DNA from: Enterococcus malodoratus ATCC 43197
GTDB lineage: Bacteria; Bacillota; Bacilli; Lactobacillales; Enterococcaceae
Direction: 5' to 3'
Length of the DNA stretch: 64,000 bases
NCBI RefSeq assembly: GCF_000407185.1
Contig: NZ_KE136481.1
Location: 1,093,636-1,157,635 of the forward strand
Part shown: piece by piece, positions 1-64,000 of the stretch
How the letters are laid out: every line of letters starts with the position of its first letter
Numbering within the stretch: the first letter of the stretch is position 1
Translations under genes and position numbers: made by a program
The notes under the pieces: model-generated
Told to the model about the DNA's origin: nothing
The model's database searches: none
The model's input: the letters and a program-made list of their open reading frames with translations, nothing else

Positions 1-469
<469 letters not shown>

Positions 470-547
470 TCAGACATTCCCCCATTCGGCTTTACTTTAC
501 ATCCAAGAATTTATTCTGTCGACAAATCTGCTTACTAATTGTCAGTT

Positions 548-690
548 TTGCAAATTCGCAGCTAACTCAGTAATAAGGAAATTCATTTTCGTACGCATAT
601 CTTTCTGCTAGACATCACACTTCAGGTATTTATTTTAATTACTAACAAACTTCGAGCTTTAATACTGCGAAAAGCAGAACAGACAAAAAG
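548..690 (+). repeat. Degenerate copy of the terminator-docked interspersed repeat
   Basis: The segment contains CGCAGCTAACTCAGTAATAAG, then ATTCATTTTCGTACGCATA, and further on ACTGCGAAAAGCAGAACAGACAAAAAG. These align in the same order and orientation with the well-preserved copies at 33107-33785 (CAGCTAGCTCATTGC, TTTATTTTCGTACGCATACC, ACTGCGAAAAGTTGGACTGGCAAAAAG). Like those copies it sits between the terminator of a minus-strand gene (yneF) and the start of the next (trxB). Much of the unit between the matching blocks is diverged, so this is an old copy. Confidence 0.5.
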
Positions 691-720
691 AAGGGCAATC
701 ATCCTGCGACGATTGTCCTT
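691..720 (-). terminator. Intrinsic terminator of yneF
   Basis: Ten-base-pair stem AAGGGCAATC / GATTGTCCTT with one G-U pair and a 10-nt loop. On the minus strand it is followed by CTTTTTGTCTG. It lies just past the yneF stop codon. Confidence 0.8.
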
Positions 721-726
721 TCTAGA

Positions 727-945
727 TTATTGTTGGTTTTTCATTTGCTGCATCATTTGACGAACTTTTTTCTCTGAAGGTTTTTGCCCCATCGACATCA
801 TCATTTGACGTAACATATCCTCGTTGATTGGAGGATTCTTTTTGAAATAGTCTTGCATATATTTACGAGCTAAGAAGAAACCGCCGACAGCACCTAATAG
901 TGCAGCGATTACTGCGATCAATACTACGATTCCAGTTGATACCAT
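727..945 (-). CDS. yneF: YneF family small membrane protein (UPF0154)
   Basis: 72-residue protein with one N-terminal membrane segment (about residues 3-25, [21 protein letters not shown]) followed by a basic cytoplasmic tail with [22 protein letters not shown] and [14 protein letters not shown]. These are hallmarks of the conserved Firmicutes YneF/UPF0154 family, whose function is not established. The ATG at 945 is chosen because AAAGGAG lies 8 nt upstream. The alternative GTG at 951 lies only 2 nt from the Shine-Dalgarno. It is monocistronic, with a terminator directly downstream. Confidence 0.9.
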
Positions 946-1205
946 TTTCACCGCTCCTTTCCTGACACATTCTTATACATTTTACTAAAAGTTCCTATAA
1001 AAGAAAAGACGTTTTAAAGAAACTTCAAAACCTAATGCGAAATTCTTAGTTGATTCCTGTCAATTGCCCCAGAAAGCCCCTTTTTTATCTTCGACTAAAA
1101 AAATTTCTAGTCTATATGTATGTTTTTATCAAAAATTTTCAATCATTTATAAATAATTGATGAATTATTGATTAGAATATGATAAAATGCAAAACAATAT
1201 CTTCC

Positions 1206-1228
1206 TCACTGGTGGCTAGTGAAGAGGT
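1206..1228 (+). promoter_or_regulatory. Hairpin that could cover the proB ribosome-binding site
   Basis: CTTCCTCACT, a 7-nt loop GGTGGCT, and AGTGAAGAGG can pair with one mismatch. The right arm contains GAAGAGG, the apparent Shine-Dalgarno of proB. It may modulate proB translation. No T-box or proline-related riboswitch motif was recognised. The A/T-rich stretch at about 1157-1188 (TTGATG...TATGAT/TAAAAT) is the likely promoter but its spacing is not ideal. Confidence 0.35.
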
Positions 1229-1234
1229 GCAAGC

Positions 1235-2044
1235 ATGAGAGATTTTTTGAGATCCGTGAATCGGATCGTGGTAAAGATCGGGACCAGTTCCTTGATCCAT
1301 CCAAATGGCAAGATCAATCTTTCTGGAATTGATCAATTGGCTTTTGTATTAACTGACCTTCGTAATCAAGGCAAAGAAATAATATTAGTTTCATCTGGCG
1401 CGATTGGTGTCGGTATGGACAAACTTAGGATTGCAGAACGGCCGCATGAGATTCCTGTTCAACAGGCCGTCGCAGCTGTCGGTCAATCAGAATTGATGCA
1501 TATCTACAATCAGCGTTTCTTAGGCTACAGTCAACAAACGGCGCAAGTTTTGCTGACCCGCGACGTGGTCGATTTCCCTGAAAGCCGCAAAAATGTTATC
1601 AATACATTGCAGCAGCTGATTTCAATGGGAATTATTCCTATCATCAATGAAAATGATACGGTCGCTGTCGACGAAATGGATCATACAAGAAAGTTCGGAG
1701 ACAATGACGAGTTGTCCGCGATCGTTGCGCAATTAATGGATGCTGATTTGCTGATTATGTTAAGCGACATTGATGGATTTTATTCGGATAATCCGTCAAA
1801 AAATAAACAAGCTATTCTTTATTCTACTATCTCAACAATTAATCAAACCCTGATGGACCAAGCAGGCGGTGAAGGCAGCCGATTTGGTACTGGCGGAATG
1901 GTCAGCAAGTTGAAAGCTGCTCAAAGAGTGCTCGATGCCAAAAGTGCGATGGTACTGGCAAATGGCAAACCCCCAAGAATAATTTTTGATATCTTGTCTG
2001 GTGCAGAAGTCGGAACGTTATTCAAGGAGGAAAAACATGAGTGA
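1235..2044 (+). CDS. proB: Glutamate 5-kinase, short form
   Basis: Phosphorylates glutamate to gamma-glutamyl phosphate, the first step of proline synthesis. Amino-acid-kinase fold: VVKIGTSSL near residue 12, [14 protein letters not shown], the glutamate/ATP site [12 protein letters not shown]...[12 protein letters not shown], and [13 protein letters not shown]. At 269 residues it is the kinase domain only. The C-terminal PUA domain of the roughly 365-residue enzymes is absent, as in other lactobacillales. The stop overlaps the start of proA by 8 nt, indicating translational coupling. The start is the ATG after GAAGAGGTGCAAGC. Confidence 0.96.
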
Positions 2045-3287
2045 TCTAATGAATACTTTAGGGCAGCAAAGTAAGCGAGCGGCCCAACAATTGAGCCAAC
2101 TAGAATCCGCAGAAAAAAATGACTGCTTAATGCAAATGGCACAAGATTTAGAAAACAGCAGCAATACTATTCTAGCAGCGAATCAACAGGATTTGAGCCG
2201 GGCGAAAGAGAATGGGATTCCTAATCCGATGATCGACCGCTTGCGCTTAACTGGTGAAAGAATCAAAGAGATGGCTGAAGGCATTCGCCAAGTTGCTTCA
2301 CTGCCTGACCCAATCGGTGTAGTGGAAAAAATGTGGCGCACAGAAGATCAACTGATGGTCGGGCAGCAACGCGTTCCTTTAGGCGTGATCGGCATCATCT
2401 TTGAATCGCGTCCAAATGTGACCACCGATGCCGCTAGCCTGTGTTTTAAATCCGGCAACACCGTAATTTTACGCGGAGGCAAAGAAGCCTTCTACTCAAA
2501 TCAAGCATTAGTAGAACTTATGCAGCAGACACTGCGTCATAGTCAATTGGACCCAGCAATGATCCAATTCGTCAACGATACTTCTCACGATGTGGCCAAT
2601 GAAATGATGCGTCTGAACGAGTATTTAGATGTTTTGATTCCCCGTGGCGGTGCTGGTTTGATCCAACGGGTCAAAAATAGCGCAACTGTCCCTGTGATCG
2701 AAACAGGAACTGGAAACAATCACGTTTATGTTGATCACGCGGCACAATTAGATATGGCAATCAGTATTGTTGCCAATGCAAAAGCTCAACGTCCCTCTGT
2801 TTGTAACGCGATAGAGACATTATTAGTTCATGAGGACATTGCTTCTGAATTTTTACCAATGATTGAAGAAGCCTTGACTCCACATCAAGTGGCTCTGCGG
2901 GCGGATTCCAGAGCTATGTCCTATTTAAAGCAAGCAGACTTAGCTACTGAAGCGGATTGGGCCACTGAGTTTTTAGATTACATTTTAGCGATCAAAGTGG
3001 TTGCTTCCATTGATGAAGCGATCGAACACATTAATCGCTTCAACTCCAAACATTCTGAAGCAATCATCACTGATAGTTACCATAATGGGCAAAGATTCCT
3101 AAAAGAAGTCGATGCGGCAGCGGTCTACATCAATGCCTCTACTCGCTTTACTGACGGCTTTAAATTCGGCTTTGGAGCCGAGATAGGAATCTCTACGCAA
3201 AAATTACACGCTCGTGGACCGATGGGTTTAGAGCATCTGACTTCTACTAAATACATTATCTACGGAGATGGGCAGATTCGCGAATAG
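2037..3287 (+). CDS. proA: Gamma-glutamyl phosphate reductase
   Basis: NADPH-dependent reduction of gamma-glutamyl phosphate to glutamate semialdehyde, the second proline step, using an aldehyde-dehydrogenase-like fold. Visible motifs: [16 protein letters not shown], the nucleotide-site [22 protein letters not shown], the catalytic-cysteine region [12 protein letters not shown], and [22 protein letters not shown] near the C-terminus. ATG at 2037 is preceded by AAGGAGG with good spacing inside the 3' end of proB. The open frame extends upstream to 1986 but has no ribosome site there. Length 416 residues is normal. Confidence 0.97.
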
Positions 3288-3374
3288 AACTTGCATAAGT
3301 CAAAAATCTATTCTATGCAGATCGTTCTTTTGGTCCTCTTACTGTGTATATCTGAATTAACATTTATCTGACAA

Positions 3375-3409
3375 AAAGGCACACACTCTTTTTTTGAGTG
3401 TGTGCCTTT
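3375..3409. terminator. Terminator between proA and nfo
   Basis: A 14-bp perfect stem, AAAGGCACACACTC / GAGTGTGTGCCTTT, with a T-rich loop. The T-run TTTTTG follows on the minus strand, so it mainly terminates nfo. It may also stop proBA transcripts from the other side. Confidence 0.85.
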
Positions 3410-3413
3410 GATC

Positions 3414-4304
3414 TTATTGTGCCTGAATTTTTTCTAACAAATTTGGATCGAATTTGCCTGCTTTCAACATAGCGATTTCAAAACCGTATGGTGCATGCTG
3501 GTTCTTTTTATCCTCTCCAACATAAGGTGTTTCTAAAATTTTCGGTAACTCTTTCAATTTTTCATGATGAACAATCGCATTCAACGCATCAAAACCGATC
3601 GTTCCAAAACCGATGTTCGCATGACGGTCCTTGTGAGAGCCCATCGGATTTTTCGAATCATTCACGTGAATCACTTTCAAACGATCTAAACCGATAACAC
3701 GATCGAATTCGTCTAATACCCCATCAAAATCTTCCTTAACATTGTAACCTGCATCATTCGTATGACACGTATCGAAAGTAACAGAAAGCTTTTCATTCAA
3801 TGTTACACCATCAATGATGTAGGCCAACTCTTCAAAGGTTTTCCCTAATTCAGTTCCTTTACCAGCCATCGTTTCCAATGCGATTTGTGCTCGCTGATCT
3901 TTGGTCAATACTTCGTTCAATCCTTTGATGATTTGATCCAAGCCAGCTTTTTCACCTGCACCTACGTGAGCTCCTGGATGCAATGTAATCTGCATCGCAC
4001 CTAAAGCCTCCGCTCGCATGATTTCTTCACGTAAAAACTGAACCGCAAACGGGAACATTTCCGGTTTCTTCGTATTTCCTAAATTAATGATGTAAGGAGC
4101 ATGCATCACAATATTCGACAGACCATGTTCTTTCATGAACGCTTCTCCAGCCGGAATATTCATCTCTTCCACTGGTTTGCGGCGAGTATTTTGCGGCGCA
4201 CCGCTATAGATCATAAAAGTCGAAGCTTCGTAACTTGCTGCTTCTTGCGCAGCACCTAATAACATTTCTTTTCCCTTCATACTTACATGAGAACCAATTA
4301 ACAT
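3414..4304 (-). CDS. nfo: Deoxyribonuclease IV (endonuclease IV)
   Basis: Zinc-dependent apurinic/apyrimidinic endonuclease for base-excision repair. Metal-binding and active-site segments of the AP-endonuclease-2 TIM barrel are all present: IGSHVSM at the N-terminus, [56 protein letters not shown] and ILETPYVG. 296 residues is close to the family's usual 280-300. It is followed by the AEC carrier start 21 nt upstream on the same strand, so the two may share a transcript. Confidence 0.97.
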
Positions 4305-4325
4305 AAAAACCTCCAGATTTTTTAT

Positions 4326-5231
4326 TTATAGAAACAACAACAAACTTGTCATCAATGGCAAACTGATCAAGAAACTTAGTGATGAGGTGAACCCCACCAC
4401 TTCTGCCCGCATTCCAGCGGCTACACTATTGATCACACCAAAAGTCGGAATCGGCCCTACTGAGACAAGGCATAAAACGATTTTGATCATCGGTGAGATT
4501 GGCAGCAGCATAAACAGACCTGCTAACAGTATTCCTATCCCATACTTAATTACCAAGACGCGTAAAACTAATGCTAAATCTTTTTTCGGCAAACGTAATT
4601 CCAAAAAAAGACCAATCATAAACATCGATAAGAACGTATTCGCATTGGCGATCGGCTGTGCGATCTGAAAAACGGCCTGCGGTAAATCAATCTTCAGCAC
4701 CCGAAAGAACAGCATAAACAAATAGCAGAAAAATGGAACTGAACGTCCCAAACGACCGATAACCTTTTTGACACTGGGACGTTCTTCATTACTGCCGCTG
4801 ATGCCTTCAATCACAACATTTGATCCGCCCGCCAGCATGACGCTGTTTCCGATATCAAAGAAAGATAAAATCGGGATCGCCTGCGGCATAAAACTTTGGA
4901 CAAATGGAATAGCAAAATTTCCAATATTATAGCCAGAAACGCTATACATCAAAAACTCTCGTTCCACTTGATCCTGTTTTTTTGACAAAAAATGACCGGC
5001 TATGATCATGACCAAGTTCAATAAAAGCCCTGCTAGAATCAATAATAATAATTGATTCTTTACTGCCAAGGATTGCAGATTCACAATGATCGCCGCTGGC
5101 AAAGTTACGTTGACGACCATTTTGGAGATCATCGAGCCATCCGATTTCAGCAGCAAGTTGAACCGTTTCGTTAAATAGCCTATCAAGATAATAACAAATA
5201 ATCCTAGCGAGTTTAATAAAACTGCTCTCAC
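4326..5231 (-). CDS. AEC family (auxin efflux carrier-like) transporter
   Basis: Integral membrane protein with about ten hydrophobic segments over 301 residues, beginning LLNSLGLFVIILIGYLTKRFNLL, a typical AEC N-terminus (PF03547). Features include a polar break GYNIGNFAIPFVQSF in the middle and FGVINSVAAGMRAEVVGF near the end. Bacterial members export or exchange small organic acids such as malate. The substrate cannot be read from the sequence. Adjacent to nfo and tyrS without functional linkage. Confidence 0.85.
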   Translation of the reverse strand: MRAVLLNSLGLFVIILIGYLTKRFNLLLKSDGSMISKMVVNVTLPAAIIVNLQSLAVKNQLLLLILAGLLLNLVMIIAGHFLSKKQDQVEREFLMYSVSGYNIGNFAIPFVQSFMPQAIPILSFFDIGNSVMLAGGSNVVIEGISGSNEERPSVKKVIGRLGRSVPFFCYLFMLFFRVLKIDLPQAVFQIAQPIANANTFLSMFMIGLFLELRLPKKDLALVLRVLVIKYGIGILLAGLFMLLPISPMIKIVLCLVSVGPIPTFGVINSVAAGMRAEVVGFTSSLSFLISLPLMTSLLLFL

Positions 5232-5327
5232 ACTTTCACCCCATCCAACCTATAAAACGCTTACTCGTTACTATATAGAAAGAGGATTGCTCCAAAGTAA
5301 TTGGTACAATCCCTTTCGTGAATGTAA

Positions 5328-6590
5328 TTAAAATTGTAAAACAAAATATTTTTTCTTACCGCGACGAACAACAATGTATTCATCAACCAATTTATCTTGA
5401 TCGCTTAGCGTGTATGCGACATCCTGTACGCGATCACCATTGATGTAAATCGCACCATTCGTAATATCTTCACGCGCTTGACGCTTCGATTTCTCAATCC
5501 CTGAGGTTAGCAGAATTTCTACTAAATTCAAATCATCTTCCACTTGAACTTGGTAGCTTGGCACGTTTTTAAAGCCTTGCTTAATTTCTTCTGCATTCAA
5601 GTTTTTTACGTTTCCGCTGAATAAAGCCTCAGAAATATGCACCGCTTGATCATAGGCTTCTTCTCCATGAACTAATACCGTTACTTCTTTAGCCAAAGCT
5701 TTTTGAGCCGCGCGTTGTTCAGGAGCAGCAGTAAATTCTTCTTCAATCGCAGCAATTTCTTCTAAGCTTAAGAAAGTAAAGTATTTCAAGAATTTAACCG
5801 CATCACGGTCATCGGTATTGATCCAGAATTGGTAAAATTCATACGGCGACGTTTTTTCTGGGTCCAGCCAAACAGCATTGCCTTCAGTTTTACCAAATTT
5901 TGTACCATCGGCTTTCGTAATCAATGGCATCGTTAACCCAAAGGCCTGTTTGCCTTCTTCGCGACGAATCAATTCAATTCCTGATGTGATGTTTCCCCAC
6001 TGGTCGCTTCCCCCTAATTGTAATAAACAACCGTAGCGTCGATTTAATTCGTAGAAGTCGTAAGCCTGTAATAATTGGTAGGCGAATTCAGTGTATGAGA
6101 TACCAGATTCGATCCGGCGTTTGACACTTTCTTTACTCATCATGTAGTTGATCGTGAAGTTCTTACCTACATCACGCAAAAAGTCGATCAGTTTTAATTC
6201 GCCTAACCATTCATAGTTATTGGCGACGATCGCTGGATTTTCTTTATTTTCAAAGTCAATGATTCCAGACAGCTGGTTTTTAATACTTTGTGACCAGTTT
6301 TGTACAGTGTCCAAAGTATTTAATTGACGTTCTGCATCCTTAAATGAAGGGTCTCCAATCATTCCGGTACCGCCGCCAACTAAAGCAATTGGCACGTGTC
6401 CGTTTTGTTGGAAACGACGCAACGTCAAAATCGGTAATAAATGACCAATGTGCAGACTGTCTGCGGTTGGGTCAAAGCCGATATATAGTTTAACAGACTC
6501 TTCGTTTAATTGTTTTTCTAAAGCTGCTTCATCTGTTACTTGAAAAATTAAGCCACGGGCTTTTAATTCTTGAAAAAAGTCTGAATGCAT
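5328..6590 (-). CDS. tyrS: Tyrosyl-tRNA synthetase
   Basis: Class I synthetase charging tRNA-Tyr. HIGH motif at residues 47-50 (LHIGHL), tyrosine-binding [29 protein letters not shown]-equivalent KFGKT in [14 protein letters not shown], and a C-terminal S4 RNA-binding domain ([21 protein letters not shown]). 420 residues. The leader upstream carries no T-box motif (no AGGGTGGNACCGCG), unlike many Firmicutes tyrS genes. Divergent from the class A PBP, an arrangement common in streptococci and lactococci. Confidence 0.97.
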
Positions 6591-6921
6591 GTTTTATCCT
6601 CCTAATTTTTGTTGCTGCCTAACTCTAAAAAGTTAAACAGATGCTCATTACGCATATCATTCCTCAATGATTTATACTTTCCCATAGTAACTGAAAAAAC
6701 AAGGAAATAAAAGCTATTCGCTAGATTTAATCGAAGTTCTGCATCAATAAAACGGCGCTTGAAGAAAAAAAGCCAAATAATGTAATAATCTTTGTTTTGT
6801 TTTAGTTAACAATTAGTTGAAGTTTTGATTACAAACATTGCATCCGCTTGTTAATAGAAGTAAAACTTTGCTATAATTCAACAGATAATTAAAATGAATA
6901 GAATCTAACGAGGTGGACTTT
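6591..6921. promoter_or_regulatory. Divergent tyrS / PBP intergenic region with PBP promoter
   Basis: 331 bases without a gene. The clearest signal is a plus-strand promoter TTGTTA (6848-6853), an 18-nt spacer, and TATAAT (6872-6877), about 45 nt before the PBP start. The rest is A/T-rich. No T-box, riboswitch or repeat was recognised. Confidence 0.6.
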
Positions 6922-9291
6922 TTGGCTCACAAGAAAAAAATAAATAAGCAACCGAAAAAGAGCAGCAAAGGTAAAACAAGAACTTCTCTTGGAGGTCCTT
7001 TTGCACTCAATGTTTCATTGCGAGTGGTCAAGTCTTTATTGCTTGGCTTAATCGTCGTGCTCTTCCTAGGCGGCATGCTCGTCGTTGGGATCGGTGCTGG
7101 GTATTTTGCGCATCTTGTTGAAGGGACGCCGACGCCTACAAAATCCGAAATGAAGCAAAAAGTTGGCGACATCGCTGAGTCATCAAAATTACTTTATTCA
7201 GATGACCGAGAGCTGGCAACAATCCAAGCGGATCCGATTCGTGAGAAAATAAATTCTGATGAAATCTCGCCATGGGTAAAAAAGGCCCTAGTCGCTACTG
7301 AAGATGAAAACTTTTATGAACACCATGGTGTCGTTCCCAAAGCCGTTGTACGTGCCCTACTAGGTGAGATGGTTGGTTTTGGTGCTGGTTCAGGTGGTTC
7401 AACCCTGACACAGCAGCTGGTCAAACAGCAAGTTTTGACTAATGAGACTTCTTTCAAACGAAAGGCCAATGAAATCGTTCTGGCCTTGGATCTGGAAAAA
7501 TACCTGAGCAAAGACGAAATTTTAACGGCGTACTTGAATGTCTCTCCTTTTGGTCGGAATAATAAAGGACAAAATATCGCGGGTGTTGAAGAAGCTGCGA
7601 TCGGTATCTTCGGAGTTCATGCAAAGGACTTAAGCTTACCGCAATCCGCTTTTATTGCCGGTCTGCCGCAAAGTCCAATTGTCTATAGTCCTTACACCAA
7701 TACTGGGGATTTAAAACAAGACTACTCGATCGGAATGAACCGAAAAGACGATGTCCTTTTCAATATGTACCGTGAACAAATGATTTCTAAAAAAGAATAC
7801 GAAGACGCCAAAAAATATGATCTTGCAAAAGACTTCCAAGGACGCCAAGACGTGGAAGTTCAACAACACGGCTTCTTGTATTACACTGTTTATAATGAAG
7901 CTATCAGCATTGTAGCCAAACAGCAGGCTAAAGAAGATGGGATCAGTGATGCCGATTACGGAAAAGAAGAAGTTCAAAATCGTTATATTGAACAAGCCAA
8001 AGTCAAAATGCAAAATCAAGGGTTGGTGGTGAAATCAACCATCGACAAAAATATTTACGATGCGATGCAGTTAGGTGTCGCCGAGTACGGACAATATTTA
8101 GACGATGGATCAGGGGCAACGGTTGAGCCCGGAACTGTCATGATGAATAATAAAACGGGCCGAATCTACGGCTTCGTTGGCAGTCGTGATTACAATACGA
8201 ACCAAAATAACCATGCGTTTGACACCGTGCGGCAAGCGGGTTCATCAATTAAACCAGTTTTAGTATACGGGCCGGCAATTGATCAAGGACTATTAGGAAG
8301 CGCGTCGCGAATTGCCGATTTCCCAATGAAATATCAGCATGGCGAACACGCAGGCAAAGAATTGGAAAATGCTGAAAATAAAGGTTCTAAGACTTTCCAA
8401 ACAACACGAGAAGCCCTCGTTGAATCAACGAATATCACGGCCTATCATGTTTATCAAGATATGCTGACAAATAAAGGCTCTGATCAATTTGCTTATGATA
8501 ATTACTTGAAGAAAATGAATTATCCGACTTCAAATGCTTGGGGTGTGGAATCCGCGCCATTAGGTACCACTGGGGTTTCGACCTTAACAGAAGTCAACGG
8601 GTTCCAAACGTTGGCCAATGGCGGTTCTTATCAACAGGGTTATTTGATTGAATCAATCACTGACAGCACTGGTAAAGAAATATACAAACATAAAGAGGCA
8701 CCCGTTCAAGTGTATTCAAAAGCCACGGCTTCGATCATGAATGACTTGATGCGCAGTGTTATCAATGAACAGCATACGACGCCATTCAAATCGATCTTAA
8801 GCGGTGTGAATTATCCATTGAGTACTGCTGATTGGGTTGGTAAAACTGGGACGACTGATAACTATGCCGATAACTGGCTGATCGTCTCTACTCCTACTAT
8901 CACATTAGGAACATGGACCGGTCGAGACGACAACAAACCAATGAATGATGGTGCTGGAAATCGGACTGCAACTTATATGGCCTACCTTGCTGGACGGATC
9001 TATCAGGTCAATCCAACTGTCTTTGGTGAAGATGAGAAATTCGAGCTGGCTGACGAAGTGAAACAAATCAAAGTTTCTGACTTCACTGGATTGAAACCTG
9101 GAAAAGTCAATCACGATGGTACAAACTACCAAGTTCCAAGTGGTGAAACAACTTCTCTTTGGGCCAAAGATGGTCCAGCAGATAATACTTACGAGTTTGG
9201 TATCGGCGGAAACGACGATGACTATAAATCCTATTGGAATACCCGTAACAAGGTCAATGCAAAGAACAAAGACGATAAAGATGACGATTAA
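6922..9291 (+). CDS. Class A penicillin-binding protein (PBP1b-like)
   Basis: Bifunctional glycosyltransferase/transpeptidase that polymerises and cross-links peptidoglycan at the outer membrane face. Basic cytoplasmic N-terminus, one membrane anchor (LLLGLIVVLFLGGMLVVGIGA), GT51 domain with ATEDENFYEHHGV and GGSTLTQQLVKQ, then the transpeptidase domain with serine motif SSIKP, STN and KTGTT, and an Asp/Lys-rich tail. The TTG at 6922 is taken as the start because AGGTGG lies immediately upstream. A GTG at 6913 is inside that Shine-Dalgarno and is unlikely. Own promoter and terminator. Confidence 0.93.
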   Translation: MAHKKKINKQPKKSSKGKTRTSLGGPFALNVSLRVVKSLLLGLIVVLFLGGMLVVGIGAGYFAHLVEGTPTPTKSEMKQKVGDIAESSKLLYSDDRELATIQADPIREKINSDEISPWVKKALVATEDENFYEHHGVVPKAVVRALLGEMVGFGAGSGGSTLTQQLVKQQVLTNETSFKRKANEIVLALDLEKYLSKDEILTAYLNVSPFGRNNKGQNIAGVEEAAIGIFGVHAKDLSLPQSAFIAGLPQSPIVYSPYTNTGDLKQDYSIGMNRKDDVLFNMYREQMISKKEYEDAKKYDLAKDFQGRQDVEVQQHGFLYYTVYNEAISIVAKQQAKEDGISDADYGKEEVQNRYIEQAKVKMQNQGLVVKSTIDKNIYDAMQLGVAEYGQYLDDGSGATVEPGTVMMNNKTGRIYGFVGSRDYNTNQNNHAFDTVRQAGSSIKPVLVYGPAIDQGLLGSASRIADFPMKYQHGEHAGKELENAENKGSKTFQTTREALVESTNITAYHVYQDMLTNKGSDQFAYDNYLKKMNYPTSNAWGVESAPLGTTGVSTLTEVNGFQTLANGGSYQQGYLIESITDSTGKEIYKHKEAPVQVYSKATASIMNDLMRSVINEQHTTPFKSILSGVNYPLSTADWVGKTGTTDNYADNWLIVSTPTITLGTWTGRDDNKPMNDGAGNRTATYMAYLAGRIYQVNPTVFGEDEKFELADEVKQIKVSDFTGLKPGKVNHDGTNYQVPSGETTSLWAKDGPADNTYEFGIGGNDDDYKSYWNTRNKVNAKNKDDKDDD

Positions 9292-9295
9292 TTAG

Positions 9296-9332
9296 CAAAG
9301 ACTTCTCTATTGCAGAGAGGTCTTTGTTTTTG
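9296..9332 (+). terminator. Terminator of the class A PBP gene
   Basis: CAAAGACTTCTCT and AGAGAGGTCTTTG form a 13-bp stem with a single mismatch, followed by TTTTTG on the plus strand. Confidence 0.85.
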
Positions 9333-9365
9333 TCAGTACATTCGTCAAAGTTTCACTCATGCTGC

Positions 9366-9399
9366 TTGTAGCGGCACATGCTTTTTGGTATTCTACCAA
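9366..9399 (+). promoter_or_regulatory. Promoter with palindromic operator before the DUF2829 gene
   Basis: TTGTAG (9366-9371), a 17-nt spacer and TATTCT (9389-9394) form a plausible promoter. A perfect 6+3+6 palindrome TTGGTATTCTACCAA (9385-9399) covers the -10 element, where a bound repressor would block polymerase. The regulator is unknown. Confidence 0.5.
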
Positions 9400-9432
9400 C
9401 AGAAAATCATTTTTTGAACGGAGGAAAAATAA

Positions 9433-9654
9433 ATGACATTTGAAGAAATCTTACCTGAATTAAAAAAAGGGGCAAAAATTATCCGTGAAGGCTGGGGCGG
9501 TTTTGAATTATATGTGACGCTAGTTGAAGGCGAAGTGTTTGACGGTTCACCAGTGACGCCCTACTTTTTAATCAAGACAGCGGACGAAGGCTTCTCAAGT
9601 TTTGCCCCAACTGTTTGCGATATCTTGGCAGAAGACTGGAAAATCGTCGAATGA
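9433..9654 (+). CDS. DUF2829 (Tad2-family) small protein
   Basis: 73-residue cytoplasmic protein matching the DUF2829 pattern: an N-terminal helix FEEILPELKKGAKI, the IIREGWGG turn, a beta-rich core ending PYFLIKTADEG, and the C-terminal APTVCDILAEDWKIV. This is the family that includes the phage Thoeris inhibitor Tad2, which sequesters a cyclic-ADP-ribose-type immune signal. A chromosomal copy may do something different. The Shine-Dalgarno is GGAGGA. Its stop overlaps the ATG of the following oxidoreductase (ATGA), so the two are co-translated. Family assignment is by motif reading; function is not established. Confidence 0.8.
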   Translation: MTFEEILPELKKGAKIIREGWGGFELYVTLVEGEVFDGSPVTPYFLIKTADEGFSSFAPTVCDILAEDWKIVE

Positions 9655-10403
9655 TGACCGTTGATTTTTCGGGCAAGATTGTTTTCATTACTGGAGCTGC
9701 TTCAGGTATCGGTGCGGCTCAAGTACAGGCTTTTCTAACAGCAGGTGCACGTGTTTTTGCTTTCGATCAGCAGGAACAAAATCTACTAGAAATAGAAAAA
9801 GATTTTCCTAAACATTTTGCTTTTTTCATCGGCGATGTTCGAGAGAAAACGCAACTACAGGAAGCTATCCAAAACTGCCATGAAACTTTTGGCACGGTAA
9901 ACATTTTGCTGAATACTGCTGGAGTCTTGGATGATTATTTAGCGTTGGCGGAAACAGACGAAGACTTATGGGAACGGATTTTAACTACCAACATACAAGG
10001 GATGTTCCTCCTGACAAAGCTGTTGCTGCCCGAATTATTGAACAATCAAGGGACCGTTATCAATATGGCCTCTATCGCGGGACTTGTGGCGGGCGGCGGC
10101 GGTATTGCTTATACTACGAGCAAGCATGCGATTGTTGGGTTTACTAAGCAATTAGCGCTGGATTACGCTGCTAAAGGTCTTCATGTCAATGCCCTCGCAC
10201 CCGGCGCAATCAATACTCCTATGAATCAAGCGGACTTTGCCGGAGATGGTCAGATGGCCAAATGGGTAGCTGAGGAAACCCCAGTTAAACGTTGGGCGAA
10301 GCCTGAAGAAGTGGCTTACGCAACATTGTTTTTAGCCAGCGATGAATCCCGCTATATGCAAGGCAATATCCTGCCTATCGATGGCGGCTGGCTTTTAAAA
10401 TAG
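9651..10403 (+). CDS. Short-chain dehydrogenase/reductase (FabG-like)
   Basis: Classical SDR of 250 residues. The NAD(P)-binding TGAASGIG lies near residue 13, with NTAG, the catalytic serine in NMASIAG, and YTTSK active-site Tyr/Lys. The C-terminal DGGWLLK is typical of FabG-like oxidoreductases. The substrate is unknown. The real fatty-acid fabG normally sits in the fab cluster, so this is a paralog. The start ATG at 9651 overlaps the stop of the DUF2829 gene. The open frame further upstream is internal to that gene and unused. Confidence 0.88.
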   Translation: MMTVDFSGKIVFITGAASGIGAAQVQAFLTAGARVFAFDQQEQNLLEIEKDFPKHFAFFIGDVREKTQLQEAIQNCHETFGTVNILLNTAGVLDDYLALAETDEDLWERILTTNIQGMFLLTKLLLPELLNNQGTVINMASIAGLVAGGGGIAYTTSKHAIVGFTKQLALDYAAKGLHVNALAPGAINTPMNQADFAGDGQMAKWVAEETPVKRWAKPEEVAYATLFLASDESRYMQGNILPIDGGWLLK

Positions 10404-10452
10404 CTTGCATTTTTTACGAAAACAACTAAGATAAATAATAGCGAGATTTCGC

Positions 10453-10513
10453 ACTGCGGCACTTCAATCCTTTGGTCGCAGTTATTAACGAGACTTGGTC
10501 TTGTAAAGGAGAA
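10453..10513 (+). ncRNA. preQ1-II riboswitch
   Basis: The 5' leader of queT contains ACTGCG paired with CGCAGT around a long loop (10453-10482), then TTATTAACG, a second hairpin GAGACTTGGTCTTG, and finally AAAGGAGAA. This order reproduces the preQ1-II class seen upstream of COG4708 genes in streptococci and lactobacilli. The last element is also the Shine-Dalgarno of queT, so preQ1 binding would hide it and repress translation. The identification is from remembered architecture, not a covariance search. Confidence 0.8.
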
Positions 10514-10520
10514 TGATAAA

Positions 10521-11027
10521 ATGCACCTTGAAAAAAGTTCAACACAACGTTGGACAACCACCGACACGGCAAAAATGGCCGTTGTGACGGGGCTCTATGT
10601 CGCTGTCACGATCGTATTATCCGCCGTAAGTTTCGGCGCGATCCAATTCCGCATCGCGGAAATGTTCAATTACTTGCCACTCTTCAACAAACGCTACACT
10701 GTCGCAGTAACTTTAGGTGTGGCGATTGCCAACCTAGCATCCCCGCTTGGAATCGTGGATGTGCTCTTCGGTAGTATCTCTACTTTGATCGTTTTATTGA
10801 TCTGCCGAGCAGTTACCAAAAATATCATAAGCCTTAAGAAAAAGATGATCATTACCGCTTTGATTTTTGCCTTTTCGATGTTTACGGTCGCTGGGCAACT
10901 GACCTTTTTCTATCAAGCACCGTTTTTCTTCAATTGGCTGATCATTGGTTTAGGCGAACTGCTTTCTATGTCGCTGGGCGGTGGACTGATCTATTTGATA
11001 AATAGACGCATTGATTTAAAAAAATGA
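10521..11027 (+). CDS. queT: QueT-type queuosine-precursor transporter
   Basis: 168-residue membrane protein of the COG4708/QueT family, the substrate-binding S component of an ECF transporter for the queuosine precursor preQ1. Five to six hydrophobic segments; the conserved core GAIQFRIAEMFNYLPLF followed by ANLASPLGIVDVLFGS identifies the family. The ECF energising module is not in this window and would be shared. ATG at 10521 follows AAAGGAGAATGATAAA. The preQ1-II riboswitch directly upstream supports the substrate assignment. Confidence 0.92.
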   Translation: MHLEKSSTQRWTTTDTAKMAVVTGLYVAVTIVLSAVSFGAIQFRIAEMFNYLPLFNKRYTVAVTLGVAIANLASPLGIVDVLFGSISTLIVLLICRAVTKNIISLKKKMIITALIFAFSMFTVAGQLTFFYQAPFFFNWLIIGLGELLSMSLGGGLIYLINRRIDLKK

Positions 11028-11031
11028 AAAA

Positions 11032-11056
11032 CGTGAGCAAATTGCTCACGCTTTTT
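11032..11056. terminator. Bidirectional terminator queT / treA
   Basis: CGTGAGC AAATT GCTCACG hairpin with TTTTTT to the right and AAAAA to the left, placed between two convergent genes. Confidence 0.85.
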
Positions 11057-12678
11057 TAGCGATAAATCGCGATGGATTGATACGGTTTTAGTGTAATTTC
11101 CCTCTGAATCGTTTCCGTACCATAATTATCGATCAGAACTTTTCCTGATACAAACTCTTCCGGTATCTCGATCGTCGATTCTTGCGGGAAAAAGTTATTG
11201 AGTACCAGCAGCGACTCCTCTTTACGGCGGCGAATGTAGCCATAAATCTGTGGATGATCAGGTAGAAAGGCTTCATAACTTCCTTCAGCAATTACCGGAT
11301 ATTCCTTTCTCAACTTGATCAATTCCTGATAGTAGCTAAATATCGACCCTTCCTGTAGTTCCTTTGCTACGTTGATCTCGTCGGCAGATTTTCCTAGTGC
11401 TAACCACGGCGCAACCTGTGAAAAACCATTGTAATCCCCACTGTCCCATTGTATTGGTGTTCGAGAATTGTCACGAGACTTGGCCTTGACGATTTCGAAG
11501 GCCTCTTGCTCGGACTTGCCTTCTGTCAATAGTTCTTGATACGCGTTTAGACTTTCCACGTCAACGTATTGTTCCATCGAATCAAAATCGGGATCGATCA
11601 TCCCGATCTCTTCCCCCATATAAATATACGGTGTTCCTCGATTCAAGTGGATCGCACCAGCCAGCATTTTAGCGCCTGCTACGCGATAGTTATCCACATC
11701 AACAAAACGATTCAATGCCCGCGGCTGATCATGGTTATTCCAGAAAAGTGCGTTCCAGCCACTTTCGGCACTCATCTGCGTTCCCCAAGTATGAAACAAT
11801 TCTTTAAGTTTCGCAAAATCAAATGGCATCTGTGTCCATTTTTTTCCATCTTTGTAGTCCACTTTCAGGTGATGGAAATTGAAGGTCATATCCAATTCCT
11901 CACGGTCGGGTTTCGTGTATAAGATACATTCCTCAACTGTTGTAAAACTCATTTCACCAACTGTGATCATCTCGGATTCTTTTCCGAACGTCGCTTGATT
12001 CATCATGCGAAGATAGTCATGATTGATCGGACGATCGGTGTAAGCTGGCTTGCCGTCATTTTCAGCACAATCGTTTAAGAACTCATCTTTACCAATCAAA
12101 TTGATCACATCAAAGCGGAAGCCTTTCACTCCTTTGTCTGTCCAAAAGCGGACAACTTCAAATAATTCTTCCCGCACTTCTGGATTGCGCCAGTTTAGAT
12201 CCGCCTGTGTTTTGTCAAACAGATGCAAGTAATATTTTCCGGTATCGCCAAATGGTGCCCATGCATTTCCACCAAATTTGGACACCCAATCCGTCGGCTC
12301 ATCTCGCAAAATAAAGTAGTCCTGATATTTTTTATCTCCAGCCAATGCCTTTTGGAACCATTCATGTTCCGTTGAAACATGATTAAAAACCATGTCCAGC
12401 ATTACTTCGATATTGTGTTTCTTTGCAGTTGCCATTAAGGCTTCAAAATCAGTCATTGTCCCAAACATTGGATTGATCGCCGTATAATCTGCGACATCAT
12501 AGCCATTATCATTTTGCGGACTCGGATAGATTGGACTTAACCAAATCATATCAACCCCTAATCGTTTCAAGTAGGGTAATTTTTGTTGAATTCCTAATAG
12601 ATCTCCTACACCGTCTTGATTTGTATCTAAAAATGATTTGGGATAAATCTGATAGATTACTTTCTCTTTAAAACTCAT
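11056..12678 (-). CDS. treA: Trehalose-6-phosphate hydrolase
   Basis: GH13 enzyme that splits imported trehalose 6-phosphate into glucose and glucose 6-phosphate. The (beta/alpha)8 barrel starts VIYQIYPKSFLDTNQDGVGD. Catalytic-site segments are DMVFNHVS, GFRFDVINL (nucleophile Asp), TVGEMSF (acid/base Glu) and NNHDQPRAL. 540 residues is the family's size. It lies 15 nt downstream of the trehalose PTS gene in the same transcription unit. The close oligo-1,6-glucosidase subfamily is excluded mainly by this context. Also called treC in some organisms. Confidence 0.93.
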   Translation of the reverse strand: MSFKEKVIYQIYPKSFLDTNQDGVGDLLGIQQKLPYLKRLGVDMIWLSPIYPSPQNDNGYDVADYTAINPMFGTMTDFEALMATAKKHNIEVMLDMVFNHVSTEHEWFQKALAGDKKYQDYFILRDEPTDWVSKFGGNAWAPFGDTGKYYLHLFDKTQADLNWRNPEVREELFEVVRFWTDKGVKGFRFDVINLIGKDEFLNDCAENDGKPAYTDRPINHDYLRMMNQATFGKESEMITVGEMSFTTVEECILYTKPDREELDMTFNFHHLKVDYKDGKKWTQMPFDFAKLKELFHTWGTQMSAESGWNALFWNNHDQPRALNRFVDVDNYRVAGAKMLAGAIHLNRGTPYIYMGEEIGMIDPDFDSMEQYVDVESLNAYQELLTEGKSEQEAFEIVKAKSRDNSRTPIQWDSGDYNGFSQVAPWLALGKSADEINVAKELQEGSIFSYYQELIKLRKEYPVIAEGSYEAFLPDHPQIYGYIRRRKEESLLVLNNFFPQESTIEIPEEFVSGKVLIDNYGTETIQREITLKPYQSIAIYR

Positions 12679-12693
12679 TTTGTCCTCCAGCTT

Positions 12694-14640
12694 CTACAAT
12701 TCTGTTGCGATTAAGATTTTTTCATTGCTTGTGACAGCTGCTTCCTCAATCAGTGGATCAACTTGGAAGTCTATCGAGTTTGTCACAATAATGGGGGTTT
12801 GTACTTCGTAACCGGCCGCTTTGATTGCTTCAACATCGAACTCCATCAATAGCTGCCCTTTTTTCACACTGTCCCCTTGCTTCACATGGCTAGTAAAATA
12901 TTTTCCATCTAGCTGAACCGTGTCGATTCCAATATGAATCAATACTTCTGTTCCTTCGGTGCTCACTAAGCCGATGGCATGTTTTGTTGGGAATAATAAG
13001 CTGATTTGCCCGTCGAATGGAGCAATAAGTTTTCCTTCACTTGGATCGATCACGACGCCTTGCCCCATCATCCCTTCTGCAAAAACTGGATCTTTCGCAC
13101 TGCTCAAAGGATGCAGCATACCAGCGATCGGCGCAAATAATTCAACAACCGAACCGGCTTTTTTTGGTGTTTCGCTGCCTAAAGTTGGAACATTTTCTTC
13201 TTCGACGCGGTCGATTTTATTAAACAAACCGATTCGACGGAAAGTTAGGGTCAAAAGGAATGGAACGGCAACTGCAATTACCATACCGATAGCAAAGATC
13301 AAATAGTCTTGCGGACGAATCGCTAAAATCCCTGGTAAGCCGCCGACCCCAATCGACAGTGCCCGAACTTTGAACAAGGTAACGAATAACCCTGCGATCC
13401 CGCTGCCGATCATAGCCGCGATAAAGGGATACGTATATTTCAAGTTGATCCCAAACATCGCCGGTTCCGTAACACCCAACCAAGCAGAAATAACTGATGG
13501 AATTGAAACCTGTTCCTCTTTTTTATTGCCGCGATGAGCGAACACAACAGCTAAAACAGCCGCCCCTTGAGCAATATTTGATAAACAGATCATCGGCCAT
13601 AAATTAGTTGAACCAAAATCGGCAATCAATTGCGAATCAATCGCCAAGGTCGTATGATGCAGACCGGTGATGACCAGAGGCGAGTATAATGCTCCGAAGA
13701 TACCGCCGAACAACCAGCTAAAGCTAGAAGTTAAGCCAGCATTCACAACGGCTGAAATGGCAGTTCCGATTTTCCATCCGATTGGCCCTAAAATAATATG
13801 TGCCGCTAAAATCGTTGGAAGCAATGAGAAAAATGGAACGAAAATCATTGAGACCGCTTCTGGAATATGTTTTCGGAAGAAACGTTCTAAATAAACGAGT
13901 AAGAACCCTGCCAGCATTGCTGGAATAACTTGCGCTTGGTAACCGATTTTGTCAACGGTGAAGAAGCCGAAATCCCATGTCCAATTCTTTGCAATTTCTG
14001 CAGCTGTTGTACCGTTCACGGCATAAGCATTTAACAATTGCGGTGAAACTAGGGTGATCCCTAGGACAATTCCAAGGATTTCTGTAGCTCCCATTTTTCT
14101 GGCAATACTCCATGTGATCCCTACTGGCAAGAAATGGAAGATCGCTTCACCCGGCAGCCATAAAAAGCCATTGACACCGCTCCAAAAGGTTGAAGCTTCT
14201 ACAATCGTTTGACCATTCAGCCAGCCCATTGGTACGGCTTCCAAAATATTTCGAAATCCTAAAATCAAACCGCCGACAATAATTGCTGGTAATAATGGCG
14301 TGAAAATTTCTGCTAAAACAGTAATGGCGCGTTGAACTGGATTTTGATTTTGTTTGGCAGCAGATTTCGCTGCTTCTTTTGAAACTCCTTCAATTCCTGA
14401 AACGGCTGCGAATTCATTGTAGAATACTGCTACATCATTTCCGATAATTACTTGAAACTGACCTGCATTCGTAAACATCCCTTTGACGCTAGGAATATCT
14501 TCGATTCGTTCCTCATCTGCCTTCTTTGGATCGTTTAATACAAAACGCATCCGAGTGGCACAATGAGTAACCGCGGAAATATTTTTCTTGCCGCCAATGG
14601 CCGCCAGCAGGTCCTTCGTATCCTTTTCATATTTTCCCAT
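12694..14640 (-). CDS. treP: Trehalose-specific PTS transporter EIIBCA
   Basis: Imports trehalose with phosphorylation. Domain order EIIB-EIIC-EIIA in 648 residues. EIIB phosphocysteine is Cys27 in THCATRMRF. EIIC is a roughly ten-segment membrane domain with GVTEPAMFGINLKY. EIIA is the glucose-type domain with phospho-histidine in EVLIHIGIDTVQLDGKYF. It lies divergent from treR, with a cre-like site over its promoter. The Shine-Dalgarno is GGAGGGAAAAAAG before ATG. Present in a single polypeptide, whereas some bacilli lack the EIIA part. Confidence 0.95.
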   Translation of the reverse strand: MGKYEKDTKDLLAAIGGKKNISAVTHCATRMRFVLNDPKKADEERIEDIPSVKGMFTNAGQFQVIIGNDVAVFYNEFAAVSGIEGVSKEAAKSAAKQNQNPVQRAITVLAEIFTPLLPAIIVGGLILGFRNILEAVPMGWLNGQTIVEASTFWSGVNGFLWLPGEAIFHFLPVGITWSIARKMGATEILGIVLGITLVSPQLLNAYAVNGTTAAEIAKNWTWDFGFFTVDKIGYQAQVIPAMLAGFLLVYLERFFRKHIPEAVSMIFVPFFSLLPTILAAHIILGPIGWKIGTAISAVVNAGLTSSFSWLFGGIFGALYSPLVITGLHHTTLAIDSQLIADFGSTNLWPMICLSNIAQGAAVLAVVFAHRGNKKEEQVSIPSVISAWLGVTEPAMFGINLKYTYPFIAAMIGSGIAGLFVTLFKVRALSIGVGGLPGILAIRPQDYLIFAIGMVIAVAVPFLLTLTFRRIGLFNKIDRVEEENVPTLGSETPKKAGSVVELFAPIAGMLHPLSSAKDPVFAEGMMGQGVVIDPSEGKLIAPFDGQISLLFPTKHAIGLVSTEGTEVLIHIGIDTVQLDGKYFTSHVKQGDSVKKGQLLMEFDVEAIKAAGYEVQTPIIVTNSIDFQVDPLIEEAAVTSNEKILIATEL

Positions 14641-14662
14641 CTTTTTTCCCTCCGAATAATTT

Positions 14663-14733
14663 AACTTGTATGGATAAGTTCAGCTGATACATTTACTATA
14701 AGTGCTTTGAAGATATTTGTAAATCGCTTACAT
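14663..14733 (-). promoter_or_regulatory. treP promoter with cre-like site and TreR-like operator
   Basis: On the minus strand TTTACA (14718-14723), a 17-nt spacer and TATAGT (14695-14700) form the promoter. The palindrome TGTAAATCGCTTACA (14718-14732) overlaps the -35 and resembles a catabolite-responsive element, one base longer than consensus. Downstream of the -10, AACTTGTATGGATAAGTT (14663-14680) is an imperfect palindrome placed like a repressor operator. The likely regulators, CcpA and TreR, are both encoded close by. Confidence 0.65.
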
Positions 14734-14892
14734 TTGTGGGATGTCGCCTTTTATTAGAACTCTCTAATTTTAATAAAGGATAACAAGTTTTATTAACTAA
14801 ATATTGGTCTTTCAGTTCCAAACAAGTTGGCAACTAACCCAACAAGTTTGAGTAAAAATAAGAATTTACTCATTTTATTTTTCAACAATCAT

Positions 14893-14954
14893 TAGAAAGC
14901 GTTTTACTTTTGAATTCGCTATTTGTATAATGAAAATACATATACGGACAAGTT
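14893..14954 (+). promoter_or_regulatory. treR promoter with cre site
   Basis: TTTACT (14903-14908), a 17-nt spacer and TATAAT (14926-14931). The cre-like AGAAAGCGTTTTACTT (14894-14909) overlaps the -35. CATATACGGACAAGTT at 14939-14954, just after the -10, shares the ACAAGTT half-site with the operator before treP, suggesting autoregulation by TreR. Confidence 0.6.
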
Positions 14955-14985
14955 GCGAAACTTTTCAATGAAACATGAATCACCC

Positions 14986-15045
14986 ATTGGATTGGATTGG
15001 ATTGGATTGTTTTGTTTTGTTTTGTTTCGTTTCGCTGCGCTGCAA
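14986..15045 (+). repeat. Drifting pentanucleotide repeat in the treR leader
   Basis: Twelve consecutive 5-bp units: ATTGG four times, ATTGT, TTTGT three times, TTCGT, TTCGC, TGCGC, TGCAA. Each new unit differs from the previous by one base, except the last by two. It lies between the treR -10 element and its Shine-Dalgarno (AAAGGAGG at 15050-15057), so it is transcribed as part of the 5' leader. Confidence 0.9.
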
Positions 15046-15062
15046 CTTGAAAGGAGGATTCG

Positions 15063-15785
15063 ATGAAAAATTATGAGGTAATCTATCAAGCAATTGAACG
15101 TGGGATTTTAAAGGGTGTTTATGAGGCAGGTTCTTATTTGCCTAGTGAGAATAAACTTCGGCAAACGTATCACGTATCGCGGGACACGATTCGCAAATCG
15201 CTTTCCCTTCTGATGGCCAATGGCTACATTCAAAAAATTCAGGGCAAAGGTTCCCTTGTCTTGAAGCGTGAGCAATTGCGTTTTCCAGTTTCTGGCTTGA
15301 CCAGCTATAAGGAGCTGCAAAATTCTTATGGGTATGAAAGCAGCACTGATGTTGTCAGCTTGAAAAAAATCGTCATTGATGAAAAGGCTGCACAGGTGAC
15401 TGGTTTTGAGGTCGGGGAGATTTGTTGGGATTTGATTCGAACTCGTGCCATTGATCAGAAGAAAGTGATCTTAGATAAGGATCTACTCTTAACGACGATT
15501 GTTCCGGAGCTAGATACTGAGATTGCAAAGGACTCGATTTATCGCTATTTTGAGAATCAATTGGCATTGAATATCGCCTTTGCTGAAAAAGAAATCACGA
15601 TCGATGCTCTGACTGAGGAGGATCGTGAGCTTCTGGATCTAAATCAACATGATATCAACATTGTCTCTGTAAAAAGCCGTGTTTTCACCAGTGATGCTAG
15701 GCAATTTCAATACACTGAAAGTCGCCATCAAGTTGATAAGTTTCGTTTCTTTGATTTTGCACGGCGGCATCCTTCGACGATGTAG
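15063..15785 (+). CDS. treR: Trehalose operon repressor, GntR family
   Basis: 240-residue regulator. The N-terminal GntR winged helix has IYQAIERGILKGVYEAGSYLPSE and YHVSRDTIRKSLSLL, and KIQGKGSLVL closes the wing. The C-terminal UTRA ligand domain ends RHQVDKFRFFDFARR, characteristic of TreR, which senses trehalose 6-phosphate. ATG follows AAAGGAGGATTCG. Divergent from treP-treA, which it presumably represses. Its own leader carries a cre-like site and an unusual pentanucleotide repeat. Confidence 0.93.
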   Translation: MKNYEVIYQAIERGILKGVYEAGSYLPSENKLRQTYHVSRDTIRKSLSLLMANGYIQKIQGKGSLVLKREQLRFPVSGLTSYKELQNSYGYESSTDVVSLKKIVIDEKAAQVTGFEVGEICWDLIRTRAIDQKKVILDKDLLLTTIVPELDTEIAKDSIYRYFENQLALNIAFAEKEITIDALTEEDRELLDLNQHDINIVSVKSRVFTSDARQFQYTESRHQVDKFRFFDFARRHPSTM

Positions 15786-15804
15786 TCTTCCTTCAGATAA
15801 AAAG

Positions 15805-15834
15805 AAAGGCTGCGCCGAAATCGGCACAGCCTTT
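15805..15834. terminator. Bidirectional terminator treR / ccpA
   Basis: AAAGGCTGCGCCGA AA TCGGCACAGCCTTT, a 14-bp stem with one C-A mismatch (G-U on the minus transcript), between two convergent genes. T-runs are modest. Confidence 0.75.
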
Positions 15835-15840
15835 TCACTA

Positions 15841-16845
15841 TTATTGTTTTGTTGAACCTTTTTCGAAGATGCCGTGTGGCAATTCGATCGTTTTTTGTTC
15901 GATCTCTTCTTTGTTCATCATTTTCGTTAATAGACGCATAGCGACAGCACCGATATCATACAATGGTTGTGTCACGCTGCTTAGACGTGGACGAGCCACT
16001 TCTGTTAGCAATGAATCATTGCTTGTAATGATTTCGAAGTCTTCAGGGACTTTCATGCCTTTGTCGATCAAACCATCTAATAAACCGATAGCCAATTCAT
16101 CATCGGTCACATAAGCAGCTGTTGCACCACTGTTTAAGATACGATCAGTCAAAGCCAATCCTTCTTTGAAGTTATAAGGTGCTTCAAAGATTAAGCCTTC
16201 GTTGTAATCCAAACCATTTTCAGCCAATGCTTCTTTGTAACCGCCCATACGAGCTTGTCCGTTGATTGCATCGATTAACGCACCGCTGATGAATGCAATT
16301 TTCTTATTGCCGTGTTTTGCTAATAAGTCGATTGATTCTTTTGTTGCTGCTTTGTAGTCGATGTTTACACTGCCGACTTGTTCGTCTGGATCAATTGAAC
16401 CAGCTAAAACGATTGGTGTTTTTGAACGAGAAAATTCAGCACGGATTTCATCTGTAATGCGATGTCCCATGAAAATCACACCATCAACTTGTTTCGCTAA
16501 TAGGTTATTCAGCACGTTGACTTCTTTTTGTGCCTCGCCGTCAGAGTTGGCTAAGATAATATTGTATTTGTACATCGTTGCGATGTCGTCGATCCCGCGT
16601 GCTAATGAAGCAAAAAACATATTGCTGACATCAGGGATAATCACACCAACTGTTGTTGTTTTCTTACTTGCTAGTCCTCGTGCGACTGCATTGGGACGAT
16701 AATCTAAACGCTCAATAACTTCTAACACCTTTTTACGTGTTGTTGGTTTTACATTTGGGTTGCCGTTGACCACACGAGAAACGGTTGCCATTGAAACGTT
16801 TGCTTCGCGGGCAACATCATAAATCGTAATTGTTTGCTTTTCCAT
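15841..16845 (-). CDS. ccpA: Catabolite control protein A
   Basis: LacI-family master regulator of carbon catabolite control; binds cre sites with HPr-Ser46-P as cofactor. LacI helix-turn-helix TIYDVAREANVSMATVSRVVNGN at residues 7-29, hinge YRPNAVARGLASKKTTTVGVIIPD, and a periplasmic-binding-protein fold core. 334 residues and the divergent pepQ neighbour match ccpA of other lactic-acid bacteria. It acts together with HPr kinase, encoded at 23530-24465. Its own promoter carries a cre-like site. Confidence 0.97.
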   Translation of the reverse strand: MEKQTITIYDVAREANVSMATVSRVVNGNPNVKPTTRKKVLEVIERLDYRPNAVARGLASKKTTTVGVIIPDVSNMFFASLARGIDDIATMYKYNIILANSDGEAQKEVNVLNNLLAKQVDGVIFMGHRITDEIRAEFSRSKTPIVLAGSIDPDEQVGSVNIDYKAATKESIDLLAKHGNKKIAFISGALIDAINGQARMGGYKEALAENGLDYNEGLIFEAPYNFKEGLALTDRILNSGATAAYVTDDELAIGLLDGLIDKGMKVPEDFEIITSNDSLLTEVARPRLSSVTQPLYDIGAVAMRLLTKMMNKEEIEQKTIELPHGIFEKGSTKQ

Positions 16846-16898
16846 GGATATGCTCCTTTTATATTGTTTTCAGAAAATATCATTTACATTTCTAAAAG

Positions 16899-16971
16899 AT
16901 AATAGCACGTTGTTTCATCGATTGCAACCGTTTTACACATTTTTCCTTATTTTTTTGTAAGCGTTTTATCA
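16899..16971. promoter_or_regulatory. ccpA promoter and cre-like sites
   Basis: On the minus strand TTGCAA (16922-16927), a 17-nt spacer and TATTAT (16899-16904). The cre-like TGCAACCGTTTTACA (16923-16937) overlaps the -35, consistent with autoregulation. A second cre-like site TGTAAGCGTTTTATCA (16956-16971) lies toward pepQ. Confidence 0.6.
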
Positions 16972-17040
16972 GAATCATTTTTCAATAAATTTTATTAGTG
17001 TTACAATCAATATAACGCTAATAGAAAGAAGGATGCTTTA

Positions 17041-18141
17041 ATGAACCAAGAAAAAGTTTTAGAATTACGCAAATGGATGGAAAAAAACGATGTGGATTTG
17101 GCGTATGTCTCTGATGCAAGTCACATTGGTTACTTCTCCGGCTTTGACAGTAACCCAATGGAACGTGTATTGGCGCTTTTCATTCCACTTGAAAAAGACC
17201 CATTTCTTTTTGCACCAGGCTTAGAAGTTGAAGATGCAAAAGCCAGCAGTTTTGAGTACGATGTGGTGGGCTATTTAGATAGTCAAGATCCTTTTGCTTT
17301 GATCGTAGACGAAATCAAAAAACGCTATGGTTCTCCTAAAAAAATCGCGTTAGAAAAAAATCAATTGGTTTTGGATCGTTACCTTCGTTTGAGCCAAGCT
17401 TTCCCATCAGCTGATTTTTCGACCGACTTAACTCCACTAGTTCAAGAATTGCAATTATATAAAACAGAAGAAGAATGCCAACGTTTGATCGAAGCTGGCT
17501 CAACAGCTGATTTAGCTTTCGAGATTGGTTTTAGACATGTGAAACCAGGTGTCTCTGAAGAAGAAATCGTGGCTGAGATTGAATATGAATTGAAGAAAAA
17601 AGGCATTAAACAAATGTCATTCCCAACCGAAGTATTAGCTGGACCAAATGCTGCCAGCCCTCACGGTACTCCTGGTAAAAATACCTGTAAAGAAAATGAA
17701 CTGGTTTTATTCGACCTTGGTACAATCGTCAATGGTTATTGCAGTGATGCTACTCGAACTGTGGCGTGTGGGAAACCGACAGATCACCAAAAAGACATCT
17801 ACAATATCGTGCTAGATGCTCATATGGCTGCTTTAAACGCTGTAAAACCGGGTGTTACCTGCGGACAGCTAGATAAGCTGGCACGTGATGTTATTGAAAG
17901 CCATGGCTACGGTGAATACTTTAACCATCGTCTAGGTCACGGAATCGGCACAACGATTCATGAATTCCCGCAAATTGTTGGCGGCAATGATTTAGAGGTC
18001 AAAGAAGGCATGTGCTTCTCAATCGAACCAGGAATTTATTTGCCAAATGATGTTGGTGTTCGGATTGAAGACTGTCTATTCGTAACGAAAGACGGCTGCA
18101 TCCCATTCACCAAAACTTCAAAAGAATTAACTATCTTATAA
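17041..18141 (+). CDS. pepQ: Xaa-Pro dipeptidase (M24 family)
   Basis: Cytoplasmic metallopeptidase cleaving Xaa-Pro dipeptides. N-terminal creatinase-like domain, then a pita-bread fold with the five metal ligands in LFDLGTIVNGYCSDATRT (two Asp), HRLGHGIGTTIHEFP (His), SIEPGIYLP (Glu) and VRIEDCLFV (Glu). 366 residues. Divergent from ccpA, the usual location in lactobacillales; a cre-like site lies in the shared intergenic region. Confidence 0.94.
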   Translation: MNQEKVLELRKWMEKNDVDLAYVSDASHIGYFSGFDSNPMERVLALFIPLEKDPFLFAPGLEVEDAKASSFEYDVVGYLDSQDPFALIVDEIKKRYGSPKKIALEKNQLVLDRYLRLSQAFPSADFSTDLTPLVQELQLYKTEEECQRLIEAGSTADLAFEIGFRHVKPGVSEEEIVAEIEYELKKKGIKQMSFPTEVLAGPNAASPHGTPGKNTCKENELVLFDLGTIVNGYCSDATRTVACGKPTDHQKDIYNIVLDAHMAALNAVKPGVTCGQLDKLARDVIESHGYGEYFNHRLGHGIGTTIHEFPQIVGGNDLEVKEGMCFSIEPGIYLPNDVGVRIEDCLFVTKDGCIPFTKTSKELTIL

Positions 18142-18147
18142 TAGAAG

Positions 18148-18186
18148 AAAAAAGAAACACCATCCGAAAAATGGTGTTTCTTTTTT
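18148..18186. terminator. Bidirectional terminator pepQ / XRE regulator
   Basis: AAAAAAGAAACACCAT / ATGGTGTTTCTTTTTT, a 16-bp inverted repeat with A/T tracts on both ends. It overlaps the stop codon of the minus-strand regulator gene. Confidence 0.85.
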
Positions 18187-18667
18187 AGTTATCCTGCAAC
18201 ATTTTCTGATCATTGAAAAAATAGTAGCTCGTGACCAGATAAGCCAATAGAATCACTGCTAAAAAGAAATAAAAGACATGATCCTTAAGTGAATGCAGAT
18301 ACCACAAAACGAAGACCAAAACAGCGGGAATCAAAATGAATCGATTCCATGGCCGCTCCCAATACCTCCTGATCATCACCCACAGAAAACGCAACGGTAA
18401 AAATAGAATCCCAAACAACAACAAACCTGCGAACCACTGAATTTTTTTCATAACATCTGCCTCCTCAGCTTTTTGTGAAGAAGACCCTTCCGTTAATTGA
18501 ACAGCCAAAATCCTTTCTAGACTACTTCGAGAAATCGGATCTGGTTCACTTTTTCCTAACTCCCATTTTGAAATAGTTTGTCTCGTCACGTAGATTTGAT
18601 CTGCCAATTGCTGTTGAGTCATCTTCACTTCTTCTCTTCTTGAGCGAATTTGTTTTCCAATTTCCAT
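18185..18667 (-). CDS. XRE-family regulator with C-terminal membrane segments
   Basis: 160 residues. The N-terminal helix-turn-helix of the Cro/CI type covers residues 3-55 (IGKQIRSRREEVKMTQQQLADQIYVTRQTISKWELGKSEP). After a short linker come three hydrophobic segments, WFAGLLLFGILFLPLRF, FILIPAVLVFVLWYL and VFYFFLAVILLAYLVTSYYF. A DNA-binding domain tethered to the membrane is common in Firmicutes, but its signal and targets are unknown. Convergent with pepQ; the upstream flank at 18668-18770 separates it from the ytxH gene. Confidence 0.85.
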   Translation of the reverse strand: MEIGKQIRSRREEVKMTQQQLADQIYVTRQTISKWELGKSEPDPISRSSLERILAVQLTEGSSSQKAEEADVMKKIQWFAGLLLFGILFLPLRFLWVMIRRYWERPWNRFILIPAVLVFVLWYLHSLKDHVFYFFLAVILLAYLVTSYYFFNDQKMLQDN

Positions 18668-18748
18668 CTTCGTCTCCCCTTAATGATTGATTACTATGAC
18701 TCAAGATTACAGCAATAGCAGGCGTTGCGCACGCAATGGTAAAAAAAT

Positions 18749-18768
18749 AGCCCTCAAAAGTGAGGGCT
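18749..18768 (-). terminator. Terminator of the ytxH gene
   Basis: AGCCCTCA AAAG TGAGGGCT hairpin; on the minus strand it is followed by ATTTTTTT. Confidence 0.85.
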
Positions 18769-18775
18769 GCATCAT

Positions 18776-19342
18776 TTATTCTGGATTATTTTTTTCGACT
18801 TCTTCCTTTAGTTCTTCTTTGACTTCGGAGAAATCGGGTTTTTCTTTATTTAACTCTTTCGTTTTATCAGCTAAAGCTTCAGCACCTTCAGAAACGGTTT
18901 CTTTCGCATCCTCTTTGGCCACTTTCGCATCGATCACGATATCTTCTGAAGCATCCTCAGCGACATCTTTCGTATCGCTGGCTGCTTTACGAAAACGGTC
19001 AGACAAATCAGAGCTTTGACGTTTCAAATCTTCCAAAGTATCCGACGTAATGTCATCCATATCGTCCATTGAATCATTTACTTTGTCCTTCACATTTGAA
19101 GCCAGATCACTTGCTTGATCACTTAAATCAGAGGCGCGATCTTTTACAATCGATCCCATCTCGCTGGTCTTTGCAACAAAATCATCTGTATAATCAGACG
19201 CTAAGTCTAACCAATCATCTGTTTTCTTTGCTAAGTCTTCACGCAATTCTTTTCCTGATTTTGGTGCTAATAATAAAGCAACGACTGCTGCAGCCGTTCC
19301 GCCGATCAAAGCACCTGCTAAAAATTTTCCGCGTTTTGCCAT
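18776..19342 (-). CDS. YtxH domain-containing protein
   Basis: 188 residues. The N-terminal glycine-rich membrane segment FLAGALIGGTAAAVVALLLAPKSGKELREDL is the YtxH signature. It is followed by a long, highly charged helical region rich in Asp, Lys, Ser and Ala, likely extended or coiled coil (SDLSDQASDLASNVKD and similar stretches). Related genes in bacilli are stress-induced, with no defined biochemical role. Separated by 2 nt from the upstream DUF948 gene, so they form one operon. Confidence 0.85.
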   Translation of the reverse strand: MAKRGKFLAGALIGGTAAAVVALLLAPKSGKELREDLAKKTDDWLDLASDYTDDFVAKTSEMGSIVKDRASDLSDQASDLASNVKDKVNDSMDDMDDITSDTLEDLKRQSSDLSDRFRKAASDTKDVAEDASEDIVIDAKVAKEDAKETVSEGAEALADKTKELNKEKPDFSEVKEELKEEVEKNNPE

Positions 19343-19344
19343 TC

Positions 19345-19782
19345 TTACCCCTCCGTTTTCGTTGTTGTTTTGCGATCTCTAAAGAATCTCATCGTCGTAG
19401 CACCAACTTTTCCTGCAACACTAGCTTTCGCTGCATTCTTACTGACACCACCGACTTTTCCCGCCAAATTTCGGCTTGTGGTATTCAAATCAGAGACACT
19501 CTGACTCAAATCAGCCACCGCTGTAAACAATGGATCAATTGTTTCAACTTTCCCATTAATATCATTCAACAAGTGATTGCCTTTAACCAGCAATCCTTCG
19601 ACCTGCTGCATGAGTAAATCTACGTCCTTAGTAAGAACATCAATCGTCGTATTCGCCTCGGTCACTGTCGTTTCAACTTTTTCAACCGTTTTTGAAACTT
19701 GACTCAAGACACGCACTAAAAAGATAACCAAAACAACAAATGCTAGTGCCGCAATAATTGCTGCGATTCCACCTAAACTCAT
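19345..19782 (-). CDS. DUF948 domain-containing protein
   Basis: 145 residues. N-terminal membrane segment GGIAAIIAALAFVVLVIFLVRVL followed by a heptad-rich domain (VSKTVEKVETTVTEANTTIDVL, VDLLMQQVEGLLVKG) matching DUF948, a family related to chemotaxis-receptor-like coiled coils. A basic tail follows. It precedes ytxH in the same transcription unit, a pairing common in bacilli and enterococci. Function unknown; envelope location inferred. Confidence 0.85.
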   Translation of the reverse strand: MSLGGIAAIIAALAFVVLVIFLVRVLSQVSKTVEKVETTVTEANTTIDVLTKDVDLLMQQVEGLLVKGNHLLNDINGKVETIDPLFTAVADLSQSVSDLNTTSRNLAGKVGGVSKNAAKASVAGKVGATTMRFFRDRKTTTKTEG

Positions 19783-19884
19783 TCAATCGCTCCTCTCATT
19801 TTTCACTCATTATGCTAACTTAAATTATACCATTCTCATGGAAATTAATGAAAGAGAAAGAATTATAATTAAATCTAATAGAAA

Positions 19885-19913
19885 AGTACCTCAATTAAAT
19901 TTCTTGAGGTACT
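19885..19913 (-). terminator. Terminator overlapping the 3' end of the tetR-family gene
   Basis: AGTACCTCAA / TTGAGGTACT, a 10-bp stem. On the minus strand TTTTC follows. The stop codon of the regulator (19895) lies inside the loop. Confidence 0.7.
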
Positions 19914-20461
19914 TTCCTGAAGTTTTGACGAATGCCATTGTAAATGATTTCTAGATCACTGATTAAATCTGTTTCATCGAAATTCTGCTCAGTAAAACGA
20001 TCAGCATGTCCACGAAAATAATTCGTCATCACACGTTCAACTTGAATAATTTCTTTATCAGTTAGTTCACAGTCTATGAAGATACGATCAAATGCAGCTC
20101 TTAAAAAAACAGAGATGTTTTTTTCATAAGAGCGTATGTACTCTTTTTCATAAAAAACAGTATAAAAGGCATTTTTATTTTTTGCGTAGGCTGTCCATGT
20201 TTTTCCTAACTCTAGAAAAGCGCAAAGATTGGCTCTGCCTAAGATAGCATCCACCAGTTGCTCGCGAAACTCCTCCATTGCCTTTCTGACTACCGCTTGC
20301 CGTAATTCTGTCACGCTCCCTGTATGCGTATACAACGAAGGAGATTTGACCTCTAGGCGATCAGCGATCTTATTGAGTCTTAGTCCGCTGATACCAGACT
20401 CAGAGACCAAGGCCATCGCACATTCGATGACTATTTCTCTATTTAATCGGGAAGTTTTCAT
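19895..20461 (-). CDS. TetR-family transcriptional regulator
   Basis: 188 residues. N-terminal TetR helix-turn-helix covers residues 7-54: IVIECAMALVSESGISGLRLNKIADRLEVKSPSLYTHTGSV. The C-terminal ligand domain is all helical (FLELGKTWTAYAKNKNAFYTVFYEKEY). Start ATG follows AAGGAGACTGA. Transcribed alone, with no adjacent efflux or enzyme gene on the opposite strand that would hint at its target. Ligand and regulon unknown. Confidence 0.85.
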   Translation of the reverse strand: MKTSRLNREIVIECAMALVSESGISGLRLNKIADRLEVKSPSLYTHTGSVTELRQAVVRKAMEEFREQLVDAILGRANLCAFLELGKTWTAYAKNKNAFYTVFYEKEYIRSYEKNISVFLRAAFDRIFIDCELTDKEIIQVERVMTNYFRGHADRFTEQNFDETDLISDLEIIYNGIRQNFRKVPQEI

Positions 20462-20596
20462 TCAGTCTCCTTTTTTAATTCGTTATTTTCAAAAAACATT
20501 ATATAACAAAATAACCAATTTTTTCTATTAATTATTATGATGATTTACATTTGAAAAACCAATGATTTAATAAATTAAAATAACTAACAATATAAA

Positions 20597-20620
20597 AAGC
20601 GCAGAATCAAATCTGCGCTT
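20597..20620 (-). terminator. Terminator of galU
   Basis: AAGCGCAGA / TCTGCGCTT hairpin with loop ATCAAA; TTTTTATAT follows on the minus strand. It closes the hprK-lgt-gpsA-galU run. Confidence 0.8.
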
Positions 20621-20626
20621 AGTTAA

Positions 20627-21520
20627 TTATTTTTTTACTTTATTTTGACCACTTAACTCTTTTCCTAAAGCAATGATATAGTCATGCAATTTATCTTTGA
20701 TCTCAGGATGTTTCAATCCATACTCGATACTCGTTGTCATAAAGCCGAATTTATCACCCACATCGTAGCGTTTGCCTGTAAACTCTTGTGCAAATACGCG
20801 TTGTGTCCGATTCAAAGTGTCAATCGCATCCGTTAATTGGATCTCATTGCCTGCCCCTGGTTTTTGTGTCGCTAATACATCAAAAATTTCAGGTGTCAGT
20901 AAGTAACGGCCAATAATCGCTAAATTACTTGGTGCTTCTTCAGGTTTTGGTTTTTCGACAAAGTTCTTCACATTGAACAAGCCTTTAGATACTTCTTCAC
21001 CTGGATTGATGATGCCGTATTTTGATGTTTCCTTTTCAGGAACACGCATAACGGCGATCGTTGATGCATGCGTTTGTTCGTAATCGTTCATCAATTGTTT
21101 AGTCAACGGAACACGGTCTTCCATCAGATCATCACCCAACATCACGACAAATGGTTCGTTGCCAACAAAGGCACGTGCTTGCAAGACAGCATGCCCCAAG
21201 CCCTTTGGATGTGATTGACGAATGAAATGCAGATTAACATCGGTCGTCTCTTCGACTAATTTCAATAAATCTGTTTTGCCTTTTTCTTGCAGATTCATTT
21301 CTAATTCAATATTTGAGTCGAAATGATCTTCGATTGGGCGTTTGGCTTTTCCGGTCACGATTAAAATATCTTCGATCCCAGATTTTAATGCTTCCTCAAC
21401 GATGAATTGGATCGTTGGTTTGTCAACGATTGGCAACATTTCTTTGGCCATCGCTTTAGTAGCTGGTAGAAATCTTGTTCCCAAACCAGCGGCTGGAATA
21501 ACTGCTTTTTTTACTCGCAT
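20627..21520 (-). CDS. galU: UTP-glucose-1-phosphate uridylyltransferase
   Basis: Makes UDP-glucose for glycolipids, teichoic acid decoration and galactose metabolism. Nucleotidyltransferase start [31 protein letters not shown] at residues 4-34; metal/substrate site [17 protein letters not shown] and [22 protein letters not shown] are GalU-specific. 297 residues. Nineteen nt downstream of gpsA and probably in the same operon. Phosphorelay gene hprK leads this cluster, as in E. faecalis. Confidence 0.96.
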
Positions 21521-21539
21521 GAATACTGTCCCACTCTTT

Positions 21540-22559
21540 CTATTCTAAAGTAAATTCATTTTCAAACGTACCTTCACGCATCATCAAATCGCGACAAGCC
21601 TGACGCACGTCTTTGTCATTGTATAAAACATCATAAATCGTTTCAGTAATCGGCATGCTGACATTCATACTGTCAGCTAATTCCTTAGCAGCTTTCGTCG
21701 TTGAAACACCTTCGACGATCATGCCCATATTATCTAAAACTTCATCTAGTTTGTGTCCTTTGCCTAATAAATTCCCTGCACGCCAGTTTCGTGAATGAAC
21801 CGAAGTACATGTTACGATCAAGTCGCCGACACCGCTCAAACCAATAAAAGTCAATGGATTTGCGCCCATCTCTACACCTAGACGACTGATCTCCGCCAAT
21901 CCACGAGTCATAATAGCCGCTTTAGCATCGTCTCCGTAAGAAAGTCCTGCCAAGGCACCCGCCCCTAGAGCAATGATATTTTTTAAAGCTGCACCCATTT
22001 CAACACCGATGACATCTGGGTTGGTGTAAATTCTAAGATATTCATTCATGAATAGTTTTTGCACATATTCGGCTAATTTTTGATCTTTACAAGCTGCTGT
22101 GATCGTAGTAATATCGTGAACTGCCACTTCTTCTGCGTGACTTGGTCCCGATAATACAACCACACCTTGACGATGTTCTTCAGGAATTTCTTCAATCAAA
22201 ACTTCTGAGATTCGTTTGTGCGTATCTTGCTCTAATCCTTTACTTGCATGGATAATTACGGGTTTATTTTCAGCTACTTTAGCAAATTCCTGTGCTACGG
22301 AGCGAATCGCTTTTGTTGGAACTACGAACAAAACAGCATCCGCATCTTTTACAGCTTCTTTCAGATCCTTTTCCCCTTTAATACTGTCGGGAATTTTTAA
22401 ATCCGGTAAGTAGTGGCGATTCGTGTGGTACGTGTTGATTTCATCAATTTGCGCCTCATGATTTCCCCAAATTCTTACTTCATGTCCATTTTCGGCCAAG
22501 ACTTGAGCTAATGCTGTTCCCCAAGAACCTGGTCCTAAAACTGCAACTTTTTGCTTCAC
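21540..22559 (-). CDS. gpsA: Glycerol-3-phosphate dehydrogenase [NAD(P)+]
   Basis: Reduces dihydroxyacetone phosphate to sn-glycerol 3-phosphate for phospholipid and lipoteichoic acid synthesis. N-terminal Rossmann [31 protein letters not shown], and the catalytic-Lys region [31 protein letters not shown]. 339 residues. An AGGAGG lies 6 nt before its start. A 138-nt gap separates it from lgt upstream. Confidence 0.96.
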
Positions 22560-22697
22560 AGAGATTTCCTCCTAGTTCGTATTAAAGTACTTCTTTTCAT
22601 CAATATACCAGTAAATAGTATGGCTGGTATCCTAACTCGTACTGCTATTTTTTTAATCTACTATATTATCATAGCATAGATAACTGATACCACGTTC

Positions 22698-23528
22698 TTA
22701 TATTAAAGCCTGATTAGCACCCTTGTCACGTTCGTACAATTTGATATTTGTACTCTTTTTGCGACGATAATACAGTAGTGCGATTCCCCCGACAAAAAGA
22801 ACGACTGACAATAATTGGGAGACTCGAATTCCGCCAAATGCATACAGACTGTCCGTCCGCATTCCTTCGATAAAGAAACGGCCGAAGCTGTACCAAGTCA
22901 CGTAGCCTAAAAATAGCTCGCCACGTTTGAGCGATACGTTTTTTCTGATGAACAGAATCAAGATAAAACCTGCCAGGCTCCACATGGATTCATAGAAAAA
23001 GGTAGGTTGGCGAAAGGCGCCATCAATGTACATATTATTGATGATAAACTGCGGTAAATGGATGCTTTCCAAAAACTGCCTTGTCGTTTCACCGCCAAAA
23101 GCCTCATGATTCGTAAAATTACCCCAGCGGCCCATCGCTTGAGCCAGCATTACCCCTGGCGATACTACATCCAAAAATAACCATGGATCAATAAAATGGT
23201 GACGTGTATAGACGATCAAAACAAGTACCGCGGCGATCAATCCACCATAAATAGCTAATCCGCCGCTGCGTGTATTAAAAATCTGGATTGGATCGGCAAG
23301 ATACATCGGCAGATCGAACAAGACATAATACAAACGAGCGCCTATAATCGCAATCGGCAATGCCCATAGAAGAAAGTTCGTCATATCATCTTCTTTTAAA
23401 CCAACTCTCAATGCCTCACGGTTGGCGAGCCACAAAGCAATTGCTATTCCTGAAACAATAATGATCGCGTACCAATAAATTTGAAGACCAAACAATTCAA
23501 AGGCGGTGCGATTTATTTGTCCAACCAT
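22698..23528 (-). CDS. lgt: Prolipoprotein diacylglyceryl transferase
   Basis: Membrane enzyme that adds diacylglycerol to the lipobox cysteine of prolipoproteins, such as PstS in this window. About seven membrane segments; YWYAIIIVSGIAIALWLA at the start; the Lgt signature GRWGNFTNHEAFGG with catalytic Arg; HP-motif equivalent RQPTFFYESMWSL; FLGYVTWYSFGRFFIEGMRTDSLY. 276 residues. Begins 1 nt after hprK ends. Confidence 0.96.
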   Translation of the reverse strand: MVGQINRTAFELFGLQIYWYAIIIVSGIAIALWLANREALRVGLKEDDMTNFLLWALPIAIIGARLYYVLFDLPMYLADPIQIFNTRSGGLAIYGGLIAAVLVLIVYTRHHFIDPWLFLDVVSPGVMLAQAMGRWGNFTNHEAFGGETTRQFLESIHLPQFIINNMYIDGAFRQPTFFYESMWSLAGFILILFIRKNVSLKRGELFLGYVTWYSFGRFFIEGMRTDSLYAFGGIRVSQLLSVVLFVGGIALLYYRRKKSTNIKLYERDKGANQALI

Positions 23529-23529
23529 C

Positions 23530-24465
23530 TTATTGTCCTGAATTCTCTTCGATTAATTGGGTTAAACGATCTTCAAAGGTCTTCGTCGCATCGTAACCCA
23601 TTGTACGAGCACGGAAATTCATTGCTGCTACTTCGATGATGATTGCGACATTTCGACCAGTTTTCACTGGAATCTTCACCTGCGGAATTTTTACTTCTGC
23701 AATCTCCACTTCGGTATTGCCGCTGCCTAAACGGTCGTATTTTTTATCTTTCGACCAGCTTTCTAAATAAACTACTAGCTGAACCGGCATCGATCCGCGA
23801 ACAGCACTGGCGCCAAATAAGTTCATCACATCAATGATACCGATTCCGCGAATTTCGATTAAATGCTGCAAAATTCTAGGCGGTTCGCCGACTAATGTCA
23901 ATTCGTCTTGTTGATAAACATCGACACGATCATCTGCGATTAAACGATGTCCACGTTTGACTAGTTCCAGCGCAGTTTCACTCTTACCAATTCCGCTGTC
24001 ACCTTGAATCAGTACTCCTAAACCATAAACGTCCACCAATACGCCGTGAACACTGGTCCTTAATGCTAATCCGCCATTTAGAAAACTTGAGATTTCGCCT
24101 AATAAACGCGAAGTCGAGATCGGTGAACTTAATACTGGAATATTGCGTTCACTAGCTGCTTCGATCATTTCCTTTGGCGGCGTTAAGCCACGAGAAACGA
24201 TAAAAGCCGGAGTATCATCGCTGCACATACGACGTAAAACCATCAAGCGTTCTTCTGGCATCATACGCTCCGCGAAGGTAATTTCTTTATTTCCAAAAAG
24301 TTGTAAACGATCATGTGAATAATAATTAAAATAACCGGTCAATTCCAAACCTGGACGAGAAATATCGCCGGTGGTAATGACCCGCTCAAGACTTTCTTCA
24401 TCGCCAGTTACTACTTCCAATGAAAGTTTATTAACTAGTTCTTTTACTTTTACTGTTTCAGCCAT
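23530..24465 (-). CDS. hprK: HPr kinase/phosphorylase
   Basis: Phosphorylates or dephosphorylates HPr at Ser46. HPr-Ser-P is the corepressor of CcpA, also encoded here, so this enzyme connects glycolytic state to cre-controlled genes such as tre. N-terminal regulatory domain to about residue 130; Walker [22 protein letters not shown]; and the HprK-specific [18 protein letters not shown]. 311 residues. First gene of the hprK-lgt-gpsA-galU series, directly downstream of the lia genes. Confidence 0.97.
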
Positions 24466-24657
24466 ATAATCCCTCTTTTCTACACTTCCGCTCTATTTTA
24501 TCATTTTATCATTGGAGTGACTAGGTTCAGATAACCTTCTCAGATAAGAATCAAAAAGCCTTCATAAAAAGTTAATGAAACCGCATAAAAAAATATTTAA
24601 TTTGGTCTTGCCAGTTACTAATTTATCGGTTGAACCAGAAAAATTGTCAAAAAAAAA

Positions 24658-24679
24658 CGGATAGGTGATTACCTATCCG
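24658..24679 (-). terminator. Terminator of liaXYZ
   Basis: CGGATAGGT GATT ACCTATCCG, a 9-bp stem with nine T residues following on the minus strand. The liaZ stop codon is inside it. This separates the lia operon from hprK. Confidence 0.85.
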
Positions 24680-25031
24680 CATATTTGTCGATATTATGAT
24701 CTGAAACGATCGCATTGACAATCGCCATGACGATCGCCACCAAGATTGAGATGGCAAAGCTGGAAAAGCCAAAACGATAATTTCCTAATAAGTTGGAAGT
24801 CAATTGCAACATACCAGCGCTGATCACAAAGCTAAAGAGCCCCAAGGTCAAAATGTTCAACGGAAGTGAAAGCAGAATCAGAATCGGTTTCACTAATGTA
24901 TTCAAAATTGACAGGACAAAGCTTGCAGCAATAGCCATCGTCAAACTCTCCACATAAACTTGGTTGGGAAAGAGCACCGATAGTGAAATGAAAATCAGTG
25001 AGTTAGCTATTAAGCGCTGTAGGTAAGTCAT
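24669..25031 (-). CDS. liaZ: LiaZ, phage-holin-4-2-like membrane protein
   Basis: 120-residue protein with four hydrophobic segments (SLIFISLSVLFPN, LTMAIAASFVLSILNTLVKPILILLSLPLNILTLGLFSFVISAGMLQL, FAISILVAIVMAIVNAIV), of the PF04020 family. The segment NTLVKPILILLSLPLN is diagnostic. Third gene of liaXYZ, in the cell-envelope stress response to daptomycin and cationic peptides in enterococci. Its start overlaps the liaY stop by one base. The gene symbol rests on the conserved three-gene order. Confidence 0.82.
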   Translation of the reverse strand: MTYLQRLIANSLIFISLSVLFPNQVYVESLTMAIAASFVLSILNTLVKPILILLSLPLNILTLGLFSFVISAGMLQLTSNLLGNYRFGFSSFAISILVAIVMAIVNAIVSDHNIDKYADR

Positions 25032-25348
25032 TAAAAGTCGCTCCAGTCATCATCGTCGATTTTATCCGCTTTCTTACGTTGGCGGGACGTTTTTTTCTCG
25101 TAGTTGTTGTAATCATTGTTTCCATAGTATGGATTGTTGTGTCCATAAGAATCCCGGCCTTTTTGACCCGCAGGAATCACTAATGCTAACAAGACATATA
25201 GTACAACCGGTGCGCCGATTAAGCCGAAACTTAAGAAAACATAAATCACACGCACGATTGTCGGATCGATCCCGAAGTATTCGGCGATCCCGGCTAAGGT
25301 ACCTGTCAGTACCACATTAGTTCGTGACTTTTGTAATCTCTTTTGCAT
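25031..25348 (-). CDS. liaY: LiaY, PspC domain protein
   Basis: 105 residues. PspC domain with KRLQKSRTNVVLTGTLAGIAEYFGIDPTIVRVIYVFLSF and a second membrane segment GAPVVLYVLLALVIPAG, followed by a polar tail rich in Tyr, Asn and basic residues. Enterococcal LiaY links envelope-stress signalling to redistribution of anionic phospholipid domains and has been tied to cardiolipin synthase; a cls gene is present at 34764-36212. Second gene of the operon. Confidence 0.85.
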   Translation of the reverse strand: MQKRLQKSRTNVVLTGTLAGIAEYFGIDPTIVRVIYVFLSFGLIGAPVVLYVLLALVIPAGQKGRDSYGHNNPYYGNNDYNNYEKKTSRQRKKADKIDDDDWSDF

Positions 25349-25373
25349 ATGAATCTTCCTTCCTTATTATTTC

Positions 25374-26924
25374 CTAATTGTCGAAATCTTTCAAGAAAAT
25401 GCTGCCTGTTGTTGTAGATACATCGATTTTTGCCATTTTATCGGCTACACGACGGAATTGCAACAAGCGATTTGTTTTTTCTTTCTTTTCTCTGATTACT
25501 TCATAGTTTGACAGGCGGTCATTGATGCTGCCTAAGCTTGTTTTAGCTAGACCTTCCAAACCAATATTTTTGCCTAAAGAAACTTTGACGTTTCCGTTAA
25601 CTGAGCTTGCTTTAATTTTTTGTAAGCTGTCATGTCCAGCCGTTAACTTCACATCACCGTTTACTAATGAGATGCCATAATTTTGAACGGCCGCTTTAGA
25701 AGTAATATTGCCGTTAACCGTTTCGATGATTGAATCTAAAATCGCGCCTTCGCGGATTTCAATGTTGCCGTTGACGCCTTGGATTTCAAGCATTGTAGCG
25801 TCGATCTGTTTGAAGCTGATGTTACCGTTCGTTGATTTAGCATAAACGTCTTTGGCATCCATCTCTTCAACATTCAAATCACCATTTAACAATTTAACTG
25901 CTACGTGATCGTAAGTGCGTTTCGGCAAATAGAATACTAACTCCGCTTGAACCCGTTTGTTTGGTATTTGGAATGAGATGTGTTCATCATTCACTTCGAT
26001 TTGACTGCGTTCCATTAATGATTGTAATGGAGTTGCTTCGTTCATTTTACCATAAAGTTTGATTTTCGCATCTACTTTGATAGCTGCATCGTCCCAAGCC
26101 TTTAAGGTTACTTTACCATTTGCCAACTTGATGTCGATCAAGGTTGGTTCAACATCAGTGTATAAGAATTGATGTTCAAATTTCGAAGTTACAAGACCAG
26201 GAACTTTTACGTTGAAGTCTTTCCAATCAACATTTTCTTCCACTGTGTCAGAAACTGTTTTCCAAGTCTTCTTCATCAAGCGTCCTAATTGAACACCGGC
26301 TTCTCCTAGCTTTTCACCAACTTGTGAGAATGTTTCGCTTGCTTGATCTTTTAAATCATCTGGAATATCAAAGCGTGCACGATTGCGTTCTTTACGCGTT
26401 TCGTTTTGGTTGTCCTGCACGTTCTTCAATTCTTCTTCTTTTTCTTCAGCTTCTTCTTCTAACTCAGCGATTTTTTCTTTAAGATTATCAATCGCCTCTT
26501 CCACAGCTTCACGAATGTCATCGTCTTCTTCAGATAATGTATCCAACTCTTCTTTCGTGTCTAACTCCATCAAAACTTCTTCTTTTTCATGAAGTGCCGC
26601 TTTCAGCTCTTTTTTCTTTTGATTGATTTCATCAATATGAGCAGAAATTTGGTTGGCTTCGGTGGCTAAGTCATCAAAATAAGCTTCAAGTTCTTCCAAG
26701 TCCTGTTCTTCAGAACGATCTGCTTCTTCTGTGTCTTTTCCTTTTTCCCATTCATCAACTAAATTGGTTGCTTGGTCGCGGTGGTAAGAATCCACTTTAT
26801 CAGCAGCTTGTTTGATCTGCGCTTCATCTTTCGCCTTGGCCATAGTTTCTAGTAAATCCAAACCTTCTTCAGTTGATAAAATACCTTTTTTAACTAATTC
26901 CATAATTCGTTGTCTTTCATTCAT
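25374..26924 (-). CDS. liaX: LiaX, DUF4097 envelope-stress protein
   Basis: 516 residues. N-terminal helical domain NERQRIMELVKKGILSTEEGLDLLETMAKAKDEA, then a long acidic coiled coil (about residues 65-180), a middle segment, and a C-terminal DUF4097 beta-helix-like domain with repeated NGN/NGD motifs (KLLNGDLNVEEMD, TNGNISFKQID, VNGNIEIREG). This is the layout of enterococcal LiaX, which senses daptomycin and antimicrobial peptides and restrains LiaFSR. ATG at 26924 is chosen: AGGAGG is 8 nt upstream, and the TTG six codons earlier overlaps that site. Confidence 0.9.
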   Translation of the reverse strand: MNERQRIMELVKKGILSTEEGLDLLETMAKAKDEAQIKQAADKVDSYHRDQATNLVDEWEKGKDTEEADRSEEQDLEELEAYFDDLATEANQISAHIDEINQKKKELKAALHEKEEVLMELDTKEELDTLSEEDDDIREAVEEAIDNLKEKIAELEEEAEEKEEELKNVQDNQNETRKERNRARFDIPDDLKDQASETFSQVGEKLGEAGVQLGRLMKKTWKTVSDTVEENVDWKDFNVKVPGLVTSKFEHQFLYTDVEPTLIDIKLANGKVTLKAWDDAAIKVDAKIKLYGKMNEATPLQSLMERSQIEVNDEHISFQIPNKRVQAELVFYLPKRTYDHVAVKLLNGDLNVEEMDAKDVYAKSTNGNISFKQIDATMLEIQGVNGNIEIREGAILDSIIETVNGNITSKAAVQNYGISLVNGDVKLTAGHDSLQKIKASSVNGNVKVSLGKNIGLEGLAKTSLGSINDRLSNYEVIREKKEKTNRLLQFRRVADKMAKIDVSTTTGSIFLKDFDN

Positions 26925-26974
26925 AGAAATTGCCTCCTTCAAAAAGCAAATACCTTACTTTTGTTTACATTCAT

Positions 26975-27018
26975 ATTATGCAATGTTTTTGAGCATTTGT
27001 CATAGGACTAAAGACCCA
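26975..27018 (-). promoter_or_regulatory. liaX promoter with LiaR-like box
   Basis: On the minus strand ATGACA (26998-27003), a 17-nt spacer and CATAAT (26975-26980) form the promoter. Immediately upstream is TGGGTCTTTAGTCCTA (27003-27018), matching 14 of 16 positions of the LiaR box described in Bacillus (TGAGTCTwwrGTCTyA). Position and match suggest direct activation by the response regulator LiaR. Confidence 0.7.
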
Positions 27019-27074
27019 TCTTTTTATCCGACTTCTTAAAGAATGTGTTTCTTCCTATTAATATGTAGAAAAAA

Positions 27075-27096
27075 CCAGCTAGAATTATCTAGCTGG
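27075..27096 (-). terminator. Terminator of the pst-phoU operon
   Basis: CCAGCTAGA / TCTAGCTGG hairpin followed on the minus strand by TTTTTTC, 10 nt after the phoU stop. Confidence 0.85.
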
Positions 27097-27105
27097 CAGA
27101 TTGTC

Positions 27106-27783
27106 TTAAAATGTTTCGTTGCGATTGCTGTTAAGCTCAGTGATTTTTCCTGTCGCTAAGTAAACGATCCATTCACAAATATTCGTTACATAATCACCCA
27201 CGCGTTCCAAGTAGCCTGCAACGTGCAGATAATCGGTTCCGCTAATGATCGTATCGGATTCTTTTTCCATAGTATTCGTGGTCATGTCATATATTTTTTG
27301 GAAATAGTCGTTCACTCGTTCATCCATTAATGCAATCATTCGAGCGTCTTTTTCGTCAGTCTTAACATAAGCGATCAAAACATTGTCCACCATTTTTTTT
27401 ACGTAGTTGGACATTTCATTGATTTCTTTTTCGACTTCTAAAATCCGCGGCAGACCTTTTAAGCGAATGGTCGATTTGGCAACAGAGACCGCATGGTCCC
27501 CCATTCGTTCCAAGTCAGAGCTGGCTTTCATAATCGTAATGATCGTCCGCAAGTCTGTAGTGACGGGTTGCTGTAAAGCGATCATTTCAAAACTTTTTTT
27601 CTCCAAGCGGACTTCCATGTCATTGATCTCAACATCATGGTCGATAACCTCTTGTGCTAATTTTTTATCATGATCAATATATGAACGGACCGATTTGTGC
27701 ACGGCACTTGAGACCATCATACCCATTTCATAAAACTGATTGTGAAGATTCAGCAAATCTTCTTCAAATTGTGTACGTAACAT
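27106..27783 (-). CDS. phoU: Phosphate signalling/transport regulator PhoU
   Basis: Two-repeat all-helical protein that couples the Pst transporter to the Pho two-component system and restrains uptake when phosphate is ample. 225 residues. Metal-binding E-x3-D-x3 segments appear twice: DLERMGDHAVSVAKS and YLERVGDYVTNICEW. The ATG at 27783 is preceded by AAGGAGGG at 5 nt. The upstream frame starting at 27807 includes that site and is rejected. Last gene of the pstC-pstA-pstB1-pstB2-phoU run. Confidence 0.95.
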   Translation of the reverse strand: MLRTQFEEDLLNLHNQFYEMGMMVSSAVHKSVRSYIDHDKKLAQEVIDHDVEINDMEVRLEKKSFEMIALQQPVTTDLRTIITIMKASSDLERMGDHAVSVAKSTIRLKGLPRILEVEKEINEMSNYVKKMVDNVLIAYVKTDEKDARMIALMDERVNDYFQKIYDMTTNTMEKESDTIISGTDYLHVAGYLERVGDYVTNICEWIVYLATGKITELNSNRNETF

Positions 27784-27875
27784 CGTTGCCCTCCTTTTCA
27801 TAATCACGAATCAACTTTTCCATGAAAAATTAATTCTATTCGAGTCATAGACTATCTCTACTAGTTTCTTGCAAG

Positions 27876-28631
27876 CTAACCAAATTTTCCTGAGATGTAA
27901 TCCTCTGTTTCTTGTTTTGCTGGATCTAAGAAAATCTTCTTCGTCTTGTCGAACTCGATCAATTCTCCTTGCAGGAAGAACGCCGTACGGTCAGAAATCC
28001 GCGATGCTTGTGACATATTGTGCGTCACAATGATGATCGTGTAATTTTCTTTCAGCTCTAACAACATGTTTTCGATCTTCCCCGTGGATACAGGGTCCAG
28101 TGCACTTGTTGGTTCATCCATTAGAATAACTTCTGGATTGACTGCTAAAACGCGAGCGATACAAACCCGCTGTTGTTGCCCGCCAGATAAGGATAATGCA
28201 CTCTCATGCAATTTATCTTTGACGTCATTCCAAACCGAAGCAGCTTTCAAACTTTCTTCCACCACTTGATCAAGCCTGCTTTTGTCTTTTTCACCCTTTA
28301 ATTTTAACCCATAAATGACGTTCTCGTAAATCGAAAATGGAAAAGGATTTGGCTGTTGAAAAACCATCCCGATTTCTTTTCGTAATTCCACCGTATCTGT
28401 CTTAGGGCTGTAAATATCTTTGTCCTTATACATCACACTGCCGGTGATCGTCACACCTGGAATCAAATCATTCATTCGATTCAATGAGCGCAAGTAAGTC
28501 GATTTTCCGCAGCCTGAAGGTCCGATCATCGCGGTGATCTCACCTTTTTCAATATCCATATCAATGCCTTTTAAGGCTTCCTTTTTACCATAATACAAAT
28601 GAAGGTCTTTGGAAGTAATAATCTTCGACAT
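27876..28631 (-). CDS. pstB2: Phosphate ABC transporter ATP-binding protein, second copy
   Basis: ATPase of the high-affinity phosphate importer. Walker [10 protein letters not shown], the PstB-specific [16 protein letters not shown]-loop [16 protein letters not shown], signature [13 protein letters not shown], Walker [14 protein letters not shown], and the H-loop VTHNM. 251 residues. A paralog of the adjacent pstB1; two pstB genes in tandem are typical of enterococci and streptococci. Confidence 0.95.
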
Positions 28632-28648
28632 TCAATTTCCTCCGTCTC

Positions 28649-29449
28649 TTAACCAAAGTGTCCTGATACATAATCTTCGGTAGCCTGAATTTTCGGCCGT
28701 GTGAAGATTTTCGGTGTTTCATCGTACTCGATAACATGTCCTAAATAGAAGAAAGCCGTATAATCACTGATCCGGGCTGCCTGCTGCATATTGTGAGTCA
28801 CAATGATGATCGTATAGTTTTCTTTCAATTGAATCAGTGTTTCTTCGACCGTTCCTGTTGAGATCGGGTCCAAGGCGCTGGCTGGTTCATCTAGTAATAA
28901 GATATCTGGCTTCATCGCAATTGCTCGCGCAATGCATAAACGCTGCTGCTGTCCACCAGATAGGGCCAAAGCACTTTTGTCTAAGTTGTCTTTGACCTGA
29001 TCCCACAGCGCCGCTTGTTTCAAACTGGTCTCAACTGCTTCTTCCAGTTGCTTTTTATCACGCATTCCGTGTTGTTTTAGTGCAAATGTGATATTTTCGC
29101 GAATCGATTTACTGAAAGGATTTGGTCGTTGAAACACCATTCCGATCCGTTTGCGCATTTCATAGACATCAATGTTTGATGCATTGACATCTACATCTTT
29201 GTATATGATTTTCCCAGTTACACTGGCACTGGCAATCCCGTCGTTCATCCGGTTCAGAGACCGCAAATAGGTCGATTTCCCACAGCCTGAAGGGCCGATT
29301 AACGCGGTAATTTTATTTTTTTCAAATTCCAGATCGACACCTTTTATGGCTTCATTGTCTCCATAATAGACATGCAGATCTTCCGTATGCAACGCAATTT
29401 CGCCAGGCATCCTGATGAGGTTGCGTTCCTCCCAATTGTATTCTTTCAT
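28649..29449 (-). CDS. pstB1: Phosphate ABC transporter ATP-binding protein, first copy
   Basis: ATPase with Walker [26 protein letters not shown]-loop [15 protein letters not shown], signature [14 protein letters not shown], Walker [14 protein letters not shown] and H-loop VTHNM. 266 residues, with a roughly 17-residue N-terminal extension relative to pstB2. ATG at 29449 is used, with AAGGAG 7 nt upstream; the TTG one codon earlier is possible. Lies between pstA and pstB2. Confidence 0.95.
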
Positions 29450-29528
29450 CAACGTTCTCCTTGTTCGTACTGAGGAAATTTAGTTACAAATCATTCACTT
29501 TTCTTTTCGCACAATTAAACTATTCTTC

Positions 29529-30416
29529 TTATGCTGAAGTCATTTTTCTATGCAGTCGTTTACCGATCGCCCGTGCGCCAAAATTAAATAGCAAGACTGC
29601 TAAAATTAAGACTGCCGAAGCTCCCGCGGAAACAGCGTTGCCGTCTGGCATCGTGCCTTCAGTATTGATTTTCCAAATGTGCACGGCTAACGTTTCAGCT
29701 TGACGGAAAATACTTAATGGACTTGAAACGCTCAATGGATTGAAATTTGTAAAATCCAAAGCCGGCGCACTTTGTCCAGCTGTATAAATCAATGCCGCCG
29801 CTTCACCGAAAATCCGGCCCGAACTCAAAATGACTCCGGTTAAAATTCCTGGCAAGGCGTCTGGAACAACAATTTTCGTAACAGTTTCCCAACGTGACAA
29901 GCCTAGAGCTAATCCCGCCTCACGTTGTGTGTAATGAATCGCTCTTAACGACTCTTCAATGTTTCTTGTCAGCAAGGGCAAATTGAACAAGGTCAATGCC
30001 AAAGCCCCTGAAAGAATCGAGAAGCCATATCCAAACTGGATAACGAAGATCAAGAAGCCGAACAAACCAACAACCACTGAAGGCAGTGAGCTTAAAATTT
30101 CGATCGATGTCCGAATAACATTGGTCACCCAATTTTTCTTCGCATATTCAGATAGATAAATCCCAGCTCCCAACGAAATTGGTAAACTGATGATCATCGT
30201 GATCAGTAACAAGTAGATCGAATTGAATAATTGAATCCCGATCCCGCCACCCTTTTGGTAAGCTTTTGATGGAGAGGTCAAGAATTCCCAAGAAACATGC
30301 GGCAAGCCGCGGATTAAAATATATAGTAAAAGAAAGGCCAGGATCGCAACGATCACAGCAGAGACAGTATACAAAATGACTGTCGCGATTTTATCTGCGC
30401 GTTTGGCTTTATCCAT
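29529..30416 (-). CDS. pstA: Phosphate ABC transporter permease PstA
   Basis: Membrane permease with six segments and the binding-protein-dependent transport signature EAGLALGLSRWETVTKIVVPDALPGILTGVILSSGRIFGEAAAL. 295 residues. The start ATG overlaps the pstC stop by 8 nt, so both permeases are coupled. Partners are PstC, PstB1/PstB2 and the lipoprotein PstS. Confidence 0.95.
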   Translation of the reverse strand: MDKAKRADKIATVILYTVSAVIVAILAFLLLYILIRGLPHVSWEFLTSPSKAYQKGGGIGIQLFNSIYLLLITMIISLPISLGAGIYLSEYAKKNWVTNVIRTSIEILSSLPSVVVGLFGFLIFVIQFGYGFSILSGALALTLFNLPLLTRNIEESLRAIHYTQREAGLALGLSRWETVTKIVVPDALPGILTGVILSSGRIFGEAAALIYTAGQSAPALDFTNFNPLSVSSPLSIFRQAETLAVHIWKINTEGTMPDGNAVSAGASAVLILAVLLFNFGARAIGKRLHRKMTSA

Positions 30417-31341
30417 TCGTTATATCCCCTTTCTTTCCAATGTAGCGGATTAAAATATTGAAAACTAAAGACATGAATAATAGGATCAAGGCTAATGACC
30501 ACAGGACATTGTTTTCTACTGTTCCCATGATCGTATTCCCAATTCCCATCGTTAAAATCGAAGTTAAGGTTGATGCTGGTGTTGTTAGACCCGCCGGCAT
30601 CAAAGCGGCGTTCCCGATCACCATTTGGATCGCTAGAGCTTCACCAAAGGCCCGAGCCATTCCGAATACGACAGCGGTCAGAATTCCCGGGATCGCTGCC
30701 CGCAATACAACTTTGTAAATCGTTTGCCAACGCGTTCCTCCCAAAGCCAGTGAAGCTTCGCGGTAATGACGTGGCACTGATTTTAATGTATCGACCGTCA
30801 TCGTAGTCACCGTTGGTAAAATCATGACGAACAAGACGAAGGTTCCCGATAAGATCCCAAAACCCGTTCCGCCAAAAATGGACCGGATGAAGGGTACGAT
30901 CACTGTTAAACCGATAAAACCATATACAACAGAAGGAATACCTACTAATAATTCAATGACCGGCTGTAAAAATTTTTGTCCCTTAGTCGGCGAGATTTCT
31001 GTCATAAAGACCGCCGCACCGATTGCGAAAGGAGTCGCTACAATTGCGGATAAAAATGTCACCATAAATGAACCTAGAATCATTGGCAAAGCACCCACTA
31101 AAGGCTTGCCATCTGGTCCTGTCGCACTAGGATTCCAGACTGTGCCAAATAAAAAGTCGAATACATTAATCTTATCTACAAAAAAGGTCGATAACCCTTT
31201 ACTTGCTACAAAATAGAAAATCGCTCCAACCACAAACACGATCAATGCGATACAAACAAAACTGATAAAGCGTCCTCGCTGTTCAATCCTTGCACGCTTT
31301 GATTTCGTCGTGAGCGCTTTTTTTACATCTTCATTTTCCAA
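30409..31341 (-). CDS. pstC: Phosphate ABC transporter permease PstC
   Basis: 310 residues, six membrane segments after a charged N-terminus. Diagnostic segments are ELLVGIPSVVYGFIGL, REASLALGGTRWQTIYKVVLRAAIPGILTAVVFGMARAFGEALAIQMVIGN and PASTLTSILTMGIGNT. First gene of the transporter operon in this orientation, but pstS, normally adjacent, lies 2.5 kb upstream past two unrelated genes and a repeat array. A PhoP-box-like direct repeat precedes pstC. Confidence 0.95.
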   Translation of the reverse strand: MENEDVKKALTTKSKRARIEQRGRFISFVCIALIVFVVGAIFYFVASKGLSTFFVDKINVFDFLFGTVWNPSATGPDGKPLVGALPMILGSFMVTFLSAIVATPFAIGAAVFMTEISPTKGQKFLQPVIELLVGIPSVVYGFIGLTVIVPFIRSIFGGTGFGILSGTFVLFVMILPTVTTMTVDTLKSVPRHYREASLALGGTRWQTIYKVVLRAAIPGILTAVVFGMARAFGEALAIQMVIGNAALMPAGLTTPASTLTSILTMGIGNTIMGTVENNVLWSLALILLFMSLVFNILIRYIGKKGDITNG

Positions 31342-31564
31342 GGCCTACTCCTCCTGATTCCTTCAAACTAATCCACTCGGTTTTACAAACCGACAAAATC
31401 ATTTTACCTGTTGAAAATCAATTTCCTTTTAACCTCCTGTAACGCTTCCATGACAATTGTAAAGAAAGTGTAAACTAAATCGGAGGCTATTCGCAACTGA
31501 ACTGCTTGCTAGCCGGCTCAGAATAGGCAGAATTTTTTTGAATAAAAATATAATGACACCATTT

Positions 31565-31706
31565 TGTAAATCTTCTGATGTTGGAAAGAAAACTGGCAGC
31601 TAGTTTATTTTACAGTAATCATTTTTCTCTGAAGAAAAATGAGTTTTATTTTCACCACGCATACCATTTTACTAACCTGCTAAAACAGGAAGGAAAACTG
31701 GCAAAA
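31565..31706 (+). repeat. Degenerate copy of the terminator-docked interspersed repeat
   Basis: ACTGGCAGCTAG, CAGTAATCATTTTTCTC, GAAAAATGAGTTTTATTTTC, ACGCATACCATTTTACTAA and a final ACTGGCAAAAAAAA align in order with the full copies at 33107-33785, on the same strand. It ends directly at the terminator hairpin of the VOC gene. Confidence 0.65.
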
Positions 31707-31707
31707 A

Positions 31708-31731
31708 AAACAGCATCCGCGGATGCTGTTT
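31708..31731 (-). terminator. Terminator of the VOC gene
   Basis: AAACAGCATCCGCGGATGCTGTTT palindrome followed on the minus strand by a run of T. A second hairpin, TCCCACCA / TGGTGGGA (31755-31782), lies between it and the stop codon. Confidence 0.8.
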
Positions 31732-31796
31732 CTCTGTTTATTTAGTCCTGCCAGTCCCACCAGTTTTGTTTTTTTGGTGGGAGATTGCCATCGTGA

Positions 31797-32189
31797 TCAG
31801 TCCTCTTTATATTCAGTGAACGTTAGTACATAACCATCAGGATCTGTGATCGCAAATTCTTTCGCGCCATAAAAAGTTGCATGAGGTTCAGTATAGATTG
31901 GATACTTGGTTTTGGCATTTGCATAAAATTCCTCGAAATTATCAATCGTAATATATAGCGTAATCGAAGGTTGGATTTTCTCCGTCGTCAGAATCGGGTA
32001 TTCTTCGCTCAAATTACTTTGTTCTTGCAGCATCAAGCTTAATGATTCTTTAGCCAGAATCGCAAATTGCAACGTTTGATCTTTAGCTGGAACCGAAGCG
32101 ACTACCTCTAATCCAAGAACTTCCTGATAAAACTCCACAGATGCATCTACACTTGCCACCATTAAATTCGTCGTTATATTTTTGTACAT
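31797..32189 (-). CDS. VOC family (glyoxalase/bleomycin-resistance-like) protein
   Basis: 130 residues with two beta-alpha-beta-beta-beta modules. The first is TTNLMVASVDASVEFYQEVLGLEVVASVP. The second ends YGAKEFAITDPDGYVLTFTEY, the usual VOC metal-site ending. Members include glyoxalases, dioxygenases and antibiotic-binding proteins; the substrate is not predictable here. Start follows AAGGAGG. Preceded on the same strand by an AraC-type regulator 67 nt upstream, which may control it. Confidence 0.85.
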   Translation of the reverse strand: MYKNITTNLMVASVDASVEFYQEVLGLEVVASVPAKDQTLQFAILAKESLSLMLQEQSNLSEEYPILTTEKIQPSITLYITIDNFEEFYANAKTKYPIYTEPHATFYGAKEFAITDPDGYVLTFTEYKED

Positions 32190-32256
32190 ATTAACCGCCT
32201 CCTTATTTATACTCTTATTCTAGCAAGCAGAAAAAGAAACTTATTGTAAAAATGCG

Positions 32257-33033
32257 TCAATTTTTGTACCGCGCGACTAAATCTAAGGGTGTGATGCCTA
32301 GATGATGTTTAAAATCTCGATTGAAATGAGGCTGATCATAATAATTCGTCACCGCCAAAATATCCGCGGGCTTGGCCTGTTCAGAAGTCAATATTTGCAG
32401 ACATTTCTGAAACCGCAAAATACTCAGTACCATCTTGGGAGTGAGACCAAAATTTTTTGAAAATAATCGCTGGCATTGCCGCGGACTAAAGTGAAGCAAT
32501 TCATACAAGTCTTCCGTAGTCTGAGGAATCGTTTCAGACATTCGCGGGAAAAGATGCGTAAATTCATTCGGATGCTTCTCAGCAAATTTCCTGACCAAAT
32601 AGGTTTGAAATTTTTCTTGTGCTTCAGGAAAACTCAGCGAAAAGAACTCATCATGATCCAAGTCAGCAAAAATATCGGAAAGCAATAGAAATTCATCCAT
32701 TACCTCATTGGCAGGTATCCCCGTTAATTGATGAAAAGCTCCCGGCATCATGCGGGCACCAAAAAAATGGGCAGGTGTCTGAATCTCATAATCGAAATCC
32801 GTTTGCTGATTTCCCGTAAAAAAAATCATTTTCTGATCATAGTCCACGATTAAATCAATGCAGCCATCTGCGATGATCACATTTTTAACTTGAGTCAGCT
32901 CGTTCATTTTTGAGGAGATCTCCCAAAAGCACAAAATAAAATCGCTGGACTCAGGAATAATCTTCTCCTGATAATTCATTACACGAGTAAATTCCTCGTT
33001 CAATAGAAAAGGCAGTTGAATTGGATAGTACAT
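32257..33033 (-). CDS. AraC-family transcriptional regulator
   Basis: 258 residues. N-terminal cupin-like sensing domain (VIIADGCIDLIVDYDQKMIFFTGNQ, resembling the DUF6597 type), then the C-terminal double helix-turn-helix: LLHFSPRQCQRLFSKNFGLTPKMVLSILRFQKCLQIL and YYDQPHFNRDFKHHLGITP. The effector is unknown. The downstream VOC gene is the most likely target. Start ATG follows AAGGAGG. The upstream flank is the interspersed repeat array. Confidence 0.88.
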   Translation of the reverse strand: MYYPIQLPFLLNEEFTRVMNYQEKIIPESSDFILCFWEISSKMNELTQVKNVIIADGCIDLIVDYDQKMIFFTGNQQTDFDYEIQTPAHFFGARMMPGAFHQLTGIPANEVMDEFLLLSDIFADLDHDEFFSLSFPEAQEKFQTYLVRKFAEKHPNEFTHLFPRMSETIPQTTEDLYELLHFSPRQCQRLFSKNFGLTPKMVLSILRFQKCLQILTSEQAKPADILAVTNYYDQPHFNRDFKHHLGITPLDLVARYKN

Positions 33034-33106
33034 CTTATAGTGCCTCCTTGTTTTATCATCTCTGTGTTTATCATTTATCTAAGTTGATTGAATGAACAAT
33101 TGATTA

Positions 33107-33785
33107 GCTCTCATGGTTTATTTAACTGCAAAAAAATCGGGACTGGCAGCTAGCTCATTGCTTTGGTAATCATTTTTTCAAAAAATAAAAAAATGAATTT
33201 ATTTTCGTACACATACCATCCAACTAAACGGCTTGTACATTTTATTTTCAATAATTTATTTTATTGGCTCTCATAGTTTATTGAACTGCGAAAAAATCGG
33301 GACTGGCAGCTAGCTCATTGCTTTGGTAATCATTTTTTCAAAAAATAAAAAAATGAATTTATTTTCGTACGCATACCATCCAACTAAAAGGCTTGTACAT
33401 TTTATTTCCAATAATTTATTTTATTGGCTCTCATAGTTTATTGAACTGCGAAAAACCGGACTGCCAGCTAACTCTTTACTTTGGTAATCATTTTTTCAAA
33501 GAGCGAAAAAATGAATTTATTTTCGTACGCATACCATCCAACTAAACAGCTTGTACATTTTATTTCCAATAATTTATTTTATTGGCTCTCATAGTTTATT
33601 TAACTGCGGAAAAATCGGGACTGGCTGCTAGCTCATTGCTTTGGTAATCATTTTTTCAAAGAACGAAAAAATGAATTTATTTTCGTACGCATACCATCCA
33701 ACTAAACAGCTTGTACCTATAATTTGAATGAACAATTGAGTAGCTCTCATAGTTTATTTAACTGCGAAAAGTTGGACTGGCAAAA
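33107..33785 (+). repeat. Array of four ~160-bp repeats plus a partial fifth
   Basis: Unit starts (GCTCTCAT) at 33107, 33267, 33427, 33585 and 33743, giving periods of 160, 160, 158 and 158 bp. Each unit holds ACTGCGAAAA, a GGACTGGCAGCTAGCTC block, GGTAATCATTTTTTC with GAAAAAATGA as an inverted pair, TTTATTTTCGTACGCATACC, ACTAAA-GGCTTGTACATTTTATT, and CCAATAA / TTATTGG at the junction. The last partial unit ends GGACTGGCAAAAA at the pstS terminator. No open reading frame is conserved among units. Confidence 0.93.
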
Positions 33786-33786
33786 A

Positions 33787-33813
33787 GGGCACAGAAAATT
33801 TTTTTCTATGCCC
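33787..33813 (-). terminator. Terminator of pstS
   Basis: GGGCACAGAAAA / TTTTCTATGCCC, a 12-bp stem with one wobble pair; TTTTTGCC follows on the minus strand, where the repeat array begins. Confidence 0.8.
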
Positions 33814-33823
33814 TCTGAGATTC

Positions 33824-34672
33824 TTATTTTATTTCATTGCCTTGCCAATCTCGTTCTACTTTCATATCAGAGATTGGGATATAGCCGAGTTGTGGAACGA
33901 CTTTTCCTTGAACTTCTTTTGAAAGCATGTAATCAAGAAAATCCTCAACCAACTTGGTTGGCTTTCCTTTGGTGTACATGTGTTCATAAGCCCAGATTTT
34001 CCAACGATTGGTCGTAACATTTTCGTCGGTCGGTTCAATATTATCAATGCTCAATGTTTGAACATCCTTCGTTACATAAGAGAAGGCCGTATAACTAATC
34101 GCACCTGGTGTATCGGAAACAATTTGTCGAACCATGCCGCTGGAATCTTGCTCTTGGGCTCGAATCGCAGTTTTGCCATCTAGCACCCATTGCTCAAATG
34201 TCGAACGCGTTCCGCTGCCGGTTGCCCGATTTAAGATCACGATTTCTTGATCTTTTCCGCCGACTTCTTTCCAGTTCTTGATTTCACCAAGAAAAATTTT
34301 GCGCAAGTTTTCCAACGAAATATTTTTTACGCCAACGCCTTTATTAACGATCGGAGTAATCCCGACGACCGCAACTTTATGGTCGACCAATTTTTTCGCG
34401 TCGATTCCATTTTTTTCCTCAGCAAACAAATCAGAATTACCGATTTCAACAGCACCGGACTGTACTTGGCTTAACCCTGTACCACTTCCGCCGCCTTGGA
34501 CATTAATAAATCTGCCGGGATTCTTACTTTGATATTCCTCAGCTACTGTCTCAACTAAAGGTTGCAGCGCGGAGGACCCGACAGCCGTAATTGATTCGCC
34601 GCGGTCGATCCATTTTGAACAACCGGACAAAAGTAAAAGCGTACCTAATAGGGGAATTAACCATTTCTTCAT
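33824..34672 (-). CDS. pstS: Phosphate-binding lipoprotein PstS
   Basis: Extracytoplasmic phosphate receptor of the Pst importer. Signal peptide KKWLIPLLGTLLLLSGC with lipobox cysteine at residue 18 (substrate for Lgt). Phosphate-site segments: VGSSALQPLVE, GGGSGTGLSQVQSGAVEIGNSD and NRATGSGTRSTFEQW. 282 residues. It stands alone, about 2.5 kb upstream of pstC on the same strand, with its own terminator. A likely promoter (TTGCGC, 16 nt, TATAAA) precedes it near 34730-34757. Confidence 0.94.
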   Translation of the reverse strand: MKKWLIPLLGTLLLLSGCSKWIDRGESITAVGSSALQPLVETVAEEYQSKNPGRFINVQGGGSGTGLSQVQSGAVEIGNSDLFAEEKNGIDAKKLVDHKVAVVGITPIVNKGVGVKNISLENLRKIFLGEIKNWKEVGGKDQEIVILNRATGSGTRSTFEQWVLDGKTAIRAQEQDSSGMVRQIVSDTPGAISYTAFSYVTKDVQTLSIDNIEPTDENVTTNRWKIWAYEHMYTKGKPTKLVEDFLDYMLSKEVQGKVVPQLGYIPISDMKVERDWQGNEIK

Positions 34673-34763
34673 GAAAAATCTCCTTAATCATTTCCTAGAT
34701 GTTTGATTCACTAAACAAGCTAGTTCATTTTATACTATCAAACCATGAAAGCGCAAATGATTT

Positions 34764-36212
34764 TTATAAGAGTGGTGAGATCAAACGAGCGATTCCCTCT
34801 TTAAACTTGATAACCGTACCGCGCTGATCGTATTTTTCCTGCGTCAGAAGTTCTGATTTCATCGAATCCTTATAAAATTCTTCTCTTAGTTCTTCTGCAA
34901 ATGCCGCATCATATACAAGTGTATTTACTTCAAAATCCAATTTGAAAGAACGAACATCGATATTCGCCGATCCTACTGAAGCAATCCCAGCATCGACCAC
35001 CATGGTTTTAGCATGAATGAAACCATTCTCATAGGTCTCGATGATCGCGCCATATTCCAACAGCTCTGCCGCAAAAGAATACGTCGCCCAATAAACCAAA
35101 ATATGATCGGGCTTATTTGGTATCTGCATTCGAACCTTTACCCCGGAAAGCAACGCTAGTTTCAGCGCCTCATGAATCGGAGCGTCTGGAATATAGTAAG
35201 GCGTCTGGATCAAAATTTCTTTTTTTGCCAGATTGATCATTTTTAAGTAGGTCAATTTGATCTGTTCATGTTCACTATCCGGGCCGCTACTGACTATTTG
35301 CAGGGCTAATTTACCATCTGATTCGATTTCAGGAAAATAATCGGGCTGATAAACCAATTCGTGTTTTTGCTGGGAATTCCAGTCCATCAAAAAGCGATTC
35401 TGCAAAGTATAAACGGCATGACCATGGATGCGCAAATGATTGTCTCGCCAATAACCAAATTTTTCAACCAAACCAAGATATTCATCTCCCACATTGAACC
35501 CACCGGTATACCCGATCTCACCATCGATCACGACGATTTTCCGGTGATTCCGATAGTTCATTCGCGGATTTAGATACGGTAAAAATAGTGGAAAGAAAAA
35601 ATCAACTTCGCCTCCGGCTTCGATTAACGGTGTAAGGAAACGTCGATTGACTTGAGTGGAGCCCCAAGCATCCAGCAGCAGGCGAACTTTCACGCCTCGA
35701 GAAACAGCATCGACTAATGCTTCGCGAACTTCAAGTCCCAAATTATCTGCGCGATAAATGTAGTACTCCATATGAATATGGAACTTCGCCCGCTTAATGT
35801 CCTCAAGCAAAGCGTCAAATTTTTCACGGCCATCAGTGTAGAGCGTCACTTCATTATTGGTTGTATATAGTGAACTCTCAAACATCGTCAGCATATAAAT
35901 CAACTGCCTCGGATCTACTTGATTCGTTGTCGGCTTTGGAAATAGTCCCCGTGTTAAAGCGCGTTGCTGTTGCTGGACTTCAACGTTCATACCGATTTTG
36001 GTCTGCATCTTCAAATCAAAGATTCGTTCTTTGGAAATCCCCTTCCCAAAAAAAACATATAAAACAAAACCGAGAACTGGAATAAAGGTCAAGACTAACA
36101 ACCAAGCCCATGTATTGACCGTATCCTTCCGTTCTCGAAAGACAATAATAAATGATAATATCGTGTTTATAACCAGGAAAATCAATCCCAAGTGCTCTGT
36201 CACAAAAGACAT
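34764..36212 (-). CDS. cls: Cardiolipin synthase
   Basis: Joins two phosphatidylglycerols into cardiolipin at the membrane. Two N-terminal membrane segments (LGLIFLVINTILSFIIVF, WAWLLVLTFIPVLGFVLYVFFG), then two phospholipase-D HKD motifs: HRKIVVIDGEIGYTGG and HAKTMVVDAGIASVGSANID. 482 residues is standard. Functionally relevant to the LiaXYZ genes here, because cls changes accompany LiaFSR-mediated daptomycin tolerance in enterococci. Start follows AAGGAG. Confidence 0.95.
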   Translation of the reverse strand: MSFVTEHLGLIFLVINTILSFIIVFRERKDTVNTWAWLLVLTFIPVLGFVLYVFFGKGISKERIFDLKMQTKIGMNVEVQQQQRALTRGLFPKPTTNQVDPRQLIYMLTMFESSLYTTNNEVTLYTDGREKFDALLEDIKRAKFHIHMEYYIYRADNLGLEVREALVDAVSRGVKVRLLLDAWGSTQVNRRFLTPLIEAGGEVDFFFPLFLPYLNPRMNYRNHRKIVVIDGEIGYTGGFNVGDEYLGLVEKFGYWRDNHLRIHGHAVYTLQNRFLMDWNSQQKHELVYQPDYFPEIESDGKLALQIVSSGPDSEHEQIKLTYLKMINLAKKEILIQTPYYIPDAPIHEALKLALLSGVKVRMQIPNKPDHILVYWATYSFAAELLEYGAIIETYENGFIHAKTMVVDAGIASVGSANIDVRSFKLDFEVNTLVYDAAFAEELREEFYKDSMKSELLTQEKYDQRGTVIKFKEGIARLISPLL

Positions 36213-36272
36213 GTTTTCACACTCCTTCTACTAAAGGATAGCCGAGAAGGTGCTGATTGTAAACAATGGGCA

Positions 36273-36710
36273 TTACTGATTCCCGTTTTTTTGTAAAAGC
36301 ATCTCAATGTGCGGAATATCATCCTCCAAGTAAATCTCAGAATTCGGCTTAAACCCAAAGGACCCATAAAATTCGGCCAGGTGAGCTTGAGCTGAAATAA
36401 CAACTACTCGATTAGGATAACGTTTTTCAATTTCCTTTAATGTTTTCTCCACGATTTTTCGTCCTAATTGTTGTCCGCGATATTCTTTCACCACTAAAAC
36501 ACGGCCAAAATGAATCGGATCGTCTGTCGCCAAAATTCGGGCATAAGCCTTTATCTTGCCATCCTCTTCCAGACAAACATGCAAAGCCTGACGATCTGCC
36601 TCGTCGACTTCTTGATACGGACAATTCTGTTCAACCACAAAGACGGCTGTACGAATTTGTAAAATTGTCAATAATTCTTGTGACGTTAGTTCATCGGTTG
36701 ATTTAATCAT
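36273..36710 (-). CDS. GNAT-family N-acetyltransferase (ElaA-like)
   Basis: 145 residues. ElaA-type features: LQIRTAVFVVEQNCPYQEVDEADRQALHV near the N-terminus, acetyl-CoA loop VLVVKEYRGQQLGRKIVEKTL (Q/R-x-x-G-x-G/A type), and AHLAEFYGSFGFKPNSEIYLEDDIPHIEM at the end. The acceptor substrate is unknown. 60 nt upstream of cls on the same strand; co-transcription possible. Confidence 0.88.
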   Translation of the reverse strand: MIKSTDELTSQELLTILQIRTAVFVVEQNCPYQEVDEADRQALHVCLEEDGKIKAYARILATDDPIHFGRVLVVKEYRGQQLGRKIVEKTLKEIEKRYPNRVVVISAQAHLAEFYGSFGFKPNSEIYLEDDIPHIEMLLQKNGNQ

Positions 36711-36758
36711 AGGGACCTCCTGAATTTTCTATTAGAAATAGTGTAACTCACTTTTAGG

Positions 36759-37079
36759 TTAATGTCCGCTAGTAACTTTAATCCCAATGATACCCGCGAT
36801 CAAAAGCAGCACAAAAAAGCTTGTTAAAAGAGATAAATGATCCTTAAAGAAAATCACGCCAATCAAAATTGATCCCACAGCACCGATCCCTGTCCAGATT
36901 GGATAAGCCAAACTCATTGGCAGCGAGTGTAATGCTTTTGCTAAAAAGTAGAAGCTCGCCACCATGCCAATCAACGTTAAAAGCGAATAATTCAGTTTGC
37001 TGAACCCTTCGCTCAACTTCATCATCGTCGCCCAAAACATTTCAAATAATCCTGCTACAACTAATGATACCCATGCCAT
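36759..37079 (-). CDS. SMR-family exporter, SugE/Gdx-like
   Basis: 106-residue, four-segment small multidrug resistance protein. Residue Glu13 in VVAGLFEMFWATMMKLSEGFS is the conserved membrane carboxylate. The GLFEMFWA and AYPIWTGIGAVGSILIGV segments fit the SugE/Gdx branch, whose characterised members export guanidinium, rather than the EmrE branch. Single gene; partner subunit not seen nearby. A strong hairpin lies in its leader. Confidence 0.82.
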   Translation of the reverse strand: MAWVSLVVAGLFEMFWATMMKLSEGFSKLNYSLLTLIGMVASFYFLAKALHSLPMSLAYPIWTGIGAVGSILIGVIFFKDHLSLLTSFFVLLLIAGIIGIKVTSGH

Positions 37080-37130
37080 AATAATTACTCCTCCTCAGTT
37101 AAAATAATAAATTTATACTGCTGAGAACAC

Positions 37131-37180
37131 AAAAAGGGAGTCCAATTTCTTCAAAGACCTAACGAAATTGGCTCCCTTGC
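37131..37180 (-). terminator. Terminator-like hairpin in the SMR gene leader
   Basis: GGGAG(T/C)CCAATTTC and GAAATTGG(C)TCCC form a stem of about 14 bp, followed on the minus strand by TTTTTGTG. It is upstream of the SMR gene and separate from the ftsX terminator, so it may be an attenuator. No known guanidine riboswitch class was recognised. Confidence 0.5.
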
Positions 37181-37248
37181 TCGGTAGCGTATTAATTTAT
37201 TTAATTGCTATTCTAAATCTTTCCAGCAAAAATGGCAAGCATAAGAAA

Positions 37249-37276
37249 AACTTCTCCGAAAATTATCGGAGAAGTT
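37249..37276 (-). terminator. Terminator of ftsEX
   Basis: AACTTCTCCGA / TCGGAGAAGTT, an 11-bp stem with TTTTTC following on the minus strand, just past the ftsX stop. Confidence 0.85.
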
Positions 37277-37283
37277 CGTTTGA

Positions 37284-38168
37284 TTAAATCTTCAAGAAGC
37301 GGCGCATTGAAATAACTGATCCAAGTGAACCAATCAAATATCCGCCAACGGCCATGACGATATCCAAGATCCAAACAATCTGGCTTGGTCGTAATAACGC
37401 TAAGTTTGATTGTAATAGATAAGGTGCTGCTATCCCGTACACTTGTGAATACCCGTAAGTCAAAACAAGAATCGGTACGATCGAACCGATCAAGCCGATC
37501 CAACCTCCTTCAAGGAAGAACGGCCAACGAATATAGCCATTTTTTGCACCTACAAGACGCATGATTTGAATTTCGTTTTTCCGTGAAATAATCGTGATTC
37601 GAATTGTATTCGAGATCAAGAAGATCGCCACGAAAATTAATAGTGCTGCTGCGGCTAAGCCCCAAGTACGTACGACTTTCGCCATTTGAATGATTCGGTC
37701 AGCTGAATTTCCGCCGTAGTTTGCCCGGAAAACATTGTGTAGCTGACTAGCTTCGCGCGTTACAGGTCGAATATATTGAGCATCTGTTGCACTAACAATG
37801 TAAACGTCGTACAGCGGATTGCTGTCTCCTTCGAATAAATCCCAAGCATCGCCCATTTGTGATTGAAGCTTTTTCAACTGAGCTTGCTTACTAGAATAAG
37901 TGACCTTGTCTACATGTTTGATTTCTTGCAGTTCGGATTTCAATTCTTTTAATTCTTTTTCTTTCGTACCAATATCAACAAAGACCGTCACTTCGACATT
38001 TCCTTCAACATCTTGTGCTAACTTTGTCGCATTCATAATCACTGCCAAGAAAATTCCTGCCATGGTTAATGTGATCGTCACTGCACTGACGGATGCTAAA
38101 GTCATCCAGCCATTACGTTTGACACTCTTGATACTTTCCAACAAATGTCGGAAGAAATTTCTAATCAT
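37284..38168 (-). CDS. ftsX: Cell-division protein FtsX
   Basis: Membrane partner of FtsE; the pair activates peptidoglycan hydrolases at the septum. 294 residues: cytoplasmic N-terminus MIRNFFRHLLESIKSVKRNGWMTLASVS, first membrane segment, an extracellular domain (about residues 45-165) with EVTVFVDIGTKEKELK, then three membrane segments including AAAALLIFVAIFLISNTIRI and ISRKNEIQIMRLVGAKNGYIRWPFFLEG. ATG at 38168 overlaps the ftsE stop by 8 nt. The upstream in-frame start at 38195 is inside ftsE and unlikely. Confidence 0.95.
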   Translation of the reverse strand: MIRNFFRHLLESIKSVKRNGWMTLASVSAVTITLTMAGIFLAVIMNATKLAQDVEGNVEVTVFVDIGTKEKELKELKSELQEIKHVDKVTYSSKQAQLKKLQSQMGDAWDLFEGDSNPLYDVYIVSATDAQYIRPVTREASQLHNVFRANYGGNSADRIIQMAKVVRTWGLAAAALLIFVAIFLISNTIRITIISRKNEIQIMRLVGAKNGYIRWPFFLEGGWIGLIGSIVPILVLTYGYSQVYGIAAPYLLQSNLALLRPSQIVWILDIVMAVGGYLIGSLGSVISMRRFLKI

Positions 38169-38850
38169 CAAACTCGTATTCTCCTTCCGCTTCATCTCGA
38201 ACGATCAAGCCATTTTCAATCGCGATCAAACGATGGCGCATGGTATCAACAATCGTTTTGTTATGTGTTGCCATAACGATCGTTGTTCCTTGATTATTGA
38301 TCCGTTCTAATAAACGCATGATTTCCCAAGAAGTATCCGGGTCCAAATTCCCTGTTGGTTCATCGGCAATCAGTACTTTCGGTGTATTCACGATCGCACG
38401 CGCGATGGATACACGTTGCTGTTCCCCACCAGATAACTCACTTGGAAAAACGCGGACTTTATGTTTCAAACCAACAAGGTCCAAAACTTCCATAACACGT
38501 TTTTTGATGTCCCGCGGTTTACGTCCAATTACCTGCATTGCGTAAGCAACATTTTCATAGACTGTCTTACGGGGTAGTAATTTGAAGTCCTGGAAAACAA
38601 CGCCGACATCGCGACGCAGAAAAGGAACTTCTTTATTCTTAATTTTTAGCAAATCATGACGCGCAACATCTAATACTTTACCAGAAGTCGCTTTTTCTTC
38701 ACGATACATCAACTTGATGAAGGTAGACTTTCCGCTACCAGAGGGACCAACGACATAGACGAACTCACCTTGATCGATACGGACCGAAATCCCACGTACA
38801 GCAGTTGTCTTATTAGGATATTTTTTTGTTACATCCTGCATTTCAATCAT
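38161..38850 (-). CDS. ftsE: Cell-division ATP-binding protein FtsE
   Basis: ABC ATPase paired with FtsX. Walker A GPSGSGKST, Q-loop VFQDFKLLPRKTVYENVAYA (FtsE-typical), signature LSGGEQQRVSIARAI, Walker B VLIADEPTGNLDP, H-loop ATHNK. 229 residues. Encoded just downstream of prfB, as in many Firmicutes. Start AAGC-ATG with GGAGAG upstream. Confidence 0.96.
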   Translation of the reverse strand: MIEMQDVTKKYPNKTTAVRGISVRIDQGEFVYVVGPSGSGKSTFIKLMYREEKATSGKVLDVARHDLLKIKNKEVPFLRRDVGVVFQDFKLLPRKTVYENVAYAMQVIGRKPRDIKKRVMEVLDLVGLKHKVRVFPSELSGGEQQRVSIARAIVNTPKVLIADEPTGNLDPDTSWEIMRLLERINNQGTTIVMATHNKTIVDTMRHRLIAIENGLIVRDEAEGEYEFDD

Positions 38851-38947
38851 GCTTTATCTCTCCAAATCCTCTTAAATTCTTTGTTATTATAGCATGCCAA
38901 CATTGCAACTGGCTTTCATTACTTTACAATTTGATTTCATTTTGCAC

Positions 38948-40058
38948 TTAATCGTTTTGTGCTAAGCGCCATTTTAAGTAAGCATCGATAAAAGGATCTA
39001 ATTCGCCGTCCATTACTGCCTGTACATTTCCTGTTTCATGTTCGGTGCGGTGATCTTTCACCATAGAATAAGGATGGAAAACATAAGAACGAATTTGTGA
39101 GCCCCAACCAATCTCTTTTTGCTCTCCTCGCAAAGCTGCAGCTTCTTGCTCCTTCTTTTCAATCTCTAATTGATAAAGTTTTGCCTTCAGCGTCTGCATC
39201 GCTGTCTCGCGGTTATGAAATTGTGAACGCTGTGCTTGACTGGCAACCACAGTCCCCGTTGGTAAATGCGTGATTCGCACGGCCGAAGAAGTTTTATTGA
39301 TATGCTGTCCGCCAGCACCGCTAGCTCGATAAACATCGACCTTTAAATCATCAGGATTGATCTCGACTTCGATATTTTCATCCAACTCAGGCATCACCTC
39401 AACAGAACAAAACGAAGTATGGCGTCGACTAGCTGAATCAAATGGTGAAATCCGCACTAAGCGATGAACACCCTTTTCAGATTTCAAGTAGCCATACGCA
39501 TTGGTTCCTTTGATCATGAGCGTCACACTTTTGATACCCGCTTCGTCTCCCGATTGGTAATCGATCGTTTCAACTGAAAATCCGTGCTGTTCGGCCCAAC
39601 GCGTGTACATACGCAATAGCATCGAACCCCAATCCTGCGATTCCGTTCCGCCAGCCCCAGGATGCAATTCCACAATCGCATTATTTTTATCATACGGTTC
39701 ATCCAATAATAACGACAGCTCAAAGGCAGCGATTTTTTCCTGTAATTGAACCAACCGCTCTTCCAATTCAGCTTGCAGCTCGGCATCAAATTCTTCCTGC
39801 TGCATTTCCCACATAACGGTCAGCTCATCGGTTTCATTCGCGATTGCTTGAAACTGATCATAGGTTTCCTTCAACACGTTGTTCTGGCTGATCAAATTCT
39901 GCGCTTTTTCCGAATCATCCCAAAAACCGGGTGCGGTCATTTGATTTTCCGCTTCAGCAATATCTTCTTCTAATTGCTCTAGGTCAAAGAGACCCCCTGA
40001 AACTTGCGACTTGCTCTTGCATCGTGTCTAACAAATTTTGTATCTCTGCGTTTTCCAA
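38948..40058 (-). CDS. prfB: Peptide chain release factor 2, with programmed +1 frameshift
   Basis: RF2 ends translation at UGA and UAA. The gene is split by an in-frame TGA: a 24-codon leader starting at TTG 40058 ([13 protein letters not shown]...) ends AGG GGG TCT CTT TGA C, and skipping the T at 39986 continues with GAC CTA GAG into the long frame. This is the standard autoregulatory +1 shift, in which scarce RF2 favours frameshifting. The body has the GGQ loop ([18 protein letters not shown]) and, via the tripeptide-type discriminator region, RF2 identity. About 369 residues after the shift. Confidence 0.95.
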
Positions 40059-40149
40059 ATCTATTCCTTCTTTCTCCCGGATAATAAAATTACCCGTATA
40101 ACCAATCATTCAAAAGTCTATTACATTTTACTAAAAATAAGAGTATTTT

Positions 40150-40490
40150 GCTCGCAAACCATCCAATTAAATTGCTTGTAACTATAATTTGAATGAATAA
40201 CTTATCAAACTGTGAAAAAAAGAGTCTATTTTCTTACACATACCATCCAACTAAACGGCTTGTACATTTTATTTCCAATAATTTATCTTATTAGCTCTCA
40301 TAGTTTATTGAACTGCGAAAAAAACGGACTGCCAGCTAACTCTTTGCTTTGGTAATCATTTTTTCAAAGAGCGAAAAAATGATTTTATTTTCGTACGCAT
40401 ACCATCCAACTAAACGACTTGTACATTTTATTTCCAATAATTTATTTTATTGGCTCTCATAGTTTATTGAACTGGGAAAAGTTGGACTGG
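40150..40490 (+). repeat. Two copies of the interspersed repeat before prfB
   Basis: GCTCTCATAGTTTATTGAACTG occurs at 40294 and 40453 (159-bp period). A third, 5'-truncated copy precedes (ACATACCATCCAACTAAACGGCTTGTACATTTTATTTCC at 40237-40275). The central stem in the copy at 40355-40384 is perfect: AATCATTTTTTC / GAAAAAATGATT. As at 33.1-33.8 kb, the array ends GTTGGACTGGCAAAA at a terminator, here that of secA. Confidence 0.9.
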
Positions 40491-40495
40491 CAAAA

Positions 40496-40522
40496 GACGA
40501 GACATAGTAGCTATGTCCCGTC
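40496..40522 (-). terminator. Terminator of secA
   Basis: GACGAGACATAG / CTATGTCCCGTC, a 12-bp stem with one wobble pair and a TAG loop. TTTTGCC follows on the minus strand at the junction with the repeat. Confidence 0.8.
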
Positions 40523-40548
40523 CTGAAGGTTCTTTTCTTATCGAAAAA

Positions 40549-43080
40549 CTATTGTCCTTTGCCATGACAGTTTTTGTATTTTTTCCCGCTGCCGCATGGA
40601 CATGGATCATTTCGTCCAACTTTTTGTACTTGAACTGGTTTTTGTTTTGTTTGCGTCAGGTTCTTTGGATCGCCATCGGCTTCTACTGGATGCTCTTGCT
40701 GGTTTTGCGCCACTTGTTCACGTTGAACGTTTTGGCGGATTTCGGCCTTCATGAAGAGACGAGTCACTTCAAATTCGATGGCTCCAACCATATCCTCAAA
40801 CATCTTGTAGCCTTCTGTTTGGTATTCAACTAATGGATTGTTTTGTCCATAAGCACGAAGTCCGACAGATTGACGTAATTGATCCATTGCATCAATGTGG
40901 TCTGTCCATTTCGTATCAACAACACGCAAGATTACAACTTTTTCAAATTCCAATAATTGTTCAGGACTTTGCAGTTGTGCCACTTTTGTATCGAAAACAT
41001 CTTTGGCGCGACCATATAAATAGTCCTTCATTTCTTCAGGTGACTTGCCTTCAAAATCGGCTTTCGAAATAGAATCTTCATGAACCAGAGTTGCTCCAGC
41101 AAAATCAGCCAAAGCTTCAAGGTTCCAGTTATCTTTATCTAATTGTGTATGGCTGTCGACTACGCGTGAAATCGTCCGGCGTACCATGTTCAACAAATTC
41201 GGTGTCAAATCTTTTTCGCCCATGATAACATCTTGACGTTGTTTGTAGATAACTTCCCGCTGTTCGCGCATAACATCATCGTATTGCAAGACATTTTTAC
41301 GAGTATCGTAGTTGTTTCCTTCTACACGTTTTTGTGCAGATTCAACTTGACGTGACAGCATTTTGCTTTGGATCACGGCATCTTCATCTTCAACCTTCAT
41401 GCGATCTAAGAAGGCTTTGATTCGTTCAGAACCGAAACGTTTCATTAAATCATCTTCCAATGAAAGATAGAATTGTGAAACACCCGGATCTCCTTGACGA
41501 CCTGAACGTCCACGCAGCTGATTATCAATACGACGAGATTCATGACGTTCGGTACCGATTACCGCAAGTCCGCCTAATTCAATAACGCCTAAGCCCAACT
41601 TGATATCCGTACCACGACCAGCCATGTTGGTGGCGATCGTAACAGACCCTTTTTGGCCGGCACTCATAATAATTTCTGCTTCTTTGAAATGGTTCTTCGC
41701 ATTCAATACTTCATGCGGAACTTTTTCTTGATCCAACATATTGGAAAGTAGCTCAGATGTTTCAACCGCTACTGTACCAACAAGGATTGGCTGGCCCTTA
41801 CGGTGACGTTCTTTGATATCTTGAACGACTGCTTTGAACTTGCTCTCTAACGTAGGATATAACAAATCCGCATGGTCTTCCCGAATAATCGGACGGTTGG
41901 TTGGGATTTGAACAACTTCGATATTGTAAATTTCACGGAATTCTTCTTCTTCGGTTTTAGCCGTACCGGTCATCCCAGACAGTTTTTTGTACATCCGGAA
42001 ATAGTTTTGGAACGTGATCGTTGCCATTGTCTTCGTTTCGTCTTCGATCTCTACCGCTTCTTTTGCTTCAATTGCTTGGTGCAAACCATCTGAGTAGCGG
42101 CGACCATCCATGATTCGACCAGTAAATTGGTCAACGATCAAGACTTTGCCTTCTTGAACCACATAGTCAATGTCACGGATCATGATGAAGTTTGCCCGCA
42201 AAGCTTGGTCTAAATGGTGAGTCAAGGCTGTGTTGTCTAAGTCATACAGATTTTCTAAGCCGAAGTTCTCTTCCGCTTTTTCGATCCCTTGTTCAGTTAA
42301 TCCAATCGTTTTTGATTGGATGTCGATTTTGAAATCTTCGTCTTCTTTCAAACGTTTCACGAAGTTATCTGTACGTGTATAAAGAGCCGTAGATTTTTCA
42401 GCGGCACCAGAGATGATCAACGGTGTCCGCGCTTCATCGATTAAGATCGAGTCAACTTCATCGACAATCGCATAATTTAATGGACGTTGAACCATTTGGC
42501 TTTGATAAACCACCATGTTGTCACGGAGATAGTCAAACCCTAATTCATTATTGGTACTATAAGTGATATCACAATTATAAGCTTCACGTTTTTCATCGGC
42601 TGTTTTTGAATTGATGTTCAACCCAACACTTAGTCCTAAGAAGTTGTACAGCTCACCCATTTCAGTCGAGTCACGTGTCGCCAAATATTCATTGACGGTA
42701 ACAACGTGTACCCCTTCGCCTGTTAAGGCATTTAAATAAACCGGCATCGTTGCTGTCAACGTTTTACCTTCACCGGTTTTCATTTCAGGGATGTTGCCGT
42801 CATGTAGTACGATCCCACCCATTAATTGAACGTGGTATGGATATAAACCCAAGACGCGTTTCGCCGCTTCGCGAACAACCGCAAAAGCTTCAGGTAATAG
42901 ATCATCTAGTGTTTCTCCTGCTTGATAACGTCCTCTAAATTCTTCGGCTTTGCCGCGTAATTGTCCGTCTGATAATTTCTCCATATCGCCAGAAAATTCT
43001 TCGACCTTGTCAGCGATCCCGCTCAATCGTTTTAATTCTTTTTTATCGTTTTCAATCATTCGTCTCAGAAAGTTTGCCAT
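40549..43080 (-). CDS. secA: Preprotein translocase ATPase SecA
   Basis: Motor of the Sec export pathway. 843 residues. Walker A in [18 protein letters not shown]-type box [19 protein letters not shown], preprotein cross-linking domain, helicase motifs GRGTDIKLG and [11 protein letters not shown], and the C-terminal zinc-binding tail with [14 protein letters not shown] that contacts SecB or the membrane. Start ATG follows AAAGGAGTAAGATAAACG. Between hpf and prfB, the usual order in Firmicutes. Confidence 0.98.
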
Positions 43081-43312
43081 TCGTTTATCTTACTCCTTTA
43101 TTTCTTTTCATTTTCTATTTTACGATAGAAACCCGCTAGTATATTTTATCATTAGTCCTTGAGAAAAGAAACTTCTCGCGGCGAATAAAGCGCGACTTAT
43201 ACAATGATTAAACTTTTTTTGTGATTTTCTTTGGCAGCAACGTTCAAGCGGCATAATTTCTTCAAATAATCGGGGCTCATTCTAAAACTTTATTTTCAGT
43301 GAAATAAAAAAA

Positions 43313-43334
43313 CCTTCCAGCAAGAGCTGGAAGG
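43313..43334 (-). terminator. Terminator of hpf
   Basis: CCTTCCAGC / GCTGGAAGG, a 9-bp stem with loop AAGA. On the minus strand it is followed by TTTTTTTATTTC. It sits in the 266-bp hpf-secA intergenic region, which otherwise shows only A/T-rich promoter-like sequence. Confidence 0.85.
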
Positions 43335-43346
43335 CTGTAATTTCTA

Positions 43347-43892
43347 TTAATCTGTTTCGATCAAACCGTATTTACCATCTTTACGACGATAAACGATACT
43401 TGTACCATTTGTTTCAGCATCTTCAAAGATAAAGAAGTTATGTCCAAGCATGTTCATTTGTAATACAGCTTCTTCGCTGCCCATTGGTTTAAGTGATAGA
43501 CGTTTTGTGCGAACAATTTCTAATTCAGATTCTTCTGAATCTTCTGCGTTCACCAATACTTCTACCGCACGTTCAGGAACACCTGTTTCACGAGCTTTGC
43601 GATTAATTTTTGTTTTAAATTTGCGGATCTGACGTTCTAATTTATCCACAACCAAATCAATACTTGCATATAAATCTGGTGAAGTTTCTTCCGCACGAAG
43701 AACCAAGTAAGGTAATGGAATCGTTACTTCAACTTTTGCCGTTTTTTCTGTATAAACCTTTAAATTGACATAAGCAGTTGCGTCCGGAACATCAGTGAAG
43801 TAGCGTTCTAACTTTCCTACTTTCTTTTCAACGTAATTGCGGATAGCCTCTGTAACTTCGATGTTTTCCCCACGAACATTATATTTGAACAT
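43347..43892 (-). CDS. hpf: Ribosome hibernation promoting factor, long form
   Basis: Dimerises 70S ribosomes into inactive 100S particles in stationary phase. 181 residues: N-terminal S30AE domain ([28 protein letters not shown] ... [13 protein letters not shown]), then a linker and the C-terminal dimerisation domain ([33 protein letters not shown]). Long-form HPF is the Firmicutes type. Located between comFC and secA, as in other Firmicutes. Confidence 0.95.
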
Positions 43893-44032
43893 ACGTATTG
43901 CCCCTTTCGTCTTGCCAACTGAAGATAGGAGGAAGGACCACTCTTACCTCTTCTTCTTATCCCTATTATATCGAAATCTAATCCTTTTGCAAAGTAAATC
44001 GCTATCAATTTCATAATCAAAAATAATGCATT

Positions 44033-44698
44033 TCAGCGAGCAAAAGTCAAGCTTTTCACCGTTTCCGCGCCATTTCTATAAAGTATTTCTGCGCCATGAA
44101 ACAGCGTGCGCCCCGTTGTATAAACATCGTCCACTAATAAAACTTTTTGATTTCTAATCTTTTCATTTGGTCGATTTAGTTCAAAAGGCTGAATCATTTT
44201 TAGCCGTTCTTCCCGTGATTTTTCCGATTGCGGAGCCAGCTCTTTTCTCTTCAACAACAATTCATATGTGACCCCCGCCGAATCTAAACAACTGCTGACC
44301 TGATTAAACCCTCTTTGCTCAAAACGTTCCGTTGAAAGCGGCAAGGGACAAATCACATATTTTCGATACTCTCGTAAATACTGAGCAAGTTCTGTCGCAA
44401 AAGCGCCGCGTAAACGATAATCGCCTGTGAACTTATACGGCTCGATCCATTGCCGAAAACCTGCATTATAGCGAAACAAACTTTTATTTCCCATAACAAA
44501 ACCAAGCTTTCCTTGCCATGCCCGACAATCTTGGCACAATTCGGCCGTATCTGCCCGCCCGCACCCCGGGCAAGTTGTCCTTTGTTCAATGCGCGTAAAT
44601 AATTTTTCACAATGATAACATCTTAGACTGGGCGAGAAAAACAGTTCACGAAGAGTGAGATTACTGATCAGCTCTTTTTGACAACAACTACATCGCAT
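44033..44698 (-). CDS. comFC: ComFC, competence-associated phosphoribosyltransferase-like protein
   Basis: About 221 residues. N-terminal zinc-binding cysteines (RCSCCQKEL, RCYHCEKLF, CPGCGRADTAELCQDC) and C-terminal PRTase fold with VLLVDDVYTTGRTLFHGAEIL. Needed with ComFA for uptake of transforming DNA in naturally competent Firmicutes. ATG at 44698 overlaps the end of comFA. The promoter that drove it through comFA is now separated by the prophage, so expression may depend on phage-derived or local promoters. Confidence 0.92.
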   Translation of the reverse strand: MRCSCCQKELISNLTLRELFFSPSLRCYHCEKLFTRIEQRTTCPGCGRADTAELCQDCRAWQGKLGFVMGNKSLFRYNAGFRQWIEPYKFTGDYRLRGAFATELAQYLREYRKYVICPLPLSTERFEQRGFNQVSSCLDSAGVTYELLLKRKELAPQSEKSREERLKMIQPFELNRPNEKIRNQKVLLVDDVYTTGRTLFHGAEILYRNGAETVKSLTFAR

Positions 44699-44939
44699 CA
44701 ATCAAGCCCTCCAATAAAGCTTGTTGGTTATTTCCTTTGATTTCGCTGATCGCCGCCTTAATCGCTGTTGTTACTTCGCTAGTCACAAAAACAACTTTAG
44801 CACGGGCAAACTCCCCTTTTCGATCCGCCCGTCCGGCAATTTGTACCAGCGCGGATTTTTTAAACACACGGTGGGAAGCTTGCAGAACTATGACCGACAC
44901 CTTTTCAAACGTCACTCCTCGCTCTAAAATGGTTGTATA
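44688..44939 (-). pseudogene. comFA: comFA 3' remnant, cut by the prophage
   Basis: C-terminal 80 or so residues of the ComFA DEAD-box translocase: TTILERGVTFEKVSVIVLQASHRVF, then motif VI KSALVQIAGRADRKGEF, then KVVFVT. The normal protein has over 400 residues. Here the frame fades upstream of about 44939 and meets a TAG near 44985. The rest must be on the other side of the prophage. It still overlaps comFC as in intact loci. Loss of the helicase core predicts defective DNA uptake unless the phage excises. Confidence 0.85.
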
Positions 44940-45004
44940 GTTGTACGTATAAATAGAAGCATACCTAATTTTTATCTATTTATATAGAAGAAAGAACGTA
45001 AAAA

Positions 45005-45036
45005 AAGACTGGCCGGAAGCTAGATCGGCCAGTCTT
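45005..45036 (-). terminator. Terminator of the phage lysis module
   Basis: AAGACTGGCCG / CGGCCAGTCTT, an 11-bp stem with loop GAAGCTAGAT. On the minus strand TTTTTTTACG follows. It insulates comFC from the phage late transcript. Confidence 0.85.
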
Positions 45037-45041
45037 AACGG

Positions 45042-45068
45042 TATATCGAGGTGCTACCTTCGATATAT
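45042..45068. repeat. Inverted repeat near the phage/host junction
   Basis: TATATCGA ... TCGATATA with an inner GGT/ACC pair forms a near-perfect hairpin. The flanking DNA to 45107 is very A/T-rich. It could be a processing or recombination-related site. No direct evidence for either. Confidence 0.5.
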
Positions 45069-45107
45069 AGAATATATCACTTAGTTAAAATACTAGTCAA
45101 TATATTT

Positions 45108-46121
45108 TTAATACTTGAATCCTTTGATATGCGCCGGATTAATTCCAACATCCTTAGCTTTACCCATCTCTTGAATTTCTTTCAAGACAATCGGCGCATC
45201 AGTATTGTTGAATCCCTCTCCTTTAACGCGAACGTCATAGCTTCCATAAGAATTCTTCTCTGCATAAGTCTGCTTATCAAGAAGTACATCTTTCAAGAAG
45301 TTTCGCATATGATCTTCCATCTTCTTGCTTTGCTCATCATTCAAATTCCGTGCCTCAATATGAATGATCGGTTTATCCATATCAGGAACTGCAATATTTT
45401 GTTGCATATAGCTCGGATAATACGTCTTAAGCTCCTGCTTCAATCGGTTGATCGCATTCTCATACTTCCATTTTGAATCGCAAGTGATAACCAGCGTATA
45501 GACTTTGTTCGGCTGCAATACTCGTTTCACTTGGTCACGAAGCAACGTCCAGGCGTATTTCGTTTGAATACGCTGAACCATTTTTACCGCCTGATCCTTG
45601 GTGACATTATCGATCGCAATACCATTTTTAGTTCCAGCTGGTTGTGGCGTTGGTGCAGGGTTAGGCTTGGGAGTGTTTCCACCTTGATTCTTCAAACGAT
45701 ACGCATAGAAATAAGGACACCCAGCCATTACCCATCGTTGATCATGATTGGCAATAATTGTTGTATCCTTCCAGCCTGTGCATTCTATCCAATTTTGATT
45801 ATCTAAGGCGATCCCTGTGTGGCCGCCGGCACCGGCAGAGTATCCTTTTTGTCCCCAGATGATGATATCTCCGCGTTGCATTGGAAAGTCACTGTTCTCG
45901 GCGATCTTTTCATACCCTAACTTCGTAAGGTAATCGTGCAACGTTTCGGTACTCGGAATATATCCATAATCAAAGCCACCCGATTCACGTAAAATACGGT
46001 AGACAGACCCTGAGCAATCACAAGTGCCATCTGTGTAATATCGTGAGCCATACATGCTGTAGCTGCAGTTGTTTACGAAACGCTGAACAACAGCTAAACC
46101 CGTTTCAATATTAATGGCCAT
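45108..46121 (-). CDS. Phage endolysin (amidase_5/NlpC-P60-like)
   Basis: Cell-wall hydrolase for lysis. 337 residues. N-terminal peptidoglycan amidohydrolase domain (about 1-145) with catalytic cysteine in TCDCSGSVYRIL (Cys34/Cys36), MQRGDIIIWGQKGYSAGAGGHTGIAL (His101) and NQNWIECTGW. A Pro-rich linker at about 148-165 follows, then a C-terminal domain of unrecognised type that presumably binds the wall. No signal peptide, so the holin is needed for release. The start overlaps the stop of the 34-residue ORF (TAATG). A Met near residue 180 preceded by AGGCGG is a possible internal start. Confidence 0.88.
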   Translation of the reverse strand: MAINIETGLAVVQRFVNNCSYSMYGSRYYTDGTCDCSGSVYRILRESGGFDYGYIPSTETLHDYLTKLGYEKIAENSDFPMQRGDIIIWGQKGYSAGAGGHTGIALDNQNWIECTGWKDTTIIANHDQRWVMAGCPYFYAYRLKNQGGNTPKPNPAPTPQPAGTKNGIAIDNVTKDQAVKMVQRIQTKYAWTLLRDQVKRVLQPNKVYTLVITCDSKWKYENAINRLKQELKTYYPSYMQQNIAVPDMDKPIIHIEARNLNDEQSKKMEDHMRNFLKDVLLDKQTYAEKNSYGSYDVRVKGEGFNNTDAPIVLKEIQEMGKAKDVGINPAHIKGFKY

Positions 46122-46225
46122 TATTTTTCCTCCTTCTTTTCTTCGATCTCTTTCGGTTGAGGCTGCAGACCGACATTTTTATCATCGGATTTTTCGTAAG
46201 CTTCTTTTGCTTTTTTCATATCCAT
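46121..46225 (-). CDS. 34-residue charged phage ORF between holin and endolysin
   Basis: Begins MDMKKAKEAYEKSDDKNVG and ends KEIEEKKEEK; almost entirely charged, with no membrane segment. It has an AGGAGG Shine-Dalgarno 11 nt upstream of ATG 46225, and its stop overlaps the endolysin start (TAATG), so it is probably translated. Not recognised as a known family. It may be a short lysis modulator, or simply keep ribosomes entering the endolysin. Confidence 0.6.
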   Translation of the reverse strand: MDMKKAKEAYEKSDDKNVGLQPQPKEIEEKKEEK

Positions 46226-46226
46226 G

Positions 46227-46496
46227 TTAGTCGTTCCCTCCTAAATTCAATAGTTTTGTAAAGACTTGATGTAACCCTGTAGAGGCTAACCCGCTCACTG
46301 CACCATAGACAATCGATTCCACACTGACGCCATTCATTACTGCGCCTAATGCAGCTCCTAGTACCGCCACGATCAATGGAATATATAAATTAGCCAATTT
46401 ATTAAATAGTGGTGTCGCTTTAATTACGTAGCCTACGATCAAACACGCGACAACAATTACTGGTACAAAGTTTTCTGTAATAAAAGATAGATCCAT
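46227..46496 (-). CDS. Phage holin
   Basis: 89 residues with two or three hydrophobic segments (FVPVIVVACLIVGYVIKA, LYIPLIVAVLGAALGAVM, VYGAVSGLASTGLHQVF), matching the phage-holin family typical of Gram-positive siphophages. It would form membrane lesions letting the endolysin reach the wall. Ends LLNLGGND. Directly downstream of the XhlA-like gene and upstream of the endolysin. Confidence is in role, less in the exact holin subfamily. Confidence 0.85.
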   Translation of the reverse strand: MDLSFITENFVPVIVVACLIVGYVIKATPLFNKLANLYIPLIVAVLGAALGAVMNGVSVESIVYGAVSGLASTGLHQVFTKLLNLGGND

Positions 46497-46498
46497 GT

Positions 46499-46885
46499 TT
46501 ATCTTCCTCCTAAATATTTAAGTAGCTCCATGACAAATGCAAAAACAACTCCTGCAGAACCGCCAATACCAAAAATCATTTTCCAAAGATTGGTTTTATC
46601 AATAATCTTCAATTCATAATTTTGTTGTTCCTTCATTTTTTCTAACTCTGCTTGACGACTTTCTGAATCATCGTTCCGTTTTAATACTGCTTGCAGAATT
46701 TGCGCATTTTGTTCTGATTGACGTGTATTCTGTTCACGAAGAAAGCGATTCGACTCATCTACCCTAGCGAGTCCTTCATTCATTGACTTTTGCATTTCCA
46801 ATGTCACATCATTCAAACGACTAAGCTCTTTATCGTGTTGTTTCAATTTATTCTCATGCTGTTTGACTTGTGCTTCTAATTCCAT
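46499..46885 (-). CDS. XhlA-like coiled-coil membrane protein
   Basis: About 128 residues: a long charged coiled coil (MELEAQVKQHENKLKQHDKELSRLNDVTLEMQKSMNEGL ... ELEKMKEQQNYELKIID) followed by one C-terminal membrane segment, LWKMIFGIGGSAGVVFAFVMELLKYLGG. This layout resembles XhlA proteins that cooperate with holins. ATG at 46885 is preferred, 8 nt after AAGGGGGAG; the TTG at 46906 includes that site. Part of the lysis cassette. Confidence 0.75.
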   Translation of the reverse strand: MELEAQVKQHENKLKQHDKELSRLNDVTLEMQKSMNEGLARVDESNRFLREQNTRQSEQNAQILQAVLKRNDDSESRQAELEKMKEQQNYELKIIDKTNLWKMIFGIGGSAGVVFAFVMELLKYLGGR

Positions 46886-46918
46886 CCACTTGGCTCCCCC
46901 TTCCAATCAAAATAAAAA

Positions 46919-46937
46919 GCACACCCGAAAGTGTGCT
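46919..46937 (-). terminator. Terminator after the baseplate gene
   Basis: AGCACAC / GTGTGCT hairpin with CCGAAA loop; the minus strand continues TTTTTATTTTG. It may attenuate late transcription between the tail and lysis modules. Confidence 0.7.
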
Positions 46938-46945
46938 GAAACAAG

Positions 46946-49072
46946 TTATACCTCTTCAATTTTTAGTGACGTTAATTGCACTGCAAATGCTTGTTTCCCT
47001 GATCTTAATCCAATTTTTAAGGATAGTACATCCCCGCTATTGACAGAAATAACCCTTTGCCCCATCGCTGACCAAGTCAATCGAAGTGTTCCGTTGGTAG
47101 CTGCGGTAGCACCCAAAGCAATAAACTCATTCAAGGCATTATTTACATATGCATTAACATGTAAATAGTCAGTTGGATTTGTATCACCAACAACTAGCTT
47201 CATACCTCCAGTCACTAATAAATTTGTTGCTCTTTTGAATGTAAACGATCCATCGCTATTAACTGTATAGGGTCTATTATTCACATGATTTAGCGATCCA
47301 CCAACAGAATCTCCATGAGGTACTAATGTTCCTTCATTTGCTACATTTGATAACGCAATCCCTTCTTTAAAAACTTCTTTGAATTTTATTGTGTCTGCTA
47401 ACGTTTTAGGAGAAATCATTTTATCATCTGATGTCCCATTAATAACCTCTAATTGAGAAGCAAACAGCTTAGTAATCTCTTGCCAATCACCCCAAAGATT
47501 AGTGTTCTTATTAAGTAGGTTTCTGGCAAACATACGAGCACCACCCTTACTAGCCCCGGCGTTCGGATAAATAACTTCCTGAGAAACAACCGAACTGGTT
47601 GGACTGGCCTGATAGACTGTCAACCAACCTTGTTGTGAGCCGATATTTGCAGGTTGATTAATTCTATGATTATAACTAACGGTGTATGTTCCTATCTCAT
47701 TGAAATCGTTCATATCCTCATCGGCACCTAGAGATTGTTCTTTTTGAATCCATGTGCCTGATTCTTTTTCTCCGCAATAAGCCGCCATCATTGACTTAAT
47801 ATAATCATTCGCCGATACATTCAGGTCAAATTGTAAACTAACATAATCAATGTTGAGAGTTGATGCTGTAACTCCGTCACCAGGTTCAGCATTGACTAGA
47901 AAATACATTTTACCAGTCGAATCAATAAATTCATTTGTACTACCAACGCTCCGTTTGATTTTTGTCACTGTACTGTTTGTTGTAGTCAAAGAACCTTCCC
48001 ATTTGTTTCTAACAGGTGTCCATACTTGAAATGTCATCTTGTTTCCATTGGGGCCCGAACCGTAACCCCAAACGTTACCAGCTATACCAGAGATCATTGA
48101 TCGAATTACCGTAACTTGACTTGACACCTCTTTAGCCCCTCGATCAGTGAAAAAGTTTTCACCTAGCCTATTGATCAAATAGGCGAGAACGTCATAACAG
48201 ATTAAAACTTGTTGCATGTAACCGTTGGCTTTTTCATTTCTAAGAAATAATTCTTTATCTAAAGCTTTCACCTTATCAATATCGGCTTGAGGAAATTCTA
48301 ACCAAGTTCCATTTGAAGGTGGTAACAAAGAAGTATACTGAGTACTTGCGATCTTGTTGACATTTTCTACTAATGACCCTGAGACCTTATCTTTAAAGTC
48401 TAATGACGTGGCTTCTATATTGGATTCTTTCCCAATTACCTGATCGACCACGTTTGCGGAACTTTGCTCCTTGTTAAAACTTTCCTCTTTTGTCCAGAAG
48501 TTACCAGTTTCAAAGTCTGCTAATGCCTGTTCGATCTGACTTCGAAGATCGCTTATTTGACCCTCTAACTCTACAATTCTTTCTTGAGCAACAGTGAAGT
48601 TTTGATCCATTTCATCAATTGCTTCATTTTGTAATTTATTTAATTCTGCTACTAATTTGTTGTATTCAGTGATGATCGTTTCTGCTTCTGGGGCGTCAAT
48701 ATCAGCATTACCGTCTACATAAATTTCAAAGCCAGCTGTGCTGTCTCTCTTGCCGTCCTTTACAATTGAAAAATACGCTTGTTCATACTTTCCGGCAACA
48801 GCGAAAGCCATATTTGGAAAAGTGTAATCAAACGTGCCTTTTTTAAGTTCTGAAGCATTACTACTTACGTTATTTGAGTCAAATACTTTAGTTTGTCCAT
48901 TGTATGTTGTTCCTTCAAAGGTTATATCATACCCTGTAAGGTCAGCAACTTCGTCTCTTCGAGCTACGTTGACAGTTACAGTTTGTAACCGGTCATCCCC
49001 TACGCGACCATAGACGATGGCAGGCATGATTGGGTCTTTCGATAAATCTAAATTTAAGATTTTATTACTCAT
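46946..49072 (-). CDS. BppU-type phage baseplate/host-recognition protein
   Basis: 708 residues. The N-terminal domain (about 1-130) has the BppU signature: an immunoglobulin-like fold ending GKYEQAYFSIVKDGKRDSTAGFEIYVDG. A coiled coil follows (residues about 140-195, ITEYNKLVAELNKLQNEAIDEMDQNF ... QISDLRSQIEQAL). The long remainder is beta-rich, with SYNHRINQPANIGSQQGWLTVYQ resembling pyocin-knob/tail-fibre domains, and is the probable receptor-binding part. The stop of the upstream gene overlaps its start (TAATG). Confidence 0.85.
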   Translation of the reverse strand: MSNKILNLDLSKDPIMPAIVYGRVGDDRLQTVTVNVARRDEVADLTGYDITFEGTTYNGQTKVFDSNNVSSNASELKKGTFDYTFPNMAFAVAGKYEQAYFSIVKDGKRDSTAGFEIYVDGNADIDAPEAETIITEYNKLVAELNKLQNEAIDEMDQNFTVAQERIVELEGQISDLRSQIEQALADFETGNFWTKEESFNKEQSSANVVDQVIGKESNIEATSLDFKDKVSGSLVENVNKIASTQYTSLLPPSNGTWLEFPQADIDKVKALDKELFLRNEKANGYMQQVLICYDVLAYLINRLGENFFTDRGAKEVSSQVTVIRSMISGIAGNVWGYGSGPNGNKMTFQVWTPVRNKWEGSLTTTNSTVTKIKRSVGSTNEFIDSTGKMYFLVNAEPGDGVTASTLNIDYVSLQFDLNVSANDYIKSMMAAYCGEKESGTWIQKEQSLGADEDMNDFNEIGTYTVSYNHRINQPANIGSQQGWLTVYQASPTSSVVSQEVIYPNAGASKGGARMFARNLLNKNTNLWGDWQEITKLFASQLEVINGTSDDKMISPKTLADTIKFKEVFKEGIALSNVANEGTLVPHGDSVGGSLNHVNNRPYTVNSDGSFTFKRATNLLVTGGMKLVVGDTNPTDYLHVNAYVNNALNEFIALGATAATNGTLRLTWSAMGQRVISVNSGDVLSLKIGLRSGKQAFAVQLTSLKIEEV

Positions 49073-51273
49073 TAAAACCCTCCTCTGTGATATTTTCGTT
49101 TATTGTTCTTTGGTTGATCGAGTTTCTTTTCTAAACGCTCCACTTTTTCAATCAACTGTTTGTTAGTCAGGCTATTCAACATAATTTGTTTGTTGACATC
49201 TATTCTTAAATAGTGGTCTTTCTCACCTTCGGTGGATAGAAATGGAGAATGCTGGGCAATTAATCCCAATTCCCTCTTCTTACTAGGTTGCTTATTCGGA
49301 TCGTTACTTTGATAATTTTGTTTTCTATCAAATTCAACAAAATTTAGTTTCTTTGTCTCTTCTATGCCGTCCACATCTGAATCTTCAATATTCTCTTTTA
49401 AACGCACGTCAGAATTATTCATAATGCTATAACCGTTCATGTCAATACTGGAATAATAATCCACGACAACATTGTTCACCACCATAAACTTTTTATCAAA
49501 CTGGGTATTTGATATCAATTGATTGTTAAAATCTACTCGTTGGTAAAAAGTTGCGTCATCATAAATTTCTACCTTTTCTGATTGTCCTCCAATGACAACA
49601 GCTGGAGTATGTGCGCTTCCATTCCATCTACCTAACCACAAATCACTACCAGGATATGCAGAAAGAACAGTACCACCATTTTCAAGCCTAAAATAAGTAC
49701 CAGAAATATCTTTACCATTTTCTTTGTATAATCTCAATCCCCCAGCATCGTAGGATGTGATAAGCTTTTCCAAAACAAAATTCTTTAGTGTTCCTGAGCT
49801 GAGAACCGATCTCCATGATCCTGATTCTGAGGATATTGTTCCTCCACTAATTGTGCTACCGGTTATAGCCACACCAATAATATTAATTGCTCTTAAAGTC
49901 CCTGTTGTCATTAAGTCAGCGACAATTGCACCATTATTTGTCATAGCAAGGCCATATGTTCCGTTATATCCAGTAGAACTAAATCCTAACCCTCCAGCAT
50001 TCCAACGCCAGACATTCTTAGCAGTATTAATATCTGTAGTATCCATAATTAGCATTTCTTGTGGATCAGCCAATGATGGATAAATTACGACATGCCCTTT
50101 CCCAGGGTTCTTGATAATATCTGATGCCTCTTGCTGTGCTTTTTCTAACCAATCGACTTTGTCATTAATTTTATCTACATCAGGTTGAGAATCATCCAAA
50201 ACCTTAGCAAAGTCCGTTCTTGCCTCTCCCAATTCGACAGACTCGTACTTATCAAGCGTAACATTCCATAATGTTTTAACAATTTGTGCAGATGTATTAA
50301 TATCTAGCTCATTGAAAACTACTGTTACCCAATCACATAAATCTATCGTTTCAAGAGTCTTAAGCTGCTCATCCATAACAGAACTAGCAAGATCAACATA
50401 CTTAGTTTTGATGGATACTTTTGGAATGCCTACTTTATTATTCTTTATATACGCTTGAATTAACGTCCTTAGCGTTGCCACATCTTTGGGTTCTTTATCA
50501 CTGAAATCAACCATTTGTATGCGTCTCTGAGTGTAATTCCCTACGTACTCACTATCTATATAGGTTTCTGGTAATGTAATTATTTTCTCATCATTGCCGT
50601 TTCCTACTTTCGCCCATCCATAAACCGATGTATAGGTATTTTCGATAGATTCCTCCTGGTTAATATCTGTCAGGTTTTTGCCGTAAGCAATAATTACATT
50701 TTTCTCTGTTCCTGCTTGGGACATTAATCTTACTTGATTGTTATTGAAAACATACTCTCCGCCAAAATTATCAAGAACTGACCCACGTGTTCCGCCTAAA
50801 GCCTCTTGAGCACTTCCGAACCTAGATGGATCAGTGAAATCAATTGACGACCTGGTTAAAATATCACTGTAAAATGTAAAGTCGCCTTTTGGTTCCATTC
50901 GATCTCTTAATTGATTTAATGCAGTTTGAGCAGGAATATTACTGAATGCCGATCCAACTTTAACAATAGACCGCAATAATTGATATCGATAGTGTTCGCA
51001 ATAAACTGTCACTACTCCGTTGATAGGTTTGGTTATTTCAGCAATTTCAAAACGTTGGCTTTGAGCTTGAATCGTTGGCCCTGCATCAGCAACAACCCAT
51101 CTACCAACCTTTAGTTCTTTAAACAATGGAGAGTCTACAGGATACTTAAAACTAAGATCGTAAATGCCATTTCGTTCTCTTTGTACTAAAGGGTTGATAG
51201 CATCACTTAGTGGCCCAATACCTAACGAAGACCAATTATTATTTTTCTTATCGTGCAAAATAATTGTACTCAT
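49072..51273 (-). CDS. Phage tail-associated protein with C-terminal self-cleaving chaperone
   Basis: 733 residues. The N-terminal two-thirds matches prophage tail-endopeptidase/Tal proteins (SDAINPLVQRERNGIYDLSFKYP, NGVVTVYCEHYRYQLL). The C-terminus has the intramolecular-chaperone (peptidase S74) motif MNNSDVRLKENIEDS with ERLEKKLDQ, which trimerises and clips itself off. ATG at 51273 overlaps the stop of the distal-tail gene (ATGA). The ATG at 51291 lies within the Shine-Dalgarno region and is rejected. The central part, GVAITGSTISGGTISSESG, is beta-repeat-like. Confidence 0.88.
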   Translation of the reverse strand: MSTIILHDKKNNNWSSLGIGPLSDAINPLVQRERNGIYDLSFKYPVDSPLFKELKVGRWVVADAGPTIQAQSQRFEIAEITKPINGVVTVYCEHYRYQLLRSIVKVGSAFSNIPAQTALNQLRDRMEPKGDFTFYSDILTRSSIDFTDPSRFGSAQEALGGTRGSVLDNFGGEYVFNNNQVRLMSQAGTEKNVIIAYGKNLTDINQEESIENTYTSVYGWAKVGNGNDEKIITLPETYIDSEYVGNYTQRRIQMVDFSDKEPKDVATLRTLIQAYIKNNKVGIPKVSIKTKYVDLASSVMDEQLKTLETIDLCDWVTVVFNELDINTSAQIVKTLWNVTLDKYESVELGEARTDFAKVLDDSQPDVDKINDKVDWLEKAQQEASDIIKNPGKGHVVIYPSLADPQEMLIMDTTDINTAKNVWRWNAGGLGFSSTGYNGTYGLAMTNNGAIVADLMTTGTLRAINIIGVAITGSTISGGTISSESGSWRSVLSSGTLKNFVLEKLITSYDAGGLRLYKENGKDISGTYFRLENGGTVLSAYPGSDLWLGRWNGSAHTPAVVIGGQSEKVEIYDDATFYQRVDFNNQLISNTQFDKKFMVVNNVVVDYYSSIDMNGYSIMNNSDVRLKENIEDSDVDGIEETKKLNFVEFDRKQNYQSNDPNKQPSKKRELGLIAQHSPFLSTEGEKDHYLRIDVNKQIMLNSLTNKQLIEKVERLEKKLDQPKNNKRKYHRGGF

Positions 51274-52037
51274 ACGGCTATGTTCCTCCATCTAGGCTTG
51301 ATCTTGAATTGATTGATGTTGTTATATGAGATTTCATTTTTCCCCGGTTGTAAGATAATCGGATTATAGCCATCCGTATTTAAGAAACAATACTTAGACA
51401 CATTTACACCGCCTGTCTTATAAGCAATACCATTCTCGCAATCCATTGTAATGATTCCTGTACCCGCTTCTTTCGCTATCCTAAACTGTTGTCCGTTGAT
51501 ATAGACATTACTATCAGCGGCAGCGGTGGTTTTATTGAAAGATATGCTAGGTAAGCTCGTAAAAATTTCTGGGTTTGTGATCGACTGACCGCTAAGAATC
51601 TCTCGTTCATCTTCACCGTCCAGTCGAAAAACATATGGTTGGCATTTGAGTGTAAAATCAATATCTAACCAATCACGCCTCAAATCCTTTCCAGAAGTTC
51701 CACTGTACCCAAGTGCTTTGTAAAAATATTCGTTATACTCGCTAAAGAGTAGCGGTTCATATTCACGCGATAAATAAAGCCACCCAGCTATATTTCTAAG
51801 CTGGGCGGCAATTGTTTTATCTTTTTCTTTATATATTCTTACGGGGAAGCTTTTTTCTATATCTTTTAGCCTTCCTTTATCGTGAATAACGTCAGAACTT
51901 CGCCCGTCAACCTCTGTAAAATCTAATGAAGCCTGAGGTATTACAAAATCCATGTCATTTCTTATCCTCATAAGAAATTCATTAGATCGCCTTCCGCGAA
52001 ACTGAAAATAGGGTAACTTTGTAAAATCTATTTTAAT
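51270..52037 (-). CDS. Phage distal tail protein (Dit), non-canonical start
   Basis: Distal hub of the tail linking tube to baseplate. The frame upstream of the first ATG (51971) reads KIDFTKLPYFQFRGRRSNEFL, a typical Dit N-terminus, so the real start is ATT at 52037 (GAGG 5 nt upstream) or ATA at 52031. No ATG, GTG or TTG exists there. The C-terminal half contains a galectin-like beta-sandwich (KYCFLNTDGYNPIILQPGKNEISYN) ending IKPRWRNIAV. About 255 residues. The start overlaps the tape-measure stop. Confidence 0.8.
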   Translation of the reverse strand: MKIDFTKLPYFQFRGRRSNEFLMRIRNDMDFVIPQASLDFTEVDGRSSDVIHDKGRLKDIEKSFPVRIYKEKDKTIAAQLRNIAGWLYLSREYEPLLFSEYNEYFYKALGYSGTSGKDLRRDWLDIDFTLKCQPYVFRLDGEDEREILSGQSITNPEIFTSLPSISFNKTTAAADSNVYINGQQFRIAKEAGTGIITMDCENGIAYKTGGVNVSKYCFLNTDGYNPIILQPGKNEISYNNINQFKIKPRWRNIAV

Positions 52038-55000
52038 CGCCCCCTCAATTGTCTTTCTGTTAATCTGGCTAGTCCTTCAGACGTATCTTCAATTGCTCGA
52101 TCATTCGATAAATCTGCATGTTCTATATTGAACTTGAAGATCGGTGAATAAGATTTTGATTCACTAGAGTTATTAATAATTTGATTACCAGCACTAGCTA
52201 AGCCCATTCGTCCAGTGCCTAAAGCAGTTTCTGGGCTATTGTTTGACAAACTATAACCATCAAATCCCAAATCAAAATTCGTCGATAAACGATCGCCCAT
52301 TGAAGAAATATTCTTTTGAACATTTCTAAAGCTCTCATTTAATCCTCTATTTAATCCATCCATAATTGACTGACCCGCTGGGATTAATAGTTTTTTATCG
52401 TAGGAAATAGGGCCCTTATTTGCTTCGATCCAATCGGCAATGCCTCCGACAAAATTCTTAACATTCTCGAACCCAGATTGCAGTCCATCCAGAAAGCCAT
52501 TTATAATAGATACCCCAGCATTCCACAAGGAATCTGGTACAAATACGCCTCTTATAGCATCCAGCAAATTCCATGCTGCATTCCTCACGTCGTCCTGTCT
52601 GTTTCTGATGTTGTCAGCAAAGCCATTCACTAAATCGATAGCAGCGTCCATTAATCGCCCCTGCGCTTGAACGATGCCTCTAACCAGGGCGTCTACTAAA
52701 TTCATAGCTGCATTTACAATATCAGGAATTTTTCTAGAAATTCCATCTAAAAATTTGACAATTAGATTGACTGCTGCATCTATTATTTTGCCAAGATTAT
52801 TTGCAATCCCGTTAATAAAGTTAGCTATCAAATTGGCCGCTGCACCCACTATGTCATTCATTCTCGAAGCAAGTGCATTTACAAAATTAACCATCAGATT
52901 GACTGCTACATTGACTATGTCTTTCATTCTTGACGCTATCGCTTTGGCAAAGTTCACAACCACTGAAATAGCCGCACTTGTTAAATCGCCAATTTTAGAA
53001 GCGATCCCCTGTAACAAAGCGATCAATAAATTCATACCTGCGACAACAATATCAGGCAAATGCTGAGTTAAAGCATTCAGCCAAGTAATTATTAGATTGG
53101 CTCCATTAGCTATTAATGTTGGCATTTGTTGAGTGATACCCTGTAATAAAGCATTGATTAAGCCAATACCAGCTTCTATTATTTGCGGCAAAGCTGTAGT
53201 CAGCCCACTTATCCATGCGATAATTATTCTAGTTGATGATTCGATTATCGTTGGAATTAGGATTAACATTGATTGGGTAAAAGAATTGATTAGTTGAGCT
53301 GCAGCTAAAGCAAGTGTCGGTAACCCCTGGGCGATTCCAAGAACAAAACCAGAGATAACCTGTAGTCCTCCGGAAATAATTCCCGGAAGTGCTGTAGCAA
53401 TTGCTCCTAATATTCCTTGTAAGGCTGTTCCGAAAGAAGTCCCCAATTGTGGGCCATATGTGGCAATGCCTTCAGCTAAACTTTGAATGGAAATGAAGAT
53501 ACTGTCCATTCCCTTTGTGATATCGCCGCCGCCTATAACTTTAGCAAATAGTTCAAACGCTTTAACAACCAATCCTACAGGGCCAAGTAAAGCAATAAAC
53601 ACTGATTTGACTACTTTTAATGCAATTCCAAATATATCAATTGAACCTGAACCAGATTTAAAGCCTTCAATAATTGGTTTAATACCATTAGCCAACTTAG
53701 TCATACTATTCCAAAGAGATTCCGGCAACATTTCAGTGAATCGATCATGAAGCTCTGCTACACTCACACTCCAATCGTTAAACGCAATTGCTTTAAATGC
53801 TTTGGTCAACATTTTGGTTCCCTCAACAACTGCTTTCATCCCGTTGGCTAACTTTGTCATTCCATTCCATAATGATTCTGGAAACAACTTTGTAAATTCA
53901 TTTTTTAGTCCTGCAACACTTACACTCCAATCAGATGTAAATATAGCTTTAAAGCCGCTCCACAATAATTTCAGACCAGCTATCACCTTGCCTATTGGAG
54001 CCATTAACGCAGATAGAGACTGGCCTATTTCGTTTACCTTATTCCTGAATCCTTCATTTGTTTTATAGAAATAAATAAATCCTGCAGTTAACGCAGCAAT
54101 TCCAGCAATAACTAACGCAAATGGATTAGCCATCATAGTCGCTTTCATAAGTGTAAAAGCTGTTTTAACACCTTTGATAGCACTAGACACACTGTTGATA
54201 ATTCCAACCGTTGCCTTAAAAGCGATAAATCCTGCCGCGACAGAAACGATAATTCCACCTAGTATTTTAAAAGCCGTCGCATGTTCTTTTACAAACGCTG
54301 TACCTTTTTGAATCAATGGGATTATATTGTCCATAGATTTAACAATATTTTCGAATGCTTTATCAATTACAGAAGATATCACAGTAATATTTTCACCGAT
54401 AGATTTTCCAGTGAGTTTTTTTGTGAGTTCATCTAGCTTCCCCATGACATTAGCAAGCCCTCGAACGATAGCTGTTTTCATATTCGAAAAACCCGTTCCG
54501 ATTCCTGCCATCGCATCTTTCGCGATAGTTTCTAATGATTTTAGACCGCCGCCACCTTCTTTATTTAATTTGATCAATCCCTCTTGAAATTGCTCTACAG
54601 AAATAGATCCGTCAGATAACCCTGCCTTTAACTCTCCAGTAGTTTTGCCCATAGTCTTAGCCAGAGCATTAAGAGCAGGGCCTAATCCGCTATCAATCAT
54701 GGAGTTCCATGTCTCGGCATCTACTTTCCCATTGGAAAAAGCTTGAGATAACTGAGTCACTGCATTTTCAACTTGTTCTGTTGTTCCTCCGAAACCAAGA
54801 ATTCCATTGTTCAAAGCAGAAAATATTTGCTGAGATTTATCTAAATCACCAGTGGATGAAGCAAGCAACTGGACTGATTTCACAGCTCCATCTAGCGGAG
54901 TTGGTAATCCCTGGATACTTTTCTTCAAGTTGTCCATGGTGGTTTTAGTATCTTTCGCACTGAAACCCATATTTTCAAAAACTCTATTTGCATTACTCAA

Positions 55001-55213
55001 AGTATCAAAACGCTTTACTGCATCACCAACTGAGTTTTTAAGCACATTAAAAGCCGCGCTGGCAAGCTTCACAGCTCCGACAGCAACGGCCATATCTCTA
55101 ATACTTTTATTTGCTTTTGTAGATTTCCCCTCTAATTGATCCAAATTCCTATTCAATCCAGTGACATCTTTACCGTCAACATTGACAGCTATTGAAACAG
55201 TTCCATCACTCAT
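52028..55213 (-). CDS. Phage tail tape measure protein
   Basis: 1061 residues; sets tail length and threads through the tube. N-terminal TMP core (TLSNANRVFENMGFSAKDTKTTMDNLKKSI, SGLGPALNALAKTMGK). A tandem duplication at residues 421-472 and 473-524 (both with DWSVSV, ESLWN, MTKLANG) lies before thirteen uninterrupted 22-residue repeats at about 596-881. Each repeat has a hydrophobic L-I...F-x-x-G-I core and ends D-I-V-x-A-A. Hydrophobic segments near 315-385 may be membrane-inserting. ATG 55213 follows GAGAGGAGG. Confidence 0.95.
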   Translation of the reverse strand: MSDGTVSIAVNVDGKDVTGLNRNLDQLEGKSTKANKSIRDMAVAVGAVKLASAAFNVLKNSVGDAVKRFDTLSNANRVFENMGFSAKDTKTTMDNLKKSIQGLPTPLDGAVKSVQLLASSTGDLDKSQQIFSALNNGILGFGGTTEQVENAVTQLSQAFSNGKVDAETWNSMIDSGLGPALNALAKTMGKTTGELKAGLSDGSISVEQFQEGLIKLNKEGGGGLKSLETIAKDAMAGIGTGFSNMKTAIVRGLANVMGKLDELTKKLTGKSIGENITVISSVIDKAFENIVKSMDNIIPLIQKGTAFVKEHATAFKILGGIIVSVAAGFIAFKATVGIINSVSSAIKGVKTAFTLMKATMMANPFALVIAGIAALTAGFIYFYKTNEGFRNKVNEIGQSLSALMAPIGKVIAGLKLLWSGFKAIFTSDWSVSVAGLKNEFTKLFPESLWNGMTKLANGMKAVVEGTKMLTKAFKAIAFNDWSVSVAELHDRFTEMLPESLWNSMTKLANGIKPIIEGFKSGSGSIDIFGIALKVVKSVFIALLGPVGLVVKAFELFAKVIGGGDITKGMDSIFISIQSLAEGIATYGPQLGTSFGTALQGILGAIATALPGIISGGLQVISGFVLGIAQGLPTLALAAAQLINSFTQSMLILIPTIIESSTRIIIAWISGLTTALPQIIEAGIGLINALLQGITQQMPTLIANGANLIITWLNALTQHLPDIVVAGMNLLIALLQGIASKIGDLTSAAISVVVNFAKAIASRMKDIVNVAVNLMVNFVNALASRMNDIVGAAANLIANFINGIANNLGKIIDAAVNLIVKFLDGISRKIPDIVNAAMNLVDALVRGIVQAQGRLMDAAIDLVNGFADNIRNRQDDVRNAAWNLLDAIRGVFVPDSLWNAGVSIINGFLDGLQSGFENVKNFVGGIADWIEANKGPISYDKKLLIPAGQSIMDGLNRGLNESFRNVQKNISSMGDRLSTNFDLGFDGYSLSNNSPETALGTGRMGLASAGNQIINNSSESKSYSPIFKFNIEHADLSNDRAIEDTSEGLARLTERQLRGRLK

Positions 55214-55775
55214 CGTCTTCCTCCTCTCTCAACGTATTCGGAAGCGCATATTTTCGTTGTAATTCACGCATTTTTTTCTTTTCTTTGGCATCCATCCCTT
55301 TTTGTGGCTCCCAGTTACGAATTTGAATGATTCGTTGCATAATGGTGTCGTCTGGAAGGCTTTCTAAAAGCGCTTGAAACTCTTGCCAAGAAAGTTTTCC
55401 TTGTTCTGCAAAGAGATTTATCCCAATTTGTCTGAAAGAAGCATAGATATACTTTGCATCATGAATAACGTCTAAATTTCGTTTTGAAGGTTTTGCAGGT
55501 AGTTCATTTCCTAATTCATCCACTTCTGAATGGTTTTCAGCACCTAGAAAGATGAATTCCAATCGAATAAACTCCCACATTTCAAGCTTTTCTAAAATAG
55601 TTAAATCGGTGTCTCCAACCAACAGTTGAATAGCCAAATTGATCTTTTGTTCTTTAAAAAGAGATTTATCTGCCATGACATCAAACACATCTAGAACGTT
55701 GTCAAAAGCCAAATCAATTGGATAGTCTTTTTCACCAAAAGAAAAAGAGGTAACAAGCGGATCATTTAACCGCAT
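55206..55775 (-). CDS. Gp15-family phage tail assembly protein
   Basis: About 189 residues beginning RLNDPLVTSFSFGEKDYPIDLAFDNVLDVFD, the Gp15 family pattern. The gene lies directly before the tape measure, the usual location of tail assembly chaperones. Includes FRQIGINLFAEQGKLSWQEFQALLESLPDDT. ATG 55775 (AAGGGG 8 nt upstream) is preferred; a GTG at 55784 overlaps the previous stop (GTGA) and could be used instead. Stop overlaps the tape-measure start. Confidence 0.82.
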   Translation of the reverse strand: MRLNDPLVTSFSFGEKDYPIDLAFDNVLDVFDVMADKSLFKEQKINLAIQLLVGDTDLTILEKLEMWEFIRLEFIFLGAENHSEVDELGNELPAKPSKRNLDVIHDAKYIYASFRQIGINLFAEQGKLSWQEFQALLESLPDDTIMQRIIQIRNWEPQKGMDAKEKKKMRELQRKYALPNTLREEEDDE

Positions 55776-55780
55776 AACTG

Positions 55781-56170
55781 TCACCCCTTCTTAGTAGCTT
55801 TTTTCTTTAAATATTCATTTTCTAGATCTTTTGATTTGTTCTCCTGCTCTTTTTTGAACACATCGATATTTTGAGCAATACCACTAGCTAAATCAAAGAA
55901 TGCATTGATCCAAGCAATTAAATCAGGGATTTCTGTGTATAATTTCTTAAATGCACCGTCGCCAAGCATGACGTCATAGCCCAGTCCCAAAGCTTCTTTC
56001 TTCGATTGAATGTCATTGTCGTCTTCTAATTCATTTAGTTTTTTTTCAACTTCTGCATATTTCACTTCATACTCTTCGATGTGTTCTGCAGAACAATCAA
56101 AAAAGAATTCTAATCCAGCCAATGAAACCGGGAACCCTGTACGTTCAACGTTAATTTTTAATGCTTTCAT
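55781..56170 (-). CDS. Phage tail protein of the DUF6673 type
   Basis: 129 residues. Begins KALKINVERTGFPVSLAGLEFFFDCS and contains GLGYDVMLGDGAFKKLYTEIPDLIAWINAFFDLASGI. Together with the Gp15 gene it occupies the position of the gpG/gpGT-like tail assembly chaperones between tail tube and tape measure. Charged C-terminus. Strong Shine-Dalgarno GGGAGG 6 nt before the ATG. Family name is from memory of similar phage operons; function inferred from position. Confidence 0.7.
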   Translation of the reverse strand: MKALKINVERTGFPVSLAGLEFFFDCSAEHIEEYEVKYAEVEKKLNELEDDNDIQSKKEALGLGYDVMLGDGAFKKLYTEIPDLIAWINAFFDLASGIAQNIDVFKKEQENKSKDLENEYLKKKATKKG

Positions 56171-56182
56171 TTTTGATCCTCC

Positions 56183-56458
56183 CTAAGCTGTTTTTGGTGT
56201 CGCCTTAACGACTGCACTCTCTTTTCCATAACCCATTTCATTTTTAGCCTGCGCTTTAAATTCATATTCTGAACCATTCGTTAAACTATTAATATCACCA
56301 GTTTTTGCGGATACTTCTTTTTCAACGAAAGCAGCTGATCCAGTTCTGTACAATATTTTATAGCCAGTAATATCCGACGCACCGGACGGATCAGTAAGCT
56401 TGTAACTTACCTTTCCGTCACCGGCCGTTACTTCAATAGTTGGAGCATCGGGAGCTAT
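56183..56458 (-). CDS. Fn3-like C-terminal extension of the tail tube (-1 frame)
   Basis: 91 codons open in the -1 frame from the A AAA AAA heptamer. They start IAPDAPTIEVTAGDGKVSYKL, continue ITGYKILYRTGS and end GSEYEFKAQAKNEMGYGKES-AVVKATPKTA, a complete fibronectin-III-like fold. There is no start codon with a ribosome site, so it is made only as a fusion with the tail tube, giving about 251 residues in a minority of subunits. Confidence 0.85.
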   Translation of the reverse strand: MAPDAPTIEVTAGDGKVSYKLTDPSGASDITGYKILYRTGSAAFVEKEVSAKTGDINSLTNGSEYEFKAQAKNEMGYGKESAVVKATPKTA

Positions 56459-56937
56459 TTTTTTGGCGTTACATCTGGGATACGATCATAGGTGATTGTG
56501 CAGCTAAAATCTTCGTACTCTGTTGCGTCACCAGCGCCAGCGATAATGTCGGTCAAAGTAGCGCGTCCAATATATGTGTCACCATTCGTCATTACGACTT
56601 TATGCCACACTTTGCGTCCTTCTCCAATTTTGTACTTTTTAGAGGCAACTAAAGCTTGCGCTTTGTCTTCTGGATCATAAGAACCCTCTGGACTGTAAGC
56701 GCCTGATACGGCCGTTACGGTTGTTTCTGGCGTGCCGTCACCGTCGTAGAACCCTGTGTCATCTGTTTGTTCGTCAGTATCATCCCCAATTGAACTGATG
56801 TACTTTGCTAATCTCAGCCAGTTCTCTCCGTCAGCTAACGGTGCTGCTTCTTGACCTGGTGTGTATTCAGCTAAATAGTGTTCACGTTTCGCATTCTTGT
56901 TACGAGCAAAAGTTTGTAAATTCATTTTTAATAGCAT
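56455..56937 (-). CDS. Phage major tail (tube) protein, short form
   Basis: 160 residues from ATG 56937 (AAGGGGGAAAAAATA upstream). It begins LLKMNLQTFARNKNAKREHYL, then DGENWLRLAKYISSIGDDTDEQTDD and VWHKVVMTNGDTYIGRATLTDIIAGAGDATEYEDFSCTI, typical of Gram-positive siphophage tube proteins that stack as hexamers. It terminates CCA AAA AAA TAG, where a heptamer A AAA AAA directs a fraction of ribosomes into the -1 frame. The upstream frame to 56997 lies within the previous gene and is not used. Confidence 0.88.
   Translation of the reverse strand: MLLKMNLQTFARNKNAKREHYLAEYTPGQEAAPLADGENWLRLAKYISSIGDDTDEQTDDTGFYDGDGTPETTVTAVSGAYSPEGSYDPEDKAQALVASKKYKIGEGRKVWHKVVMTNGDTYIGRATLTDIIAGAGDATEYEDFSCTITYDRIPDVTPKK
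56458..56464 (-). promoter_or_regulatory. -1 frameshift slippery site in the tail tube gene
   Basis: Seven consecutive A residues on the minus strand (A AAA AAA), in frame as CCA AAA AAA, immediately before TAG. Slippage by -1 leads into the Fn3-like frame. No clear downstream pseudoknot was recognised. Confidence 0.8.
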
Positions 56938-57335
56938 TATTTTTCCCCCTTGAAGGTTGTTAGTTTTGCTTGAAAGTCCAACAAAAAAACGAACCAACCT
57001 TGTTCATCAGCATCATTGATGAACGGCTTGCTCGTTATCGTTAAACCATTAAATTCAAATGTTTCATTTTGACTCTTTAATTCTTCTAATTGCTCCAAAT
57101 AATCTGAGATTAGCCACAAAACTTTTTCAATTTTATCACCATCTTTTGACTTCATTGCAATTTCATAATTCAGTTGTTGGTCCTTGATACCATCATAAAA
57201 CTCAGTTATCACCTGACCACCAGGCAATGGATAAATTACTAGGCTTTCATCTGCAGAAAGGTATCCTTTTCGGATTTTGATTGGTAGCCCATCAATAGAA
57301 TTAATTGACTCTTTAATACGATTAATGAAATCCAT
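56937..57335 (-). CDS. Phage tail terminator / minor capsid protein 3-like
   Basis: 132 residues: DFINRIKESINSIDGLPIKIRKGYLSADESLVIYPLPGG, YDGIKDQQLNYEIAMKSKD and GWFVFLLDFQAKLTTF match the minor-capsid-3 family, whose structural role is tail termination or completion. Starts and stops with TAATG overlaps to its neighbours. Position directly upstream of the tube gene supports this. Confidence 0.8.
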   Translation of the reverse strand: MDFINRIKESINSIDGLPIKIRKGYLSADESLVIYPLPGGQVITEFYDGIKDQQLNYEIAMKSKDGDKIEKVLWLISDYLEQLEELKSQNETFEFNGLTITSKPFINDADEQGWFVFLLDFQAKLTTFKGEK

Positions 57336-57661
57336 TAGTTAACACCAGCTCCTTTCAGAAATGCTCTTTTCCACGACTGTCCATATAAACTCTTCGCTTT
57401 TAAATCCCAGCGTGGGCCTGTCCCTGGAGTGGAATATTTCTTGCCTCTCAAATAAAATTGTCGTTTTGCGTACTTCGTTTCGTATAGAATTGCGCTCCCG
57501 TCATTTTTTAGATGTGCGGTTGTTCGAAGAGTGTTGCTTTTTCTAGGTACAAACTGATTCATATCAGCCATTGCTTGATTTCCCATTGCATACCTTCCAC
57601 GTTTCATTGCTTCAGGACTAACTTTTGCACGGACGCCTTTTATATTTACTTCTACACCCAT
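57335..57661 (-). CDS. Phage minor capsid protein 2-like (head-tail joining)
   Basis: 108 residues. GVEVNIKGVRAKVSPEAMKRGRYAMGNQAMADMNQFVPRKSNTLR and YAKRQFYLRGKKYSTPGTGPRWDLKAKSLYGQSWKRAF fit the small minor-capsid family (PF11114) found between connector and tail genes. Basic, likely at the head-tail interface. Preceded by AGAGGTGG. Confidence 0.82.
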   Translation of the reverse strand: MGVEVNIKGVRAKVSPEAMKRGRYAMGNQAMADMNQFVPRKSNTLRTTAHLKNDGSAILYETKYAKRQFYLRGKKYSTPGTGPRWDLKAKSLYGQSWKRAFLKGAGVN

Positions 57662-57676
57662 TAGACCACCTCTAAC

Positions 57677-58003
57677 TCATACGAGTATGTATCCGTCTGT
57701 ATAGGCTTCAGCAACTCGGTCAACCTTAGTTATCGTGTGTTCTATTCCATCATAAATAACCAATGATTGTGCTTTAAAATCGAGTATTGGATCGGTCAAT
57801 CCTGTATAACAGAAGATCACTGCATTATAGAGTAGTTGTTTTCCGTTAGTTGAAAAAGTATACTGGCTGCCACGATCAATTCGGCAAAAAGAAATCTCCT
57901 TCTCTTCTGCATAAATGGGCTTGTTCCAATCGCCTTCACCTAGATATTCTTTATAGATGAATGAATCCACAAGAAACTCTTTAGGTGGCTTTGGCATTAA
58001 CAT
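57677..58003 (-). CDS. Phage minor capsid protein 1-like (head closure)
   Basis: 108 residues with KPPKEFLVDSFIYKEYLG, YAEEKEISFCRIDRGSQYTF and YNAVIFCYTGLTDP, resembling the minor-capsid-1 family (PF10665). The first ATG (58003) overlaps the end of the connector gene; a second Met two codons later is also possible. Head-closure role inferred from position. Confidence 0.8.
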   Translation of the reverse strand: MLMPKPPKEFLVDSFIYKEYLGEGDWNKPIYAEEKEISFCRIDRGSQYTFSTNGKQLLYNAVIFCYTGLTDPILDFKAQSLVIYDGIEHTITKVDRVAEAYTDGYILV

Positions 58004-58401
58004 GAGTCAACACCTCGATAAAGCAAACCCGTGCCCTCCAAATAAATGTAGATGTCCTCGGCTACTAATGATTTACTCTCATTTGCTCCGGACGAGTTGT
58101 ATCTACTCCCGTTTGAAACGCTAGTACGACCAGCCGAGAACGTCTGTGGTGCTTTGTTAATACTCTCGAAAGTATCTGCTCCAAGCTCGCCAAAGTATTC
58201 AATTTGGCTGCATAGAGCTAATTTGAACTGATTAACCCGAAAAGCGACCGAATCTTCATCGATCTTATTCATCTGATAAAATCGATTTGTGATATTATCG
58301 ATCACTGATGCAGCTTTTGAGTAAAACTGTTCGAATGTCTTTTTATAATCATCGGTTTTCCCGGTAATTGATTTGAACTCATCAAATGTTAGATAGCTCA
58401 T
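57997..58401 (-). CDS. Phage head-tail connector protein
   Basis: 134 residues: SYLTFDEFKSITGKTDDYKKTFEQFYSKAASVIDNIT resembles the gp6-like head-tail connectors of Gram-positive siphophages (helical adaptor beneath the portal). The rest is helical with a Ser/Asn-rich stretch (SAGRTSVSNGSRYNSSGANESK). First gene after the capsid, as expected. Strong AAAGGAGG upstream. Confidence 0.78.
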   Translation of the reverse strand: MSYLTFDEFKSITGKTDDYKKTFEQFYSKAASVIDNITNRFYQMNKIDEDSVAFRVNQFKLALCSQIEYFGELGADTFESINKAPQTFSAGRTSVSNGSRYNSSGANESKSLVAEDIYIYLEGTGLLYRGVDSC

Positions 58402-58439
58402 AGTTGCCTCCTTTCAATTAAAAAAGGATAGCTACTAAA

Positions 58440-58709
58440 CTATCCTTCGCTTGGTGCAGTTACTGTGATTTCACAAGTAGCTGTTTTTCCATTTGTGGTT
58501 GTCGCTGTGATTGTTGCAGTGCCCGCTTTGACTCCTGTCACTTTCCCTTGAACAGGTGTTACTGTTGCGATCGTTTCATTACTTGAAGTAAATTGAATCG
58601 ATTTGTCGGTTGCCGTTTCTGGCGCTACAGTAGCAGATAATGTTTCTGTGGCTCCCACCGCAAGCGTAGCCGTTGTTTTATTTAAGGTTACGCCGGATGG
58701 GTCTACGCT
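58440..58709 (-). CDS. Ig-like (BIG2) C-terminal extension of the capsid (-1 frame)
   Basis: 89 codons in the -1 frame after the slippery site. The frame starts [19 protein letters not shown] and continues [31 protein letters not shown], then [17 protein letters not shown] and [11 protein letters not shown], which is a full bacterial Ig-like group 2 domain. A GTG at 58658 falls inside the first strand of the domain and has no ribosome site. It is therefore made as a capsid fusion of about 374 residues. Confidence 0.87.
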
Positions 58710-59563
58710 TTTGGGGCGTATGAAACGTAAATTGCTTTCTTAGCATTATCAAATACAATTGCATCGTAGTAGTCCAAACCTTTGATAGTGTCACGGTATC
58801 CGCTTCGGTCTTGTGAAGCTGGAACTGTGTCAACAGTACCAAATTTAACAATTGGAGCAATTGCAGTTAACGGAGTAATAATGAAGTTGATTGTATCTTT
58901 GATGCCAATTCCGTTAATGCGGTTTTTGGCAACTTTTAGGATAGGTACTCCACCATCAATTTGAGCAACTGTACGGTTGATTCCATTGACTTGCATTTGG
59001 TTAGTAGAGAATGTTTTGCTTACGCCTTTTGCATTTTTCAACAAGCGATATGTTGCTGCAGAAACAAACATCACGTATCCGCCTGGAACTTCATTATCCG
59101 TCATATATTCTTCTGCGGCATCATAAGCAGCTAGGATCGTATCTTCTGTTAATGTTTCGTTAACTTTATTACCAGCATTGTCAAACATTACTTGAACCGC
59201 CACTTTGTCCCGATGTGGTACCGTGATCAAGCGCTTGTGTTCTGTCACAACGTTATTGATTGTCAATGCTGCGCTTTCTGATTGATCCAATTGGTCAACA
59301 TCATAACCAAACCAGTCTTCATGTGTTAATTTGATCGTTTCCTTAGCAATGCTAATCTGGTTACGAGCATTTTCACCATTACGAATATACTCAGTCGCTT
59401 CCATAAACCCGGACATTTTGTTGATACGTACTTCATTTGCTCCCACAAAATCGGCAGCAGTAATACTTTTTGCTCCTTGAGTTAAGACATCCCATACCTG
59501 TGAATCTGCGCGAAACTCTTTATCAATCGTTGCTAAATCTTTACTATCTAATACTAAAGCCAT
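58703..59563 (-). CDS. Phage major capsid protein, short form
   Basis: 286 residues; forms the icosahedral shell. [46 protein letters not shown] at the start, then [53 protein letters not shown] and [26 protein letters not shown] at the end. The family is that of A118-type major capsid proteins. It ends GCC CCA AAA GCG TAG, a C CCA AAA slippery heptamer that leads into an Ig-like domain in the -1 frame. Three nt after the scaffold gene. Confidence 0.87.
58709..58715 (-). promoter_or_regulatory. -1 frameshift slippery site in the capsid gene
   Basis: C CCA AAA on the minus strand fits the X XXY YYZ rule with the capsid frame read as CCA AAA. It is two codons before the TAG stop and connects to the Ig-like frame. 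Confidence 0.8.
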
Positions 59564-59565
59564 AT

Positions 59566-60141
59566 TTATTCACCTAATCTTTCTTGAATTTTTTGTACAA
59601 TCGTTTTGCCACCGCTCTGACTGCCCGAAGGATTGCCACCAGGAACGATTTGCGGTTTTGGATTTGGTTCGGGATCAGGGTTTGGGTCGCTATTTTGAAA
59701 CAAGAATGCTTTGTTTTCTTTTAATCCGTTCAGTTGCTCTTCAAACCCTTGTAACTTGCCATCGACTACTTTGATCGTCTCTTTATCTAACTGACCTAGA
59801 ACGATATCGTTATCTAGTGCTTGCGCTTCATTAAGGGCCAATTTGATAGCAAAGTCCTTTTGTTGTTCCGATAGTTGTTTCTCAGAATTGGTTTTCGCTT
59901 CGTCAAATTTTATTTGCAAATCGGCTAATTTTTGAGTTAAATCATCATTTCCTTGAGCTGACTCTTTCAAAGCATTCAATTCTGTTTGATTCGTCGCTAA
60001 TTCTTGTTTAGCATTGTCACGTTCACTTTCTGCGGTAGCTACCTTCGCATTCAAATTTGTGACCGTCTTTCCATGCAATGCCATCACGCTTTTAGCAACA
60101 TCTTCCTCAATTCCTAATGCAATTAAATCTTCTTTATTCAT
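59566..60141 (-). CDS. Phage scaffolding protein (Gp20 family)
   Basis: 191 residues. [47 protein letters not shown], then a long coiled coil and a charged C-terminus ([38 protein letters not shown]), matching phage minor structural GP20. It chaperones capsid assembly and is not retained. Strong AGGAGG Shine-Dalgarno. An 85-nt untranslated leader with two small hairpins precedes it. Confidence 0.87.
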
Positions 60142-60167
60142 ATTGCTTTCCTCCTAAGTGTTTTTAG

Positions 60168-60203
60168 AGTGGCAACTCCCACTTTGAGCCGTCTTTTAGA
60201 GAC
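60168..60203 (-). promoter_or_regulatory. Small paired hairpins in the scaffold gene leader
   Basis: AGTGGCAACTCCCACT (5-bp stem, 60168-60183) and GTCTTTTAGAGAC (4-bp stem, 60191-60203) lie in the only sizeable gap of the head module, between the minor capsid and scaffold genes. Possible leader RNA or RNase site; no known family recognised. Confidence 0.35.
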
Positions 60204-60226
60204 ATCCGAGCAGGTCTAATAAAACA

Positions 60227-61384
60227 TTAAAAATCGTCGTACCTGAAATCTTTGAGCAATGTGTTTATAGGCGTGTAAACTTTCTCTCGTGGATAATTTC
60301 GGCTTAGATACTCATTAGATGCAATAAGCTCTCTCATCTTGGCCTGAGATCCTCTGACTTTTTGCCCCCACGTTTTCGCATTATCAGTGTGCCCTAATGC
60401 TTCTGAAACCATTTGATTCTTTTTGAACTTAACGATTTGTCTTTCTAGGTTGCGCTGACGTTTCATTAATTCAGCAACTTTCTCGTTTTCTTTCGCATCA
60501 TAGCGGGGCTGATTATTCTCATTTACTCCTGGAATAAAGGGAATGTGTAAATGATTGCAATTAACTCCCCGGTGCCCTCCTGGTGTTCCGTACTCTGCTT
60601 GCCAATAAGGATCGTAAATACTCTTGTATTCACTCCCACTGGGCAAAGACTCTCTTAAATCAACGACGTGGCCTTGAATTCTCGAACAAGCTTGTCGTGC
60701 ACCCATGTGACTTGTTACGAGCACCGTATGCACGCCATATTCGCTCATACGGTCTTTTCTTAACTTGTCATACGTATTTCCAAGCGTGGACTTTAAAACC
60801 GTTCTAACATATCGTTCTAGGCTCCACGAATGCCCGCCTTTATCAACGAACGCTGATCGAATTCCTTTTTGTGCCCATTCTTGAATTGTTCTTTCGAGTG
60901 CCTCCTCAAATGTAAAAAGACCGCTGTTAAATGCAGCAGTCGTCTTGTTCACTATATCGTTGTACATTTTAGTCGTAGCAGTTCCGTATCCAAAGTTTGT
61001 TGATAATAGTGTTTGATTCACGTAATTGTTGATATCGCTCCAAACTTGGTCGTGGTAAGCCTTCATTATGTTGTCAAGATCACTCGGAAATGGTAATGGT
61101 TCATAAGGCAGCTGACCATCAACATCTTTGACAATTTTCTCTCCCGAACCCTCGAACATTCGTTTTATTTCTGATTCGGCAATTCCGGTAATTTGAGAAA
61201 TGGCCTTGATTGCATCCTTATTGAAAAGATGCAGTTCTTGAAGCTTTTCACGTTGCCAATCCAGAATATTTTCATGACCTGAATTCAAACGCTTTGCGAT
61301 TAGACGTATCAGTTCTCCCTCTAACGACTGATAGAGGTGTGCCATGTTGCTAGACCATAAATCTAATTGATGAGGTGTGATCAT
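60227..61384 (-). CDS. Phage minor capsid protein (Phage_min_cap2 family)
   Basis: 385 residues. Contains HSWSLERYVRTVLKSTLGNTYDKLRKDRMSEYGVHTVLVTSHMGARQACSRIQGHVVDL and YWQAEYGTPGGHRGVNCNHLHIPFIPG, the hallmark of phage minor capsid protein 2 (PF06152), which sits with the portal and may enter the host with DNA. Charged helical C-terminus (KRQRNLERQIVKFKKNQ). Starts 4 nt after the Zn-ribbon gene. Confidence 0.9.
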   Translation of the reverse strand: MITPHQLDLWSSNMAHLYQSLEGELIRLIAKRLNSGHENILDWQREKLQELHLFNKDAIKAISQITGIAESEIKRMFEGSGEKIVKDVDGQLPYEPLPFPSDLDNIMKAYHDQVWSDINNYVNQTLLSTNFGYGTATTKMYNDIVNKTTAAFNSGLFTFEEALERTIQEWAQKGIRSAFVDKGGHSWSLERYVRTVLKSTLGNTYDKLRKDRMSEYGVHTVLVTSHMGARQACSRIQGHVVDLRESLPSGSEYKSIYDPYWQAEYGTPGGHRGVNCNHLHIPFIPGVNENNQPRYDAKENEKVAELMKRQRNLERQIVKFKKNQMVSEALGHTDNAKTWGQKVRGSQAKMRELIASNEYLSRNYPREKVYTPINTLLKDFRYDDF

Positions 61385-61388
61385 GCTA

Positions 61389-61649
61389 TCACTCCATTTC
61401 CTGCCTCAATCGATTCATTTTATTTTGAATCTCAGCAGCAAGTTTTGTCCGATACTTCCCTGGCTTCGTATTTTGCTGCTTAACTAGCAGAGATCGGATT
61501 TCTTTGTCAGAATAAAAAATCGTCGTATTGCCCTGACATTTTTCACACTCAGCAAATTCATGAAAAACTCCATTGCCTATTTTCTCTGTTCTGCGAATGA
61601 GCCGTGTTAATTGTCCACATTTACCACACTCAAGTAATTGGTCTGACAT
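61389..61649 (-). CDS. Small zinc-ribbon phage protein
   Basis: 86 residues with CGKCGQLTR and CEKCQGNTT (two CxxC pairs) making a zinc ribbon, followed by a basic helical tail (KPGKYRTKLAAEIQNKMNRLRQEME). Not recognised as a named family. Its place between portal and minor capsid genes suggests a role in head assembly or packaging. Coupled to the portal gene by TAATG. Confidence 0.7.
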   Translation of the reverse strand: MSDQLLECGKCGQLTRLIRRTEKIGNGVFHEFAECEKCQGNTTIFYSDKEIRSLLVKQQNTKPGKYRTKLAAEIQNKMNRLRQEME

Positions 61650-63148
61650 TATTCTTCATCTCCTAGCTGCTTACTCGCTGAAACTTCTTCTTGTCTTGAA
61701 TAATCCATTTCTAGATTTTCCGCACGAATATCATAAACGAGCTTTATTGCTTCTTTCTCTGTAACACCAGTTAATTTTTGAATAGCATTCAGTTTGGATG
61801 TTAAACCAGCAGTAATTAATTTTGAATAATAATCGGCTTTCTCATCTTGAGATTGAAAAACACCGTCATCGAAATCGATATTTACTCCGACTTCAGCCGC
61901 GCCACTGTATAATCCATAGGCATCTGCTAACTCGAAGATAGTTGTAATCAATTCCTTCAATGCTTCCTCAACGATCAAAACGTTGTCTGAACGAGTAGAG
62001 AACGTCTCAGAGTTCTCACTTATGATCTCCGTCGCTGTTTTAACTGACTGACCATCAAAACTAAATGTCCCGCTTGAAAAGCCCGTCTGCAACTCAATGA
62101 TACGAAGAATGAAATTTATACTTGCAATAAACTCAGTCGACCGTAATGACGGTGAGAATTCGTCAATAAATGGTTCATCCGATTTCAACCGTTGAAATAC
62201 TCCTGTTTTACTATCGAAACGCTTAACAGGGTTTCCCTTTTCGTCATAGCGAACTTTAAAGAAATGATCAGAAGCGAGTATCTTTCGTTTCGCTTCCTCA
62301 ATTTCCCACATGAATTCGTCATACTTTTCGTTAATATCAATTAATTGGCGTTTTGCGTTGTCGATGACACCCAGACTTAACGGGCTGTTAAGGTCAAAGT
62401 TATTCTTACCTGCGAGTTTAATATAAACAAAAAGTGGTCGACTAAAGCCAGGCATTGCTACCTCTTCCTGCAAGTCTTTGTATTTGTCTAATGATTTCAG
62501 GGATATCTTAACGCCTACTTGATTTTGTTCATCTGATCGATACAACTCGTTGCGAATCCAATAGGTACCATCTTCCCACTCATGAAATTCTAACAACGTA
62601 TAATATACGGTCTTTTGACCTTCTGTTTGTTGAGTAACAGTAGCGATTGCCGCCTCTGAAATATCATTCGTGTTCGATTCCAAGGGATAGAAGGTGTCAG
62701 CTCGACAATACGAAATCCTTATTTTCCCGGTATTCGTATCAACATATGGACGCAAAGCCAAACCACCGATAGCGTACCCAGCTTCTAACTCTTCCCCAAA
62801 GTTCTTTCTAAATTTATTATCGTTGAATACTTCTTGAAGAAATTTATCTGCATCCTCATTGTCCCCGCTAATGTCACAACCATCGTTAAAAACTAATTTC
62901 GATAGTTTCCTTGCGACGACTTTAGAAACGTTTAACGAGTGAAATGGACGGCTTTTAGATAGTCCGTCGCTGTTGATATATTCCACATTAGGAAATGCAT
63001 TTTTATAAATTCGTTTATTATCACGAATACGGTCAAACTCATTAGCGTTTACAGATATTCTAGGATGATCAGTAATATCATTTAACGTTTGTACAACTCC
63101 CACTTTTGCACCTCCAATTCTGAATAAAGTCTTTAATCTTTCGAACAT
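61649..63148 (-). CDS. Phage portal protein (SPP1 Gp6-like)
   Basis: 499 residues; forms the dodecameric DNA channel. Segments include RISVNANEFDRIRDNKRIYKNAFPNVEYINSDG, GLALRPYVDTNTGKIRISYCRADTFYPLE, FFKVRYDEKGNPVKRFDSKTGVF and SSGTFSFDGQSVKTATEIISENSETFSTRSDNVLIVEEAL, typical of phage_portal_Gp6 proteins in A118-like phages. Its C-terminus (RQEEVSASKQLGDEE) overlaps the Zn-ribbon gene start. Confidence 0.92.
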   Translation of the reverse strand: MFERLKTLFRIGGAKVGVVQTLNDITDHPRISVNANEFDRIRDNKRIYKNAFPNVEYINSDGLSKSRPFHSLNVSKVVARKLSKLVFNDGCDISGDNEDADKFLQEVFNDNKFRKNFGEELEAGYAIGGLALRPYVDTNTGKIRISYCRADTFYPLESNTNDISEAAIATVTQQTEGQKTVYYTLLEFHEWEDGTYWIRNELYRSDEQNQVGVKISLKSLDKYKDLQEEVAMPGFSRPLFVYIKLAGKNNFDLNSPLSLGVIDNAKRQLIDINEKYDEFMWEIEEAKRKILASDHFFKVRYDEKGNPVKRFDSKTGVFQRLKSDEPFIDEFSPSLRSTEFIASINFILRIIELQTGFSSGTFSFDGQSVKTATEIISENSETFSTRSDNVLIVEEALKELITTIFELADAYGLYSGAAEVGVNIDFDDGVFQSQDEKADYYSKLITAGLTSKLNAIQKLTGVTEKEAIKLVYDIRAENLEMDYSRQEEVSASKQLGDEE

Positions 63149-63159
63149 TCCTCCACCTC

Positions 63160-64000
63160 CTAGATGAGATATGTTTTCGTGAAGTAGTTTCCTGCATATC
63201 TCAATGTATCGAGATAGTGATTGTATTTATCTATAGGCAACCCGTTATCTTTTCTAACGTACATACCTATTTCTTTAATTGCATTATAAAAATCGTATTC
63301 ATTTTGGCCGGTATATAAAAATAGAACCTCTTTTGTCAAAAGATTCTGCACTCGCTCGATTCCAACTTCTATTCTCATACCGTTACTACTAATCTTGTCA
63401 CGGGAGTTATTGTCTGCAGCATCTGTCATAATTCCAATAAGATGTAGTTCTTCTCTTAAAGTCTTACAAGCTGGATCGACAAAGAAATAATTATAATGCG
63501 GATAGTTCCATTTTGAGTAACACCATTCTTTAAACAGTTTGATATCCTTTGCATAGGTGCTCATAGCCTTCACAACGCCTGTATCTGCTCCACTGTGGTA
63601 ATAGTTCGCTAGTTGATATAAATAATACTGTCCTCTATCAAACGTCACTAAACAGAAAGTACAGGTCGTAGCATCTGATTGACCTCCATCAGCAACAAAG
63701 AACGTTTCAATCGGTCTGCCTTTAATTGCATTCTTCATATGCTTATCTGTATCAAACATTGAGTAGATGACACCTTCTGGCATGACTCGTTCGCCTCTCC
63801 AATCCCGCTTAAGTAGATAATCAGACGTTTCGCATTGTTGTTTCCACATCTTTAAACGTTCGCCAGTTAATATGGGGTTATCAGTTGGACGCCAATGTCT
63901 GAATCTATAAGTGTTTGTTTTCTCGAACTGGTTCAATAGTTCTAAATTCGGATGATTGGGAGCTGGTGGGTTTTGTTCACCCAAATGAAACCGCATCTTG
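63160..64000 (-). CDS. Phage terminase large subunit, C-terminal part (runs off the right edge)
   Basis: At least 278 residues of the packaging ATPase/nuclease, from the end of the ATPase domain (RHWRPTDNPILTGERLKMWKQQCETSDYLLKRDWRGERVMPEGVIY) through the RNase-H-like nuclease domain (FFVADGGQSDATTCTFCLV with the first Asp, YFFVDPACKTLREEL with the second, and NHYLDTLRYAGNYF with the third). The Walker motifs lie beyond 64 kb. Eleven nt upstream of the portal gene. Confidence 0.92.
   Translation of the reverse strand, partial: KMRFHLGEQNPPAPNHPNLELLNQFEKTNTYRFRHWRPTDNPILTGERLKMWKQQCETSDYLLKRDWRGERVMPEGVIYSMFDTDKHMKNAIKGRPIETFFVADGGQSDATTCTFCLVTFDRGQYYLYQLANYYHSGADTGVVKAMSTYAKDIKLFKEWCYSKWNYPHYNYFFVDPACKTLREELHLIGIMTDAADNNSRDKISSNGMRIEVGIERVQNLLTKEVLFLYTGQNEYDFYNAIKEIGMYVRKDNGLPIDKYNHYLDTLRYAGNYFTKTYLI

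Follow-up and report, generated by a model that had tools for sequence, protein, structure and literature searches.

A two-hairpin repeat family of Enterococcus, probably mobile, with exact docking modes at terminators and at Shine-Dalgarno sequences

A family of small repeats was delineated starting from a 64-kb stretch of the Enterococcus malodoratus ATCC 43197 genome (64,000 nt, hereafter “the window”). Considered genome-wide, it is probably better described as a mobile two-hairpin repeat with two exact landing modes than as a satellite of terminators. Docking is exact to the base, and both modes occur within one genome: one class of units (T-type) adjoins terminators, and the other (S-type) adjoins start codons. 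The original prediction held that the repeats always abut terminators. That interpretation is partly supported, i.e. the family is real and the neighbor was correctly named for one class, but “always” fails because the S class, which comprises about half of the sites, shows almost no terminator association. The window happens to hold the T class alone.

Tandem Repeats Finder, run at its default score, detected a single tandem array in the window (33103-33770; period 160, 4.2 copies, 91% matches). A covariance model, R1, was constructed from 31 aligned units drawn from the host genome and its relatives. At E ≤ 0.001, it identified eight units in the window, all on the + strand (Table 1); two of these, 33626-33781 and 40334-40491, were in the training set and thus match by construction. 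The copies first noted were four tandem copies and a partial one at 33107-33785, two copies and a fragment at 40150-40490, and diverged copies at about 548-690 and 31565-31706; this description is confirmed. The flanking genes are on the minus strand, as had been observed, and the names given to them (pstS, secA, yneF, and a VOC gene) agree with their Pfam domains: PBP_like_2 (PstS-type), SecA, UPF0154, and Glyoxalase, respectively. The right ends of all four sets read ...ACTGGC followed directly by AAAA, or ...ACAGAC followed directly by AAAAA, and in each case a hairpin with the features of a minus-strand terminator contributes the A-run. All four sets are flush with the A-run, and three of the four pass a strict terminator test; the pstS terminator fails it by one T (5 of 9; -19.9 kcal/mol). 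No Rfam family reached its gathering score in the window, and no phage record matched the repeat at E 0.01.

Table 1. Positions of repeat units and adjoining terminators in the window, and of the copies of a repeat family in E. faecalis (last four rows)
Feature	Position	Strand	Basis
T-type unit 1, pstS array	33148..33307	+	R1, 120.6 bits
T-type unit 2, pstS array	33308..33465	+	R1, 121.7 bits
T-type unit 3, pstS array	33466..33625	+	R1, 123.4 bits
T-type unit 4, pstS array; right tip TGGC, last base 33781	33626..33781	+	R1, 150 bits (in training set)
Partial right half, left of pstS unit 1	33088..33147	+	Sequence comparison
pstS terminator, A-run and GGGCACAGA/TATGCCC hairpin as read on +; flush with unit 4	33782..33815	-	Sequence
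Degenerate T-type unit, secA array	40180..40333	+	R1, 52.7 bits
T-type unit at secA terminator	40334..40491	+	R1, 146.1 bits (in training set)
secA terminator	40492..40522	-	Present in relatives with and without the element
Partial copy, secA array	about 40140-40179	+	Sequence
Diverged T-type unit abutting the UPF0154 (yneF-type) gene terminator	560..684	+	R1, 80.7 bits
Short-loop T-type unit abutting the VOC gene terminator	31598..31702	+	R1, 76.7 bits
E. faecalis repeat family, copy	L094:17253-17569		Self-comparison
E. faecalis repeat family, copy	L104:1475-1661		Self-comparison
E. faecalis repeat family, copy	L105:19764-19945		Self-comparison
E. faecalis repeat family, copy	L113:1031-1328		Self-comparison

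The pstS array (33088-33781 with its partial copy) is not uniform. One hairpin-2 loop is common to the outer partial copy and unit 4, and a second one to the three inner units; over 47 nt, the partial copy is 94% like the loop of unit 4 and 68-70% like those of units 1-3. To judge from this arrangement, it looks as if variant units had been placed inside an older element. Two inverted repeats had been remarked on within the units. One, AATCATTTTTTC/GAAAAAATGATT, corresponds to a single covarying hairpin of the unit. The other, CCAATAA/TTATTGG, proved to be a variant confined to the loop, present in the secA unit and in the inner units at pstS, and is not conserved among the 31 aligned units.

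The anatomy of the unit was established from the same 31 sequences using RNAalifold and pair counting. Each unit is 105-160 bp long and features two adjacent, back-to-back hairpins, in the order left tip, hairpin 1, left guide, linker, right guide, hairpin 2, right tip. The linker (consensus CGYATA) is CGCATA in T-type and CGTATA in S-type units. Among 586 cells of the paired columns, 95.7% were paired; there were 79 two-sided changes, 5 one-sided changes, and 25 unpaired cells, and 11 of the 19 pairs had changed on both sides. The number of paired cells, the number of two-sided cells, and the covariation score were reached in none of 500 shuffles; the counts of pairs and of pair types were reached in 8 and 37, respectively. 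Sliding the partners by one column lowered the covariation score from 0.397 to 0.120 or 0.028. The inverted repeats that had been noted are thus genuine and covary, and the proposal of a non-coding element is supported. On the transcript strand, G-U-type mismatches numbered 59, versus 30 on the other strand (of 2445 cells).

Both tips are paired to internal guides. Hairpin 2 is closed by the right tip (TNN-C), in which the trinucleotide before the final C is TGG, TGA, TCG, TCA, or TAG. In 71 of 78 parsed units (a plain, unshuffled count that leaves out 12 of 90 units whose right ends were not parsed), this trinucleotide is the reverse complement of the three bases that directly follow the linker, and the combinations of right tip and guide comprise five kinds of pair. 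Mutual information among 137 distinct host-genome units revealed an extra helix that is absent from R1, formed between the left tip and the bases just before the linker. For this helix, 38 of the 137 rows were without letters and were dropped (27 T, 11 S). Pairs 6-78 and 7-77 were both Watson-Crick in 66 of the remaining 99 units; the largest value in 1000 shuffles was 24. Among the 56 S units, 53 had a Watson-Crick pair at 6-78, and each of the four kinds of pair occurred there. Left-tip pairing is weak in the T units, both pairs being present in 22 of 43 (largest of 1000 shuffles, 19), and the rows dropped here were 27 of 70. The tips are thus linked by covariation to internal guides rather than to each other, and terminal inverted repeats are absent (left tip AGCTAGC or TCCT versus right tip ACTGGC). 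In arrays, the units are arranged head to tail, the right tip of one meeting the left tip of the next; of 47 inter-unit gaps, 42 measure 0 or 1 nt, which bears out the proposal of tandem expansion.

R1 was used to search the host genome (G000, 4.62 Mb). With 150 of 4587 candidates scored, at least 135 units in at least 88 sites were found at E ≤ 0.1, and 126 of the 135 passed E 0.001. Units were labeled according to the first letters of the left end, such that “T” signifies “not S-like”; by this usage, 42 of the 88 sites were T-type and 46 were S-type, and the flanking sequence of every one of the 88 was inspected. The left tip is mostly AGCTAGC or near it in T-type units and TCCTtaTTC or near it in S-type units, and the complement of the latter, GAataAGGA, is Shine-Dalgarno-like. 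On a tree of class-neutral columns, the two labels underwent 17 changes, the smallest number in 500 shuffles being 31; they are clustered yet not strictly separate. Both classes have one orientation relative to transcription where the docking tests pass, and the fixed orientation relative to terminators that had been claimed is supported.

Of the 42 T-type sites, 34, 36, or 37 have a terminator directly at the right tip, depending on which of three thresholds was applied. The same three thresholds passed 1, 1, or 2 of the 46 S-type sites; for comparison, 3168 control positions situated 150-600 nt away in the same flanks gave 30, 89, or 224 passes. Rfam places five T sites, from ten sources submitted, 3' of T-box leaders, and so the terminator itself, rather than the gene end, is the landmark. 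No clean target duplication was found at T sites. Two units of Enterococcus sp. 669A (L048:5440-5600 and L050:5040-5183) have no terminator and end in TGGC followed directly by AAGCTAGTTT; from the sequence, it appears as if they faced another element end.

The genome-wide profile search that had been proposed therefore sustains the terminator association for the T class (34 of 42) and not for the S class, which is found at start codons; copies lacking a terminator, which were to count against the original claim, thus make up about half of the family. Read on the opposite strand, the S-type left tip is a Shine-Dalgarno sequence. A start codon opening at least 60 codons lies 3-17 nt beyond this tip at 43 of 46 S sites; the controls passed in 5 of 88 and 2 of 42 cases. 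Outside the host genome, docking was assessed with 79 of 90 matches (11 rows from loci represented twice were left out), which gave 43 sites after one of 44 was dropped as an edge case; these loci were mostly found through similarity to T units. There, the start test was passed by 8 of 10 S sites and 0 of 33 T sites, and the strict terminator test by 23 of 33 T sites and 0 of 10 S sites.

The genes at S sites were named with NCBIfam from N-terminal fragments of at most 231 residues, several of which scored under the whole-protein cut-off, and 7 of 43 fragments had no NCBIfam match at E 1e-20. Those named include polA, der, efp, hisIE, map, glmU, rodZ, pdhB, dapH, and cydD, as well as macP, nrdF, upp, sufB, zwf, ffh, dnaE, gnd, rpe, and several PTS subunits. 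A regulon was considered and rejected; the genes are a mixed housekeeping set. Judging from the position of the left tip, S-type units apparently supply the ribosome-binding site of genes in about half of the sites. An AAGGA-like sequence is present on both sides of many S sites and may belong to the element or to the target. The accessibility of the Shine-Dalgarno sequence, as predicted by folding, had a median of 0.44, and 21 of 46 S sites were above 0.5.

The main rival to the mobile-repeat reading is a role in RNA. The units could be cis-acting cassettes whose hairpins are selected for mRNA processing, stability, or ribosome access, with copies being useful at gene junctions. The compensatory pairing in the hairpins, the doubling of G-U-type mismatches on the transcript strand, the placement of S units at the ribosome-binding sites of housekeeping genes, and the five T units 3' of T-box leaders are all in keeping with this explanation. 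However, the mixed set of genes suggests no obvious regulon, orthologs of map do without the element (see below), and T units behind ordinary terminators would be expected to be transcribed only rarely. Further, the strand bias of the mismatches may be mutational, and the predicted accessibility of the Shine-Dalgarno sequence points neither way. We regard this alternative as rather unlikely.

Variation among strains and species was surveyed for signs of movement. In five E. raffinosus chromids, 57 matches fell into ten orthologous sites; seven of these groups were assigned by similarity search or alignment, and three from order and score. Unit number differs among strains at 6 of the 10 sites, five of the six having been checked by sequence. 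All of these strain-level differences are gains or losses of units at sites that keep some element.

Empty sites, by contrast, were found only between species, and the strain comparison that had been suggested therefore gives variable unit number without presence/absence at a site. Element-free orthologous sites exist for both classes (secA, pstS, map; all read by eye, with 16 of 30 map loci viewed). At secA, the host genome has an array. In several relatives, a vestige resembling the right tip persists next to the same terminator, whereas G019, G013, G004, and G001, at least, have neither element nor vestige. The pstS array is present in the host genome only, among 20 genomes of the genus; G003 has a vestige. 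The terminator hairpin is intact beside the arrays at both loci, and relatives without the array also have it, which supports the proposed position beside terminators. At map, the host genome has an S unit, and G003, G018, and G005 have none and show the same 7-nt spacing from GGAG to ATG. The terminator, the ribosome-binding site, and its spacing are thus unaltered by the element at these loci. G002 and G012 show only a left-arm-like piece at map, and solo arms there and at prdF fit deletion as well as excision. A T-site remnant is present in G012 and absent from G002.

These comparisons also bear on the idea that the family is old, that it now changes by homologous recombination and gene conversion only, and that docking reflects the survival of harmless copies. 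The strain comparison, which yields nothing beyond unit gain and loss in arrays, the vestiges of decayed right tips that several relatives show at the secA terminator and G003 at pstS, and the interchange of T and S labels on the tree are all compatible with it. Base-exact docking at the T-tract, on the other hand, is hard to obtain from survival alone, the pstS array is confined to the host genome among the 20 of the genus, and the loop of its inner units differs from that of the outer ones. On balance, this explanation is judged unlikely.

The family extends well beyond the host. At 28 candidates scored per genome and with stricter filters, R1 matches were found in at least 37 of 105 family genomes (6 of 17 genera) and in at least 19 of 20 genomes of the home genus; G009, G010, G011, and G017 had at least 26 each. 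Plasmids of Lactococcus piscium and L. raffinolactis carry one T-type unit each (L052:3999-4108 and L053:3999-4108), with a terminator on one side and the start of a P-type ATPase gene on the other, which suggests transfer of this stretch from an enterococcus. On an E. faecalis plasmid (record LR962543), an S-type unit (L223:1420-1524) precedes an ortholog of a PTS IIC gene, even though no match came from the E. faecalis genome that was searched (150 of 3339 candidates scored).

With moderate confidence, we interpret the repeat as a family of non-autonomous mobile elements that are recognized by structure and have two landing modes. This reading builds on the observed structure, tip pairing, docking, orientation, gain and loss of units, and element-free orthologous sites. 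The paired tips would be what a putative trans-acting enzyme recognizes, probably on one exposed strand; this enzyme would join right tip to left tip and insert the element next to terminators or ribosome-binding sites. T and S units have different left tips and linkers, and this difference may determine the landing mode. Both kinds of docking site would tolerate insertion because the terminator and the ribosome-binding site remain intact. Against mobility, all strain-level differences can be explained by recombination alone, and the empty sites come from species comparison only.

No mobilizing enzyme was found, and the Y1 profile was without match in the host genome and in several element-rich relatives. 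The ends of IS200/IS605 elements are defined by pairing between guide and cleavage sequences, with the left guide at the 5' foot of the hairpin. The trinucleotide pairing of guide and tip and the tip-to-tip junctions of the present repeat resemble this arrangement, which would suit a miniature element of the IS200/IS605 type mobilized by a Y1 HUH transposase. PF01797 (Y1_Tnp), however, had no match in the host genome, G009, G010, G011, or G017; it was present in 13 of 15 genomes of genus g20, all of them without R1 matches (28 candidates scored per genome). In addition, the left guide of the present repeat lies 3' of its hairpin rather than at the 5' foot. A Y1 transposase was rejected as the partner for want of a PF01797 match in the host genome, and the IS200/IS605 explanation as a whole is considered improbable.

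A more specific form of the mobile-element reading is offered tentatively. The repeat may be a new minimal mobile element, both of whose ends are set by pairing to two internal guides that flank a conserved hexamer, such that the end sequences could drift freely while pairing is kept; two lineages that differ in left tip and linker would land on opposite RNA signals, the terminator tail and the Shine-Dalgarno sequence. The recognition rule is directly testable, because docking is exact, two modes occur in one genome, and covariation marks the pairing bases. By such docking, a repeat would spread with unusual precision and leave its host unharmed, and in this species a repeat appears to provide core genes (polA, dnaE, ffh, map) with their ribosome-binding sites.

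Bacteria carry many kinds of small structured repeat, for most of which site choice and mover are poorly understood. The open-licence PMC literature yielded no published name for the present family, in line with the initial impression that it was not a named element, and no description of the family or of repeats docking at Shine-Dalgarno sequences. The units resemble no classical MITE in that they lack terminal inverted repeats. REP/BIME sequences with their RAYT partners and IS200/IS605 ends have hairpins with a conserved foot and guide-like short pairing. The present tips, by contrast, vary yet stay complementary, the left guide is 3' of the hairpin, and the host genome has no Y1 match.

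Within the genus in the wide sense, the candidate for identity is EFAR (Efa-1). Efa-1 is described as a 163-bp element with two adjacent stem-loops and 65 copies in E. faecalis (PMC2267715), and Efa elements of this species also appear in PMC1590033. Features in common are a length of ca. 160-170 bp, two adjacent hairpins, intergenic placement, tens of copies, and frequent proximity to gene 3' ends. G021 was presumed to be E. faecalis on the strength of a primer for this species that matched 1 of 105 genomes. If the repeat were EFAR, R1 should find copies in this genome; at E ≤ 0.1, with 150 of 3339 candidates scored, it found none. When 400 kb of G021 were compared with themselves, a family of four long copies, about 180-320 bp, and two fragments emerged (Table 1), which is a candidate for EFAR/Efa-1; it is unrelated in sequence to the present repeat, sharing nothing above chance with the units (best E 0.14). 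EFAR is said to target stem-loops, and its insertion reportedly deletes most of the target stem-loop. An element like the family from G021 (84% over 58 nt) is found at about 130204-130319 of G012:C10, where the close species G002 has a terminator hairpin (G002:C1, 42453-42479). The present repeat, unlike EFAR as so described and unlike the G012 copy, leaves the terminator whole, and it has a Shine-Dalgarno class. The repeat is very probably not EFAR/Efa-1, an identity to which hardly any weight is given.

BOX, RUP, and SPRITE of the pneumococcus are likewise small, structured, and intergenic, they follow gene strand bias, and BOX has a variable number of boxB modules; the part of that account consulted describes no base-exact docking at terminators or Shine-Dalgarno sequences, and the present repeat is set apart from them by description (PMC3049150). 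Class C group II introns insert immediately behind intrinsic terminators, with the 5' end adjoining (PMC8919778). Insertion behind a terminator is what is found at 34 of 42 T sites; the 46 S sites differ. The group II ribozyme core is absent from these units, given their length and the lack of Rfam families in the window. Among known elements, class C introns come closest in their choice of site, yet the present units are not introns: class C introns are much larger ribozymes with a reverse transcriptase, whereas the present units are 105-160 nt long, form tandem arrays, and include a class that docks at Shine-Dalgarno sequences.
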